Assembly (NCBI GenBank): GCA_019234945.1
Contig: JAFAKX010000050.1
Coordinates: forward strand, 1 to 42,191
DNA length: 42,191 nucleotides
Reading direction: 5' to 3'
Source: Silvibacterium sp.
GTDB lineage: Bacteria > Acidobacteriota > Terriglobia > Terriglobales > Acidobacteriaceae
Both the position numbers and the translations under genes were made by a program. The notes beneath the pieces are model-generated. The model saw only the letters and a program-made list of their open reading frames with translations, was not told the origin of the DNA and searched no databases. Positions 1 to 42,191 of the stretch are shown here, piece by piece. How positions within the stretch are numbered: the first letter of the stretch is position 1; each line of letters opens with the position of its first letter.

Positions 1-2
1 TG

Positions 3-167
3 CTCTTCCATATCTGGCTGCAGCGCTTTGCCTACCGGCAATTGTTCTCCGTGGTGTTGTTCAAGACATTAAAGCGTGCCATCGACGGCCGGCCTTTCGC
101 CTGGGACAAGATCGAGCGCACGGCAAAGATGTCACGCCAGACGGAGAGCATTACAGCGGGAAGCTGA
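3..167 (+). CDS. C-terminal fragment of a membrane glycosyltransferase (family 2-like), truncated by the window start
   Basis: Frame 3 is open from the window edge: LFHIWLQRFAYRQLFSVVLFKTLKRAIDGRPFAWDKIERTAKMSRQTESITAGS*. The QRFxYRQ...W.K.ER pattern resembles GT2 C-termini. Confidence 0.5.
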   Translation, partial: LFHIWLQRFAYRQLFSVVLFKTLKRAIDGRPFAWDKIERTAKMSRQTESITAGS

Positions 168-445
168 CCGCGTCCTTCCGAAAAATTCAGGCACGGCGGC
201 AGGCTTGAAGAAATGCTGCATTCCGCCGATGACTAAAGTGTGTTTTCGCCGATCGAAAGTTGCCCGAATTCATTGTTCGGAGACGAGCCCCGCGCCGGAC
301 CGTGCTAACTTCAGAGTCACTATTCAGCTGACAGACAAGCGGTTTGAAGAGCATGTCTCTTCAGGAGGAGTTCAGCCGCTTCTGCAGTGATGTGCAGGGT
401 CTTCTCCCTTCCCGGCGTTGTCATCCCTATCCCGAGGAAATTCTT

Positions 446-1368
446 ATGTCGTTCTCAATTCGCCCAACGTCTGTGGCGATTTTTCTGCTAGCGGCGATCT
501 CTGTGTGTTCCGGCCAGAGCGTAGACTCTTCTGCACTTCTGCTGGCGCATGACTCTTCATCGACCGGCTATTCTTCCAGCCGCACCAGCCTTAATCCGGC
601 ACCCAACCCGGCGACGGCATCTCCGACCCTCATCGCGGGGGCCGCGGATCCGTCACCGGCAGTCCGAGGCGTTACCAGCCAGAGACCGGCATCCTCCGCG
701 ACCGGCAGGTGGCTATTTACACAAAAAGCGTGGGAGCATTCGTCAGCCCGCTCGGGCTTGGAATCGGGGCGGCGACGACTGTCAGCCGTTCGCTCAACCT
801 GCGCGCCGCTGGGAATTTCTTCGGTTACAGCCTGAGCGGCATCAACAGCGGGGTCAAGTACCAGGGATCGCTGGGCTTTCAGTCCGTGCAGACGAGCGTC
901 GACTGGTTTCCATGGCACAGGAGCTTTCACGTCAGTCCCGGCGTGCTCTTCTATAACCAGAACCACATCACGGTCCATGGTGGTGTTGCTGCTGGCCAGT
1001 CCTTCACCGTGAATGGCGCGAATTATTACAGCGCGGCCGCCGATCCAGTAACTCTGTACGGGAGCGTAGCCTTTCGGCGCACTTCGCCGATGTTGACCGC
1101 CGGCTGGGGAAACTGGCTCCCCCGCGGACGGGAAAAGCATTTCAGTTTTCCATTTGAAGTTGGGTTCGCCTACGTCGGCGACCCGCCACTAACGTTGAAT
1201 TTCACTGGTGTGGTCTGCGATACGCCGGCACAGGTAAATTGCCGTTCTATCGACTCCGATCCGACGGTGCAGCAGAATATCGATGCGCAAAGGAAGAAAT
1301 ACCAGAACGATCTGGCATATGTTCGCTTCTATCCAATCCTGTCGTCTGGGGTCGCCTATAAGTTCTAA
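446..1368 (+). pseudogene. Secreted/outer-membrane beta-barrel-like hypothetical protein with an apparent frameshift (signal peptide in frame 2, conserved body in frame 1)
   Basis: ATG at 446 is preceded by GAGGAA. MSFSIRPTSVAIFLLAAISVCSGQ is a clear signal peptide. The body (VAIYTKSVGAFVSPLGLGIGAATTVSRSLNLRAAGNFFGY...GVAYKF*, ending in an aromatic residue) is in another frame and has only a GTG at 709. Confidence 0.5.
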
Positions 1369-1477
1369 GTCGGCCGCGCCGCCTGCTGTGCTAACGTAGG
1401 CTGTCCTCCGCGACTCCCAGCCAGGGATTCCCCCGCCGATTCGCACCGCCGAATCGAAGAGGGTAAACTAATGCGTT

Positions 1478-3073
1478 ATGGCTACCGTCGCGATCTCCAC
1501 GTCTATCCAGCCACGTTCGCCGCAAGGCGAATTTCGAAACGAACCTTTCACCGACTTTTCCCGGCACGACAACGCCCAGGCGATGAAAGACGCGCTTGTT
1601 CGGGTGGGGGACATGCTCGGTCACGAGTATGAGCTGATCATCGGTGGAGAGCGCTTGCGCACCGCCGCCAAAATCGAATCGCGAAATCCAGCCCGGCCGC
1701 AACAGGTCGTTGGCACTCACCAGAAGGCTGGCGCCGAGCACGCCGACAAGGCGGTGCAGGCGGCCCTCCGCGCATTTGCCAGCTGGCAACATGCACCGAT
1801 TGAGGAGCGGGTCTCGCTTCTCTTGAACGCTGCTCACATTATCCGCACACGCAAGTTCGAGTTTTGCGCCTGGCTCGTCTACGAGGTCGGAAAGAACTGG
1901 GTGGAAGCCGACGCCGATGTCGCCGAGACCATCGATTTTCTGGAGTTTTACTCGCGCGAGGCGTTGCGCCTGGCCGGCGCAACCACTCCGATCCAGTATC
2001 CGGGTGAGCGAAACCAACTCGCATATATTCCGCTCGGCGTGGGCGCTGTCATTCCGCCGTGGAATTTTCCCTTTGCCATCATGGCTGGGATGACGTCGGC
2101 AGCCATCGTCACCGGCAACACGGTGGTGCTCAAGCCATCGAGCGATTCTCCCACGATCGCCGCCAGGTTCATGGACGTTTTGGAAGAAGCTGGTATGCCG
2201 CCGGGCGTCGTCAACTTCTGTCCTGGGTCCGGAGCCACGTTTGGCAACGCGCTGGTACAGCATCCCAAGACGCGCTTTGTGGCCTTCACTGGCTCGAAGG
2301 AGGTTGGACTCGACATCCACGAGCGGGCGGCAAAGACCCAGCCCGGTCAGATCTGGATCAAGCGCACCGTGCTCGAGATGGGCGGCAAGGATTCGATCAT
2401 CGTCTCATCTGACGCCGATCTCGACCAGGCCGTCGAAGGTGTGGTCTCTGCCGCCTTCGGATTCAGCGGACAGAAATGCTCCGCCTGTTCGCGCGCCATT
2501 ATCGAAGAGCCCATTTACGACGTCTTCGTCGATCGCGTTCGGGAGCGGGTGGCGAAACTGACGGTCGGTGATCCGGCGGCGAACCCGAATATGGGGCCTG
2601 TCGTCAACGAAGGCGCGCTCAGGACTGTAATCGATTATGTCGATATCGGAAAGAAAGAGGGCCGCCTGGTCGCGGGGGGCGAACCCATCGACACTCCGGA
2701 GCAAGGATATTTCGTCCAGCCCACCGTAATTGTGGACGTCGCTCCCGACGCCCGCATCTCGCAGGAAGAGATCTTCGGTCCTGTTCTGGCAATCATCAAG
2801 GCCCGCGACTATGACGCGGCACTGGCGATTGCGAATAACACGGAGTTCGGACTGACGGGAGCCGTCTATTCGGCCGATAAGGAAAAGCTCGAGCGCGCGC
2901 GCCGGGAGTTCCACGTCGGAAACCTTTACTTCAATCGCAAATGCACAGGCGCGATGGTCGGCGCGCATCCGTTCGGGGGCTTTAATATGTCCGGAACCGA
3001 CTCTAAGGCCGGCGGCCCTGATTATCTCTACCTATTTACGCAGGCGAAATCTGTTGCTGAGAAGCTCTTGTAA
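1478..3073 (+). CDS. pruA/rocA: L-glutamate gamma-semialdehyde dehydrogenase (1-pyrroline-5-carboxylate dehydrogenase)
   Basis: 531 aa; aldehyde dehydrogenase motifs VIPPWNFPFAI, FTGSKEVG, LEMGGKD, FGFSGQKCSACSR; P5CDH-type N-terminus. Confidence 0.9.
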   Translation: MATVAISTSIQPRSPQGEFRNEPFTDFSRHDNAQAMKDALVRVGDMLGHEYELIIGGERLRTAAKIESRNPARPQQVVGTHQKAGAEHADKAVQAALRAFASWQHAPIEERVSLLLNAAHIIRTRKFEFCAWLVYEVGKNWVEADADVAETIDFLEFYSREALRLAGATTPIQYPGERNQLAYIPLGVGAVIPPWNFPFAIMAGMTSAAIVTGNTVVLKPSSDSPTIAARFMDVLEEAGMPPGVVNFCPGSGATFGNALVQHPKTRFVAFTGSKEVGLDIHERAAKTQPGQIWIKRTVLEMGGKDSIIVSSDADLDQAVEGVVSAAFGFSGQKCSACSRAIIEEPIYDVFVDRVRERVAKLTVGDPAANPNMGPVVNEGALRTVIDYVDIGKKEGRLVAGGEPIDTPEQGYFVQPTVIVDVAPDARISQEEIFGPVLAIIKARDYDAALAIANNTEFGLTGAVYSADKEKLERARREFHVGNLYFNRKCTGAMVGAHPFGGFNMSGTDSKAGGPDYLYLFTQAKSVAEKLL

Positions 3074-3145
3074 TTGCGTCATCTTGCAGTTGTGGATCTC
3101 ATGCATTTCCCCTTTGGACCAAGGCTGACTTAGTCAGTCGAATGC

Positions 3146-3532
3146 GTGGAGAGAGTTGTGGCAAAAATTCTATGCGTGGATGACGATCCAGACGTCATTG
3201 CGCTCAAAAGAAGCATTCTGGAACAGGCAGGTTATGAAGTTACGACCTGCATTTCCGCTGAGGATGCCATTCGAGAGATTCAGCGGGTCGCTTTTGATGG
3301 TGTGGTAACCGATTGGCGATTGGGAAGCGAGCGCGGACGTGCGATTGTGGAAGCCGCGAAAGCGCAATCCGCGGTGCCGGTCATAGTTGTTTCCGGATTT
3401 GTTGCTGAAGCTTTCCAGGCGGCCGAGCCGATGGCCGACATCTATCTCGAGAAGCCGGCCGACCCGCGCGAGCTCGTGAAGATCCTGGACACCCTGCTGG
3501 ATACAAAGTCGATCCGCCGCTACGATAGGTAG
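3146..3532 (+). CDS. Single-domain response regulator (REC only)
   Basis: ILCVDDDPD acidic pocket, VVTDWRLG phospho-Asp, VIVVSG and YLEKP switch residues; no output domain. Confidence 0.85.
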   Translation: MERVVAKILCVDDDPDVIALKRSILEQAGYEVTTCISAEDAIREIQRVAFDGVVTDWRLGSERGRAIVEAAKAQSAVPVIVVSGFVAEAFQAAEPMADIYLEKPADPRELVKILDTLLDTKSIRRYDR

Positions 3533-3558
3533 GCCTGACACAGATGGCGTAGCAGGGA

Positions 3559-3592
3559 AGGCCTCCTGATCAAATTGCTGACCGGGAGGCCT
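3559..3592. terminator. Putative bidirectional terminator hairpin between convergent genes
   Basis: Perfect inverted repeat AGGCCTCC-N18-GGAGGCCT between the REC gene (+) and the LuxR-type regulator (-). There is no T-tract and the loop is long. Confidence 0.35.
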
Positions 3593-3652
3593 AAACCAAG
3601 AGCTGAAGTCGCCGCCGGAAAATCCCGGCCCACTGGCCCATTCACTGCGGCG

Positions 3653-4309
3653 CTAGTTCGTCTGCACCATTGTGTCTCCTATCTGGGCCGCAGCCTCGGC
3701 CAGCATTCGGTGGTGGATGGTAAACAGCGCCAGCTCCAGCCGATCGGATACACCTGTTTTGTCGTAAATGCTGCGCAGGTAATTCTTGATTACCTGCTCG
3801 GTTGTCATCAGGCGCATTGCGATTTCCTTGTTCTTGCACCCCTGCACAATCAGCGCGACGATTTTCATCTCCTTGGGAGTAAGCCGGTCACGGACCCGTG
3901 CTCCAACGAGATCCTCTTCAATCACGCCGGTGGGCGTAGCAGGTACGTGAAGGCTGCGTTCGCCGCGTGCGACCCTCCGCACGCAGTCGATCAGCGCCGG
4001 CCCGTTGACAGCCCGATGTACTGCCGCCTGAACGCCGGCGGAGATGAAGGAGGAGGCAGGCTCGGTGTTTTCCGCGATTACGACGGAAAGGCTTCCGTTC
4101 GCGCGAACCCGATCGACCAACTGATGTACGTTCGGTTTCATTGCGGAGGCGAACAGGAGAATCGCTCCTTTGAAAGTGTCTAAAGTTGGAAATAGGCGCT
4201 CCGTTTCGCCACATTGGGCGATGATCCGGAAATCATCTTCCATAGCCAGAACTTTCGCAGTTCCTGCACGGAAGATAGCCTGATTGTCGGCCAGTATTAT
4301 CTTTTTCAT
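3653..4309 (-). CDS. NarL/LuxR-type DNA-binding response regulator with a degenerate receiver domain
   Basis: C-terminal LuxR HTH (LTPKEMKIVALIVQGCKNKEIAMRLMTTEQVIKNYLRSIYDKTGVSDRLELALF). The N-terminal receiver fold lacks the phospho-acceptor Asp (AILLFASAMKPN). Confidence 0.85.
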   Translation of the reverse strand: MKKIILADNQAIFRAGTAKVLAMEDDFRIIAQCGETERLFPTLDTFKGAILLFASAMKPNVHQLVDRVRANGSLSVVIAENTEPASSFISAGVQAAVHRAVNGPALIDCVRRVARGERSLHVPATPTGVIEEDLVGARVRDRLTPKEMKIVALIVQGCKNKEIAMRLMTTEQVIKNYLRSIYDKTGVSDRLELALFTIHHRMLAEAAAQIGDTMVQTN

Positions 4310-4491
4310 TCGTTCTCTCAGCGTCTTCGATCTTTATCAACGGAATTATGTCTTTGCGCCACAGCAGGCGCTTTCAGACATGAAAGATCGATCTGGAGGG
4401 CAAACGCATTTAATGCGTATGCACAACTTATCGACCAAGGCAGCAGTGCGTAACTTATGTCCACTATCCAGACACAAACAAGTCCCTTTCA

Positions 4492-4510
4492 TAACTCCGT
4501 GGCGGAGTTA
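4492..4510. promoter_or_regulatory. Candidate operator: perfect 8-bp inverted repeat with 3-nt spacer
   Basis: TAACTCCG-TGG-CGGAGTTA in the divergent intergenic region between the LuxR-type regulator (-) and the REC-TrxR fusion (+). Confidence 0.45.
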
Positions 4511-4671
4511 CGACTAGGATTAGCAGTTCCGGGTAAAGATGGAGATAGGCTAACCCGGAACGTTGTAATTGAAAAGCAAAAAGTTGCACATGTCCAACAA
4601 ATTTTTGCTGATTTTCGGGTGAGCGGCCGGTCGGCCACCTGCGGCCCGGCCAGGTAATAAACTGGAAGCAT

Positions 4672-6324
4672 ATGGCGAAACCAGTCATTCTGGCCATCGA
4701 CGACGACGCGAGTGTGCTTGAGGCAGTCGTTCAGGACCTGCGCCGCAAGTATGGCGCGACATACCGCATCCTGCGGGCGGGCTCCGGCCAGGCCGCCCTC
4801 GACACCTGCGCCCAACTCCAGCAGCGAGGCGACGCTGTTGCCCTGTTTCTCTCCGACCAGCGCATGCCGGGCATGTCTGGCGTCGACCTTCTTGAAAGGG
4901 CACAAAAGCTGTATCCCGAAGCCAAACGTGCCCTTCTCACTGCCTATGCCGATACCGAGGCGGCGATCCGGGCCATCAACACGGCGAAGATCCACTACTA
5001 CCTCACCAAGCCATGGGACCCTCCCGAGGAGCAGCTTTACCCGGTGCTCGATGATCTGCTGGAGGCCTGGAACGAAGGCTACCGCCCTCCCTTCGAGGGC
5101 CTGCGTGTGGTCGGACCCCGCTGGTCTTTGGAGGATCACCTCGTGCGCGAGTTCCTGTCGAGAAACCAGGTTCCGTATGTATGGGTCGATCCCGAGCGCG
5201 ACGGTCAGGCATTCGACCTGCTCGCGCGATACAAGTTGGATGACACCCGGCTCCCGGCGGTGCTTTTCCCGGACGGTGCCGCGTTGGTGCAGCCGACCCA
5301 ACAGGAGCTGGCCGAAAAGATAGGTCTGAGTACGCACGCGACAAGGGAGTACTACGATCTCGTGGTTGTCGGCGGAGGCCCTGCTGGCCTTGGCGCGGCC
5401 GTCTACGGCACCTCCGAAGGGCTGCACACTCTGGTGGTCGAGCCGGAAGCCCCCGGAGGTCAAGCTGCCTCGAGTTCGCGCATCGAGAATTACCTTGGCT
5501 TTCCTTCAGGCCTGAGCGGCGCCGACCTGGCGCGCAGGGCCTATGTGCAGGCCTCGCGCTTCAAGGCTGAATTTCTCACCCAGTGCGTAACCGGTATTCG
5601 CGCACAGAATCAGTACCGGATGGTTCGCACCGGCGACGGACGCGAGATCTCATGCCGCGTGTGCCTCATCGCAACCGGAGTCAATTACCGCCGCCTGGAG
5701 GCGCCCGGGATCGACCAACTGACGGGCAAAGGAGTCTACTATGGGGCGGCGCTGGTCGAAGCGCGTTCCTGCGCGGAGGAAAGGGTGTTCGTTGTCGGTG
5801 GCGCCAATTCGGCCGGCCAGGCCGCCATGCATTTCTCAAAGTATGCCCGGCAGGTCACCATGCTCGTGCGCGCGGAGTCGCTCGAAAAGTCAATGTCGAA
5901 ATATTTAATCGATCAGATTGCGCAAACATCCAATATAACCGTGGAGACGCACTCGCAGGTTGTTGAAGCCATGGGACAAAACCGCCTTGAATGCCTCAAA
6001 ATCCGAAATTCTGGCGGAGAGGAGGTTCGGCCAGCTGCCGGGCTGTTTATTTTCATTGGGGCGGCGCCGACCACCGAATGGCTACCTGCGGAGATTATGC
6101 GCGATCCTAACGGATTTATCCTCTCGGGCTCCGACCTCAAGGTGGAAAACAAGCTTCCACGCGTTTGGAAGGAAGAACGCGAGCCGTTCTTGCTGGAGAC
6201 CAGCATGTCCGGGGTGTTTGTGGCGGGTGACGTAAGACACGGCTCGGTAAAGCGTGTGGCATCAGCCGTCGGCGAGGGCTCGATCGCCGTGCAGTTCATG
6301 CATCAATATCTGGCACGTTTTTAG
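4672..6324 (+). CDS. Fused response regulator receiver / glutaredoxin-like linker / thioredoxin-reductase-like FAD-dependent oxidoreductase
   Basis: REC: AIDDDAS, LFLSDQRMPGMSG, LLTAY, YYLTKPW. TrxR-like: VVVGGGPAGLGAAVYGTSEG, EPEAPGGQAASSSRIENYLGFP, CLIATGVNYRRL, VFVVGGANSAGQAAMHF, GVFVAGDVRHGSVKRVASAVGEGSIAV. Confidence 0.9.
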   Translation: MAKPVILAIDDDASVLEAVVQDLRRKYGATYRILRAGSGQAALDTCAQLQQRGDAVALFLSDQRMPGMSGVDLLERAQKLYPEAKRALLTAYADTEAAIRAINTAKIHYYLTKPWDPPEEQLYPVLDDLLEAWNEGYRPPFEGLRVVGPRWSLEDHLVREFLSRNQVPYVWVDPERDGQAFDLLARYKLDDTRLPAVLFPDGAALVQPTQQELAEKIGLSTHATREYYDLVVVGGGPAGLGAAVYGTSEGLHTLVVEPEAPGGQAASSSRIENYLGFPSGLSGADLARRAYVQASRFKAEFLTQCVTGIRAQNQYRMVRTGDGREISCRVCLIATGVNYRRLEAPGIDQLTGKGVYYGAALVEARSCAEERVFVVGGANSAGQAAMHFSKYARQVTMLVRAESLEKSMSKYLIDQIAQTSNITVETHSQVVEAMGQNRLECLKIRNSGGEEVRPAAGLFIFIGAAPTTEWLPAEIMRDPNGFILSGSDLKVENKLPRVWKEEREPFLLETSMSGVFVAGDVRHGSVKRVASAVGEGSIAVQFMHQYLARF

Positions 6325-7781
6325 TGACGGGAAAAAACGAATCGATGGAAGCAAACCAAAGCAAGCTGAACACAAGAACCATTTCAGCGCGAGAACTGCT
6401 CGCGCAAGTTCAAGAAATACCCATCTTTCATCAGAGCAGGGAGCAGGATCTCGACTGTCTCGAAGACGTAGAGCTGGTCGATGTACCGGCGGGTGCCCTG
6501 CTCTTTGATCGCGGCGACAAAGAGATCTTCTTCTGGATACTGCTTTCTGGTGAAGTGCGCGTCGCCAAGCCTGAAGACGACGGCGGCCGCACGCTGCTTC
6601 TCACGCTCAAATCGGGCGACACGTTCGGGGAGGTTCCGCTTCTGACTGGAATCCCTGCCGCGCCTGCTCGCGGCGAAGTTATGCAGGCAAGCAGGCTGGT
6701 ACGTATCAGCCCTGAGTCTTTCTGGAGCCTGATGGGAACCTGTCCCGTTGTCCGCTCCGGCATTCTGTCGAACATGGGGCGGCGTCTCGAAGTCTACCAG
6801 GCGCTCACGCTTCATCGGGAGAAGCTCATCTCGCTCGGCACTTTGGCTGCTGGCCTGATGCACGAACTGAACAACCCCGGCACCGCTGCCCGGCGTGCCT
6901 CTGCACAGTTGCGGGAGAATCTGGTTTGCTTGCAGCAAATAAGTCTGCGCCTCAGCCGCGCCCCGCTTACTCCCGAGCAGAAAGACTGCATGCGCGACCT
7001 GCAGGAAATGGCGTTGAAGTGCGACAAGCCTGTGGTCATGAACACGCTCGACCAGGCCGACATGGAGGAGGAACTGCTGAGCTGGCTCGAGGGCATCGGC
7101 GTCGAGCACGCGGAACAGATCGCTCCTACACTGGCTTCTGTTGGCTGGCACCGCGAAGACATCGAGTGTGCTCGGTCCGCCTTTACCGCGGAGTTGTTCT
7201 CCGACGCGCTCAACTGGCTCACGGCGCTTCTTTCCAGCATGCAACTGGTTGGCACAATTGAAGAGAGCATTGCGCGCGTTACCGACCTCGTCATAGCGGT
7301 CAAGAAATACGCCTACGACGACAAGAATCGAGAGCGCGAAATCGACATACACGACAGCATCCAGAGCACATTGACGATTCTGGCTCACAAATTCCGCCAC
7401 AAGCAGATCGCCATCGAAAAGCGCTTTGCTCCCGAAATGCCTAGGGTCAAGACAAAAGGCGCCGGGCTGAGCCAGGTGTGGACCAATATCCTCGATAACG
7501 CCATCGACGCCTCGCCGGAGCAGGGAAAGATTGTCATCCGCACGTGGACGGAAAACGGAAATGCGTGCATCGGAATCGCCGATCAGGGGCCGGGCGTTCC
7601 TCCTGAACACCGGGAGCAGATCTTTGATCCATTCTTCACCACCAAGCCCGCAGGCGTGGGCACCGGCCTTGGATTGGACATTGCGCAACGAATCATCGTG
7701 GGTCAGTTTGGCGGCAGCATCACCTTCACCTCCGACCCCGGAAACACAGAGTTCGTCGTCAGGGTACCCGCCGAAGATTGA
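6324..7781 (+). CDS. Sensor histidine kinase with N-terminal cyclic-nucleotide-binding-like (CRP fold) domain
   Basis: GTG start overlaps the previous stop (TAGTG). CRP-like region IPIFHQS...DRGDKEIFFWILLSGEVRV...LKSGDTFGEVPLL; H-box SLGTLAAGLMHELNNP; HATPase NILDNAIDAS, IADQGPGVPPEHREQIFDPFFTTK, GTGLGLDIAQRI. Confidence 0.9.
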   Translation: MTGKNESMEANQSKLNTRTISARELLAQVQEIPIFHQSREQDLDCLEDVELVDVPAGALLFDRGDKEIFFWILLSGEVRVAKPEDDGGRTLLLTLKSGDTFGEVPLLTGIPAAPARGEVMQASRLVRISPESFWSLMGTCPVVRSGILSNMGRRLEVYQALTLHREKLISLGTLAAGLMHELNNPGTAARRASAQLRENLVCLQQISLRLSRAPLTPEQKDCMRDLQEMALKCDKPVVMNTLDQADMEEELLSWLEGIGVEHAEQIAPTLASVGWHREDIECARSAFTAELFSDALNWLTALLSSMQLVGTIEESIARVTDLVIAVKKYAYDDKNREREIDIHDSIQSTLTILAHKFRHKQIAIEKRFAPEMPRVKTKGAGLSQVWTNILDNAIDASPEQGKIVIRTWTENGNACIGIADQGPGVPPEHREQIFDPFFTTKPAGVGTGLGLDIAQRIIVGQFGGSITFTSDPGNTEFVVRVPAED

Positions 7782-7912
7782 TCCGAGCACTTGCTGACGC
7801 GCTTCCTATGAATGCCGGGAGACTGTTTGCAGCCCCAGTACAGCCCCTTTCGTCTCTCGCGCGCTTTTCCGTACACTAATGGGTAAATTCTCTCGAAAGC
7901 GAGTTCCCGCCT

Positions 7913-8692
7913 TTGGCCCGTCAGCTTTACACCGCTTATGTCGATCGGAAGCTCCTGCTGTCGGAGCCAGCCCAGTGCTTCCATCTCGAGTTTTCCGTTC
8001 CGGAACTCGAGAAATTCGACTTCATTCCCGGCCAGTTTGTCTCGACCGTTGCTCCTGACCCGAACGGCAAACAGCAAACGCGCGCCTACTCGATTGCTTC
8101 GGCTCCGCGGGGGAACAAATTCGACCTCTGCGTGAATCGCGTCGAGGGCGGATTCTTCTCCAACCTGCTTTGCGATCTCGAGCCGGGCGACAAAGTTGAG
8201 TTCCATGGTCCGCACGGGCTTTTTACCCTTCGCCAGCCGTTTACGGATAGCGTTTTCATCGCCACCGGAACCGGCATTGCGCCGATGCTTGCCTTCGTGC
8301 AGCATCTTTTTCCGGACAATGGAGAAGACCGCAGCAACAGCCGCGACATCTGGCTCGTCTACGGAACACGCTACGAGACCGAAATCTATTATCAGAAATA
8401 TTTCGAGAGGATAGCCGCCGAGCGGCACAACTTCCGCTACGTCTCAACGCTGAGCCGAGCCAAAGAAGGCTGGGAGGGCCTGCGCGGATATGTGCAGGAT
8501 CACGTTGCGCGCATCCTCGATCAGCGTGATTCATTGAACCATTCAGGGGCCTTGCCGACGGCCGCCGAAGGCACAGGGTTCGACATCCACGCCTATATCT
8601 GCGGGCTCAACGACATGGTGTCCGGCAACCGCGACCGGCTCACCGAGCGCGGATGGCAGCGTAAGCAGATCATCTTCGAGCGCTACGACTAG
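7913..8692 (+). CDS. Ferredoxin--NADP reductase-like FAD/NAD(P)-binding oxidoreductase
   Basis: RAYSIASAP FAD motif, FIATGTGIAPMLAF NAD(P) motif, terminal YICGLNDMV...IIFERYD. TTG start as called in the ORF track. Confidence 0.85.
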   Translation: MARQLYTAYVDRKLLLSEPAQCFHLEFSVPELEKFDFIPGQFVSTVAPDPNGKQQTRAYSIASAPRGNKFDLCVNRVEGGFFSNLLCDLEPGDKVEFHGPHGLFTLRQPFTDSVFIATGTGIAPMLAFVQHLFPDNGEDRSNSRDIWLVYGTRYETEIYYQKYFERIAAERHNFRYVSTLSRAKEGWEGLRGYVQDHVARILDQRDSLNHSGALPTAAEGTGFDIHAYICGLNDMVSGNRDRLTERGWQRKQIIFERYD

Positions 8693-10317
8693 TTCACGTT
8701 GGCCGGCGCCTGCCAGGGAACTGCAAGCGCTGCACCGGTCTCTTCGAGAATCTTCAGCACGCTGATGAAGAGCTGTTCCTGGGCCTCAACGCAGCGGGCG
8801 AAGTCGGCGACAGGAGAAATCAGCAGATACGCCCATATCTCCATTCGCAGGCCGGACGGGCTGAGGTCGATCAGCCGCACGCGCGATGAACTGCTCTCGA
8901 CTTCCCTGGTTTCCTGCAGGAGCCGTTCGATGCCGCTTTGCACCTGTCTGACCTGCTCGGAAGTCGTATCCTGGCGCAGGCTGAACGCTTTTTGGACAAG
9001 GAACTTGTCTCGCAATGAGAAGTTTTGAATGCTCTGCTGGACAACCTTGGAATTCGGCAGCGTTACGACGCAGCGGTCGCCCATCCGCAGCTTCAGGGAG
9101 CTCAGGCCGATGTCCTCCACCGTGCCCATATCGTCACCGATCTTGCAGAGGTCGCCAACACGCAGCGCCTTTTGCCCGACAATGGTGATGCCCCCAAAGA
9201 AATTCTCAAGGGTCTTCTGCGCGCCCAGGGCCAGTGCGATTCCGCCGATCCCCAAGCCGGCCAGCAAAGCGCTCACGTCCACGCCTGCACGGCTCACGAG
9301 CACAAGGCAGGCGAACAATACCGCCGTGATCTTGAGAATCCGTACTGTAACACCCACAAAGGTTGCACGTGCAACCACAATGCTGCCGCCCGGTCCTTGC
9401 GTGAGGTAAACCGCCGCCAGGTCCATCGCGCGGATCAGGAGCCAGGTGACGCTGACCACCAGCAGAATGACGGCGCATTCATTCCAGAATTGCCGCGCAA
9501 GCACCGTCATCGAATATTGTGAAAAGAACTTTACCGTTGCCGAGAGCAGCAGGATGAACAGCGGCGCACGAAGCTTGCGGATGACGCGCTCTCCGCTTAC
9601 CGGCAGGATTCTTCCCAGCGCCGGCCCGAGCAGCCACTGCAGCAGGCGCGACAACAGCCCGGCGACTGCCAGCATAGCGACGATTGTCACCACGACCACC
9701 AGCCAGCGCCATATCGGGACCGAGAAGATTCGGTTTTCGACCATCCAGCGAGGGAACTTCTGTTCGAAGCCTGGCCCACTCAGCTCGTCGCTTACATCTG
9801 GAATCCGCGCCAGCGTCTCGGAAGAAAAGAGCCAGATCTGAGGCTCTCCGTGCCGCTGCACGCGCTCAACCACGATGTCCAGGGTCCCTTGGCTCGTCTT
9901 GACCGTTCCGACAAGATCACGCGAGGCTTGCAGGGTCTCGGATACATTCCCGGTCGTTTCACGGGAGAGGGTGTCAAGATTTCCGGTGAGGCCCTTATCC
10001 AGAACAGTCTGGAGTTCCTGTGCCAGCAATTCGGCCTGCTCTGGCGGCTTACGAGTGTTGAGATATTGAGCGGCGCGGGCATAATCGTGCTTTTGCGCGG
10101 CGAGCAGAAAGCCCACAACGCAGCCGTGCGGAGAGGATCGGCCCAAAGGATCCGGCGGCGGAGCGGGAGGCTGCGTCTCCGCCTGACCCGGTGTCGCCGC
10201 CCTAAGCGGATTCGCCGGCTTGCTTGGCTGGGCCTTCTGGGCGACTAGCCCTGAAACGCAAAGCCAGCACGCCAGCAATGCTGCCCAGACTCTGATTCGC
10301 AGACCCTTCGCCACCAT
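8689..10317 (-). CDS. Mechanosensitive ion channel family (MscS) membrane protein
   Basis: Multiple TM helices; LLAGLGIGGIALALGAQKTLENFFGGITIVGQKALRVGDLCKIGDDMGTVEDIGLSSLKLR is the MscS core. Confidence 0.88.
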   Translation of the reverse strand: MVAKGLRIRVWAALLACWLCVSGLVAQKAQPSKPANPLRAATPGQAETQPPAPPPDPLGRSSPHGCVVGFLLAAQKHDYARAAQYLNTRKPPEQAELLAQELQTVLDKGLTGNLDTLSRETTGNVSETLQASRDLVGTVKTSQGTLDIVVERVQRHGEPQIWLFSSETLARIPDVSDELSGPGFEQKFPRWMVENRIFSVPIWRWLVVVVTIVAMLAVAGLLSRLLQWLLGPALGRILPVSGERVIRKLRAPLFILLLSATVKFFSQYSMTVLARQFWNECAVILLVVSVTWLLIRAMDLAAVYLTQGPGGSIVVARATFVGVTVRILKITAVLFACLVLVSRAGVDVSALLAGLGIGGIALALGAQKTLENFFGGITIVGQKALRVGDLCKIGDDMGTVEDIGLSSLKLRMGDRCVVTLPNSKVVQQSIQNFSLRDKFLVQKAFSLRQDTTSEQVRQVQSGIERLLQETREVESSSSRVRLIDLSPSGLRMEIWAYLLISPVADFARCVEAQEQLFISVLKILEETGAALAVPWQAPANVN

Positions 10318-10386
10318 GCGGTAAGGATACGCCCAGAGCGTAAGCGGTCTGACTCCTTACCGGTACCTCAGAATGGCGTCCGCTGA

Positions 10387-11040
10387 TTAGTATCCGTTGG
10401 CGACCAGGTACTCCACGGTCAGCTCGAAGGTCGTCGCCCGCATTCGTTCAACCGCCAGCTTCATCAGAACATCGGCCTCGAGATTCACCGGCGATCCGGC
10501 TTTCAGCGTGTGTAGATTTGTCGCTGCATAGGTATGGGGCAGGATGGCAAGCCCGGCTGTTGTTCCATCCCACCGCGCGATCGTCAGGCTGATGCCTTCG
10601 ATTGCGATCGAACCTTTTTCGACCATGAACGGCCGGATCGTATCCGGAATCGCAACTTCGAGCCACCAGTCGGCGATGGCGCGATTCGCCGACGCATCAA
10701 CGGGATTCAGCGAAACTAGCGTGCCGGTCGCATCGACATGTCCCTGCACCACGTGCCCTCCGAGCGGCGCGCCGGCCGGAGTCGGCAACTCGAGGTTCAC
10801 CGTCGACCCGGACGCGAGCTGCGCAAGCGATGTGCGGGCGATCGTCTCGGCGGCCAAATCGGCGTGAAAGATGGGTGGCTCGATATCGAGCGCGGTCAGG
10901 CAGACGCCGCTCACTGCGACGCTGTCTCCGGTGCGCAGCTTCCCGGCAATCCCGGGAGCGTCTACGGCGATCCGCATGGTCCCGCTGCGCTGCTCGATCG
11001 AGAGAACCCGCCCTGTCGCCTCAATCAATCCGGTAAACAT
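10387..11040 (-). CDS. ribE: Riboflavin synthase alpha chain
   Basis: MFTGLIEATGRV start; duplicated lumazine-binding domains; GxxVxGHVD (GGHVVQGHVDATG). Confidence 0.93.
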   Translation of the reverse strand: MFTGLIEATGRVLSIEQRSGTMRIAVDAPGIAGKLRTGDSVAVSGVCLTALDIEPPIFHADLAAETIARTSLAQLASGSTVNLELPTPAGAPLGGHVVQGHVDATGTLVSLNPVDASANRAIADWWLEVAIPDTIRPFMVEKGSIAIEGISLTIARWDGTTAGLAILPHTYAATNLHTLKAGSPVNLEADVLMKLAVERMRATTFELTVEYLVANGY

Positions 11041-11043
11041 TCG

Positions 11044-12156
11044 TTACGCCCATGGATCCCGTAGATAGCCTTCGAACCAGAAGTCGTGCCCAAGCTGCTG
11101 GACAGAAACCCTCGCCCACTCCGGTTTTGACGACTCTACGCTGTTGACCAGCGGCACGCCTGCTGCTCCTAGAAACATCGGCGCATAGAACAGGCTCAGC
11201 TTGTCGACTACCTCCACGGAAAGGCCGGAGCTGGCCACTTGCGAGCCGCTCTCAATCATGACAGAGGTGATCTCCATCTCGCCTAGCCGCTCGATCACTC
11301 GACGCAGAGAAACCCTCGCGCCGCCATGGACGGCTTCGACGCGCTCCACCCTCACCCCCAGCGCCTCGAGCGCCCGCTGCCGCTCAGACATGGAGATCGT
11401 GCAGAAGACGAGCACATCATCCTGGGCAGTGCGCACGACTTTCGAGTCAAGCCGCAGCCGCAGCGCCGAATCGAGCACGACGCGCATTAGCCGGCGTCGG
11501 CGCGGCAGGCCGGTACGGTCGGTGAGAAGTGGATCATCGGTCAGGATGGTATTAATGCCGGTGATCAGGGCGTCGGAGGCATGACGCATCTTCTGCACAG
11601 CCATTCTCGACTCCTCGCCGGTCAGCATGACAGGAAAGCCCCCAGGCGCGGTGCCCGGCGCCGGCGCAATCCGCCCGTCGAGAGACACCCCTGCCTTCAG
11701 GGTCACAAAGGGCAGGCCTGTCCGGATATAACGCGCAAAGCCGTCGTTCAACTCCTGAGCTTCGCCCGCGAGCAAGCCAACGTCGACCGCGATCCCGGCG
11801 GCTCTCAGTCGCTCGATACCCTGGCCGTTCACTGCCGGGTTCGGATCGCCGGTCGCCACCACGACCCTCGCCACCCCGGCTTCGATCAATGCCGCGGTAC
11901 ACGGTCCGGTTCGCCCAGTATGGCAACATGGCTCGAGCGTCACGTAAGCAGTCGCTCCGCGAGCTTCGCAACCCGCGGCTTTCAGAGCGACAACTTCTGC
12001 GTGATCCAGCCGGTCGTATTCGTGGAATCCGCGGCCGACGACAGCATCGCCTCTGACGAGCACGCAACCCACGGCGGGATTCGGAGAAGCCAGGCCCACG
12101 GATTGGCGGGCCAAGTCGAGCGCTTCCTTCATCCAGCGCTCGTCTTCGCGATTCAT
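11044..12156 (-). CDS. ribD: Bifunctional diaminohydroxyphosphoribosylaminopyrimidine deaminase / 5-amino-6-(5-phosphoribosylamino)uracil reductase
   Basis: HAEVVAL and LEPCCHTGRTGPC deaminase motifs; reductase domain KAGVSLDGRIA. Start revised to the internal ATG at 12156 (MNREDERWMKEALDLAR); the ORF track extends to 12225. Confidence 0.92.
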   Translation of the reverse strand: MNREDERWMKEALDLARQSVGLASPNPAVGCVLVRGDAVVGRGFHEYDRLDHAEVVALKAAGCEARGATAYVTLEPCCHTGRTGPCTAALIEAGVARVVVATGDPNPAVNGQGIERLRAAGIAVDVGLLAGEAQELNDGFARYIRTGLPFVTLKAGVSLDGRIAPAPGTAPGGFPVMLTGEESRMAVQKMRHASDALITGINTILTDDPLLTDRTGLPRRRRLMRVVLDSALRLRLDSKVVRTAQDDVLVFCTISMSERQRALEALGVRVERVEAVHGGARVSLRRVIERLGEMEITSVMIESGSQVASSGLSVEVVDKLSLFYAPMFLGAAGVPLVNSVESSKPEWARVSVQQLGHDFWFEGYLRDPWA

Positions 12157-12225
12157 GGCTGAATTGTCTTGGTGTGTGGAGATCGGGTTGAGCGCAGACA
12201 TGCCTTTCAGCCTGTTGGTAATCAC

Positions 12226-13191
12226 CTATTTGTCCAGTAGGGAATCCACGAATGCGCCGCTGTCGAAGGGGAGCAGGTCGTCGATCTTTTCGCCGACGCC
12301 GATATAGCGCACCGGCAGCTTCAGTTCACGCGCGATGGCCACCGCAATTCCGCCCTTCGCGGTGCCATCGAGTTTGGTGATCACGATGCCGGTAACTCCG
12401 GCCGACTCGGTAAACAAGCGCGCCTGCTGGAGCCCGTTCTGTCCGGTAGTGGCATCCATCACCAGCAGCACTTCATGAGGGGCATCCGGAACAAACCGCT
12501 GCGCGGTTCGTCGCATCTTTTCGAGCTCCGCCATCAGATTGTTCTTGGTATGCAGGCGCCCGGCAGTATCCACGATAAGAAAATCGATACCGCGCGCCTT
12601 GGCCGCATTCAGCGAGTCGAAAAGCACCGCCGATGGGTCGCTGCCCTGCTTGGATTTGATGAGTTCCACGCCGCTGCGCTGGCTCCAGACCTCGAGCTGT
12701 TCGATCGCCGCCGCGCGGAAAGTATCCGCGGCACACAACAGCACCGTTTTGCTCTGCGAGCGAAGGTACGCTGCAAGCTTGCCGCTGGTCGTTGTCTTGC
12801 CGGTGCCATTCACGCCGACCAGCAGGATGACTTCAGGGGGAGCCTCAACGCCGTGCGGAGTGCGTTGCTGCTCATCGAGCAGCGCCTTCAGCTGTGTCTT
12901 GAGCAGGTCCTTCAGTTCCGCTCCATCACGAATCTGCTGCCGTTTCGCGCGCTCGCGCAGTGTCGAGACAATTTCGGCCGCCGTCGTGACCCCGATATCG
13001 GACGCGATGAGGCTCATTTCGAGCTCTTCCAGCGCTTCCTCATCGACGGTTCGGGTGAGCGAAAGAACGCTGTCGATGCGCTCCTCGAGGTTCTCGCGCG
13101 TGCGCGAGACCGCCTCTCGCATCCGGTCGAGAAAGCCCTTCTTCTTCGGCTCTTCCTCTTCCTTTAGGCTCCCGAACAGGGTTTGGATCAT
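12226..13191 (-). CDS. ftsY: Signal recognition particle receptor FtsY
   Basis: GVNGTGKTTTSGKLA, DTFRAAAIEQLE, DTAGRLHTKNNLM, TKLDGTAKGG. Start revised to MIQTLFGSLKEEEEP; the longer ORF overlaps the upstream gene. Confidence 0.93.
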   Translation of the reverse strand: MIQTLFGSLKEEEEPKKKGFLDRMREAVSRTRENLEERIDSVLSLTRTVDEEALEELEMSLIASDIGVTTAAEIVSTLRERAKRQQIRDGAELKDLLKTQLKALLDEQQRTPHGVEAPPEVILLVGVNGTGKTTTSGKLAAYLRSQSKTVLLCAADTFRAAAIEQLEVWSQRSGVELIKSKQGSDPSAVLFDSLNAAKARGIDFLIVDTAGRLHTKNNLMAELEKMRRTAQRFVPDAPHEVLLVMDATTGQNGLQQARLFTESAGVTGIVITKLDGTAKGGIAVAIARELKLPVRYIGVGEKIDDLLPFDSGAFVDSLLDK

Positions 13192-13255
13192 GACAGGGTC
13201 TTCCTCATTGTCTTCTGTTTCGATAGTAGCAACTTGAGGGACCTTTATCCGGACG

Positions 13256-14314
13256 TCAAAAGATTTCGGAAAGTACGCGTTGTTGAGGGAAGGACACCGG
13301 CGGGCGTGGGCTCTTGACAACGATCTTGCCCCGCCTTACGAGAGCAATCAAAGCAGTGACGGCCGACGCATCATAACGTTTGACCGAAAGCCGGTTCAGC
13401 ACCTCTAGCACGTATTCAGGATCCATCGCGGCCTGGTAAGGACGTGATGTAGTCATCGCATCGAAGCTATCGGCGACCGCGATGATGCGCGCCATCATGG
13501 GAATCTGCTCGCCGCGCAGTCCGTAAGGATATCCCTGCCCATCGAGGGACTCGTGATGCAGTTCCACACCAGGAATCAGGTCCGCAAGGGCCTCAATGGG
13601 ACGCAGGATCGATGCACCCTTTACCGTATGGGCTTTCACGATTTCGAACTCCTCGGGAGTAAGCGGCGCTTCCTTTCTCACGATAGAGTCTTCAATGCCC
13701 AGCGTGCCTATGTCGTGCAGGAGTGCCGCCAGCCGGATACGTTCCACCTCCTCGGACCCGATACCCAGCTCGCGCGCAATGTCAGCTGAATAAGCCGCAA
13801 CGCGTTCCGAATGTCCGCGCAGGTAGTTCGTTCGTTCATCGATTGCCTTTGCGATCATTCGGATCAGTTCCGCCAATGTTGTGTACAGCTGGCTGGCTTC
13901 CGCCTGCTTGTCCAGAAATGCATTCTCGAGACTCCCGAGAGCCTTCTGCCATTCAACTGCAGGCTCTTCATAAAGAGTCCCACGCTGCCGTATGGCCTCC
14001 TCGTCCGCCTTCTGCAGCGACCTCGACTGTATGGTCTCGGCAAAAGTGCGGCTCAGATGCGTCAGCCGCTGGCCGGCCAATAGCGCAAGAAGCGCCCAGA
14101 ACAGCAGAATCGCGCCCATCAGGGCCAATACGCCCCACTGAAGATAAGTCGATACGTAGAGCAGAGCCAAACTGATCACAGACGCACCGCTCAAGGAAAA
14201 GAAAACACGCCAAAAGACTCGGCGGCGAATTGGACGTCCGTGAACCATGAGGATAGAGGTATCCGTTAGGAGGGAAAACCCGTCCTGCCTCAGTCTACTG
14301 AGATGAAATGCCAT
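13256..14314 (-). CDS. Membrane-anchored HD-GYP domain phosphodiesterase-like protein
   Basis: Two N-terminal hydrophobic segments, then RGHSERVAAYS, LLHDIGTLGIEDSI, HHESLDGQGYPYGLRGEQIP, ARIIAVADSFDAMTTSRPY. Confidence 0.88.
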   Translation of the reverse strand: MAFHLSRLRQDGFSLLTDTSILMVHGRPIRRRVFWRVFFSLSGASVISLALLYVSTYLQWGVLALMGAILLFWALLALLAGQRLTHLSRTFAETIQSRSLQKADEEAIRQRGTLYEEPAVEWQKALGSLENAFLDKQAEASQLYTTLAELIRMIAKAIDERTNYLRGHSERVAAYSADIARELGIGSEEVERIRLAALLHDIGTLGIEDSIVRKEAPLTPEEFEIVKAHTVKGASILRPIEALADLIPGVELHHESLDGQGYPYGLRGEQIPMMARIIAVADSFDAMTTSRPYQAAMDPEYVLEVLNRLSVKRYDASAVTALIALVRRGKIVVKSPRPPVSFPQQRVLSEIF

Positions 14315-14363
14315 TGCCTCTCACACGAAAGTCGTAGAGGTATGGCTGGTTATTGGTCGCGTC

Positions 14364-15371
14364 CTATTCGTCGCGTCCAGGCCTGCTCATAAGATCCTGC
14401 ATGGCCTGCCGCGGATTCTTTTCGGCCGTCAGAATTGCCTCCACCTGCTCGGCAATGGGCATCTCCACCCCGTACTGCTTCGCGAGGCCGAGCGCGGCGG
14501 ATGTGGTTCGTACCCCCTCGGCCACCTTGCCATGAAGGTCAGAGAGAATCTCCTGCAACTGCCTGCCTTTCCCCAGTTCGATACCCACCCAACGGTTACG
14601 GGAGAGGGCGCCTGTGCAGGTCAGGACCAGATCGCCGATCCCCGAAAGGCCGGCCAGCGTCTCACGACTGCCGCCGCAGGCCACGGCGAGCCGTGTTACC
14701 TCTGCGACTCCCCGCGTAATCAGAGCCGCCGTGCTGTTGTACCCCAGGCCCAGTCCCGCGACGATCCCGGCCGCAATTGCAATCACATTCTTAAGCGCGC
14801 CGCCCAGCTCTACTCCGATGACATCGTCATTCGTATAGAGCCGCAGTGTCCCACTGCCGAACTCCCGCTGCACGAGCGAAGCCAGCGCCGCGTCAGCCGA
14901 GGCAATCGTCACCGCCGTTGGCGAGCCGGCCGCTACCTCCTGCGCAAACGATGGACCACTGAGCACGCCGCATCGCAGATTCAGATGATGCCGACCGAGC
15001 ACATCCGCAATCACCTGGCTCATGCGCAGATACGTTCCGTCCTCGACGCCCTTGGTCGCGCTCACCAGCAGCTGCTCGGTGTTTAAATGTGGGGCAAACA
15101 GCTCATACGACGCGCGCACGTGGTGCGATGGCATTACGCTAACGACAATTTCAGCATGACGCAGCGCCTCTTCCGCATCGCTGGTCACAGCAATCTGCCG
15201 CGGTATCGGAACCCCGGGCAGAAACGCCTTATTCTCCCCTGAATCCCGAATATCCGCCGCGACCTCGGGCGAATGTGCCCACAGCATGACGGCGTGACCA
15301 CCCCGGTGCGCAAGGCTCAGCGCGATGGCCGTGCCCCATGCGCCGCCGCCCATCACGGCGATCCGGCTCAT
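14364..15371 (-). CDS. gpsA: Glycerol-3-phosphate dehydrogenase [NAD(P)+]
   Basis: MGGGAWGTAIALSLAHRGG, SATKGVEDGTYLRMSQV, LSGPSFAQEV, GALKNVIAIAAGI, GLSGIGDLVLTCTG. Confidence 0.95.
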   Translation of the reverse strand: MSRIAVMGGGAWGTAIALSLAHRGGHAVMLWAHSPEVAADIRDSGENKAFLPGVPIPRQIAVTSDAEEALRHAEIVVSVMPSHHVRASYELFAPHLNTEQLLVSATKGVEDGTYLRMSQVIADVLGRHHLNLRCGVLSGPSFAQEVAAGSPTAVTIASADAALASLVQREFGSGTLRLYTNDDVIGVELGGALKNVIAIAAGIVAGLGLGYNSTAALITRGVAEVTRLAVACGGSRETLAGLSGIGDLVLTCTGALSRNRWVGIELGKGRQLQEILSDLHGKVAEGVRTTSAALGLAKQYGVEMPIAEQVEAILTAEKNPRQAMQDLMSRPGRDE

Positions 15372-16000
15372 GCCGCAGCCTTTGTCTTGCCGAAGCGGTA
15401 TTCTGTGCCATGCAGAAGCCGGCCGATATTCTCATGATGCTTGGCGATAACAATAATCGGCGCCAGCATCATCACGGCCGTAAGCCATACACCGTAAGCC
15501 GCATGCGGAAGCAGCAGTCCAAATGCCGGAAATGCCGCCGCCCCGACGATAGATGCCAACGATACATACCGCGATAAGGCAAACACCAGCACGAAGACTC
15601 CGAGAGAAGCCAAAGCCGCCCACGGTGCCAAAGCCAGAAACACCCCGAACGCAGTCGCCACTCCCTTGCCGCCCTTGAATCCCAGCCATACCGTATAGAT
15701 ATGGCCGACAATCGCGCCGATCGCAGCGAGGGCGACAGCGTTCGAGTATGGAACGCCGATCCGCACCGCAACATGTCCGGCGAGCAGAACCGCCGCATAT
15801 CCCTTGCACGCATCGAGGAGGAAGGTCAGGGCGCCGAGTCCCTTCGCGCCTGACCGGATCACATTCGTTGCACCGATATTGCCGCTGCCTTTCGAGCGGA
15901 TGTCCTCCTTGCGGAAAATCCTGACCAGCAGAAAGCCGAAGGGAATCGAGCCCAGCAGGTATGCGGCCAGCGCAATCGACAGGTAGGCAACAACAGGCAC
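15368..16000 (-). CDS. plsY: Acyl-phosphate glycerol-3-phosphate acyltransferase
   Basis: AYLLGSIPFGFLLVRIF, GSGNIGATNVIRSGAKGLG, GHIYTVWLGFKGGKGVATAFG; 4-nt overlap with gpsA. Confidence 0.95.
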   Translation of the reverse strand: MPVVAYLSIALAAYLLGSIPFGFLLVRIFRKEDIRSKGSGNIGATNVIRSGAKGLGALTFLLDACKGYAAVLLAGHVAVRIGVPYSNAVALAAIGAIVGHIYTVWLGFKGGKGVATAFGVFLALAPWAALASLGVFVLVFALSRYVSLASIVGAAAFPAFGLLLPHAAYGVWLTAVMMLAPIIVIAKHHENIGRLLHGTEYRFGKTKAAA

Positions 16001-16020
16001 TGCGCTAGAGTTTAGCAGTC

Positions 16021-17265
16021 CTACATCAGCCGACGCCGGACCATGTCCAGCGCGGTCTGGCTGGCATAATGCCGGATACGCTCGCGGTCGCCGCCGAACC
16101 GGCGCTCGAGCACCTCCGTCTCATCGCCATCGCTCAAGCCAAGATACACGAGGCCGACCGGCTTGTCCTCGCTGCCGCCCGAAGGACCCGCAATGCCGGT
16201 TACTCCCGCTCCGAGGGTCGTATGGCAGCGCTTGCGAATCCCCTGGGCCAGGGCCGCCGCGACTTCCCGGCTGACGGCGCCGTGCCGCTCGATCAGCTTC
16301 GGATCGACGCCCGCAAACTCCGTCTTCAGTTCGTTGCTGTACACCACAGCTCCGCCGGCAAACGACCGCGAGCTGCCACTGATTTTTGTCAGCCTCTCGG
16401 CGATCATCCCGCCTGTGCAGCTCTCCGCGACCGATAGTGTCGCGCCTCGCATCTCGAGGTAGTACAGAACGATCTGCTCGAGCGATTCGCCCTGCGATGA
16501 ATAGATGTAGTCTTCGAGCTCCTCTTCGATCTTGCCGGCAAGCGAATCCACGCGCGCCTGCGCCAGCGCCAGGTTGGGTTTTCCGCACACCAAGTTCAGC
16601 TGGATGTCGCCCAGGTGTGCCAGGATGGTTGTCTCCACGTCGGTATATTGTGTGTAGATCGGCGCTATCCGCGCGTCGGCCGCAGACTCGCCGATCAGCG
16701 CCGCCTTGAGCACCCGCGTGGCGATGAATCGCTGCGGCAGTGCCTCCCGGAGAAGCGGCATGCACCCTTCGTCGAACATTGGCTTCAGTTCCGATGGCGG
16801 GCCCGGCAACAGCATCAGCAGTTTGCGATGTTTGCCATAAACGATGTCCAGCCACTGCCCCGGAGCCGTGCCACGCGGATTCTCGATCACGACAGCACCC
16901 TCGAGCAGATCTGCCTGCTTTTCGTTGTTCCGGGTCATGGTCATGCGCCGCGCCGCCGCGCGCGTGTAGAGCTGCGCGATGAGATCCGGATTGCGCTTAA
17001 GCCCGATCCCAAGCGCCTCGGCTGCGGCCTCGCGCGTCACATCGTCCTCGGTGGGACCGAGGCCGCCCATGATGACGACGATATCGGTACGACCGATCGC
17101 GTTTTGTACCGCGTCGACCAGATGTTTCAGGCGGTCGCCCACGATCGTCTTGAACGCGACGCTCACGCCCAGCTGGTTGAGCCGCTCAGTAATGTAGAGG
17201 GAGTTTGTGTCCTGCCGCCAGGGTGTCAGCAACTCCGAGCCAATTGCGATGATCTCCGAGTTCAT
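16021..17265 (-). CDS. cinA: CinA family competence/damage-inducible protein (nicotinamide-nucleotide amidohydrolase-type C-terminus)
   Basis: MNSEIIAIGSELLTPWRQDTNS, MGGLGPTEDDVTREAAA, LSVAESCTGGMIAERLT, GVTGIAGPSGG. Start revised to 17265. Confidence 0.93.
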   Translation of the reverse strand: MNSEIIAIGSELLTPWRQDTNSLYITERLNQLGVSVAFKTIVGDRLKHLVDAVQNAIGRTDIVVIMGGLGPTEDDVTREAAAEALGIGLKRNPDLIAQLYTRAAARRMTMTRNNEKQADLLEGAVVIENPRGTAPGQWLDIVYGKHRKLLMLLPGPPSELKPMFDEGCMPLLREALPQRFIATRVLKAALIGESAADARIAPIYTQYTDVETTILAHLGDIQLNLVCGKPNLALAQARVDSLAGKIEEELEDYIYSSQGESLEQIVLYYLEMRGATLSVAESCTGGMIAERLTKISGSSRSFAGGAVVYSNELKTEFAGVDPKLIERHGAVSREVAAALAQGIRKRCHTTLGAGVTGIAGPSGGSEDKPVGLVYLGLSDGDETEVLERRFGGDRERIRHYASQTALDMVRRRLM

Positions 17266-17344
17266 CGAACCCCGACAGTATCCACAGGCCAGCCGCGTTG
17301 CATTCGCCGGCCGGAAATCAGAAATGAAATTTGAGATCGGCGCA

Positions 17345-18385
17345 TCAGAAGGCGCGCCAGCCCTCAATCCCCAACGCTACATGATAAACGGCAGTGCTGG
17401 TGGCCACGAGTGCGTTCCCGCCGGGTACGAAAGTAAACCCTACGATGCCCGAGCCGGCGACGACCAGCTGTGCCTCGCCCGTCTGCGAGATGCGCACCAC
17501 CCCGCGTTTACCGCCCAGCGACGCCGCCGCATAAACGCTGCCAGCAATGTCCACAGCCAGGCCCTGCGGCCTTCCCAGACCGCGATAAAAGGCGTTTGTC
17601 GCGCCGTCGCGGTCGATGGCATACACATTGTCGAAGCTCGACGTTGTCGGCCCCGAAACATAAAGCGTTCCGTCAATTCCAAATGCGAGATGGTAGGCTG
17701 CGACGCTCGGCTCCAGTGTGGCGAAGACGAATATCTGCCGGTCGGGCGCGATCTTGAAGATCGTGCCGCTGCGGTCGCCCACATAGAGGTTGCGCTCGGT
17801 ATCGAACGCCAGCCCTGTCGCGATCCCCATGCCCTCGGCGTAAACGCTTGCCGCGCCCGCCGGGCTCACGCGGTAGACCGTGCCCTCCTGACGCGAGGAG
17901 ACGTAGACGTTTCCCTCAGGATCGGTGGCCAGGCCGCTGGCATTCATGATTCCGCTGACAAATGGCCGCATTTCGCCGTGATGTTCCACCCGGAAGACGG
18001 AAACAGGGGTCTCCTGCCCGCGCGAGCCCGAAAGCGTCAGGTAGATATTGCCCTGCCGGTCCACTGCGGGATTCGCAACCATGTGCACGCCGGTCGCGAT
18101 CTGGGCGCCAACCTTCAGCTCAACGGCATTGCTCTGGGCGCCATTGCGCAGGATTCGCAGCTTCCCGGTTTCAGCTTCCTCCGGCACCCGGAGCACCATG
18201 CGCCTGCCGCGGCTCAGCACCACCGGAGCCGCCAGATCCCCCACCATGGGTACCGGCCGTCGATACGATACCGGGCCCAGATTGGTGCCCACCACCTCCA
18301 CCTCGCCGCCCGGCAAAGCAGCATTTGGCTGAATAGACTCGATTCGGGGGGAGGGAGCTGAGTCGGATTTAAGAAGAGGCGTCAT
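17345..18385 (-). CDS. IPT/TIG plus NHL/SMP-30-like beta-propeller protein
   Basis: IESIQPNAALPGGEVEVVGTNLG (IPT/TIG) followed by repeated propeller blades (GLATDPEGNVYVSSR, GLAFDTERNLYVGDR, HLAFGIDGTLYVSG, GLAVDIAGSVYAA). Confidence 0.75.
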   Translation of the reverse strand: MTPLLKSDSAPSPRIESIQPNAALPGGEVEVVGTNLGPVSYRRPVPMVGDLAAPVVLSRGRRMVLRVPEEAETGKLRILRNGAQSNAVELKVGAQIATGVHMVANPAVDRQGNIYLTLSGSRGQETPVSVFRVEHHGEMRPFVSGIMNASGLATDPEGNVYVSSRQEGTVYRVSPAGAASVYAEGMGIATGLAFDTERNLYVGDRSGTIFKIAPDRQIFVFATLEPSVAAYHLAFGIDGTLYVSGPTTSSFDNVYAIDRDGATNAFYRGLGRPQGLAVDIAGSVYAAASLGGKRGVVRISQTGEAQLVVAGSGIVGFTFVPGGNALVATSTAVYHVALGIEGWRAF

Positions 18386-18417
18386 ACTCGCTACAAACTC
18401 ATTCTAGTCCCTGCCTG

Positions 18418-18930
18418 CTACCACCAGCGTTGAACGATGAGCCCGATGGCAAGACCGTACATCCCGGCAGCCACATCGTCCATCATGATGCCCAGGCCGC
18501 CGTGTAATTGTTCAAGCTGCCGCGCCGGCCAAGGTTTCACAATATCGAATAGACGAAACAGCGCGAAAGCAAGCACCGCGTGTCCGATCTCGACTGGGCA
18601 TGCTATCAGTGCGAACCACTGTCCGGCGACCTCGTCGATGACCACGTGTCCGGGGTCTTCGCGGCCGCTCTCGCGCTCCACAACCGAAGCCGCCGGGATG
18701 CCGATCAGCGTGACCGCAATCGCCGCTATTGCGGTTGCCACAGCCTGTCCTATTGTGCTCAGATGCGCCGCGCGTCCCGCGCCAAGCCAGAGCGCCGCGG
18801 CAGCAAGTGATGCCCACGTGCCGGGACCGGGACCGATCAGCCCGATGCCGAAAAACGTCCCAATCGTCCAGGCCCAGGCAGTCTTGATTCTGCGCTCTGT
18901 GCTCGGTGCCGAGTCAGGAGCTGTCGTCAT
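18418..18930 (-). CDS. pgpA: Phosphatidylglycerophosphatase A
   Basis: GLIGPGPGTWASL, DPGHVVIDEVAGQW, FRLFDIVKPWPARQLEQLHGGLGIMMDDVAAG. Confidence 0.92.
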   Translation of the reverse strand: MTTAPDSAPSTERRIKTAWAWTIGTFFGIGLIGPGPGTWASLAAAALWLGAGRAAHLSTIGQAVATAIAAIAVTLIGIPAASVVERESGREDPGHVVIDEVAGQWFALIACPVEIGHAVLAFALFRLFDIVKPWPARQLEQLHGGLGIMMDDVAAGMYGLAIGLIVQRWW

Positions 18931-19132
18931 CGTCCTTCGGCCGTCCGCCCCCGGGATTGAGTCCTTCGAGCACCTCGGGATCGAGCACCGGCGAGGAGAT
19001 GCGATACCCGCCGCTCGCCCACTTTCCCAGATCGATCAGACGGCAGCGGTCGCTGCAGAAAGGGAAGTACTCGTCATCGGCTGTGACCAGAATCCGGCAG
19101 GTCGGGCACCGCAGGGCTACCTGTTTGCTCAT
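18914..19132 (-). CDS. yacG: DNA gyrase inhibitor YacG-type zinc-binding protein
   Basis: CPTCRILV...YFPFCSDRCRLIDLGKWASGGYRI matches the YacG zinc motif; overlaps the pgpA start. Confidence 0.88.
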   Translation of the reverse strand: MSKQVALRCPTCRILVTADDEYFPFCSDRCRLIDLGKWASGGYRISSPVLDPEVLEGLNPGGGRPKDDDDSS

Positions 19133-19134
19133 GG

Positions 19135-20664
19135 TTACTCTCCGCTTGCTGCGATTACGCGCGCGACCACGTCGTAGTCATGCGCCTCGGTAATCTCGCA
19201 GCGATAGAACCGGCCCACATGCAGCTCTTCGAACGAGCCGAAATCGTTAATGTACACCTTGCCGTCGATCTCAGGCGCGTGGAACTCCGAACGGCCCTCC
19301 CATAGCAGCGGAGTCTCCTCCGACTCGCCCTCGACCAGCACATCGAGCTCGTGCCCAATCCAGGCTTCTTTTGCCTTCCCGCTAATCCGCTGCTGGATCT
19401 TCATCAGCTCGCGTTTGCGCCGCTCAATCGTGCGCGCCGGAACCTTTTCGTCCAGCCCGAACGCCCGCGAGCCCTCCTCGTCCGAGTAGCCGAAGACCCC
19501 CAGCCAGTCGAACTTGGCCGCCCGCACAAAATCGCAGAGCGCCTCGAAGTCTTCCTCCGTCTCGCCGGGAAATCCCACGATGAACGACGTCCGCAGCGCG
19601 ATACCAGGCACCGCCGCCCGCACCTTCTCGAGGGTCTTCAGGAAAATCTCGGCATTGGCCCCGCGCTTCATCGCCTTCAGTACCGGCCCCGCTGCATGCT
19701 GTAGCGGCACGTCGAGATACCTGCAGATATTCGGATGCTTTGCCATCGTCTCAAGCAGCCGGCCCGTAATCTTGTTCGGATACGCATAGAGGAATCGCAG
19801 CCACTTTAGATCCGGAATCGCCGCCAGCCTGTCCAGCAGCTGCGCCAGCCCATCCTTCAGGCCGAGGTCTTCGCCGTAGCAGGTCGTGTCCTGCCCGATC
19901 AGCGTGATCTCCCGCACGCCCTGCGCCACCAGGCTCTCCGCCTCCGCGATCACCGACTCGAAGCGCCGCGACCGGAACTTGCCGCGCAGGTTCGGAATGA
20001 CGCAGAAGCTGCATGGATGGTCGCAGCCCTCGGCAATCTTGATGTACGCCGAAGCTCTCTTCGTCGCCAGCAGCCGCGGCGTGGTGTGGTCGTAGAGATA
20101 CTGCGGCAAGTGCGCATCCGCCCCATCCCACGCGTTGCGCGAGAACCGCCCCTGCGATTCGCGGAGAGTACCCTCGGGCCGCGCAGCTTGGGTGCTGGTC
20201 AGAATCGTGAACGGCGACGGCTCCTGAATCACAGGCCGCGGAGCATCCAGCCCCGCCGCTGCCAGGATTTGCTCCAGTTCTCCCGTTCCGACAACGGCGT
20301 CTACCTCGGGAATATTCTTTCGAATCTCGTCGCGGTAGCGCTCGACCAGGCAACCGGCGACAATCAGCCGCCGAGCCCGGCCTGAGGTCTTTTGCTGCGC
20401 CATCTCGAGGATCGTATCGACGGACTCCTGCTTGGCGGCATCTATAAACGAGCAGGTATTGACGACGAGAATCTCCGCCGCCTCGACATCGGAAGTCATC
20501 TCAGCGCCTGCACGGTCGAGCAGCCCCATCATCACCTCGCTGTCGACGAGGTTTTTCGGACACCCCAGCGATACAAACCCGACCTTGGGGCGTGCGGTGC
20601 TGTTATCTGTATTTTGGGAATCGACGGAATTCGTAGTGCTCTCGTCGAGAAGGGTTTCACTCAC
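19135..20664 (-). CDS. rimO: Ribosomal protein S12 methylthiotransferase RimO
   Basis: GFVSLGCPKNLVDSEVMMG, radical SAM IAEGCDHPCSFCVIPNLRGKFRSR, LIGQDTTCYGED, LRTSFIVGFPGETEEDF, C-terminal TRAM. Confidence 0.94.
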   Translation of the reverse strand: MSETLLDESTTNSVDSQNTDNSTARPKVGFVSLGCPKNLVDSEVMMGLLDRAGAEMTSDVEAAEILVVNTCSFIDAAKQESVDTILEMAQQKTSGRARRLIVAGCLVERYRDEIRKNIPEVDAVVGTGELEQILAAAGLDAPRPVIQEPSPFTILTSTQAARPEGTLRESQGRFSRNAWDGADAHLPQYLYDHTTPRLLATKRASAYIKIAEGCDHPCSFCVIPNLRGKFRSRRFESVIAEAESLVAQGVREITLIGQDTTCYGEDLGLKDGLAQLLDRLAAIPDLKWLRFLYAYPNKITGRLLETMAKHPNICRYLDVPLQHAAGPVLKAMKRGANAEIFLKTLEKVRAAVPGIALRTSFIVGFPGETEEDFEALCDFVRAAKFDWLGVFGYSDEEGSRAFGLDEKVPARTIERRKRELMKIQQRISGKAKEAWIGHELDVLVEGESEETPLLWEGRSEFHAPEIDGKVYINDFGSFEELHVGRFYRCEITEAHDYDVVARVIAASGE

Positions 20665-20714
20665 ACCTGATATTTTACCGGAGAAGCCAAGGCTATCCCG
20701 GCCGATTCAGAGCC

Positions 20715-21230
20715 TTAATCGAGCAGCCTCTCGATCTCGGAAATAGAGAAGTGAATCCTTTCCCCGGGCGCTCCGAAGGTCGAGGACGGATTGAGTTGGC
20801 CATTTTCAAACCGCCAGGACCTGGGACCCTTCGGATCGATAACCCAGATCTGCGGAATCCCCATGGCAGAGTAATCGTTCAGCTTCCGCATCATGCGCGT
20901 CATCGTGTCTTCTGGCGAGAGCACCTCGAATACCGCAATTGGAGGTTGAGTGATGATCTGCTCGATGGGCCGATCGCGGTCAAGCACCGTTACGTCGGGC
21001 ACGCGATACCGTGTGGGAGCGACTTGGACCCGCAACGACGGCAGTTCCCGAATATTCCACTCATGCGCATGCTGAGCGAAACAATACAAGATGGCCGCTT
21101 GCCACGCGGAATGATCGAGTTCGGCGGGTGGGCGCTCTTCAATCTTTCCATCTACGTATTCCGCGTCGGGCTCGTAGGAAGAGTGGAGATATAACTCGAC
21201 TGGAATGAATGTATGCGCCGGAGTTGCCAT
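20715..21230 (-). CDS. Uma2 family (DUF820) putative endonuclease
   Basis: EYVDGKIEERP, RVPDVTVLDRD, PPIAVFEVLSPEDT, KLNDYSAMGIPQIWVIDP. Confidence 0.85.
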   Translation of the reverse strand: MATPAHTFIPVELYLHSSYEPDAEYVDGKIEERPPAELDHSAWQAAILYCFAQHAHEWNIRELPSLRVQVAPTRYRVPDVTVLDRDRPIEQIITQPPIAVFEVLSPEDTMTRMMRKLNDYSAMGIPQIWVIDPKGPRSWRFENGQLNPSSTFGAPGERIHFSISEIERLLD

Positions 21231-21283
21231 CCTCTCGCCTCCTGCTCGAGTCTAGCACCGCGCCGGGTGCTATCATTACTCAT

Positions 21284-21380
21284 GTGCCGGGTCCTACGCG
21301 GCGCAATCCCGCCAACCCCGCCAGGTCCGGAAGGAAGCAACGGTAACGGGCTAGTGCGAGCGCAGTAGGTTGCCCGGTAC
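21284..21380 (+). ncRNA. ffs: Small bacterial signal recognition particle RNA (4.5S-type)
   Basis: GTGCCGGGTCC...CCAGGTCCGGAAGGAAGCAACGGTAACGG...GGTTGCCCGGTAC: conserved SRP apical loop (GGTCCGGAAGGAAGCA) with complementary termini (GTGCCGGG/CCCGGTAC). Confidence 0.93.
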
Positions 21381-21481
21381 ATAAAGATTCGCCAGCCAGG
21401 GCCAATTACAAAACCCTTACACTCCCTTCGATAGACAGCCCTTCACGCCTCAGCGACAATAACTCTTTTGAACTCATTTCA

Positions 21482-22513
21482 GTGGAGAGCTTCTTGAGTC
21501 TTGCCGTGCGTCAGCCCGTCTCACGACGCGCTAAAATCAGCGCCCTTGGAACCTACGTTCCGCCCCGTCTGCTCACCAACCAAGACCTGGAAAGGATGGT
21601 CGACACCTCCGACGAGTGGATTTACAGCCGCGTCGGCATCCGCGAGCGTCACCTGGTCGAACCGGGGATGGCCACCAGCGACATGGCCGTCGAAGCGGCG
21701 AAGCGCTGCCTCGCTGAGCGGGGAGTTGCGCCCTCCGAGGTCGAGGCCATCATCGTCGCGACCGTCACGCCCGACATGCTCTTCCCTGCAACGGCCTGCC
21801 TCGTCCAGGACAGGCTCGGGGCAAAGGGCGCTTGGGGATTCGACCTCTCCGCCGCCTGCTCCGGCTTTGTTTATGGACTTCAGATGGGTGCCAAGCTGGT
21901 GGAGAGTGGAGCTCACTCGAAGGTTCTGGTCATTGGTGCCGATACCATGTCCTCGATTATCGACTACACCGACCGCTCTACCTGCGTTCTCTTCGGAGAC
22001 GGCGCTGGCGCAGTGCTCATTGAGCCGGCCGCAGAAGGCGAGATCGGCATGATCGACTTCGTCCACGAGATCGACGGCTCCGGGGGCGGGGCGCTCAAGA
22101 TGCCCGGCGGTGGCAGCCTCCACCCCTCCACTGTCGAGACCGTAACTAAGAAAATGCACTACGTCCATCAGGATGGCCAGACTGTCTACAAGTTCGCGGT
22201 ACGGAAGATGGTCGAAGCCTCGGAGAAGGTCCTGAGCCGCAGCGGCATCGGAATCGACGAAGTTGCCTGCTTCATTCCGCACCAGGCCAACAAGCGCATC
22301 ATCACTTCGAGCGCCGAACGCATGGGATTGCCGATCGAGCGGGTCGTCATTAACATCGACCGCTACGGAAACACCACGGCCGGCACCATTCCTCTCGCGA
22401 TGGACACCGCCCGCCAGGAAAACCGTCTGCACAAGGGCGACCTGGTGCTCATAGCGAGTGTCGGTGCCGGATTCACTGTTGGGGCCTCACTGCTGCGCTG
22501 GGAGATCGACTGA
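21482..22513 (+). CDS. fabH: 3-oxoacyl-[acyl-carrier-protein] synthase III
   Basis: GTYVPPRLLTNQDLERMVDTSDEWIYSRVGIRERH, DLSAACSGFVYGL active-site Cys, FIPHQANKRI, NIDRYGNTTAGTIPLAM. Confidence 0.95.
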   Translation: MESFLSLAVRQPVSRRAKISALGTYVPPRLLTNQDLERMVDTSDEWIYSRVGIRERHLVEPGMATSDMAVEAAKRCLAERGVAPSEVEAIIVATVTPDMLFPATACLVQDRLGAKGAWGFDLSAACSGFVYGLQMGAKLVESGAHSKVLVIGADTMSSIIDYTDRSTCVLFGDGAGAVLIEPAAEGEIGMIDFVHEIDGSGGGALKMPGGGSLHPSTVETVTKKMHYVHQDGQTVYKFAVRKMVEASEKVLSRSGIGIDEVACFIPHQANKRIITSSAERMGLPIERVVINIDRYGNTTAGTIPLAMDTARQENRLHKGDLVLIASVGAGFTVGASLLRWEID

Positions 22514-22514
22514 T

Positions 22515-23183
22515 TCAGGCGGCATGGGCCCGCTTACTCGAGGCAAACCGCCGTTTGTCGCGTCTGTACTTCCAGAAGCCAAAAATTGCCGCAGCAACGA
22601 CGAGTCCGAGTAAGCTCCAGATAATGACATCGGACCATCCCGACAGGTACTGCGCCCACGCACGGATGACTTGCCGACCATAGACCGCACTTAGCCATGC
22701 TTCCAGCGCGTAACGTGCACCCCGGGCAATGAAAAACGACACGAGAAACGACCTGAGGCTCAGTCCCAGTGCTCCCGCCGAAAGCAGGAACGGCAACAGC
22801 GGAATGGGAGGCGGCAGGACAGCCGCTATGCTCACAGTCAGGACGCCGTTTCGCTTCATCCAGCGCGTAATCGACTTCAGGTAGCGCTTGGGCACGTGGC
22901 GCTGCAGCATGGTCTCGCCGCCCTTTTTCCCAGCGCCCCAGGTTAGATAGGCACCAAGCATGCTGCCGGAGATCGCCGCTCCCGCCAGAAGCCACGGATT
23001 CCCCTGGTTCGCTACAAGCAGCAGGATCAGCAGGTCGGTGCTCCCCGGCACGGGCAGCAGGATGATGGACGCATCCAGGAGAGAGACCCCGAAGACACCC
23101 AGCGCACCTAGATGAAGCAGCCAGGTCAGATGCTTATAGGCGGCGTGCGATGGGGCAAAGATCACGCACACTTGGACGCCCAT
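22515..23183 (-). CDS. VTT/DedA-like integral membrane protein
   Basis: GVSLLDASIILLPVPGSTDLLILLLVA, GSMLGAYLTWGAGKKGG, multiple TM helices. The ORF-track extension beyond 23183 overlaps mqnA antisense and is rejected. Confidence 0.75.
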   Translation of the reverse strand: MGVQVCVIFAPSHAAYKHLTWLLHLGALGVFGVSLLDASIILLPVPGSTDLLILLLVANQGNPWLLAGAAISGSMLGAYLTWGAGKKGGETMLQRHVPKRYLKSITRWMKRNGVLTVSIAAVLPPPIPLLPFLLSAGALGLSLRSFLVSFFIARGARYALEAWLSAVYGRQVIRAWAQYLSGWSDVIIWSLLGLVVAAAIFGFWKYRRDKRRFASSKRAHAA

Positions 23184-23214
23184 GAAGGCCTTCAAGTCGC
23201 CTGAAGGCCCCGAT

Positions 23215-24084
23215 TTATAGGAAATCCAGTGACGGCGCCTCTGCCAATGCCCCGCACTCGACCGCGTAGCGATAGAAGAGCGCGAGACCGTCCAGACACA
23301 CATCATCGAGAAAGTAGTGGATGTTATCGAAGAGATAGGTCTTGATCGTCGCAGCAGGCACCGCGATGCGTGTCGACCACTCCGCGACGATCTCATCGAG
23401 ATGGTCGAGGCCGCCATCACGGGACCGTTCGAAGTCCTCGACAATCTGTGCCGGACACAGACCGGTGCGGTCAAGAGCTTCTTTGCGCACGGCCCAGAAG
23501 GCCGAGACCCAGGCAGTTTTCGTCCACGCACGCCACTCGTGTGCCAGGTCCAGATACAGGAGCTGCTCCCCCGTACGCTGTTCCCGCGATTCACGGTCCT
23601 CCAGCGCGAGCAAGGCGGGATCGCCGATCAGCAGCGCCGCGTCAGCCACGCGTAGCATTGCATCGAGATCAGCCGTGTGAGGAAGGAACGCGGGATCGTT
23701 GTTCCACAGTTTGCGAAACAGAATTCGAGTGTAAGTTGCCGAGGTGATCGAAGCAGTATCCAAGGCAACCCGCTTCACCTCGCGAACCCCGCCCGGGTTA
23801 CGCACCGCGAGAAGGATGGAGCGGACTTCATCAAGCGAGGCGATTGCACAGCGCGGGACAACAGCGGCATTGGTCAGCGAGGGATAAGCTGCGACCGGCA
23901 CGAGACCGATGTCTGCCGTGCCCGTGCGCAAATGCCGCGCACACTCAGCGGGCGTTGAAGAAATGATTGAGTAACGCCGCGCCAGGTCGCTCGCGCGAGG
24001 TTCGTGTTCAAAGTCCCACATCAAGGGCGCTGGATTCAGAAAATCAATGGCAGCAATGACCAGTCGTTGCGAAGAAAGCGTCAC
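23215..24084 (-). CDS. mqnA: Menaquinone biosynthesis protein MqnA (chorismate dehydratase, futalosine pathway)
   Basis: IDFLNPAPL, GTADIGLVPVAAYPSL, LLIGDPALLA, LDLAHEWRAWTKTAWVSAFWAV. Confidence 0.88.
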   Translation of the reverse strand: MTLSSQRLVIAAIDFLNPAPLMWDFEHEPRASDLARRYSIISSTPAECARHLRTGTADIGLVPVAAYPSLTNAAVVPRCAIASLDEVRSILLAVRNPGGVREVKRVALDTASITSATYTRILFRKLWNNDPAFLPHTADLDAMLRVADAALLIGDPALLALEDRESREQRTGEQLLYLDLAHEWRAWTKTAWVSAFWAVRKEALDRTGLCPAQIVEDFERSRDGGLDHLDEIVAEWSTRIAVPAATIKTYLFDNIHYFLDDVCLDGLALFYRYAVECGALAEAPSLDFL

Positions 24085-24183
24085 CAGCTAGTGTAGCAAT
24101 CATGTCTTTCGTAACGTGAACCACGGGCCCTTTGCCTTGACTTAACTCCGGTGCCTCGCTAACCTCCGAGCAACCACTCCACT

Positions 24184-25362
24184 ATGAATGTTGCAGCAAG
24201 TTCGGCAGGGCCGTCGCTCCCTGCCTCGACCGAAGACCGCGTAGCCTGGCTCGCGCTGGCTCTTACGCCGCAGCTCGGTCCACGACGCATCTTGCGCGCA
24301 ATCGAAAATTGCGGGTCGGCGTCAGGAATACTCGAACTGGGGCTCACCGATCTTGAAGCGCTGAATTTCCCTGTCGAGAGCACCCGATTTATTGCAGATG
24401 GTAATGCCGTTGGCGCGGCGCACCAGCAGCTTGAGCAGCTTGCGAAGACCGGCGGCCAGTTCCTCACTTATGCGGACGAGGGTTACCCTGCGAATCTCCG
24501 CGAAATATTCGATCCTCCCGCCGTGCTGTGGATTCGCGGCGGGCTTCACGCACTGAGCCTTCCGTCGATCGCCGTTGTCGGAACCCGCCATCCTACGCCG
24601 TACGGAACAGGCATGGCGGAGATGCTCTCGCGCGATCTCGCGCAGCGAGGGCTGGTCATTCTCAGCGGAATGGCAAGAGGCGTCGACACAGCGGCCCACA
24701 AAGGAGCCCTCTCCGCAAAGCGCCCAACCATTGCTGTGTGGGGAACAGGCATCGACGTCATCTATCCCAAGGAGAACAAATCTCTCTCCGAGCAGATCGT
24801 TGCCGGAGGCGGCGCAATCATTTCCGAATACCCGCTGGGCGTTTATCCTGCACCGCAGAACTTTCCCCGCCGCAATCGTATCCTGAGCGGAATGAGTGTG
24901 GGTGTCCTCGTGGTCGAAGCCGCCGAGTACAGCGGAACCCGGGTCACAGCACGCTGCGCGCTTGAGCAGAACCGGGACGTCTATGCGGTACCGGGCAATG
25001 TCACCACGAAAAATGCGTGGGGCCCTAACATGCTGATAAAACAGGGCGCAAAGCTTACGGCTACCTGGGAGGATGTGTGGGAAGATCTGCCAACGCCCGT
25101 TCGCCTGAGGCTCGAGACCGAACAAGGGGTTGCATCGAAGGAGCACGGTACTGCATCCTTATTTACGGAAGAGCCGCTTCCTGCAACTGAAGCATCTGTG
25201 ATGGCGGTGCTTCGCCATGACGAGGCGCTTCAACTTGATGAAATCATGGAAAAGCTGGAGTCTGAACTTACCTCTGCCGAGGTGTTCACGGCGCTTTTTG
25301 AACTGGAACTGGCCGGCCGCGTGCGGCAACTTCCAGGCAAGAATTACGTCAAAAGCTTCTAA
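24184..25362 (+). CDS. dprA: DNA-processing protein DprA
   Basis: YPANLREIFDPPAVLWIRG, AVVGTRHPTPYGTGMAE, LSGMARGVDTAAHKGAL, VWGTGIDVIYPKENK, EYPLGVYPAPQNFPRRNRILSGMSVGVLVVEA. Confidence 0.95.
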   Translation: MNVAASSAGPSLPASTEDRVAWLALALTPQLGPRRILRAIENCGSASGILELGLTDLEALNFPVESTRFIADGNAVGAAHQQLEQLAKTGGQFLTYADEGYPANLREIFDPPAVLWIRGGLHALSLPSIAVVGTRHPTPYGTGMAEMLSRDLAQRGLVILSGMARGVDTAAHKGALSAKRPTIAVWGTGIDVIYPKENKSLSEQIVAGGGAIISEYPLGVYPAPQNFPRRNRILSGMSVGVLVVEAAEYSGTRVTARCALEQNRDVYAVPGNVTTKNAWGPNMLIKQGAKLTATWEDVWEDLPTPVRLRLETEQGVASKEHGTASLFTEEPLPATEASVMAVLRHDEALQLDEIMEKLESELTSAEVFTALFELELAGRVRQLPGKNYVKSF

Positions 25363-25545
25363 ACGGTTGCTACTGCCTCGCGTTCCGAATCATCCATTTG
25401 CAGGGTGCTAAAAGAAGAAATGCGTGCTGCGCATTGCAGCGGGTAGATTCGAAGCGGCAAGGCATGGTAGCTTCCAAAGAACTTCGTTGTTGATACGTGC
25501 GCCGGATGCGGTCTGCTACCATGCGTTCCGGCGCAAGGGAAAAGA

Positions 25546-28164
25546 ATGAGCAAATCTCTCGTGATCGTCGAGTCGCCCGCAAAGGCTAAAACGATCAGCA
25601 AATATCTCGGGAAGGATTTTGCGGTCGAGGCCTCGGTCGGTCACATCAAGGATCTTCCGAAGAACAAGATCGGTGTAGATATCGCCGAGCGCACCTTCGA
25701 ACCGGAACTTATCGTCATTCCCGGAAAAGAAAAGGTAGTCGACAAGCTCCGCAAACTGGCGAAGACATCGGAGAATGTCTACCTCGCCCCCGACCCCGAC
25801 CGCGAAGGCGAAGCGATCGCTGCGCATCTCGCCGACATCTTGAAGGGCGCGGTCAAGAAAAACGCAATTCATCGCGTCACCTTCAACGAGATCACGCCCA
25901 AGGCCGTTAAGGCGGCGTTCGCTCAGGCCCGCGATGTTGATCAGAATCTTGTCGACGCACAACAGACGCGCCGCGTCCTCGATAGAATCGTGGGCTATCA
26001 GATTTCCCCGCTGCTGTGGGACAAGGTGCGGCGCGGTCTCTCCGCAGGACGCGTGCAGACCGTCGCTCTGCGTCTCATTGTCGAACGAGAACAGGAAATC
26101 AAGGCATTTAATCCGGTTGAATACTGGACCATCGACGCCGCTCTCCATCCAGCGCCCCGAGGCCAGGAATTCGTCGCTCGCTTTATCGGCATCGATGGCG
26201 AGCGGGCGCGTGTCGACACGGTCGATGCTCCGTCTCTGCCCAACCAGAAGCTGACCGACGAAGCGATTGCGCAGTTGAATAAAGCAACATGGTCGGTTCG
26301 CAACGTCGATCGCAAGGAGCGTAAGCGAAACCCCGCCGCTCCATTTACGACAAGCAAACTGCAGCAGGATGCCTCGCGGCAGCTTGGCTTTAATGTCAAG
26401 CGAACGATGGGAGTAGCGCAGCGGCTGTATGAAGGCATCGAGCTCGGCAGCGAAGGCGCCGTAGGTCTCATCACCTACATGCGTACCGATTCGACGCGTG
26501 TTTCACCCGAAGCCATCACCGCTGTGCGCGGCTGGATCAAGCAGAAGCTCGGCAATGCTTATCTGCCCGACTCGCCGAATGCTTTCAAATCGAAGAAGGA
26601 CGCGCAGGACGCGCACGAGGCGATTCGCCCCGCGAATCCCGAACTGCATCCGGACGAAATACGCAAATATCTCTCCGATGAGCAGTACAAGCTTTACCGG
26701 CTTATCTGGCAGCGCTTTGTTGCTTCGCAGATGATGCCAGCCATCTACGATCAGACCACGGTCGATATCGTCGCAAAGGCCGACCGGAATTACGACTTCC
26801 GCGTCACCGGTTCGGTACTCAAGTTCGACGGATTTCTGAAGGTCTACGAAGAGTCGAAGGAAAAGAAGGACGAGGACGACGAGTCTCTCTCGAACAAACT
26901 TCCTGAGCTGAACGCCGGCGATCGGCTTGCTCTCAAAGAGTTGAAGCCCGAGCAGCACTTCACCGAGCCGCCTCCGCGCTACAACGAGGCGTCGCTCGTC
27001 AAGGAGCTGGAAGAGCGCGGCATTGGCCGCCCGTCGACGTACGCGTCGATCATCAACACGATTCAGGATCGCGAGTATGTTCAGAAGATGGGTGGGCGCA
27101 ACGGGCGGTTTGTCCCGACAGAAATCGGAACGGTGGTCACGGATCTGCTCGTCAAAAACTTCCCTTACATCTTCGACACAAAGTACACGGCGCGCCTCGA
27201 AGAGGAGCTCGACGACATCGAAGACGGCAAGGAGAAGTGGACTGATCTGCTCAACGGCTTTTACGGCCACTTCGAAGAAGAGCTCGTCGAAGCCGGCGAG
27301 AACATGGAAGACATCAAGCGCATGGAGAAGCCGACCGACCAGGTCTGCGACCTGTGCGGATCTCCGCTTGTGCTGAAGTGGGGCAAGTTCGGCTCTTTCT
27401 ACGCCTGCAGCGCTTATGACAAGAAGAAGCCGGGAAGCTGCACCTTCACGAAAGAGAATTTCGACGCGAAACCCAACCTTGTCATACCGGGCCAGGAGAA
27501 CGAGCAGGAAGAGGAATACTGCGAGAACTGCGGCCGCGTGATGGTGCTCCGCAACGGCCCATGGGGGCCGTACATGGCCTGCCCCGGCTACAACGAGGAC
27601 CCGCCGTGCAAGACGGTGCGCAGGCTGCATCAGAAGCAGCAGCAGAAGCCTCCGCAGCCTCTCGATGAGAAGTGTCCCAAGTGCGGAGAACATCTCGTGC
27701 TGCGCAATGGGCCGTACGGTGAGTTCGTCTCCTGCTCGGCCTATCCGAAGTGCAAATACATCAAGCAGAACACCATCGGGGTAAAGTGCCCGGTCTGCCA
27801 TGAGGGCGACATAGTCGAGAAGAAGGCGCGTCGCGGCAACCTCTTCTACGGCTGCTCGGAGTACCCGAAGTGCACCTTCACGGCAAACTACAAGCCTGTC
27901 GACAAGAAATGCCCGGAATGCGGCAGCCCATATCTCCTTGAGAAGACACTGAAGTCCGGCGTCTATCTCGTCTGCCCCAACAACAAAAAGCCTGCGTCAG
28001 ACGAAGAAGCCGCGCCGAAACGCCGCAAGAAGAAGGACCAGCCCGAGAGCGCGGTCGTGTGCAGCTTTACCAAGCGCCTCGGAGACGCCCCTGTTCCTGC
28101 CGCGGCTACTACGGCTCCGACTGCAAAGACGCACGGGCCGCTCGTTGAGCAGCCTGTAGCCTAA
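25546..28164 (+). CDS. topA: DNA topoisomerase I
   Basis: SLVIVESPAKAKTISKYLG, APDPDREGEAIAAHL, GLITYMRTDSTRVS, plus C-terminal C4 zinc ribbons. Confidence 0.97.
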   Translation: MSKSLVIVESPAKAKTISKYLGKDFAVEASVGHIKDLPKNKIGVDIAERTFEPELIVIPGKEKVVDKLRKLAKTSENVYLAPDPDREGEAIAAHLADILKGAVKKNAIHRVTFNEITPKAVKAAFAQARDVDQNLVDAQQTRRVLDRIVGYQISPLLWDKVRRGLSAGRVQTVALRLIVEREQEIKAFNPVEYWTIDAALHPAPRGQEFVARFIGIDGERARVDTVDAPSLPNQKLTDEAIAQLNKATWSVRNVDRKERKRNPAAPFTTSKLQQDASRQLGFNVKRTMGVAQRLYEGIELGSEGAVGLITYMRTDSTRVSPEAITAVRGWIKQKLGNAYLPDSPNAFKSKKDAQDAHEAIRPANPELHPDEIRKYLSDEQYKLYRLIWQRFVASQMMPAIYDQTTVDIVAKADRNYDFRVTGSVLKFDGFLKVYEESKEKKDEDDESLSNKLPELNAGDRLALKELKPEQHFTEPPPRYNEASLVKELEERGIGRPSTYASIINTIQDREYVQKMGGRNGRFVPTEIGTVVTDLLVKNFPYIFDTKYTARLEEELDDIEDGKEKWTDLLNGFYGHFEEELVEAGENMEDIKRMEKPTDQVCDLCGSPLVLKWGKFGSFYACSAYDKKKPGSCTFTKENFDAKPNLVIPGQENEQEEEYCENCGRVMVLRNGPWGPYMACPGYNEDPPCKTVRRLHQKQQQKPPQPLDEKCPKCGEHLVLRNGPYGEFVSCSAYPKCKYIKQNTIGVKCPVCHEGDIVEKKARRGNLFYGCSEYPKCTFTANYKPVDKKCPECGSPYLLEKTLKSGVYLVCPNNKKPASDEEAAPKRRKKKDQPESAVVCSFTKRLGDAPVPAAATTAPTAKTHGPLVEQPVA

Positions 28165-28214
28165 GTAATTCGCCTCGAAGACGCCGCTCGCGATACACTC
28201 AGCCGGAGAATGCC

Positions 28215-28661
28215 ATGTTCGAGACGACTCTCGCCACCACCGCCGATGCTGAACTGATCCTCAGGCTGTACGAGCTGCGCACTGAGGCAACGATGCGCGA
28301 GGCGCGCGCCTGGATCACGGGCAAGTTTTTTCCCAGGACAGCCGAAGAGTTCTTCGCCGTGGCCAACGCCCGCGGCTCGCAGGAGAATGCCTGGTATCGG
28401 CAGGTGACCAGCTATTGGGAGATGGCGGCCGCCTTTGTCCTTCACGGCGCCCTCAACGGCGATCTGTTCGTCGACTGTAACTCCGAGCCCTTCTTTCTCT
28501 ACGCCAAGTTTCTGCCGATCCTTCCCGAGATCCGGCAGAAGATGCCCACCTTCCTCGCGAAGCTGAGCCTGGTCATTGAGCAGTCTCCAACGGCCAAGGC
28601 GAAGGTAGAGGGGATGTCAAAGACCCTGGCCGGCATGCTGGCCAACTCCGACAAGAAGTAG
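28215..28661 (+). CDS. Conserved hypothetical protein
   Basis: 148-aa ORF, well-framed, downstream of topA, coding-like composition; no domain recognised. Confidence 0.65.
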   Translation: MFETTLATTADAELILRLYELRTEATMREARAWITGKFFPRTAEEFFAVANARGSQENAWYRQVTSYWEMAAAFVLHGALNGDLFVDCNSEPFFLYAKFLPILPEIRQKMPTFLAKLSLVIEQSPTAKAKVEGMSKTLAGMLANSDKK

Positions 28662-28769
28662 GTTTTCTTCCGGGATCAGCTCGTAGCGCACCGGGACGCG
28701 ATGCCTCCGCATCTGCTAATGTGTATAGGCTGACCACCCTAATACGGTGGAGAGGAAGGGTATTACTCA

Positions 28770-29054
28770 ATGGCGAAGGCAGTCTGGAACGGCAAGGTTG
28801 TTGCGGAAAGCGATAAGGTTGAAACAGTTGAGGGAAATGTCTATTTTCCCGAGAGTTCCGTGAAGCGGGAGTATCTGCGACCCAGCTCGACGACCTCGAC
28901 TTGCCCATGGAAGGGGCAGGCCCGATATTACACGCTATTGATTGATGGGCAGGAGAATCAGGACGCGGCATGGTACTATCCCGATCCCAAGCCGGCTGCC
29001 CGTAACATCAAGAATCATATTGCCTTCTGGAGAGGCGTCGAAGTCGAGAAGTAG
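28770..29054 (+). CDS. DUF427 domain-containing protein
   Basis: MAKAVWNGKVVAESDKVETVEGNVYFPESSVKREYL...TSTCPWKGQARYYTLLIDG..AAWYYPDPKPAARNIKNHIAFW is the DUF427 pattern. Confidence 0.9.
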   Translation: MAKAVWNGKVVAESDKVETVEGNVYFPESSVKREYLRPSSTTSTCPWKGQARYYTLLIDGQENQDAAWYYPDPKPAARNIKNHIAFWRGVEVEK

Positions 29055-29199
29055 CCGGCGCCGGGGCGTCCCTTTAGTGTTGACCCGGCGCGTTTGCCGC
29101 GACGCGGTTTGCGCCGAAAAAGCAGTGGTGGAGCCGCAATCGCCATCCTTTCAACGAGGTAATGAGCGGTCCAGACACAGTTCATCCTTCGCGCGTAGA

Positions 29200-30597
29200 A
29201 TGGCGGCAAGGCGGAGGGACATTTTGTTCACATCGCATATCCTGCGGAAGCAAGAGCGCCACCTGCTCGCTCGGCGGGCGTTCCCTTTCCTCTTGGGTTC
29301 ATTTTTCATTTTTTTTCTGGGAGTTGCGCGTCCGGCGCTGTGCCAGGACGACAAATCCGGCGAGTTGATTATCCCCGCCGGCACACCTATTGAGGCGAAG
29401 CTCAGCCGGCACATTCCGATGAAATTGGGGCAGCCGGTCGAGGCGACGCTGGCGCATCCCGTTTACGCGAACAACAAACTGGCGCTGCCCGAGGGTGCCC
29501 GTCTCCAGGGATCCGTCGTCAGCCTGGAGCCCGACCGCGACCTCCGAAACGATGCTCGGCTAAATGTGGATTTCACTCCCTATCACAAGCCGACGGTGAC
29601 ATTTACCGGTGCGACTCTTGCCGATGGCACAAAGGTCCCTCTTTCCACCACGCCTTCGTCCGATGGTGCGCCGGCGATCCACCTCACTCCATCAGCGAGC
29701 AAGCCCTCCACCCTCATCGCCATGGGTGTCGAATCGGTGAAGGGCTGGATCTCATCGACCAGGGAAGCTCTGTTCTCGCCCGGCCTTGGCGACCGTATGG
29801 TCCAGCTGTTCTACAAGCAGCTACCGTATCACCCGGAGCGAATCCAGCAGGGCACGACGTGGACCTGTGAGCTTCGCGAACCCGTAACAGTCCCCGGCCC
29901 ACCCGCAAACGCGGTGAACGCAGGGAACCCGATTGGGCATCCACTCTCAGTCTCTGATTCTTCCGACAAGAAGAATCTCGAGCTGCATGCGTACCTCGAT
30001 GAAGAGTTAAGCTCGGCGAACGCCAAAGTTGGCCAGCAGTTTCAGGCGACTGTAACGGAGCCGGTGTTCGGCGCAGACCACTCCCTCATCGTTCCGCAGG
30101 GCGCCGTTCTCATCGGGAGGGTCACACGGGCCAATCCAGCAAAGTCTTTCCATCGGGACGGCAAGCTGCGTTTCGATTTCCGCCAGCTTCAGATGCCGAG
30201 TGGTACTCAGGAGCAGATCACCGGCTCTCTGAACGGCATGGAGGCGAAGAGCGGCGCGTCGCTCAAGATGGACTCGGAAGGAGGTGTCCAGTCGCAGCAG
30301 CAAGGCAAGGTCATTGTCCCGCTTATCCTGACGGCGCTGGCCAGCCGCCCTCTTTCTGACGACTGGAGCGCGCAGGGGGGCGCAGCCGTGGGCTCGAATG
30401 GAATGGGCCTGATCGGCAGGGTAGTCGGCATAACGGCGGCTTCTCGGAATCTGGCAGCTGGCATCGGCTTCTATGGGGCAGGCGTGTCCGTCTACCGGCG
30501 CTGGCTACGTCACGGAAAGGACCTCACCTTTCCCAAAGACAATCGTATCGATATCGAGGTCTCGCAGCGCTCCGGGCAACAGCTCTCGCAGCGCTGA
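29200..30597 (+). CDS. Secreted hypothetical protein with two related beta-rich (TrbI/VirB10-like) segments
   Basis: Signal/anchor LLARRAFPFLLGSFFIFFLGVARPALCQ, then IIPAGTPIEAKLSRHIPMKLGQPVEATLAHPV and a second similar block. The ORF-track start at 28942 overlaps the DUF427 gene, so the start is revised. Confidence 0.65.
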   Translation: MAARRRDILFTSHILRKQERHLLARRAFPFLLGSFFIFFLGVARPALCQDDKSGELIIPAGTPIEAKLSRHIPMKLGQPVEATLAHPVYANNKLALPEGARLQGSVVSLEPDRDLRNDARLNVDFTPYHKPTVTFTGATLADGTKVPLSTTPSSDGAPAIHLTPSASKPSTLIAMGVESVKGWISSTREALFSPGLGDRMVQLFYKQLPYHPERIQQGTTWTCELREPVTVPGPPANAVNAGNPIGHPLSVSDSSDKKNLELHAYLDEELSSANAKVGQQFQATVTEPVFGADHSLIVPQGAVLIGRVTRANPAKSFHRDGKLRFDFRQLQMPSGTQEQITGSLNGMEAKSGASLKMDSEGGVQSQQQGKVIVPLILTALASRPLSDDWSAQGGAAVGSNGMGLIGRVVGITAASRNLAAGIGFYGAGVSVYRRWLRHGKDLTFPKDNRIDIEVSQRSGQQLSQR

Positions 30598-30624
30598 CCT
30601 CGTTTGAATTTCGGATGGCCGCTT

Positions 30625-31377
30625 CTAGCGGCCGTCGCGCAGGCGAGTTGCCAGCCGATCCGGCAGGCCTGCCTGCATGATCGATGCCTGTGCAAGCCGG
30701 ACATCATAGGGCACGCGGCAGAAGGTCACGGTCATCTGCGCATCGTCGTAAATTGCGAAGGCGGCTCGCCAATCGCCGTCGCGCGGCTGGCCCACTGACC
30801 CCGGATTCACCAGGTAGCGCACATTGTCGCGGAGCTTCAGCTCAAACTCCTCGGCCTGGGTGTGGGAGTGATAGCGCGGCGTCAGCCGGAACCACTCGTG
30901 GCCGTTCGTCGCGAACCCCCCTTGCAGATGGGTGTGCCCGAAGAAGTTGATCCGGGTCTGGGCCTCGTGCAGCGGAGCCCACGCATCGCGCAGGGTCATC
31001 ACGTACTCGTCCTCATCGAGCAGGGAACCATGCACGCAACTTACTTGTGGTCCGTCGGGCATGACTGGCCCGGACGGCATATGCCTCAGCCATTCAATGT
31101 GCTCGGCCGAGAGCACGTTTCGCGTCCATCGCGCCGCTCTTCCGGCAATCGGATTGAACTCTTCGAGCCCGGTCAATCCCGAGCAGGCCCGGTCGTGGTT
31201 CCCGCGCACGAAGACGATCCCAGCCTCACGCACCCGGTCGATCACCTCATTGGGGTTGGCGCCGTATCCCACCACGTCTCCCAGGTTCCACACCACATCG
31301 TGTTGCGGAGCGGCCTCAAGCACAGCATTCAGCGCCTGCAGGTTGGAGTGGATATCGGAAACGATGAGGGCACGCAT
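30625..31377 (-). CDS. Metallophosphoesterase family protein
   Basis: IVSDIHSNLQALNAVLE, WNLGDVVGYGANPNEVID, VRGNHDRAC, CVHGS, FFGHTHLQ. Confidence 0.92.
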   Translation of the reverse strand: MRALIVSDIHSNLQALNAVLEAAPQHDVVWNLGDVVGYGANPNEVIDRVREAGIVFVRGNHDRACSGLTGLEEFNPIAGRAARWTRNVLSAEHIEWLRHMPSGPVMPDGPQVSCVHGSLLDEDEYVMTLRDAWAPLHEAQTRINFFGHTHLQGGFATNGHEWFRLTPRYHSHTQAEEFELKLRDNVRYLVNPGSVGQPRDGDWRAAFAIYDDAQMTVTFCRVPYDVRLAQASIMQAGLPDRLATRLRDGR

Positions 31378-31467
31378 TTATAAAAACCGCTGGATCAGCC
31401 GGCAAACCGGCCACATAACAATCTAGTCCTACTCAGCATCGATGCAAAGCGCCAAGCTGGCGTAATT

Positions 31468-32343
31468 TTACGCAGTCGAACGCACCCAGTGCCCCGGCGA
31501 ACACTCCCTAAGCGGCAGGACAGCCGACTCCCGAGCCTTTTCTACGACCGCGAGCGGCCGCGCAATATCGGTCGACATCGTCGGGACCGCGCCCATCAGC
31601 GCCTTCGTGTAGGAGTGCACAGGCTTGTGAAATACCGCTTCCCGCGGCCCTTCCTCGAGTAACAAGCCATGCCGCATCACGGCGACCCGGTCCGCCACCT
31701 GGGATACCACCGCCAGATCGTGCGAGATGAACAGCATCGTAAGCCCGAAGCGCTCACGCAGGTCCGCCAGCAACTCGAGAATCTGTTTCTGGACCGTCAC
31801 ATCGAGGGCCGTTGTAGGCTCATCGGCAATGAGCAGCCGTGGCCGGTTGGCGATCGCCATCGCAATCATGATTCGCTGCCTTTGCCCGCCCGAAAACTGG
31901 TGCGGGTAATCGCGGTAGCGCCGTGCCGGATCAGGAATAGCGACCGATTCCATCGCCTGCAGCACCGAGTCGCGCACCTCGCTCCGCGATCGCCCTGGAT
32001 TGTGCGCGCGCACAGCCTCGGCAATCTGCTCTCCAACGCACATCACAGGATTCAGCGCGGTCATTGGCTCTTGAAAGATCATCGCGATGTCGCGGCCGCG
32101 CAGCTTTCGCATCGCTTCAGGACCAAGAGCCAGCAGGTTTGTCCCGTCAAAGCGAATCGCGCCCTCGACCCGCGCGGCATCCAGCAGTCGCAGCACCGCC
32201 AGCGCCGTTACGGATTTGCCCGAGCCGGACTCGCCGACCAGCCCCAGTACCTGAGCCTGCCCAATCCGCAGGCTTAGATCATCCACAGCCACTTTCGAGC
32301 CGAAGCGGATCGTCAGATTTTTAATTTCAAGAAGAGAGCCCAC
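31468..32343 (-). CDS. Oligopeptide/dipeptide ABC transporter ATP-binding protein (Opp/Dpp-type)
   Basis: VGESGSGKSVTALAVL Walker A, HQFSGGQRQRIMIAMAIANRPRLLIADEPTTALDVT, FISHDLAVVSQVADRVAVM; short Opp/DppD-type C-terminus. Confidence 0.9.
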   Translation of the reverse strand: MGSLLEIKNLTIRFGSKVAVDDLSLRIGQAQVLGLVGESGSGKSVTALAVLRLLDAARVEGAIRFDGTNLLALGPEAMRKLRGRDIAMIFQEPMTALNPVMCVGEQIAEAVRAHNPGRSRSEVRDSVLQAMESVAIPDPARRYRDYPHQFSGGQRQRIMIAMAIANRPRLLIADEPTTALDVTVQKQILELLADLRERFGLTMLFISHDLAVVSQVADRVAVMRHGLLLEEGPREAVFHKPVHSYTKALMGAVPTMSTDIARPLAVVEKARESAVLPLRECSPGHWVRSTA

Positions 32344-32369
32344 GGTCCAATGTTATCCAATGTGGCTGT

Positions 32370-33860
32370 CTACGCCTTCAGCTCCAGCGTTCCGATGGAA
32401 TCTGCCGGCAGTTCGACCGTAGCCGCGCGCCCAGAAACGTTGGCCTCAATCAGCTGCGGATACGGCATCTCATTGCGCACCAGCAGCACCACCGAGCCAT
32501 CGGGATTCGCAAACGCCAGCGCATCGTCGCACGTTCCTGTCGTATCGAGCGTACGGGCGCCGACATCCACAAAATGCGTGAGGTGCCTCAGCAGATAGTA
32601 ATCGTGATTGAAGCGATACTTCTTGGCCCCTGTATCGACGCTCACCAGCGAGTTTTGCGCCCACCCCCACGTGCTCATTCCGCCCTGCGCGGTGGAAATG
32701 TTCCAGTACATGTAGCCGGTTGCGCCGCTGCGGAAATAATGCTTCATGAGCTGCCAGCAGTAGGCCGTGTAGCTCCAGCTGTTCGACCCGTCGCCGCACT
32801 CCTGCTCAGACTGGAAGACGATCAGGGACGGGAATTCCTGATGAATCGCCTGCAGCGCGTTTTTCCCCGCCCATTGAACACCTACGCCCTTGATATACCG
32901 CGCGGCTTCAGTGTCGTCCATCACGGTTTCGAGCAGCCGCGGATTGCCCCGCTCCATCGTTCCGAAGAAGATCTCCACGCCACGCCGCTCCATCTCCGGA
33001 CCCAGAGAATGCAGAAAGCGCGCCAGCCCTTCGGGCGTCCAGGTGCAGCTCGGGAAATTCTGCGCCGAGTTGAATTCGTTCTGCGGCATCACCATCCCCA
33101 CGTGAATCCCTTGATCCCGATAAGCATCGATGAAGCGGCCAAAATAGCGTGCATAGGCCTCGAAATAGCGAGGCTCCTGGATGAACATATCCTCGCCTTC
33201 GTGCCCCACTTGGTCAGGGCGTATGCCGTTCTCGCGCATGCCTGGATAGGCCTTCGCCTCAGCGTAGAAGTGATTGCGCTTCATCCACGCCGGAGGGCTC
33301 CATGGCGACGCCCATATCCTCAGCTTTGGCTGATGGCGAAGCGCGGCCTGAATAAACGGCACCAGCGTATTTCGGTCGTGGTTGATGCTGAAATGGCGCA
33401 GATCGAAGTCGCCGGCGGTGTCATCGTAGCTATATGCATCGGTCGCGAAATCGTTCGCGCCGATCGGCATTCGGCAATAGGTGAAACGCGCTCCAGCTGT
33501 CGGATCGAAAAGCTCGCGCAGCACGCTCTCGCGGTCACCTTCGCTGAGAGCCTGGAGCGACGTCCAGCCGAGTTCGTTGAAGCATCCACCAAAACCCTCG
33601 ATTGTTTTGGTCCCGAGCGTTCGGGCGGGATCGACATTCAGGTTGAGAAGCGTCCAGCGAAATGCCGGCTTGTATACATTGCCCGGCTGCCATGCAGCGG
33701 ATTCGGTCGTAGTGATCACGCTCACGCGAGGGTCGCCAAGCGGCTCCAGCGGAGGAAACTGCGCCAGCGCGTTCGACCCGAGTCCGGCCAGCGAAGCCCC
33801 GGCCCCAATCCGCGCGCCCGAACTCAAAACCTGGCGCCGCGTCCACGGTTTCCCTTGCAT
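32370..33860 (-). CDS. Glycoside hydrolase family 30-like protein (glucosylceramidase-type), exported
   Basis: TRRQVLSSGARIGAGASLAGLG (Tat-like), IEGFGGCFNELGW, RMPIGANDFA, WASPWSPPAWMK, MPQNEFNSAQNFPSCTWTPEGLARF, FQSEQECGDG. Confidence 0.88.
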   Translation of the reverse strand: MQGKPWTRRQVLSSGARIGAGASLAGLGSNALAQFPPLEPLGDPRVSVITTTESAAWQPGNVYKPAFRWTLLNLNVDPARTLGTKTIEGFGGCFNELGWTSLQALSEGDRESVLRELFDPTAGARFTYCRMPIGANDFATDAYSYDDTAGDFDLRHFSINHDRNTLVPFIQAALRHQPKLRIWASPWSPPAWMKRNHFYAEAKAYPGMRENGIRPDQVGHEGEDMFIQEPRYFEAYARYFGRFIDAYRDQGIHVGMVMPQNEFNSAQNFPSCTWTPEGLARFLHSLGPEMERRGVEIFFGTMERGNPRLLETVMDDTEAARYIKGVGVQWAGKNALQAIHQEFPSLIVFQSEQECGDGSNSWSYTAYCWQLMKHYFRSGATGYMYWNISTAQGGMSTWGWAQNSLVSVDTGAKKYRFNHDYYLLRHLTHFVDVGARTLDTTGTCDDALAFANPDGSVVLLVRNEMPYPQLIEANVSGRAATVELPADSIGTLELKA

Positions 33861-33897
33861 CGTCTAGTCCCCCGGTACTCGCAAACGCAACCCGCCA

Positions 33898-34512
33898 TCA
33901 CTTTTTCACAGCCGGCCATTCTGTCACCGACTGTTGTCCTGGACCGGGCAGTGCCCTCTTCCTTCCTCCGCCGGCTTCACCCTCGAAAAGCGCCTCCAGG
34001 CTTGGATAAGGGTAGACCGTTGGCGCGTTGTTTTGCATCAGGCCACCCGTATCTGCTGTAGGGCCATAATTGCTGTATTCCTCACGCCCGAGCATGCGAA
34101 GAAGGGCCAACTGCTGCCCGCGATGATGTGCGGTATGGGTCATGCGGCGAGTCATAACCCAGGCGCGCGATCTACGCACGTCGAAGAACGTCGTCTCTCC
34201 TTCCCACCACGTCTCGTCCTTGTCCCGCAGCACCGCCAGACGCTTTCCACTGTCTTCCGCGTATTGCCGCATGAACTCTAGTCTGGTCTCATCTTTTGGT
34301 AAGGGCGGCGCTCCGACGTCAATGTCTAGCATTGTCCGAAACCAGAAATCTTCGCTGACACACTGATGCACCATATGCTCGTGGAGACTTCGTCCGCGGG
34401 TATCAGTGGGGTGAGGTCGGATCGGGAGGTCCTGGTCAGTGAACATGCTCCATGCGCTGACTACCTTGACGCGCTCCGTCTCATAAGTCTCAATCAGAAA
34501 CTCGTATCTCAT
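33898..34512 (-). CDS. DinB family protein
   Basis: SLHEHMVHQCVSEDFWF ... RMTHTAHHRGQQLALLRMLGREEYSNYGPTADTGG; His-ligand pattern of DinB/YfiT fold. Confidence 0.8.
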   Translation of the reverse strand: MRYEFLIETYETERVKVVSAWSMFTDQDLPIRPHPTDTRGRSLHEHMVHQCVSEDFWFRTMLDIDVGAPPLPKDETRLEFMRQYAEDSGKRLAVLRDKDETWWEGETTFFDVRRSRAWVMTRRMTHTAHHRGQQLALLRMLGREEYSNYGPTADTGGLMQNNAPTVYPYPSLEALFEGEAGGGRKRALPGPGQQSVTEWPAVKK

Positions 34513-34592
34513 GGCGCACCTCTTTCAGCTAACTCCACTGCCGTAGGCTAACGCACGTCAAACTAACGATACGCAGCGTCGCTGAAACCATA

Positions 34593-34745
34593 TCACTTCT
34601 TGTGCAGTACATAGCCATCAGCCATGGTCTTCATGAATGCGACAATCTGGTTCTGGCCCCGCTCCAGATTGTTTTCAGCAACCGCAGCGGGGGCGATCGA
34701 AGGAGAAAAGAATAGGGAGAGATTCGGCGCCGCATGCGGATGCGG
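34593..34745 (-). pseudogene. C-terminal remnant of a di-haem cytochrome c peroxidase-type protein
   Basis: Reverse-strand reading: PHPHAAPNLSLFFSPSIAPAAVAENNLERGQNQIVAFMKTMADGYVLHKK*. It matches the family tail pattern (GG.PHPNLSP.I.PL.LT..E..DLVAFLKTLTDG) but has no start or haem-binding region. Confidence 0.6.
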
Positions 34746-36308
34746 CTATGGCTTATGCGGATCGATTTGACGAGGCAATCTGTTCGAGGATGCCGTCAGC
34801 TCATGCAACCACTGAAAGACCGGGACGGAAAGCTGCTCCTCAGTGAAACGCCAGCGCCAGTTTCCATCGGCGTGTCCAGGCACATTCATTCGAGCTTCGC
34901 TGCCAAGATTGAGTACGTCCTGCAACGGAGCCATCGCGAGTGCTGCGGGCGAAGCCCACGCCAGGCCTATCAGCGCCGGCGCTGCTGCTGCCGCATTCTT
35001 TTCGGCAGCGCGATTGAGATAGTTCCACAGGTTCTGCGGCTGATCAGCTGGCAGCTCCTCGTACCACTCGCGAGTCGTGGCATTATCATGCGTGCCGGTG
35101 TAAACGACGGTATTGTGGACGAAGTTATTCGGCAGATACGGGTTGTCAGGGTGGCCATCAAAAGCAAATTGCAAAATTCGAGTTCCTGGCACGCGGAATT
35201 GATCTCGCAGTGCCTGCACATCGGCCGTAATGACCCCCAGGTCTTCGGCGATAAAGGGAAGGCGGCCCAGCTCATTCTGCGCGGCCTGGAAGAACGACGC
35301 GCCCGGACCCGACACCCATTGTCCAGACTGCGCCGTTGGCGCACCGGCTGGGACGTGCCATGCTGCCGCGAAGCCCCGGAAATGGTCAAGTCGAATCAGG
35401 TCCACGTGAGCCAGCAGTGCACGTAGCCGGTCGATACACCAGCGATAGCCGGTAGCGCGAACAGCATCCCAGTTGTAAACGGGATTGCCCCATAGCTGTC
35501 CATCCGCGCTGAAATAGTCGGGAGGAACTCCGGCAACAAAGCGTGGATGACGATGCTCGTCGAGCAGGAAGAACTCAGGATTCGCCCAAACATCGCTCGA
35601 GTCCGGGGAGACAAAGAATGGCAGGTCCCCGATCAGGGCCACTTCCTTGGAGTGGGCATAGTCCTTGAGCCGATCGGCCTGGCGAAACAACAGAAATTGC
35701 GCGAAGCGAACCTGATCGATTTGACTTGCCATCTCTCGCCGCGCGTCTGCCAGAGCTTTTGGTCTGCGCTGAACTAACTCTGCGGGCCACTCGAGGTAGT
35801 AAGCGCCGTGATACTTAAATTTCAAGGCTCGGAATAGAGCGTAGTCCTCGAGCCAACTTTCCTGATCAGTGCAGAACTCTTCGTAAGGGAGACGCAAATC
35901 TTCACGCTTGCCAGCCCTGAAGTTCATCCATGCTTTTTCAAGCAATTGGTACTTAAACGCTGTAACGCGAGAGTAGTCGACCACGTTCGGCGGAAAGTTT
36001 GGCTCGCAATCGCTCGCCTGCAGTAAGCCATCTGAGATGAGACATTCAGGGCTGATCAACAAGGCATTTCCTGCAAAGGAAGAAAGTGATTGATAGGGGG
36101 AGTTTCCGTAGCCCGTCGGGCCAATCGGCAGTGCCTGCCACCATTGCTGCCCGGCATCATGAAGACGATCGATCCATGCCAATGCCGAAGGGCCCAGATC
36201 GCCAATCCCGTATGGAGATGGCAAAGACGTTACGTGCAGCAGCAAGCCGGAGGCGCGGTACTCCGGTGGAAACGGAGGAACCTGGATTTCTTCGGCAGAG
36301 CTACTCAC
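34746..36308 (-). CDS. malQ: 4-alpha-glucanotransferase
   Basis: RASGLLLHVTSLPSPYGIGDLGPSA, WWQALPIGPTGYGNSPYQSLSSFAGN, IGDLPFFVSPDSSDVWANPE, DHFRGF, FIAEDLGVIT, YTGTHDNATT; GTG start. Confidence 0.95.
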   Translation of the reverse strand: MSSSAEEIQVPPFPPEYRASGLLLHVTSLPSPYGIGDLGPSALAWIDRLHDAGQQWWQALPIGPTGYGNSPYQSLSSFAGNALLISPECLISDGLLQASDCEPNFPPNVVDYSRVTAFKYQLLEKAWMNFRAGKREDLRLPYEEFCTDQESWLEDYALFRALKFKYHGAYYLEWPAELVQRRPKALADARREMASQIDQVRFAQFLLFRQADRLKDYAHSKEVALIGDLPFFVSPDSSDVWANPEFFLLDEHRHPRFVAGVPPDYFSADGQLWGNPVYNWDAVRATGYRWCIDRLRALLAHVDLIRLDHFRGFAAAWHVPAGAPTAQSGQWVSGPGASFFQAAQNELGRLPFIAEDLGVITADVQALRDQFRVPGTRILQFAFDGHPDNPYLPNNFVHNTVVYTGTHDNATTREWYEELPADQPQNLWNYLNRAAEKNAAAAAPALIGLAWASPAALAMAPLQDVLNLGSEARMNVPGHADGNWRWRFTEEQLSVPVFQWLHELTASSNRLPRQIDPHKP

Positions 36309-36425
36309 TGCCCGGCTCCTGGCGAGCGTAGAGCATTGTTAACTATCTCCTGGGCTTCACTGACGATAGCGTTCAGGTGTGGCTCGCTCTCAAAGCTTTC
36401 AGCGTAAATCTTGTAGATATTCTAC
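36305..36425 (-). pseudogene. pgm: C-terminal remnant of alpha-D-glucose-phosphate phosphoglucomutase
   Basis: Reverse-strand frame NIYKIYAESFESEPHLNAIVSEAQEIVNNALRSPGAGQ* matches the Pgm tail (GTE.(I/V)YKIYAESF...HL..I..EAQ.IV..AL). Its TGA overlaps the malQ GTG start. Confidence 0.65.
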
Positions 36426-37130
36426 CGGGCATGGTTCCACCTTCCAGATATCAGATGCGTATTCCGCAATCGCGCGATCACTCGAAAACTTGCCGGAGCT
36501 CGTAACATTCAGGATCGCTTTGCGCGCCCAGGCTTGAGGATCGGCGTACAACAAGCTGAGCTTCTCCTGCGCCTCAAAATAAGAGGTCAGGTCCGCCAGG
36601 TGCATGTAGTGATCGTCCTGCGTGAGAAGTGTTTCGCGCAGCGGCGCAAACACCCCAGGTTCGTCAGGACTGAAGTGGTCGGAGAAGATCAGATCGAGAG
36701 CAGCCCGGATTTCCGGCTCATTTTCATAGTGCCAGTATGGGCTGTACCAACTGCGGCTGCCCTCAACTTGTTCTACCGTGAGCCCAAACAGGAAGAGGTT
36801 TTCCTCTCCTGCTTCTTTTCGATCGTCGCGCCGTCGCGCGTCAAGGCTCCGTTCATCATGAACTTCATGTTGCTTGTTCCGCTGGCTTCGTATCCGGCGG
36901 TTGAAATCTGGTTGGATACATCGCTTGCCGGAATCAACCGTTCGGCCAGCGTGACATTGTATTCGGGAACAAAGACAACCTTGAGGCGGTTGCGTACTGC
37001 CGGATCACGGTCAATCGTGGCCGCCAGATTGTTGATGAACTTTATGATCAGCTTAGCCAGCCGGTAGGCGGGGGCAGCTTTGCCAGCGAAAAGGAATGTA
37101 CGGTAAACATCGTGCCCTTCAAGCGCTCCT
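36399..37130 (-). pseudogene. glgP: Frameshifted, 5'-truncated glycogen/starch phosphorylase remnant
   Basis: Reverse-strand pieces: [93 protein letters not shown], then in another frame [17 protein letters not shown]...DDHYMHLADLTSYFEAQEKLSLLYADPQAWARKAILNVTSSGKFSSDRAIAEYASDIW. Confidence 0.88.
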
Positions 37131-37201
37131 CGAGCTGCTTCGCGTTTCGCTCTCCGCCGGGTGTCAGAGACAAATCGGTGCGGCCAGTGTGTTGGCCCGA
37201 T

Positions 37202-37558
37202 TCAGTCCACGCCATGTCCCTCATCTGCTGAGTTCCTCATGGCCGACAGCGGCCTGAATGGCCGAATGAGAACCCTTATTGCTCCGAAGATCGCCTTCTC
37301 TGAAGATTGGGGGATAGTTGACATCCTTCTGTGCCCCGTTGACCGGGACGCGGAAACAGCAATCATGCCTGCCTCCCAGTCAAAGCACAGGGCGACCTTC
37401 ACCGCACATTGGTCGCAGAGCCAGTAATACTCGCGCCTTGAAGGAGCCCCAAAAAAGTGAGCTTCTACCTCGAATAACTTTCCCTGCCGCAGGTAGAGGA
37501 ACTCGGATAGGCAGACAGGATTCGCACATTTGGAAAGCACGGTAGCTCCTGGTAACAA
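37202..37558 (-). CDS. Small hypothetical protein with possible Cys-based metal-binding motif
   Basis: CANPVCLSEFLYLRQGKLFEVEAHFF...RREYYWLCDQCAVKVAL; CxxxxC...CxxC arrangement. Confidence 0.5.
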   Translation of the reverse strand: MLPGATVLSKCANPVCLSEFLYLRQGKLFEVEAHFFGAPSRREYYWLCDQCAVKVALCFDWEAGMIAVSASRSTGHRRMSTIPQSSEKAIFGAIRVLIRPFRPLSAMRNSADEGHGVD

Positions 37559-38043
37559 AACGCACCGTCAAAACCCTTCGACCTTTTACAAGCCTGTGCG
37601 GTGCCTGCTTGAGTTCTAAGCACTTCAATGACCAACTCTTATATGCGCTGGAAGTTGGCCATTATCACCAATGGAAACTTGCCCAAGGCCTCGTAAAGCG
37701 CCAATTCTCTCGTCGCCGTTAGTGTGTCTCGTGCACGGCGGGTTCATCGCGTGCCGAAAATTTAGCAAGTGACGGACTCCTTAACGGCGCACAAGACCTG
37801 CTCCTTCCGATGTTTCTTCGGTTTTCTGGCTGCTCTCGCTCGCGCGTACGGGCTTCCAGCATTCCGCCGCAATTTGCCCAGTCCTCCTCTGCTCGAATTA
37901 CGAGGATGCGGGCGCGAATCCTGGGTCGCGATATCCCGGTCCAGAAAGTTTGTTCATTCGCTGTGCGATCCAATTTCAGTCCGAGAAACCCAAGCTTGCA
38001 GGCGATGCACGAAGATCGCGAATGCAGCTTCGCTCTGTCATTC

Positions 38044-38065
38044 CCTTGCGGTCATCGCCGCAAGG
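38044..38065. repeat. Perfect 8-bp stem / 6-nt loop hairpin in a long intergenic region
   Basis: CCTTGCGG-TCATCG-CCGCAAGG. Confidence 0.4.
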
Positions 38066-38379
38066 ATGTCACGCTGGATCCCGAATTCAGCACAAGGATT
38101 TTCATAAGTGGACGATCCGCTCCGTGACTGCTTGTCGCGGCTTTGCGGTCTGTACCAGAGCAAATCAGCTTCCAGAGACAAGCCGGTCAGAGCGGTTGAA
38201 AACAAAGGATGGCGAGTTTGAGATCGAATCGAAAGATTGGCAAGTGACAAACAATGACAGTTTCGTTATCATCCGCCTTTCGGATGGCCGTCGGCGATTG
38301 GTAGAAGAAATGCTGAGAGAAGGACTGAGTGCGCATGTACGAAAGGTGCGCTCGCTCCTCCGACACGAATTTTCAGCCG

Positions 38380-39498
38380 ATGGCAGATGATCTGAAGATG
38401 GAATTTCCCGAGCGCCGCACGACGAACGTTCTGTTGACAATTCTGCTCTTCGCGGCTGTGTGCGCGATCGCTTACGGTGCCAGGCGTGTCATTCTTTTGT
38501 TCGCGCTGTCGGTCTTCTTCGCCTATCTGATGAACCCCGCGGTTAAATTTCTGCAGCTTCACTCTCTGTTTTTCAGGGATCTGAGAGGAGCGGCCGTGAT
38601 CGAGGCGTATATCGGGGTACTGATCCTGATCGGTCTGGCCACCTATAACTTCGCACCGGCTGTTGTAAGAAACACAGTGAAGGCAGTCGACCAGGTTCCG
38701 ATTATCCTTGATCGCGTGTCAACCGGCGAGATCGCGGCCGACATTGGCGACAAGTACGGCTGGAACGATGAACAGAAAGCGCGACTCAGAACAGTGCTGG
38801 TTCGGCATAGGGAGGATTCTCAGGGTCTTCTGAAGTGGCTGGACCACTCACTTTCGCAGGCCGCACAAATCGTCGGATGGCTGGCGCTGATTCCCATATT
38901 GGCCATCTTCCTGCTGCGAGACGGCAATCGCATTGTGGAGGCCGCCCTACAAATGCTCTTTCCTGAGAAGCATCGGCATCCTGCCAGGATAATCGCGTAC
39001 CAGATACACGCCATGCTGGCCAACTACATCCGGGCGCAGGTTCTTCTCTGCCTCTTTTCGCTGGCGTTTTACACGATAGTTCTGCTCATCTTCAGATTTC
39101 CGCACGCAATTGCGTTGGGCGTTTTCGGGGGAATGCTCGAATTCATTCCGGTCATCGGCTGGATGAGCACCGCGGCGGTGATCATCGGTGTTGGCATGGT
39201 CAACGATCTGCACTGGGTATGGATGATCGTATTGCTGCTTTTGTGGCGAGTAGCCCAGGACTATTTCAACCTGCCGCGGGCCCTGGGACACAGGCTGGAA
39301 ATCCATCCATTGACCGTAATCTTCGCCGTGCTGGCCGGTGCCGAGGTTGGTGGAATTGTAGGTATCTACCTTGCCGTACCTTTGGTGGCCTCGCTGCTCC
39401 TGATCTGGAGACTGCGTATCAGCTCAGCGGAAAGCCCGCTAGGCAAAGATGCCGCGTCGGAACTTCCGCCGAGCCTTGTTTCGACAGCGCGTGACTGA
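38380..39498 (+). CDS. AI-2E family transporter (PerM-like permease)
   Basis: SVFFAYLMNPAVKFL, multi-TM, FGGMLEFIPVIGWMSTAAVIIGVG, LGHRLEIHPLTVIFAVLAGAEVGGIVGIYLAVPLVA. Start chosen at MADDLKMEFPER. Confidence 0.9.
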   Translation: MADDLKMEFPERRTTNVLLTILLFAAVCAIAYGARRVILLFALSVFFAYLMNPAVKFLQLHSLFFRDLRGAAVIEAYIGVLILIGLATYNFAPAVVRNTVKAVDQVPIILDRVSTGEIAADIGDKYGWNDEQKARLRTVLVRHREDSQGLLKWLDHSLSQAAQIVGWLALIPILAIFLLRDGNRIVEAALQMLFPEKHRHPARIIAYQIHAMLANYIRAQVLLCLFSLAFYTIVLLIFRFPHAIALGVFGGMLEFIPVIGWMSTAAVIIGVGMVNDLHWVWMIVLLLLWRVAQDYFNLPRALGHRLEIHPLTVIFAVLAGAEVGGIVGIYLAVPLVASLLLIWRLRISSAESPLGKDAASELPPSLVSTARD

Positions 39499-39528
39499 GG
39501 GAGCACACGTGTGACAACATTTGCTCCC
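39499..39528 (+). terminator. Possible terminator hairpin after the AI-2E family gene
   Basis: GGGAGCA-N16-TGCTCCC immediately after the stop codon; no strong U-tract. Confidence 0.3.
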
Positions 39529-39585
39529 ACGATTTCTGGAAACTTCAGATCGAAGCGGGCTTGATCGGTGACCTGACAGCGGCCA

Positions 39586-39825
39586 ATGGGCGCGAGCGTT
39601 TCGATTTCAGGACGGGTTGCCATCGACACCTCCGGCCAGATGCGGAGCAAGCTCGTCGACGCGCTGCGCTCGAAACCCGACGTCATCGCCGGCATCCGGC
39701 TCGCGAGAGAAAAAACAGGCAAAGGTGAGAGTCGTTTCGAGGCCCAGGCAGTCAAAGAATCAGTGGAGCTGGCCCACGATTCATACGATTTTTCAGCCGC
39801 AGCGCTCATGAGGTTGAGAAAATAG
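39586..39825 (+). CDS. Small hypothetical protein
   Basis: 79-aa ORF rich in charged residues, followed closely by another same-strand small ORF; no recognised family. Confidence 0.4.
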   Translation: MGASVSISGRVAIDTSGQMRSKLVDALRSKPDVIAGIRLAREKTGKGESRFEAQAVKESVELAHDSYDFSAAALMRLRK

Positions 39826-39832
39826 AGTAGCC

Positions 39833-40042
39833 ATGAATATCAGTGATCCGATTGTTCTGGAGAAAGATTTCCTCTTGTGCGAAGTCGATCAGGCCCTCGC
39901 TCACGCATTTCTTCAGGATGCAGTAAGAGCGGTGAAGAACGCCGGAGACGAGGATACCCGCGACCTGCAGTCCGCAGTGATCAAATCCATGCTGGTGTTT
40001 CATCAGCACCGCGAGGCATGCGAAGAGTGTAAGGCGGCATAG
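39833..40042 (+). CDS. Small hypothetical protein
   Basis: 69-aa ORF, mostly helical composition, 7 nt after the preceding small ORF. Confidence 0.4.
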   Translation: MNISDPIVLEKDFLLCEVDQALAHAFLQDAVRAVKNAGDEDTRDLQSAVIKSMLVFHQHREACEECKAA

Positions 40043-40623
40043 CAGTAACAGATTCGCCGGTCAGTTTAGTTTTCGTTGCAGCACCACTCGGCAAGTTGCG
40101 ATTAAATATTGGGCGGTGCAAATGCAAGGGCCTGCCTACAGGCGAATCAAATCAATTCGTGGTCGATTCAACGAGGGATTCAACGCAAAAGACGCAGCAA
40201 ACCGTACAAACGATGATGGCGAAGAAAGCGCTTGATGGCATGGCGACGCTGCCGCGGCAAGCGCCTTTGCTGCAAGCTTTTTGAGGCGGAAACGCGGCGG
40301 CATGAAATCCGCACAAAAGCCGCCGAGAGGGGTCCAGCTTGATGCCGACGCAAGGCGGATAACCGAAATAGTTAGTCTCAAGATGTCCGTCGAAATTGAG
40401 ATCAAAGCTCTTCCTGTTTCTTGCATCGATCACTTATTACTGTTTCGTCGAAGGCGAGCGGGAAAAGACTATCTCCCTCGCTCAGCAGGCTGTCGAAAAA
40501 GTGTCCTGGGTGCCCGGCAGGGAAGCGGAGTCTTTGATGACGTGACGCTGCTCAAGATGTGGACCGAAACGTCACACGCTGGTGATGTGAAGATGGCTTC
40601 GGCTTGTAAGTTGTTGATTCGTA

Positions 40624-40699
40624 TGGTGGGCCCGGAGGGATTCGAACCCCCAACCAAGGGATTATGAGTCCCCTGCTCTGACCATTGAGCTACAGGCCC
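40624..40699 (-). tRNA. tRNA with CAU anticodon (tRNA-Ile2 more likely than elongator tRNA-Met), encoded CCA
   Basis: Reverse complement GGGCCTGTAGCTCAATGGTCAGAGCAGGGGACTCATAATCCCTTGGTTGGGGGTTCGAATCCCTCCGGGCCCACCA folds as a cloverleaf: 7-bp acceptor stem, CTCATAA anticodon loop, TTCGAAT T-loop. Confidence 0.93.
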
Positions 40700-40754
40700 T
40701 TCAATGACTTACAGCAACCCACTCTCCGAGTGTAGCGGAAACTGTAGCGGATAG

Positions 40755-41130
40755 CTCGGCTCGATTTCGACCAACTGCCTCAGGTGTCGGATGGATCTAT
40801 CGTTGCGAAATGACTATGCTGCTGTGCCCTGCAATCCGCATGATCGTGAACGCATCCACTCCCGATCACCGAGCCTAGTCAGCATTGTATGGCGAAGAGA
40901 GTGCAAGACAAAAATCCCCATGCAACATGGGAACTCGCTTCCCGTTTACCTTGCGCGAAAGCATCCCGGTGCATTTGATTCAGCGATGTGACGAGGTAAG
41001 ACTTTCCCTCGCGGTTGGCAAAGCCAAACGGCGCAGAACTGGTCTCCATGCGCTCCCGCTGCATCGCAGCGGCCCGATCGGTCAAAGGAACCACCCGGCG
41101 CGCGTTCTTGCTCTTACCCTCTCACCTGCA
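40755..41130 (-). pseudogene. Degenerate tyrosine recombinase / phage integrase
   Basis: Reverse-strand pieces in several frames: EGKSKNARRVVPLTDRAAAMQRERMETSSAPFGFANREGKSYLVTSLNQMH; LHSLRHTMLTRLG; GVDAFTIMRIAGHSSIVISQR*IHPTPEAV. These carry the HxLRHT, AGHSS and catalytic Tyr region motifs. Confidence 0.85.
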
Positions 41131-41452
41131 CAAATCCGAAGCGAGAACCGCTGATTCACTGCAGAGCTACATCTGCCGCGGCTTGCGCTCAACCGCTCCG
41201 CGACGTTGCAAATCCTCCTGCGCCATTCACGCGCCGGATCATCATCGGGGGGTGGGAGTGTCCTGCGGTGGCACAAGGGTTGCCAAGTCGCAAAAGTACT
41301 TTGAATTCAGTGCCATGCTGAGTCTCAACCCTCTTTGGATTTTTCTTGGTTTTCTTTTGGAGTTTGTTAACAGCCCCTTAAGGACTTTCACTTTTGACTG
41401 CGGCAGAGTGCGAGCTGCTACTAGTCTAATTCGACTTGACATAAGGAATGCA

Positions 41453-42191
41453 ATGAACTCTTCAATTACCAAAATGGCAGACGGATTTCGTAAGCTTCTG
41501 GATCGACCGGACGCAATCGAAATGCCTGCGTGTTACGACGTCCTGAGCGCGATGCTACTCGAGGAAGCCGGTTTCCAAACGATTTTCCTTAGCGGCTACG
41601 GTATCGCTGCCAGCCTTTTCGGAAATCCCGATATTGGGCTGACAAGTCTCACGGAAACGGCGCTGGCAGCGAGGAATGTGGTTAACGCCGTGCGCATTCC
41701 ACTCGTTGTCGATGCCGACAACGGTTACGGTAACGAAGACAATGTAGTGCGCACGGTGTACGAATTGGAGTCTGCCGGCGCAGCCGCAATGACACTCGAA
41801 GACCAGGTGTTTCCTAAGCGCTGCGGGCATAGCGCCAATAAGGCAGTCATACCGCTGGATCAGTACATGCGCAAGCTGGAATCCGCTCTCAAGGCGCGCC
41901 AAACGAAACTTTGTATTATCGCCCGCACTGATGCCCCGTCCCTCGATGAGGCAATTTTGAGGGCCAAAGTCTTTCATGCCGCGGGAGCCGATGTAACTCT
42001 CCTCGATGGACTCGCATCTCTCGATGCGCTGAAGCGTGTCGGTAACGAAGTGCCAGGCCACAAACAGGTGAACCTGATTTACGGCGGCAAGACCCCGATA
42101 CTCTCCGTAGCCGAACTGCAGAAACTCGGATTCAAAGTCGTGCTCTATTCGACGCCTGCGCTTTATGTTGCCGCCAATGCCGTTTCGAAAC
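41453..42191 (+). CDS. Isocitrate lyase/PEP mutase (phosphonomutase) family protein, partial (runs off the window)
   Basis: ATG at 41453: MNSSITKMADGFRKLLDRPDAIEMPACYDVLSAMLLEEAGFQTIFLSGYGIAASLFG...VVDADNGYGNEDNVVRTVYELESAGAAAMTLEDQVFPKRCGH...IIARTDA. It has no stop before the window end, so it is absent from the ORF track. Confidence 0.9.
   Translation, partial: MNSSITKMADGFRKLLDRPDAIEMPACYDVLSAMLLEEAGFQTIFLSGYGIAASLFGNPDIGLTSLTETALAARNVVNAVRIPLVVDADNGYGNEDNVVRTVYELESAGAAAMTLEDQVFPKRCGHSANKAVIPLDQYMRKLESALKARQTKLCIIARTDAPSLDEAILRAKVFHAAGADVTLLDGLASLDALKRVGNEVPGHKQVNLIYGGKTPILSVAELQKLGFKVVLYSTPALYVAANAVSK

Follow-up and report, generated by a model that had tools for sequence, protein, structure and literature searches.

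A histidine kinase and a receiver-flavoprotein fusion in Silvibacterium sp.: a probable two-component module with a thioredoxin reductase-like domain lacking CxxC

Closest described systems

Response regulators in which a receiver (REC) domain is joined to a thioredoxin reductase (TrxR)-like protein, of the kind found in Mycobacterium, are mentioned by Galperin et al. 2018 (PMC5847659), so the sequence-only reading of the locus reported here was right to suspect that such fusions might already be present in databases. Both the architecture and the class of system are already described, and our search of the open literature found no functional study of the fusion. The protein encoded in our window (a stretch of 42,191 nucleotides on contig JAFAKX010000050.1 of Silvibacterium sp.) has the same domain order as the entries named ‘fused response regulator/thioredoxin-disulfide reductase’ and belongs with them by architecture. 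That name, however, implies a disulphide reductase, whereas the CxxC motif is missing throughout the family that we examined. In the annotated records that we examined, members were called ‘FAD-dependent oxidoreductase’ and the neighbouring gene product ‘ATP-binding protein’.

Several other systems share parts with this locus. A bacterial ZF-UBP/cyclic-nucleotide-dependent redox signalling system was reportedly proposed by Burroughs, Iyer and Aravind in 2011. The parts held in common are a cNMP-fold domain, a TrxR-like protein and a small UBP-type zinc finger, which lie side by side in other lineages; in contrast, the window has no zinc finger adjacent to the module and its input runs via a kinase and a REC domain. 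The only PF02148 match of the genome (C181:1851-2045) is not on the window's contig. The cis cNMP-TrxR fusions, annotated as ‘thioredoxin-disulfide reductase’ with a cyclic nucleotide-binding domain, contain homologous glutaredoxin-fold and flavoprotein modules that are also devoid of CxxC (32/32). Their input is a CRP-fold domain fused in cis in place of REC, with neither REC nor kinase in cis, whereas that of the window's protein is REC, and the two types occupy separate branches of a tree on which the input label changes only twice. Low-molecular-weight TrxRs (5mh4, 7jyp and E. coli TrxB) have the fold and the FAD and NAD(P) motifs in common with the window's fusion (phmmer E-value of 1e-41), but the latter lacks CxxC and bears additional REC and glutaredoxin-fold domains. 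The TrxR-like ferredoxin/flavodoxin-NADP+ reductases (3ab1, 3lzw, 5xhu) also adopt the TrxR fold without CxxC; similarity to these enzymes was far weaker and partial (E-values of 1e-15 or worse). Loss of CxxC in the fusion family looks independent of theirs, because the family's neighbour on the tree is a glutaredoxin-TrxR fusion that bears CxxC (L054).

Gene layout and domains of the fusion protein

The window's open reading frame listing places three genes on the same strand (+), at 4672-6324, 6324-7781 and 7913-8692, in agreement with the sequence-only reading. Their products scored above the Pfam gathering thresholds for Response_reg and Pyr_redox_2, for cNMP_binding and HATPase_c, and for FAD_binding_6 and NAD_binding_1, respectively. 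The one-nucleotide overlap (TAGTG) that had been noticed between the first two genes hinges on a GTG start for the kinase at 6324. In the nearest relative (L197, with a fusion 91% identical) the equivalent GTG does not lie in the reading frame of the kinase gene, and the in-frame ATG at 6345 (ATGGAAG...) is kept, and in other congeners gaps of about 20 to more than 100 bp separate the genes. The fusion and kinase genes are therefore probably adjacent rather than overlapping, and GTG 6324 is unlikely to be the true kinase start. The third gene begins 131 bp after the kinase stop, matching the earlier estimate of about 130 bp. A divergently oriented LuxR-type gene whose receiver is degenerate (3653..4309, − strand; PF00196) is, by synteny, a conserved neighbour in Acidobacteriaceae only; the phospho-acceptor Asp of its receiver is missing in 27 of 27 orthologues, and it is possibly a transcriptional regulator.

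The first gene (4672..6324, +) codes for a 550-residue protein made of a REC domain, a degenerate glutaredoxin-fold domain and a TrxR-like flavoprotein, as assigned from Pfam, an AlphaFold model and homologues. The REC domain (residues 1-133; 4672..5070, +) matched PF00072 at 54.7 bits against a cut-off of 30.2. Its acidic pair D10 and D11, the phospho-acceptor D62 (codon 4855-4857, +), T90 and K113 (codon 5008-5010, +) are all present and were invariant in 125/125 REC-type sequences, which bears out the earlier statement that the receiver keeps its Asp, Thr and Lys residues and qualifies the protein as a response regulator.

The middle domain (residues about 144-217; 5101..5322, +) was absent from the earlier description. 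It was recognised as a cysteine-less thioredoxin/glutaredoxin fold from the secondary structure of the AlphaFold model and from its similarity (36.6% identity, E-value of 2e-15) to the glutaredoxin domain of L054, which itself matches PF00462. Where L054 has WCPDC, the fusion has W151-S-L-E-D155 (5122-5136, +), and a count of cysteines revealed no pair in the middle domain of any REC-type relative.

The C-terminal domain (residues 227-550; 5350..6321, +) was delimited by PF07992 (E-value of 3e-34), alignment and Foldseek. Its FAD motif GGGPAG (around residues 233-239) and NAD(P) motif GGANSAGQ (residues 376-383) are invariant across the fusion alignment, from which binding of FAD and NAD(P)H is predicted. 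The fold of a whole thioredoxin reductase-like flavoprotein, as earlier proposed, was recovered by Foldseek, with a TM-score of 0.86 between the fusion model, whose FAD-loop region is of low confidence, and TrxR 5mh4 in the FR conformation. The catalytic site was not: CxxC is replaced by YYGAALVEA (about 5737-5766, +), and the NCBIfam TRX_reduct model (TIGR01292) gave 207 bits against a cut-off of 343. No CxxC was found in the NADPH domain of 124/124 REC-type and 32/32 cNMP-type relatives (156/156), while the same scan detected the motif in four canonical TrxRs and in L054, and the fusion alignment contains no invariant cysteine column anywhere. Judged from its sequence, the flavoprotein is a thioredoxin reductase descendant lacking both disulphide sites, and it would be unable to hand electrons over to thioredoxin via the usual dithiol relay; given the absence of CxxC across the family, we reject the reading of a functional thioredoxin reductase. 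The usual database label is probably wrong, because the cysteines that a thioredoxin reductase needs have been lost.

The sensor kinase and its pairing with the fusion

The second gene (6345..7781, + from the conserved ATG; 478 residues) was identified as a dedicated sensor histidine kinase by Pfam, alignment and adjacency, in keeping with the earlier description of a histidine kinase with a CRP-like N-terminus. The N-terminal sensor domain (6480..6737, +) matched PF00027 at 51.7 bits (cut-off 27.5) and thus has the CRP fold. Its phosphate-binding cassette, FGEVPLLTGIPAAPARGE, is non-canonical and lacks the Arg-Ser/Thr-Ala motif expected of a true cyclic nucleotide binder, a motif retained in only 2-3 of 130 kinases and in at most one of 31 cis fusions; canonical cAMP sensing by the kinase is not supported by this cassette. 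In the structural model the DHp helices span residues 134-205 and 282-327, and the four helices between them form an insertion (residues ~206-281; 6960..7187, +) that the alignment reveals to be a hallmark of the family. PF00512 (HisKA) gave no score in the kinase, consistent with this insertion. The motifs of a histidine kinase are kept, namely the H-box HELNNP with the phospho-acceptor His173 (codon 6861-6863, +), NILDNAID (N), DxGxG (G1), FDPFFTTK (F) and GTGLGL (G2), and the catalytic HATPase_c domain (7461..7775, +) matched PF02518 with an E-value of 4e-25.

Full-length members of this kinase family were present in 34/34 Acidobacteriota genomes containing the fusion, as opposed to 4/263 without it. 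The kinase gene adjoins the fusion, upstream or downstream, in 33/33 Acidobacteriota loci and, again in both gene orders, in 67 of 79 cross-phylum loci from about a dozen phyla; in some cyanobacterial loci the fusion has no kinase within 5 kb. Fusion homologues are about 49-81% identical over essentially their full length in 80 loci, and the two-gene module extends to about a dozen bacterial phyla and one archaeal MAG. The window locus falls within this group by full-length homology and by its adjacent full-length kinase with the DHp insertion. Failure of the two genes to co-occur elsewhere had been set beforehand as a refuting outcome; the neighbourhood analysis found them co-occurring. Conservation of the neighbourhood, together with co-occurrence, gives strong support to the pairing of kinase and receiver that the sequence-only reading had proposed, and on these genomic grounds the kinase is a dedicated partner of the fusion. 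Covariation between REC and kinase showed only weak enrichment on the REC side, for positions 14, 17, 20 and 21 of helix alpha1, and its scores were no higher than the TR-HK background (Neff about 67).

The 34 fusion genomes contain 67 full-length kinases, and no REC gene lies adjacent to the extra kinases that were inspected, which is consistent with several sensor kinases feeding one regulator. When 90 loci were searched for a recurrent third partner, only the kinase and, less often, a zf-UBP gene recurred across phyla, the latter adjoining the module in 16/79 cross-phylum and 2/33 Acidobacteriota loci. Genes for glgX, an AGE epimerase and low-temperature-requirement A were seen beside the module in a few loci, mostly cyanobacterial.

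Proposed mechanism, alternatives and significance

On balance we favour, as the probable reading, a two-component module in which the kinase signals through REC to a cysteine-free FAD/NAD(P)H protein as the output of the response regulator. The kinase would sense a cytosolic cue through its CRP-fold domain and, given its conserved motifs, autophosphorylate on His173 of the HELNNP box; the phosphoryl group would then pass to Asp62 of the fusion, as the pairing and conservation suggest. Phosphorylation of REC may affect the attached flavoprotein in its activity, its conformation or its binding of partners. The flavoprotein would either transfer electrons from NAD(P)H to an acceptor other than a thiol or serve as a binding partner dependent on NAD(P)H/FAD state. 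In the latter case its own partner would probably be the small UBP-type zinc-finger protein encoded next door in other lineages. Because the paralogues fuse a CRP-fold domain directly to the same flavoprotein, the pair of kinase and REC resembles a form of the system whose input domain acts in trans. The earlier proposal of a redox output instead of transcription survives as far as a flavoprotein replaces a DNA-binding output; the family-wide loss of both CxxC sites leaves disulphide or thioredoxin-type redox catalysis without support.

The direction of signalling might be the reverse, with the flavoprotein as sensor: the redox state of FAD/NAD(P)H would tune REC phosphorylation, and the fusion would serve as a phosphate sink or as redox feedback on the kinase. 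Retention of the cofactor motifs alongside loss of the catalytic cysteines is what a binding or sensing module would be expected to show, several kinases per fusion would suit a shared sink, and a precedent exists in the Fe-S receiver of PMC7078487, a redox-cofactor receiver that is reported to act as feedback. However, the paralogues swap REC for a CRP-fold domain, of which the simplest reading is alternative inputs to a common output, and we regard this reversal as unlikely, if worth keeping in mind. Less probable again is that the two genes are inherited together while their products work chiefly with other partners, for instance with the kinase as a phosphatase or signalling to several receivers. 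The kinases encoded away from the fusion in many genomes and the cyanobacterial fusions that lack a nearby kinase would fit. Against it stands the almost invariable co-occurrence and adjacency of the pair in about a dozen phyla, as does the finding that the extra kinases inspected had no other receiver gene next to them.

That phosphorylation switches a true thioredoxin reductase, or a reductase of other disulphides, would accord with the resemblance to TrxR in fold and in overall sequence, but is very improbable given the missing CxxC in a scan whose positive controls worked, the missing second CxxC of the glutaredoxin-fold domain, the sub-threshold TRX_reduct score and the want of any invariant cysteine column. 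Hardly tenable either is a redox cassette of three genes with the FNR-like flavin reductase (7913..8692, +) as supplier or acceptor of electrons, as the sequence-only reading had suggested: the genes share a strand and close spacing, and the layout is repeated in a 91%-identical sister genome (G300) but nowhere else, whereas an FNR-like homologue stands beside the fusion in 0/114 related loci, the two genes lie on different contigs in the congeners G139, G301 and G303, and other phyla show no recurrent reductase next to the module, which together place this gene outside the conserved module.

More tentatively, and with a little less than even confidence, we propose that these proteins make up a widespread class of response regulators with a thiol-free flavoprotein output, in which a dedicated family of CRP-fold, DHp-insert kinases, often several per regulator, would gate an NAD(P)H/FAD protein that works either through chemistry not based on disulphides or as a switch whose binding depends on the state of the flavin, a form of control evolutionarily interchangeable with that by a CRP-fold domain in cis. 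Members of the module are often named ‘thioredoxin reductase’, a name that their sequence contradicts. They offer a rare and clean two-component case in which the output looks metabolic or flavin-based rather than DNA-binding, and which comes with a dedicated kinase family and with the cis-wired paralogue as a natural control. With the name corrected and the real partners identified, the function of the module becomes testable.

A dedicated kinase for the REC-flavoprotein fusion

The three open reading frames that the sequence-only reading had joined into a redox-signalling cassette are present on the forward strand: the fusion (4672-6324; Pfam Response_reg and Pyr_redox_2), a sensor kinase ending at 7781 (cNMP_binding and HATPase_c) and an FNR-like gene (7913-8692; FAD_binding_6 and NAD_binding_1). 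The one-nucleotide overlap claimed for the first two genes requires a GTG at 6324 and is unlikely. In L197, the closest relative (fusion 91% identical), the matching GTG is out of frame and ATG 6345 is kept, and the gap is longer in other congeners, so ATG 6345 most likely starts the kinase.

The kinase is dedicated to the fusion, and gene neighbourhoods and co-occurrence strongly support the proposed pairing. It adjoins the fusion, upstream or downstream, at 33/33 Acidobacteriota loci with a REC-type fusion (flavoprotein with REC input), and lies within ~5 kb at 67 of 79 cross-phylum loci drawn from about a dozen phyla (Acidobacteriota, Cyanobacteriota, Bacteroidota, Chloroflexota, Actinomycetota, Deinococcota, Verrucomicrobiota, Gemmatimonadota, proteobacteria and others) and one Nitrososphaeraceae MAG; one more locus, L113, ends inside a kinase gene. 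Among 297 Acidobacteriota genomes, a full-length family kinase was encoded in 34/34 with the fusion versus 4/263 without (Fisher p about 1e-40, uncorrected for shared descent). In one of these four, G188, the kinase and a UBP-type zinc finger (zf-UBP) gene sit at the edge of a contig, so that the fusion may simply have been cut off. Covariation between REC and the kinase was weakly enriched in alpha1 (positions 14, 17, 20 and 21) but showed no signal above background, so the pairing does not rest on it.

The 34 fusion genomes hold 67 full-length family kinases, with as many as four alongside one fusion in a single genome (G036). No receiver gene lay alongside the extra CRP-fold/DHp-insert kinases inspected (L178, L182-L185, L188, L189). 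Single fusions with two or three (near-)tandem kinases occur in Rubrobacteraceae, Meiothermus and cyanobacteria (L102:6652-10915, L115, L097, L142). Divergent kinases (~276 bits; L186:4767-8705, L187:1732-5450) stand beside a REC/kinase-like ORF in two Acidobacteriota lacking the fusion, G021 and G005.

The kinase combines a CRP-fold N-terminus, an HELNNP H-box with His173 (ATG numbering) and a standard ATP-binding domain, and a helical insertion of ~75 residues separates its two DHp helices. The cAMP-type phosphate-binding cassette Arg-Ser/Thr-Ala is absent from it and from nearly all relatives scanned, which means that sensing of cyclic nucleotides cannot be taken for granted.

Domains and missing cysteines of the fusion

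In the AlphaFold model (mean pLDDT 82), residues 1-136 form the REC domain, residues 144-217 a small beta-alpha-beta-alpha-beta-beta-alpha domain and residues 227-548 a TrxR-like domain. REC residues D10, D11, D62, T90 and K113 are identical in 125/125 sequences, and the phospho-switch is thus strongly constrained. The description of the third domain as a whole thioredoxin-reductase-like flavoprotein held in part: thioredoxin reductases are its best alignment partners and its FAD and NAD(P) motifs are invariant, but the redox CxxC is missing from 124/124 REC-type and 32/32 cNMP-type relatives (CRP-fold domain in cis), with a conserved YYGAA-like motif at the former site. Four canonical Acidobacteriota TrxRs and the glutaredoxin-TrxR fusion L054 keep CxxC. 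The glutaredoxin domain of L054, which matches PF00462, is a homologue of the middle domain (36.6% identity, E 2e-15), but its WCPDC is WSLED in the window's fusion. Of this cysteine pair, 124/124 REC-type sequences lack the first residue, and all except six lack the second. The family has thus lost both dithiol sites and kept its cofactor sites.

L054 (5386-6678, reverse strand), with both CxxC motifs, branches next to the cysteine-less family and serves well as a model for the ancestral state. One fusion, L041 in G121, lacks REC, through real loss or sequencing error; the kinase is present in this genome. With the fusion (4672-6321) as query, the TrxR-like domain matched phrog_6397 (E 4e-62), a PHROG that bears the label 'ribonucleotide reductase large subunit' and is probably a mislabelled family.

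Neighbouring genes

The FNR-like gene is a local neighbour outside the module, contrary to the proposed cassette: homologues stood next to 0/114 related loci, are on separate contigs from the fusion in congeners G139, G301 and G303, and share this layout only in the 91% sister G300. The recurrent partner is instead zf-UBP, at 16/79 cross-phylum loci and annotated directly 3' of the kinase in Tsukamurella and Streptomyces plasmids; the window's genome has its copy elsewhere, on a separate contig.

A divergently oriented LuxR-type gene (3653-4309, reverse strand), whose receiver is degenerate, is a conserved neighbour of the fusion in Acidobacteriaceae. The phospho-Asp is absent in 27/27 orthologues, and the protein could possibly regulate the module independently of phosphorylation. 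A P5C dehydrogenase gene (1478-3073) is also syntenic with the module in Acidobacteriaceae, and so, in a smaller number of genomes (L071 and L072, for example), is a lone receiver gene (3146-3532).

Proposed mechanism and evolution

We propose that kinase His173 would transfer a phosphoryl group to REC Asp62, and that REC would control the attached flavoprotein, which may work by non-thiol chemistry or binding; zf-UBP may also have a role. Burroughs, Iyer and Aravind reportedly proposed in 2011 that bacterial ZF-UBP domains take part in a redox signalling system dependent on cyclic nucleotides. Their comparative-genomics paper of that year is listed among the references of PMC4506424. As the sequence-only reading anticipated, comparable fusions are already in databases: annotated records exist, and Galperin et al. 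2018 (PMC5847659) mention the REC-TrxR architecture as Mycobacterium-like. No functional study was found in openly accessible literature, and the module is a fresh representative of an already known, uncharacterised kind.

In the flavoprotein-domain tree, all cysteine-less members form one clade (SH-aLRT 100) excluding L054 and canonical reductases, and two-state labelling by input (REC or cNMP-fold) needs just two changes. One and the same flavoprotein is thus coupled to a CRP-fold domain directly or, as in the window, to a CRP-fold kinase by way of REC. To the known architecture our analysis adds that both CxxC sites are lost across the family, that the kinase belongs to a dedicated family with a DHp insertion, and that the FNR-like gene falls outside the module.
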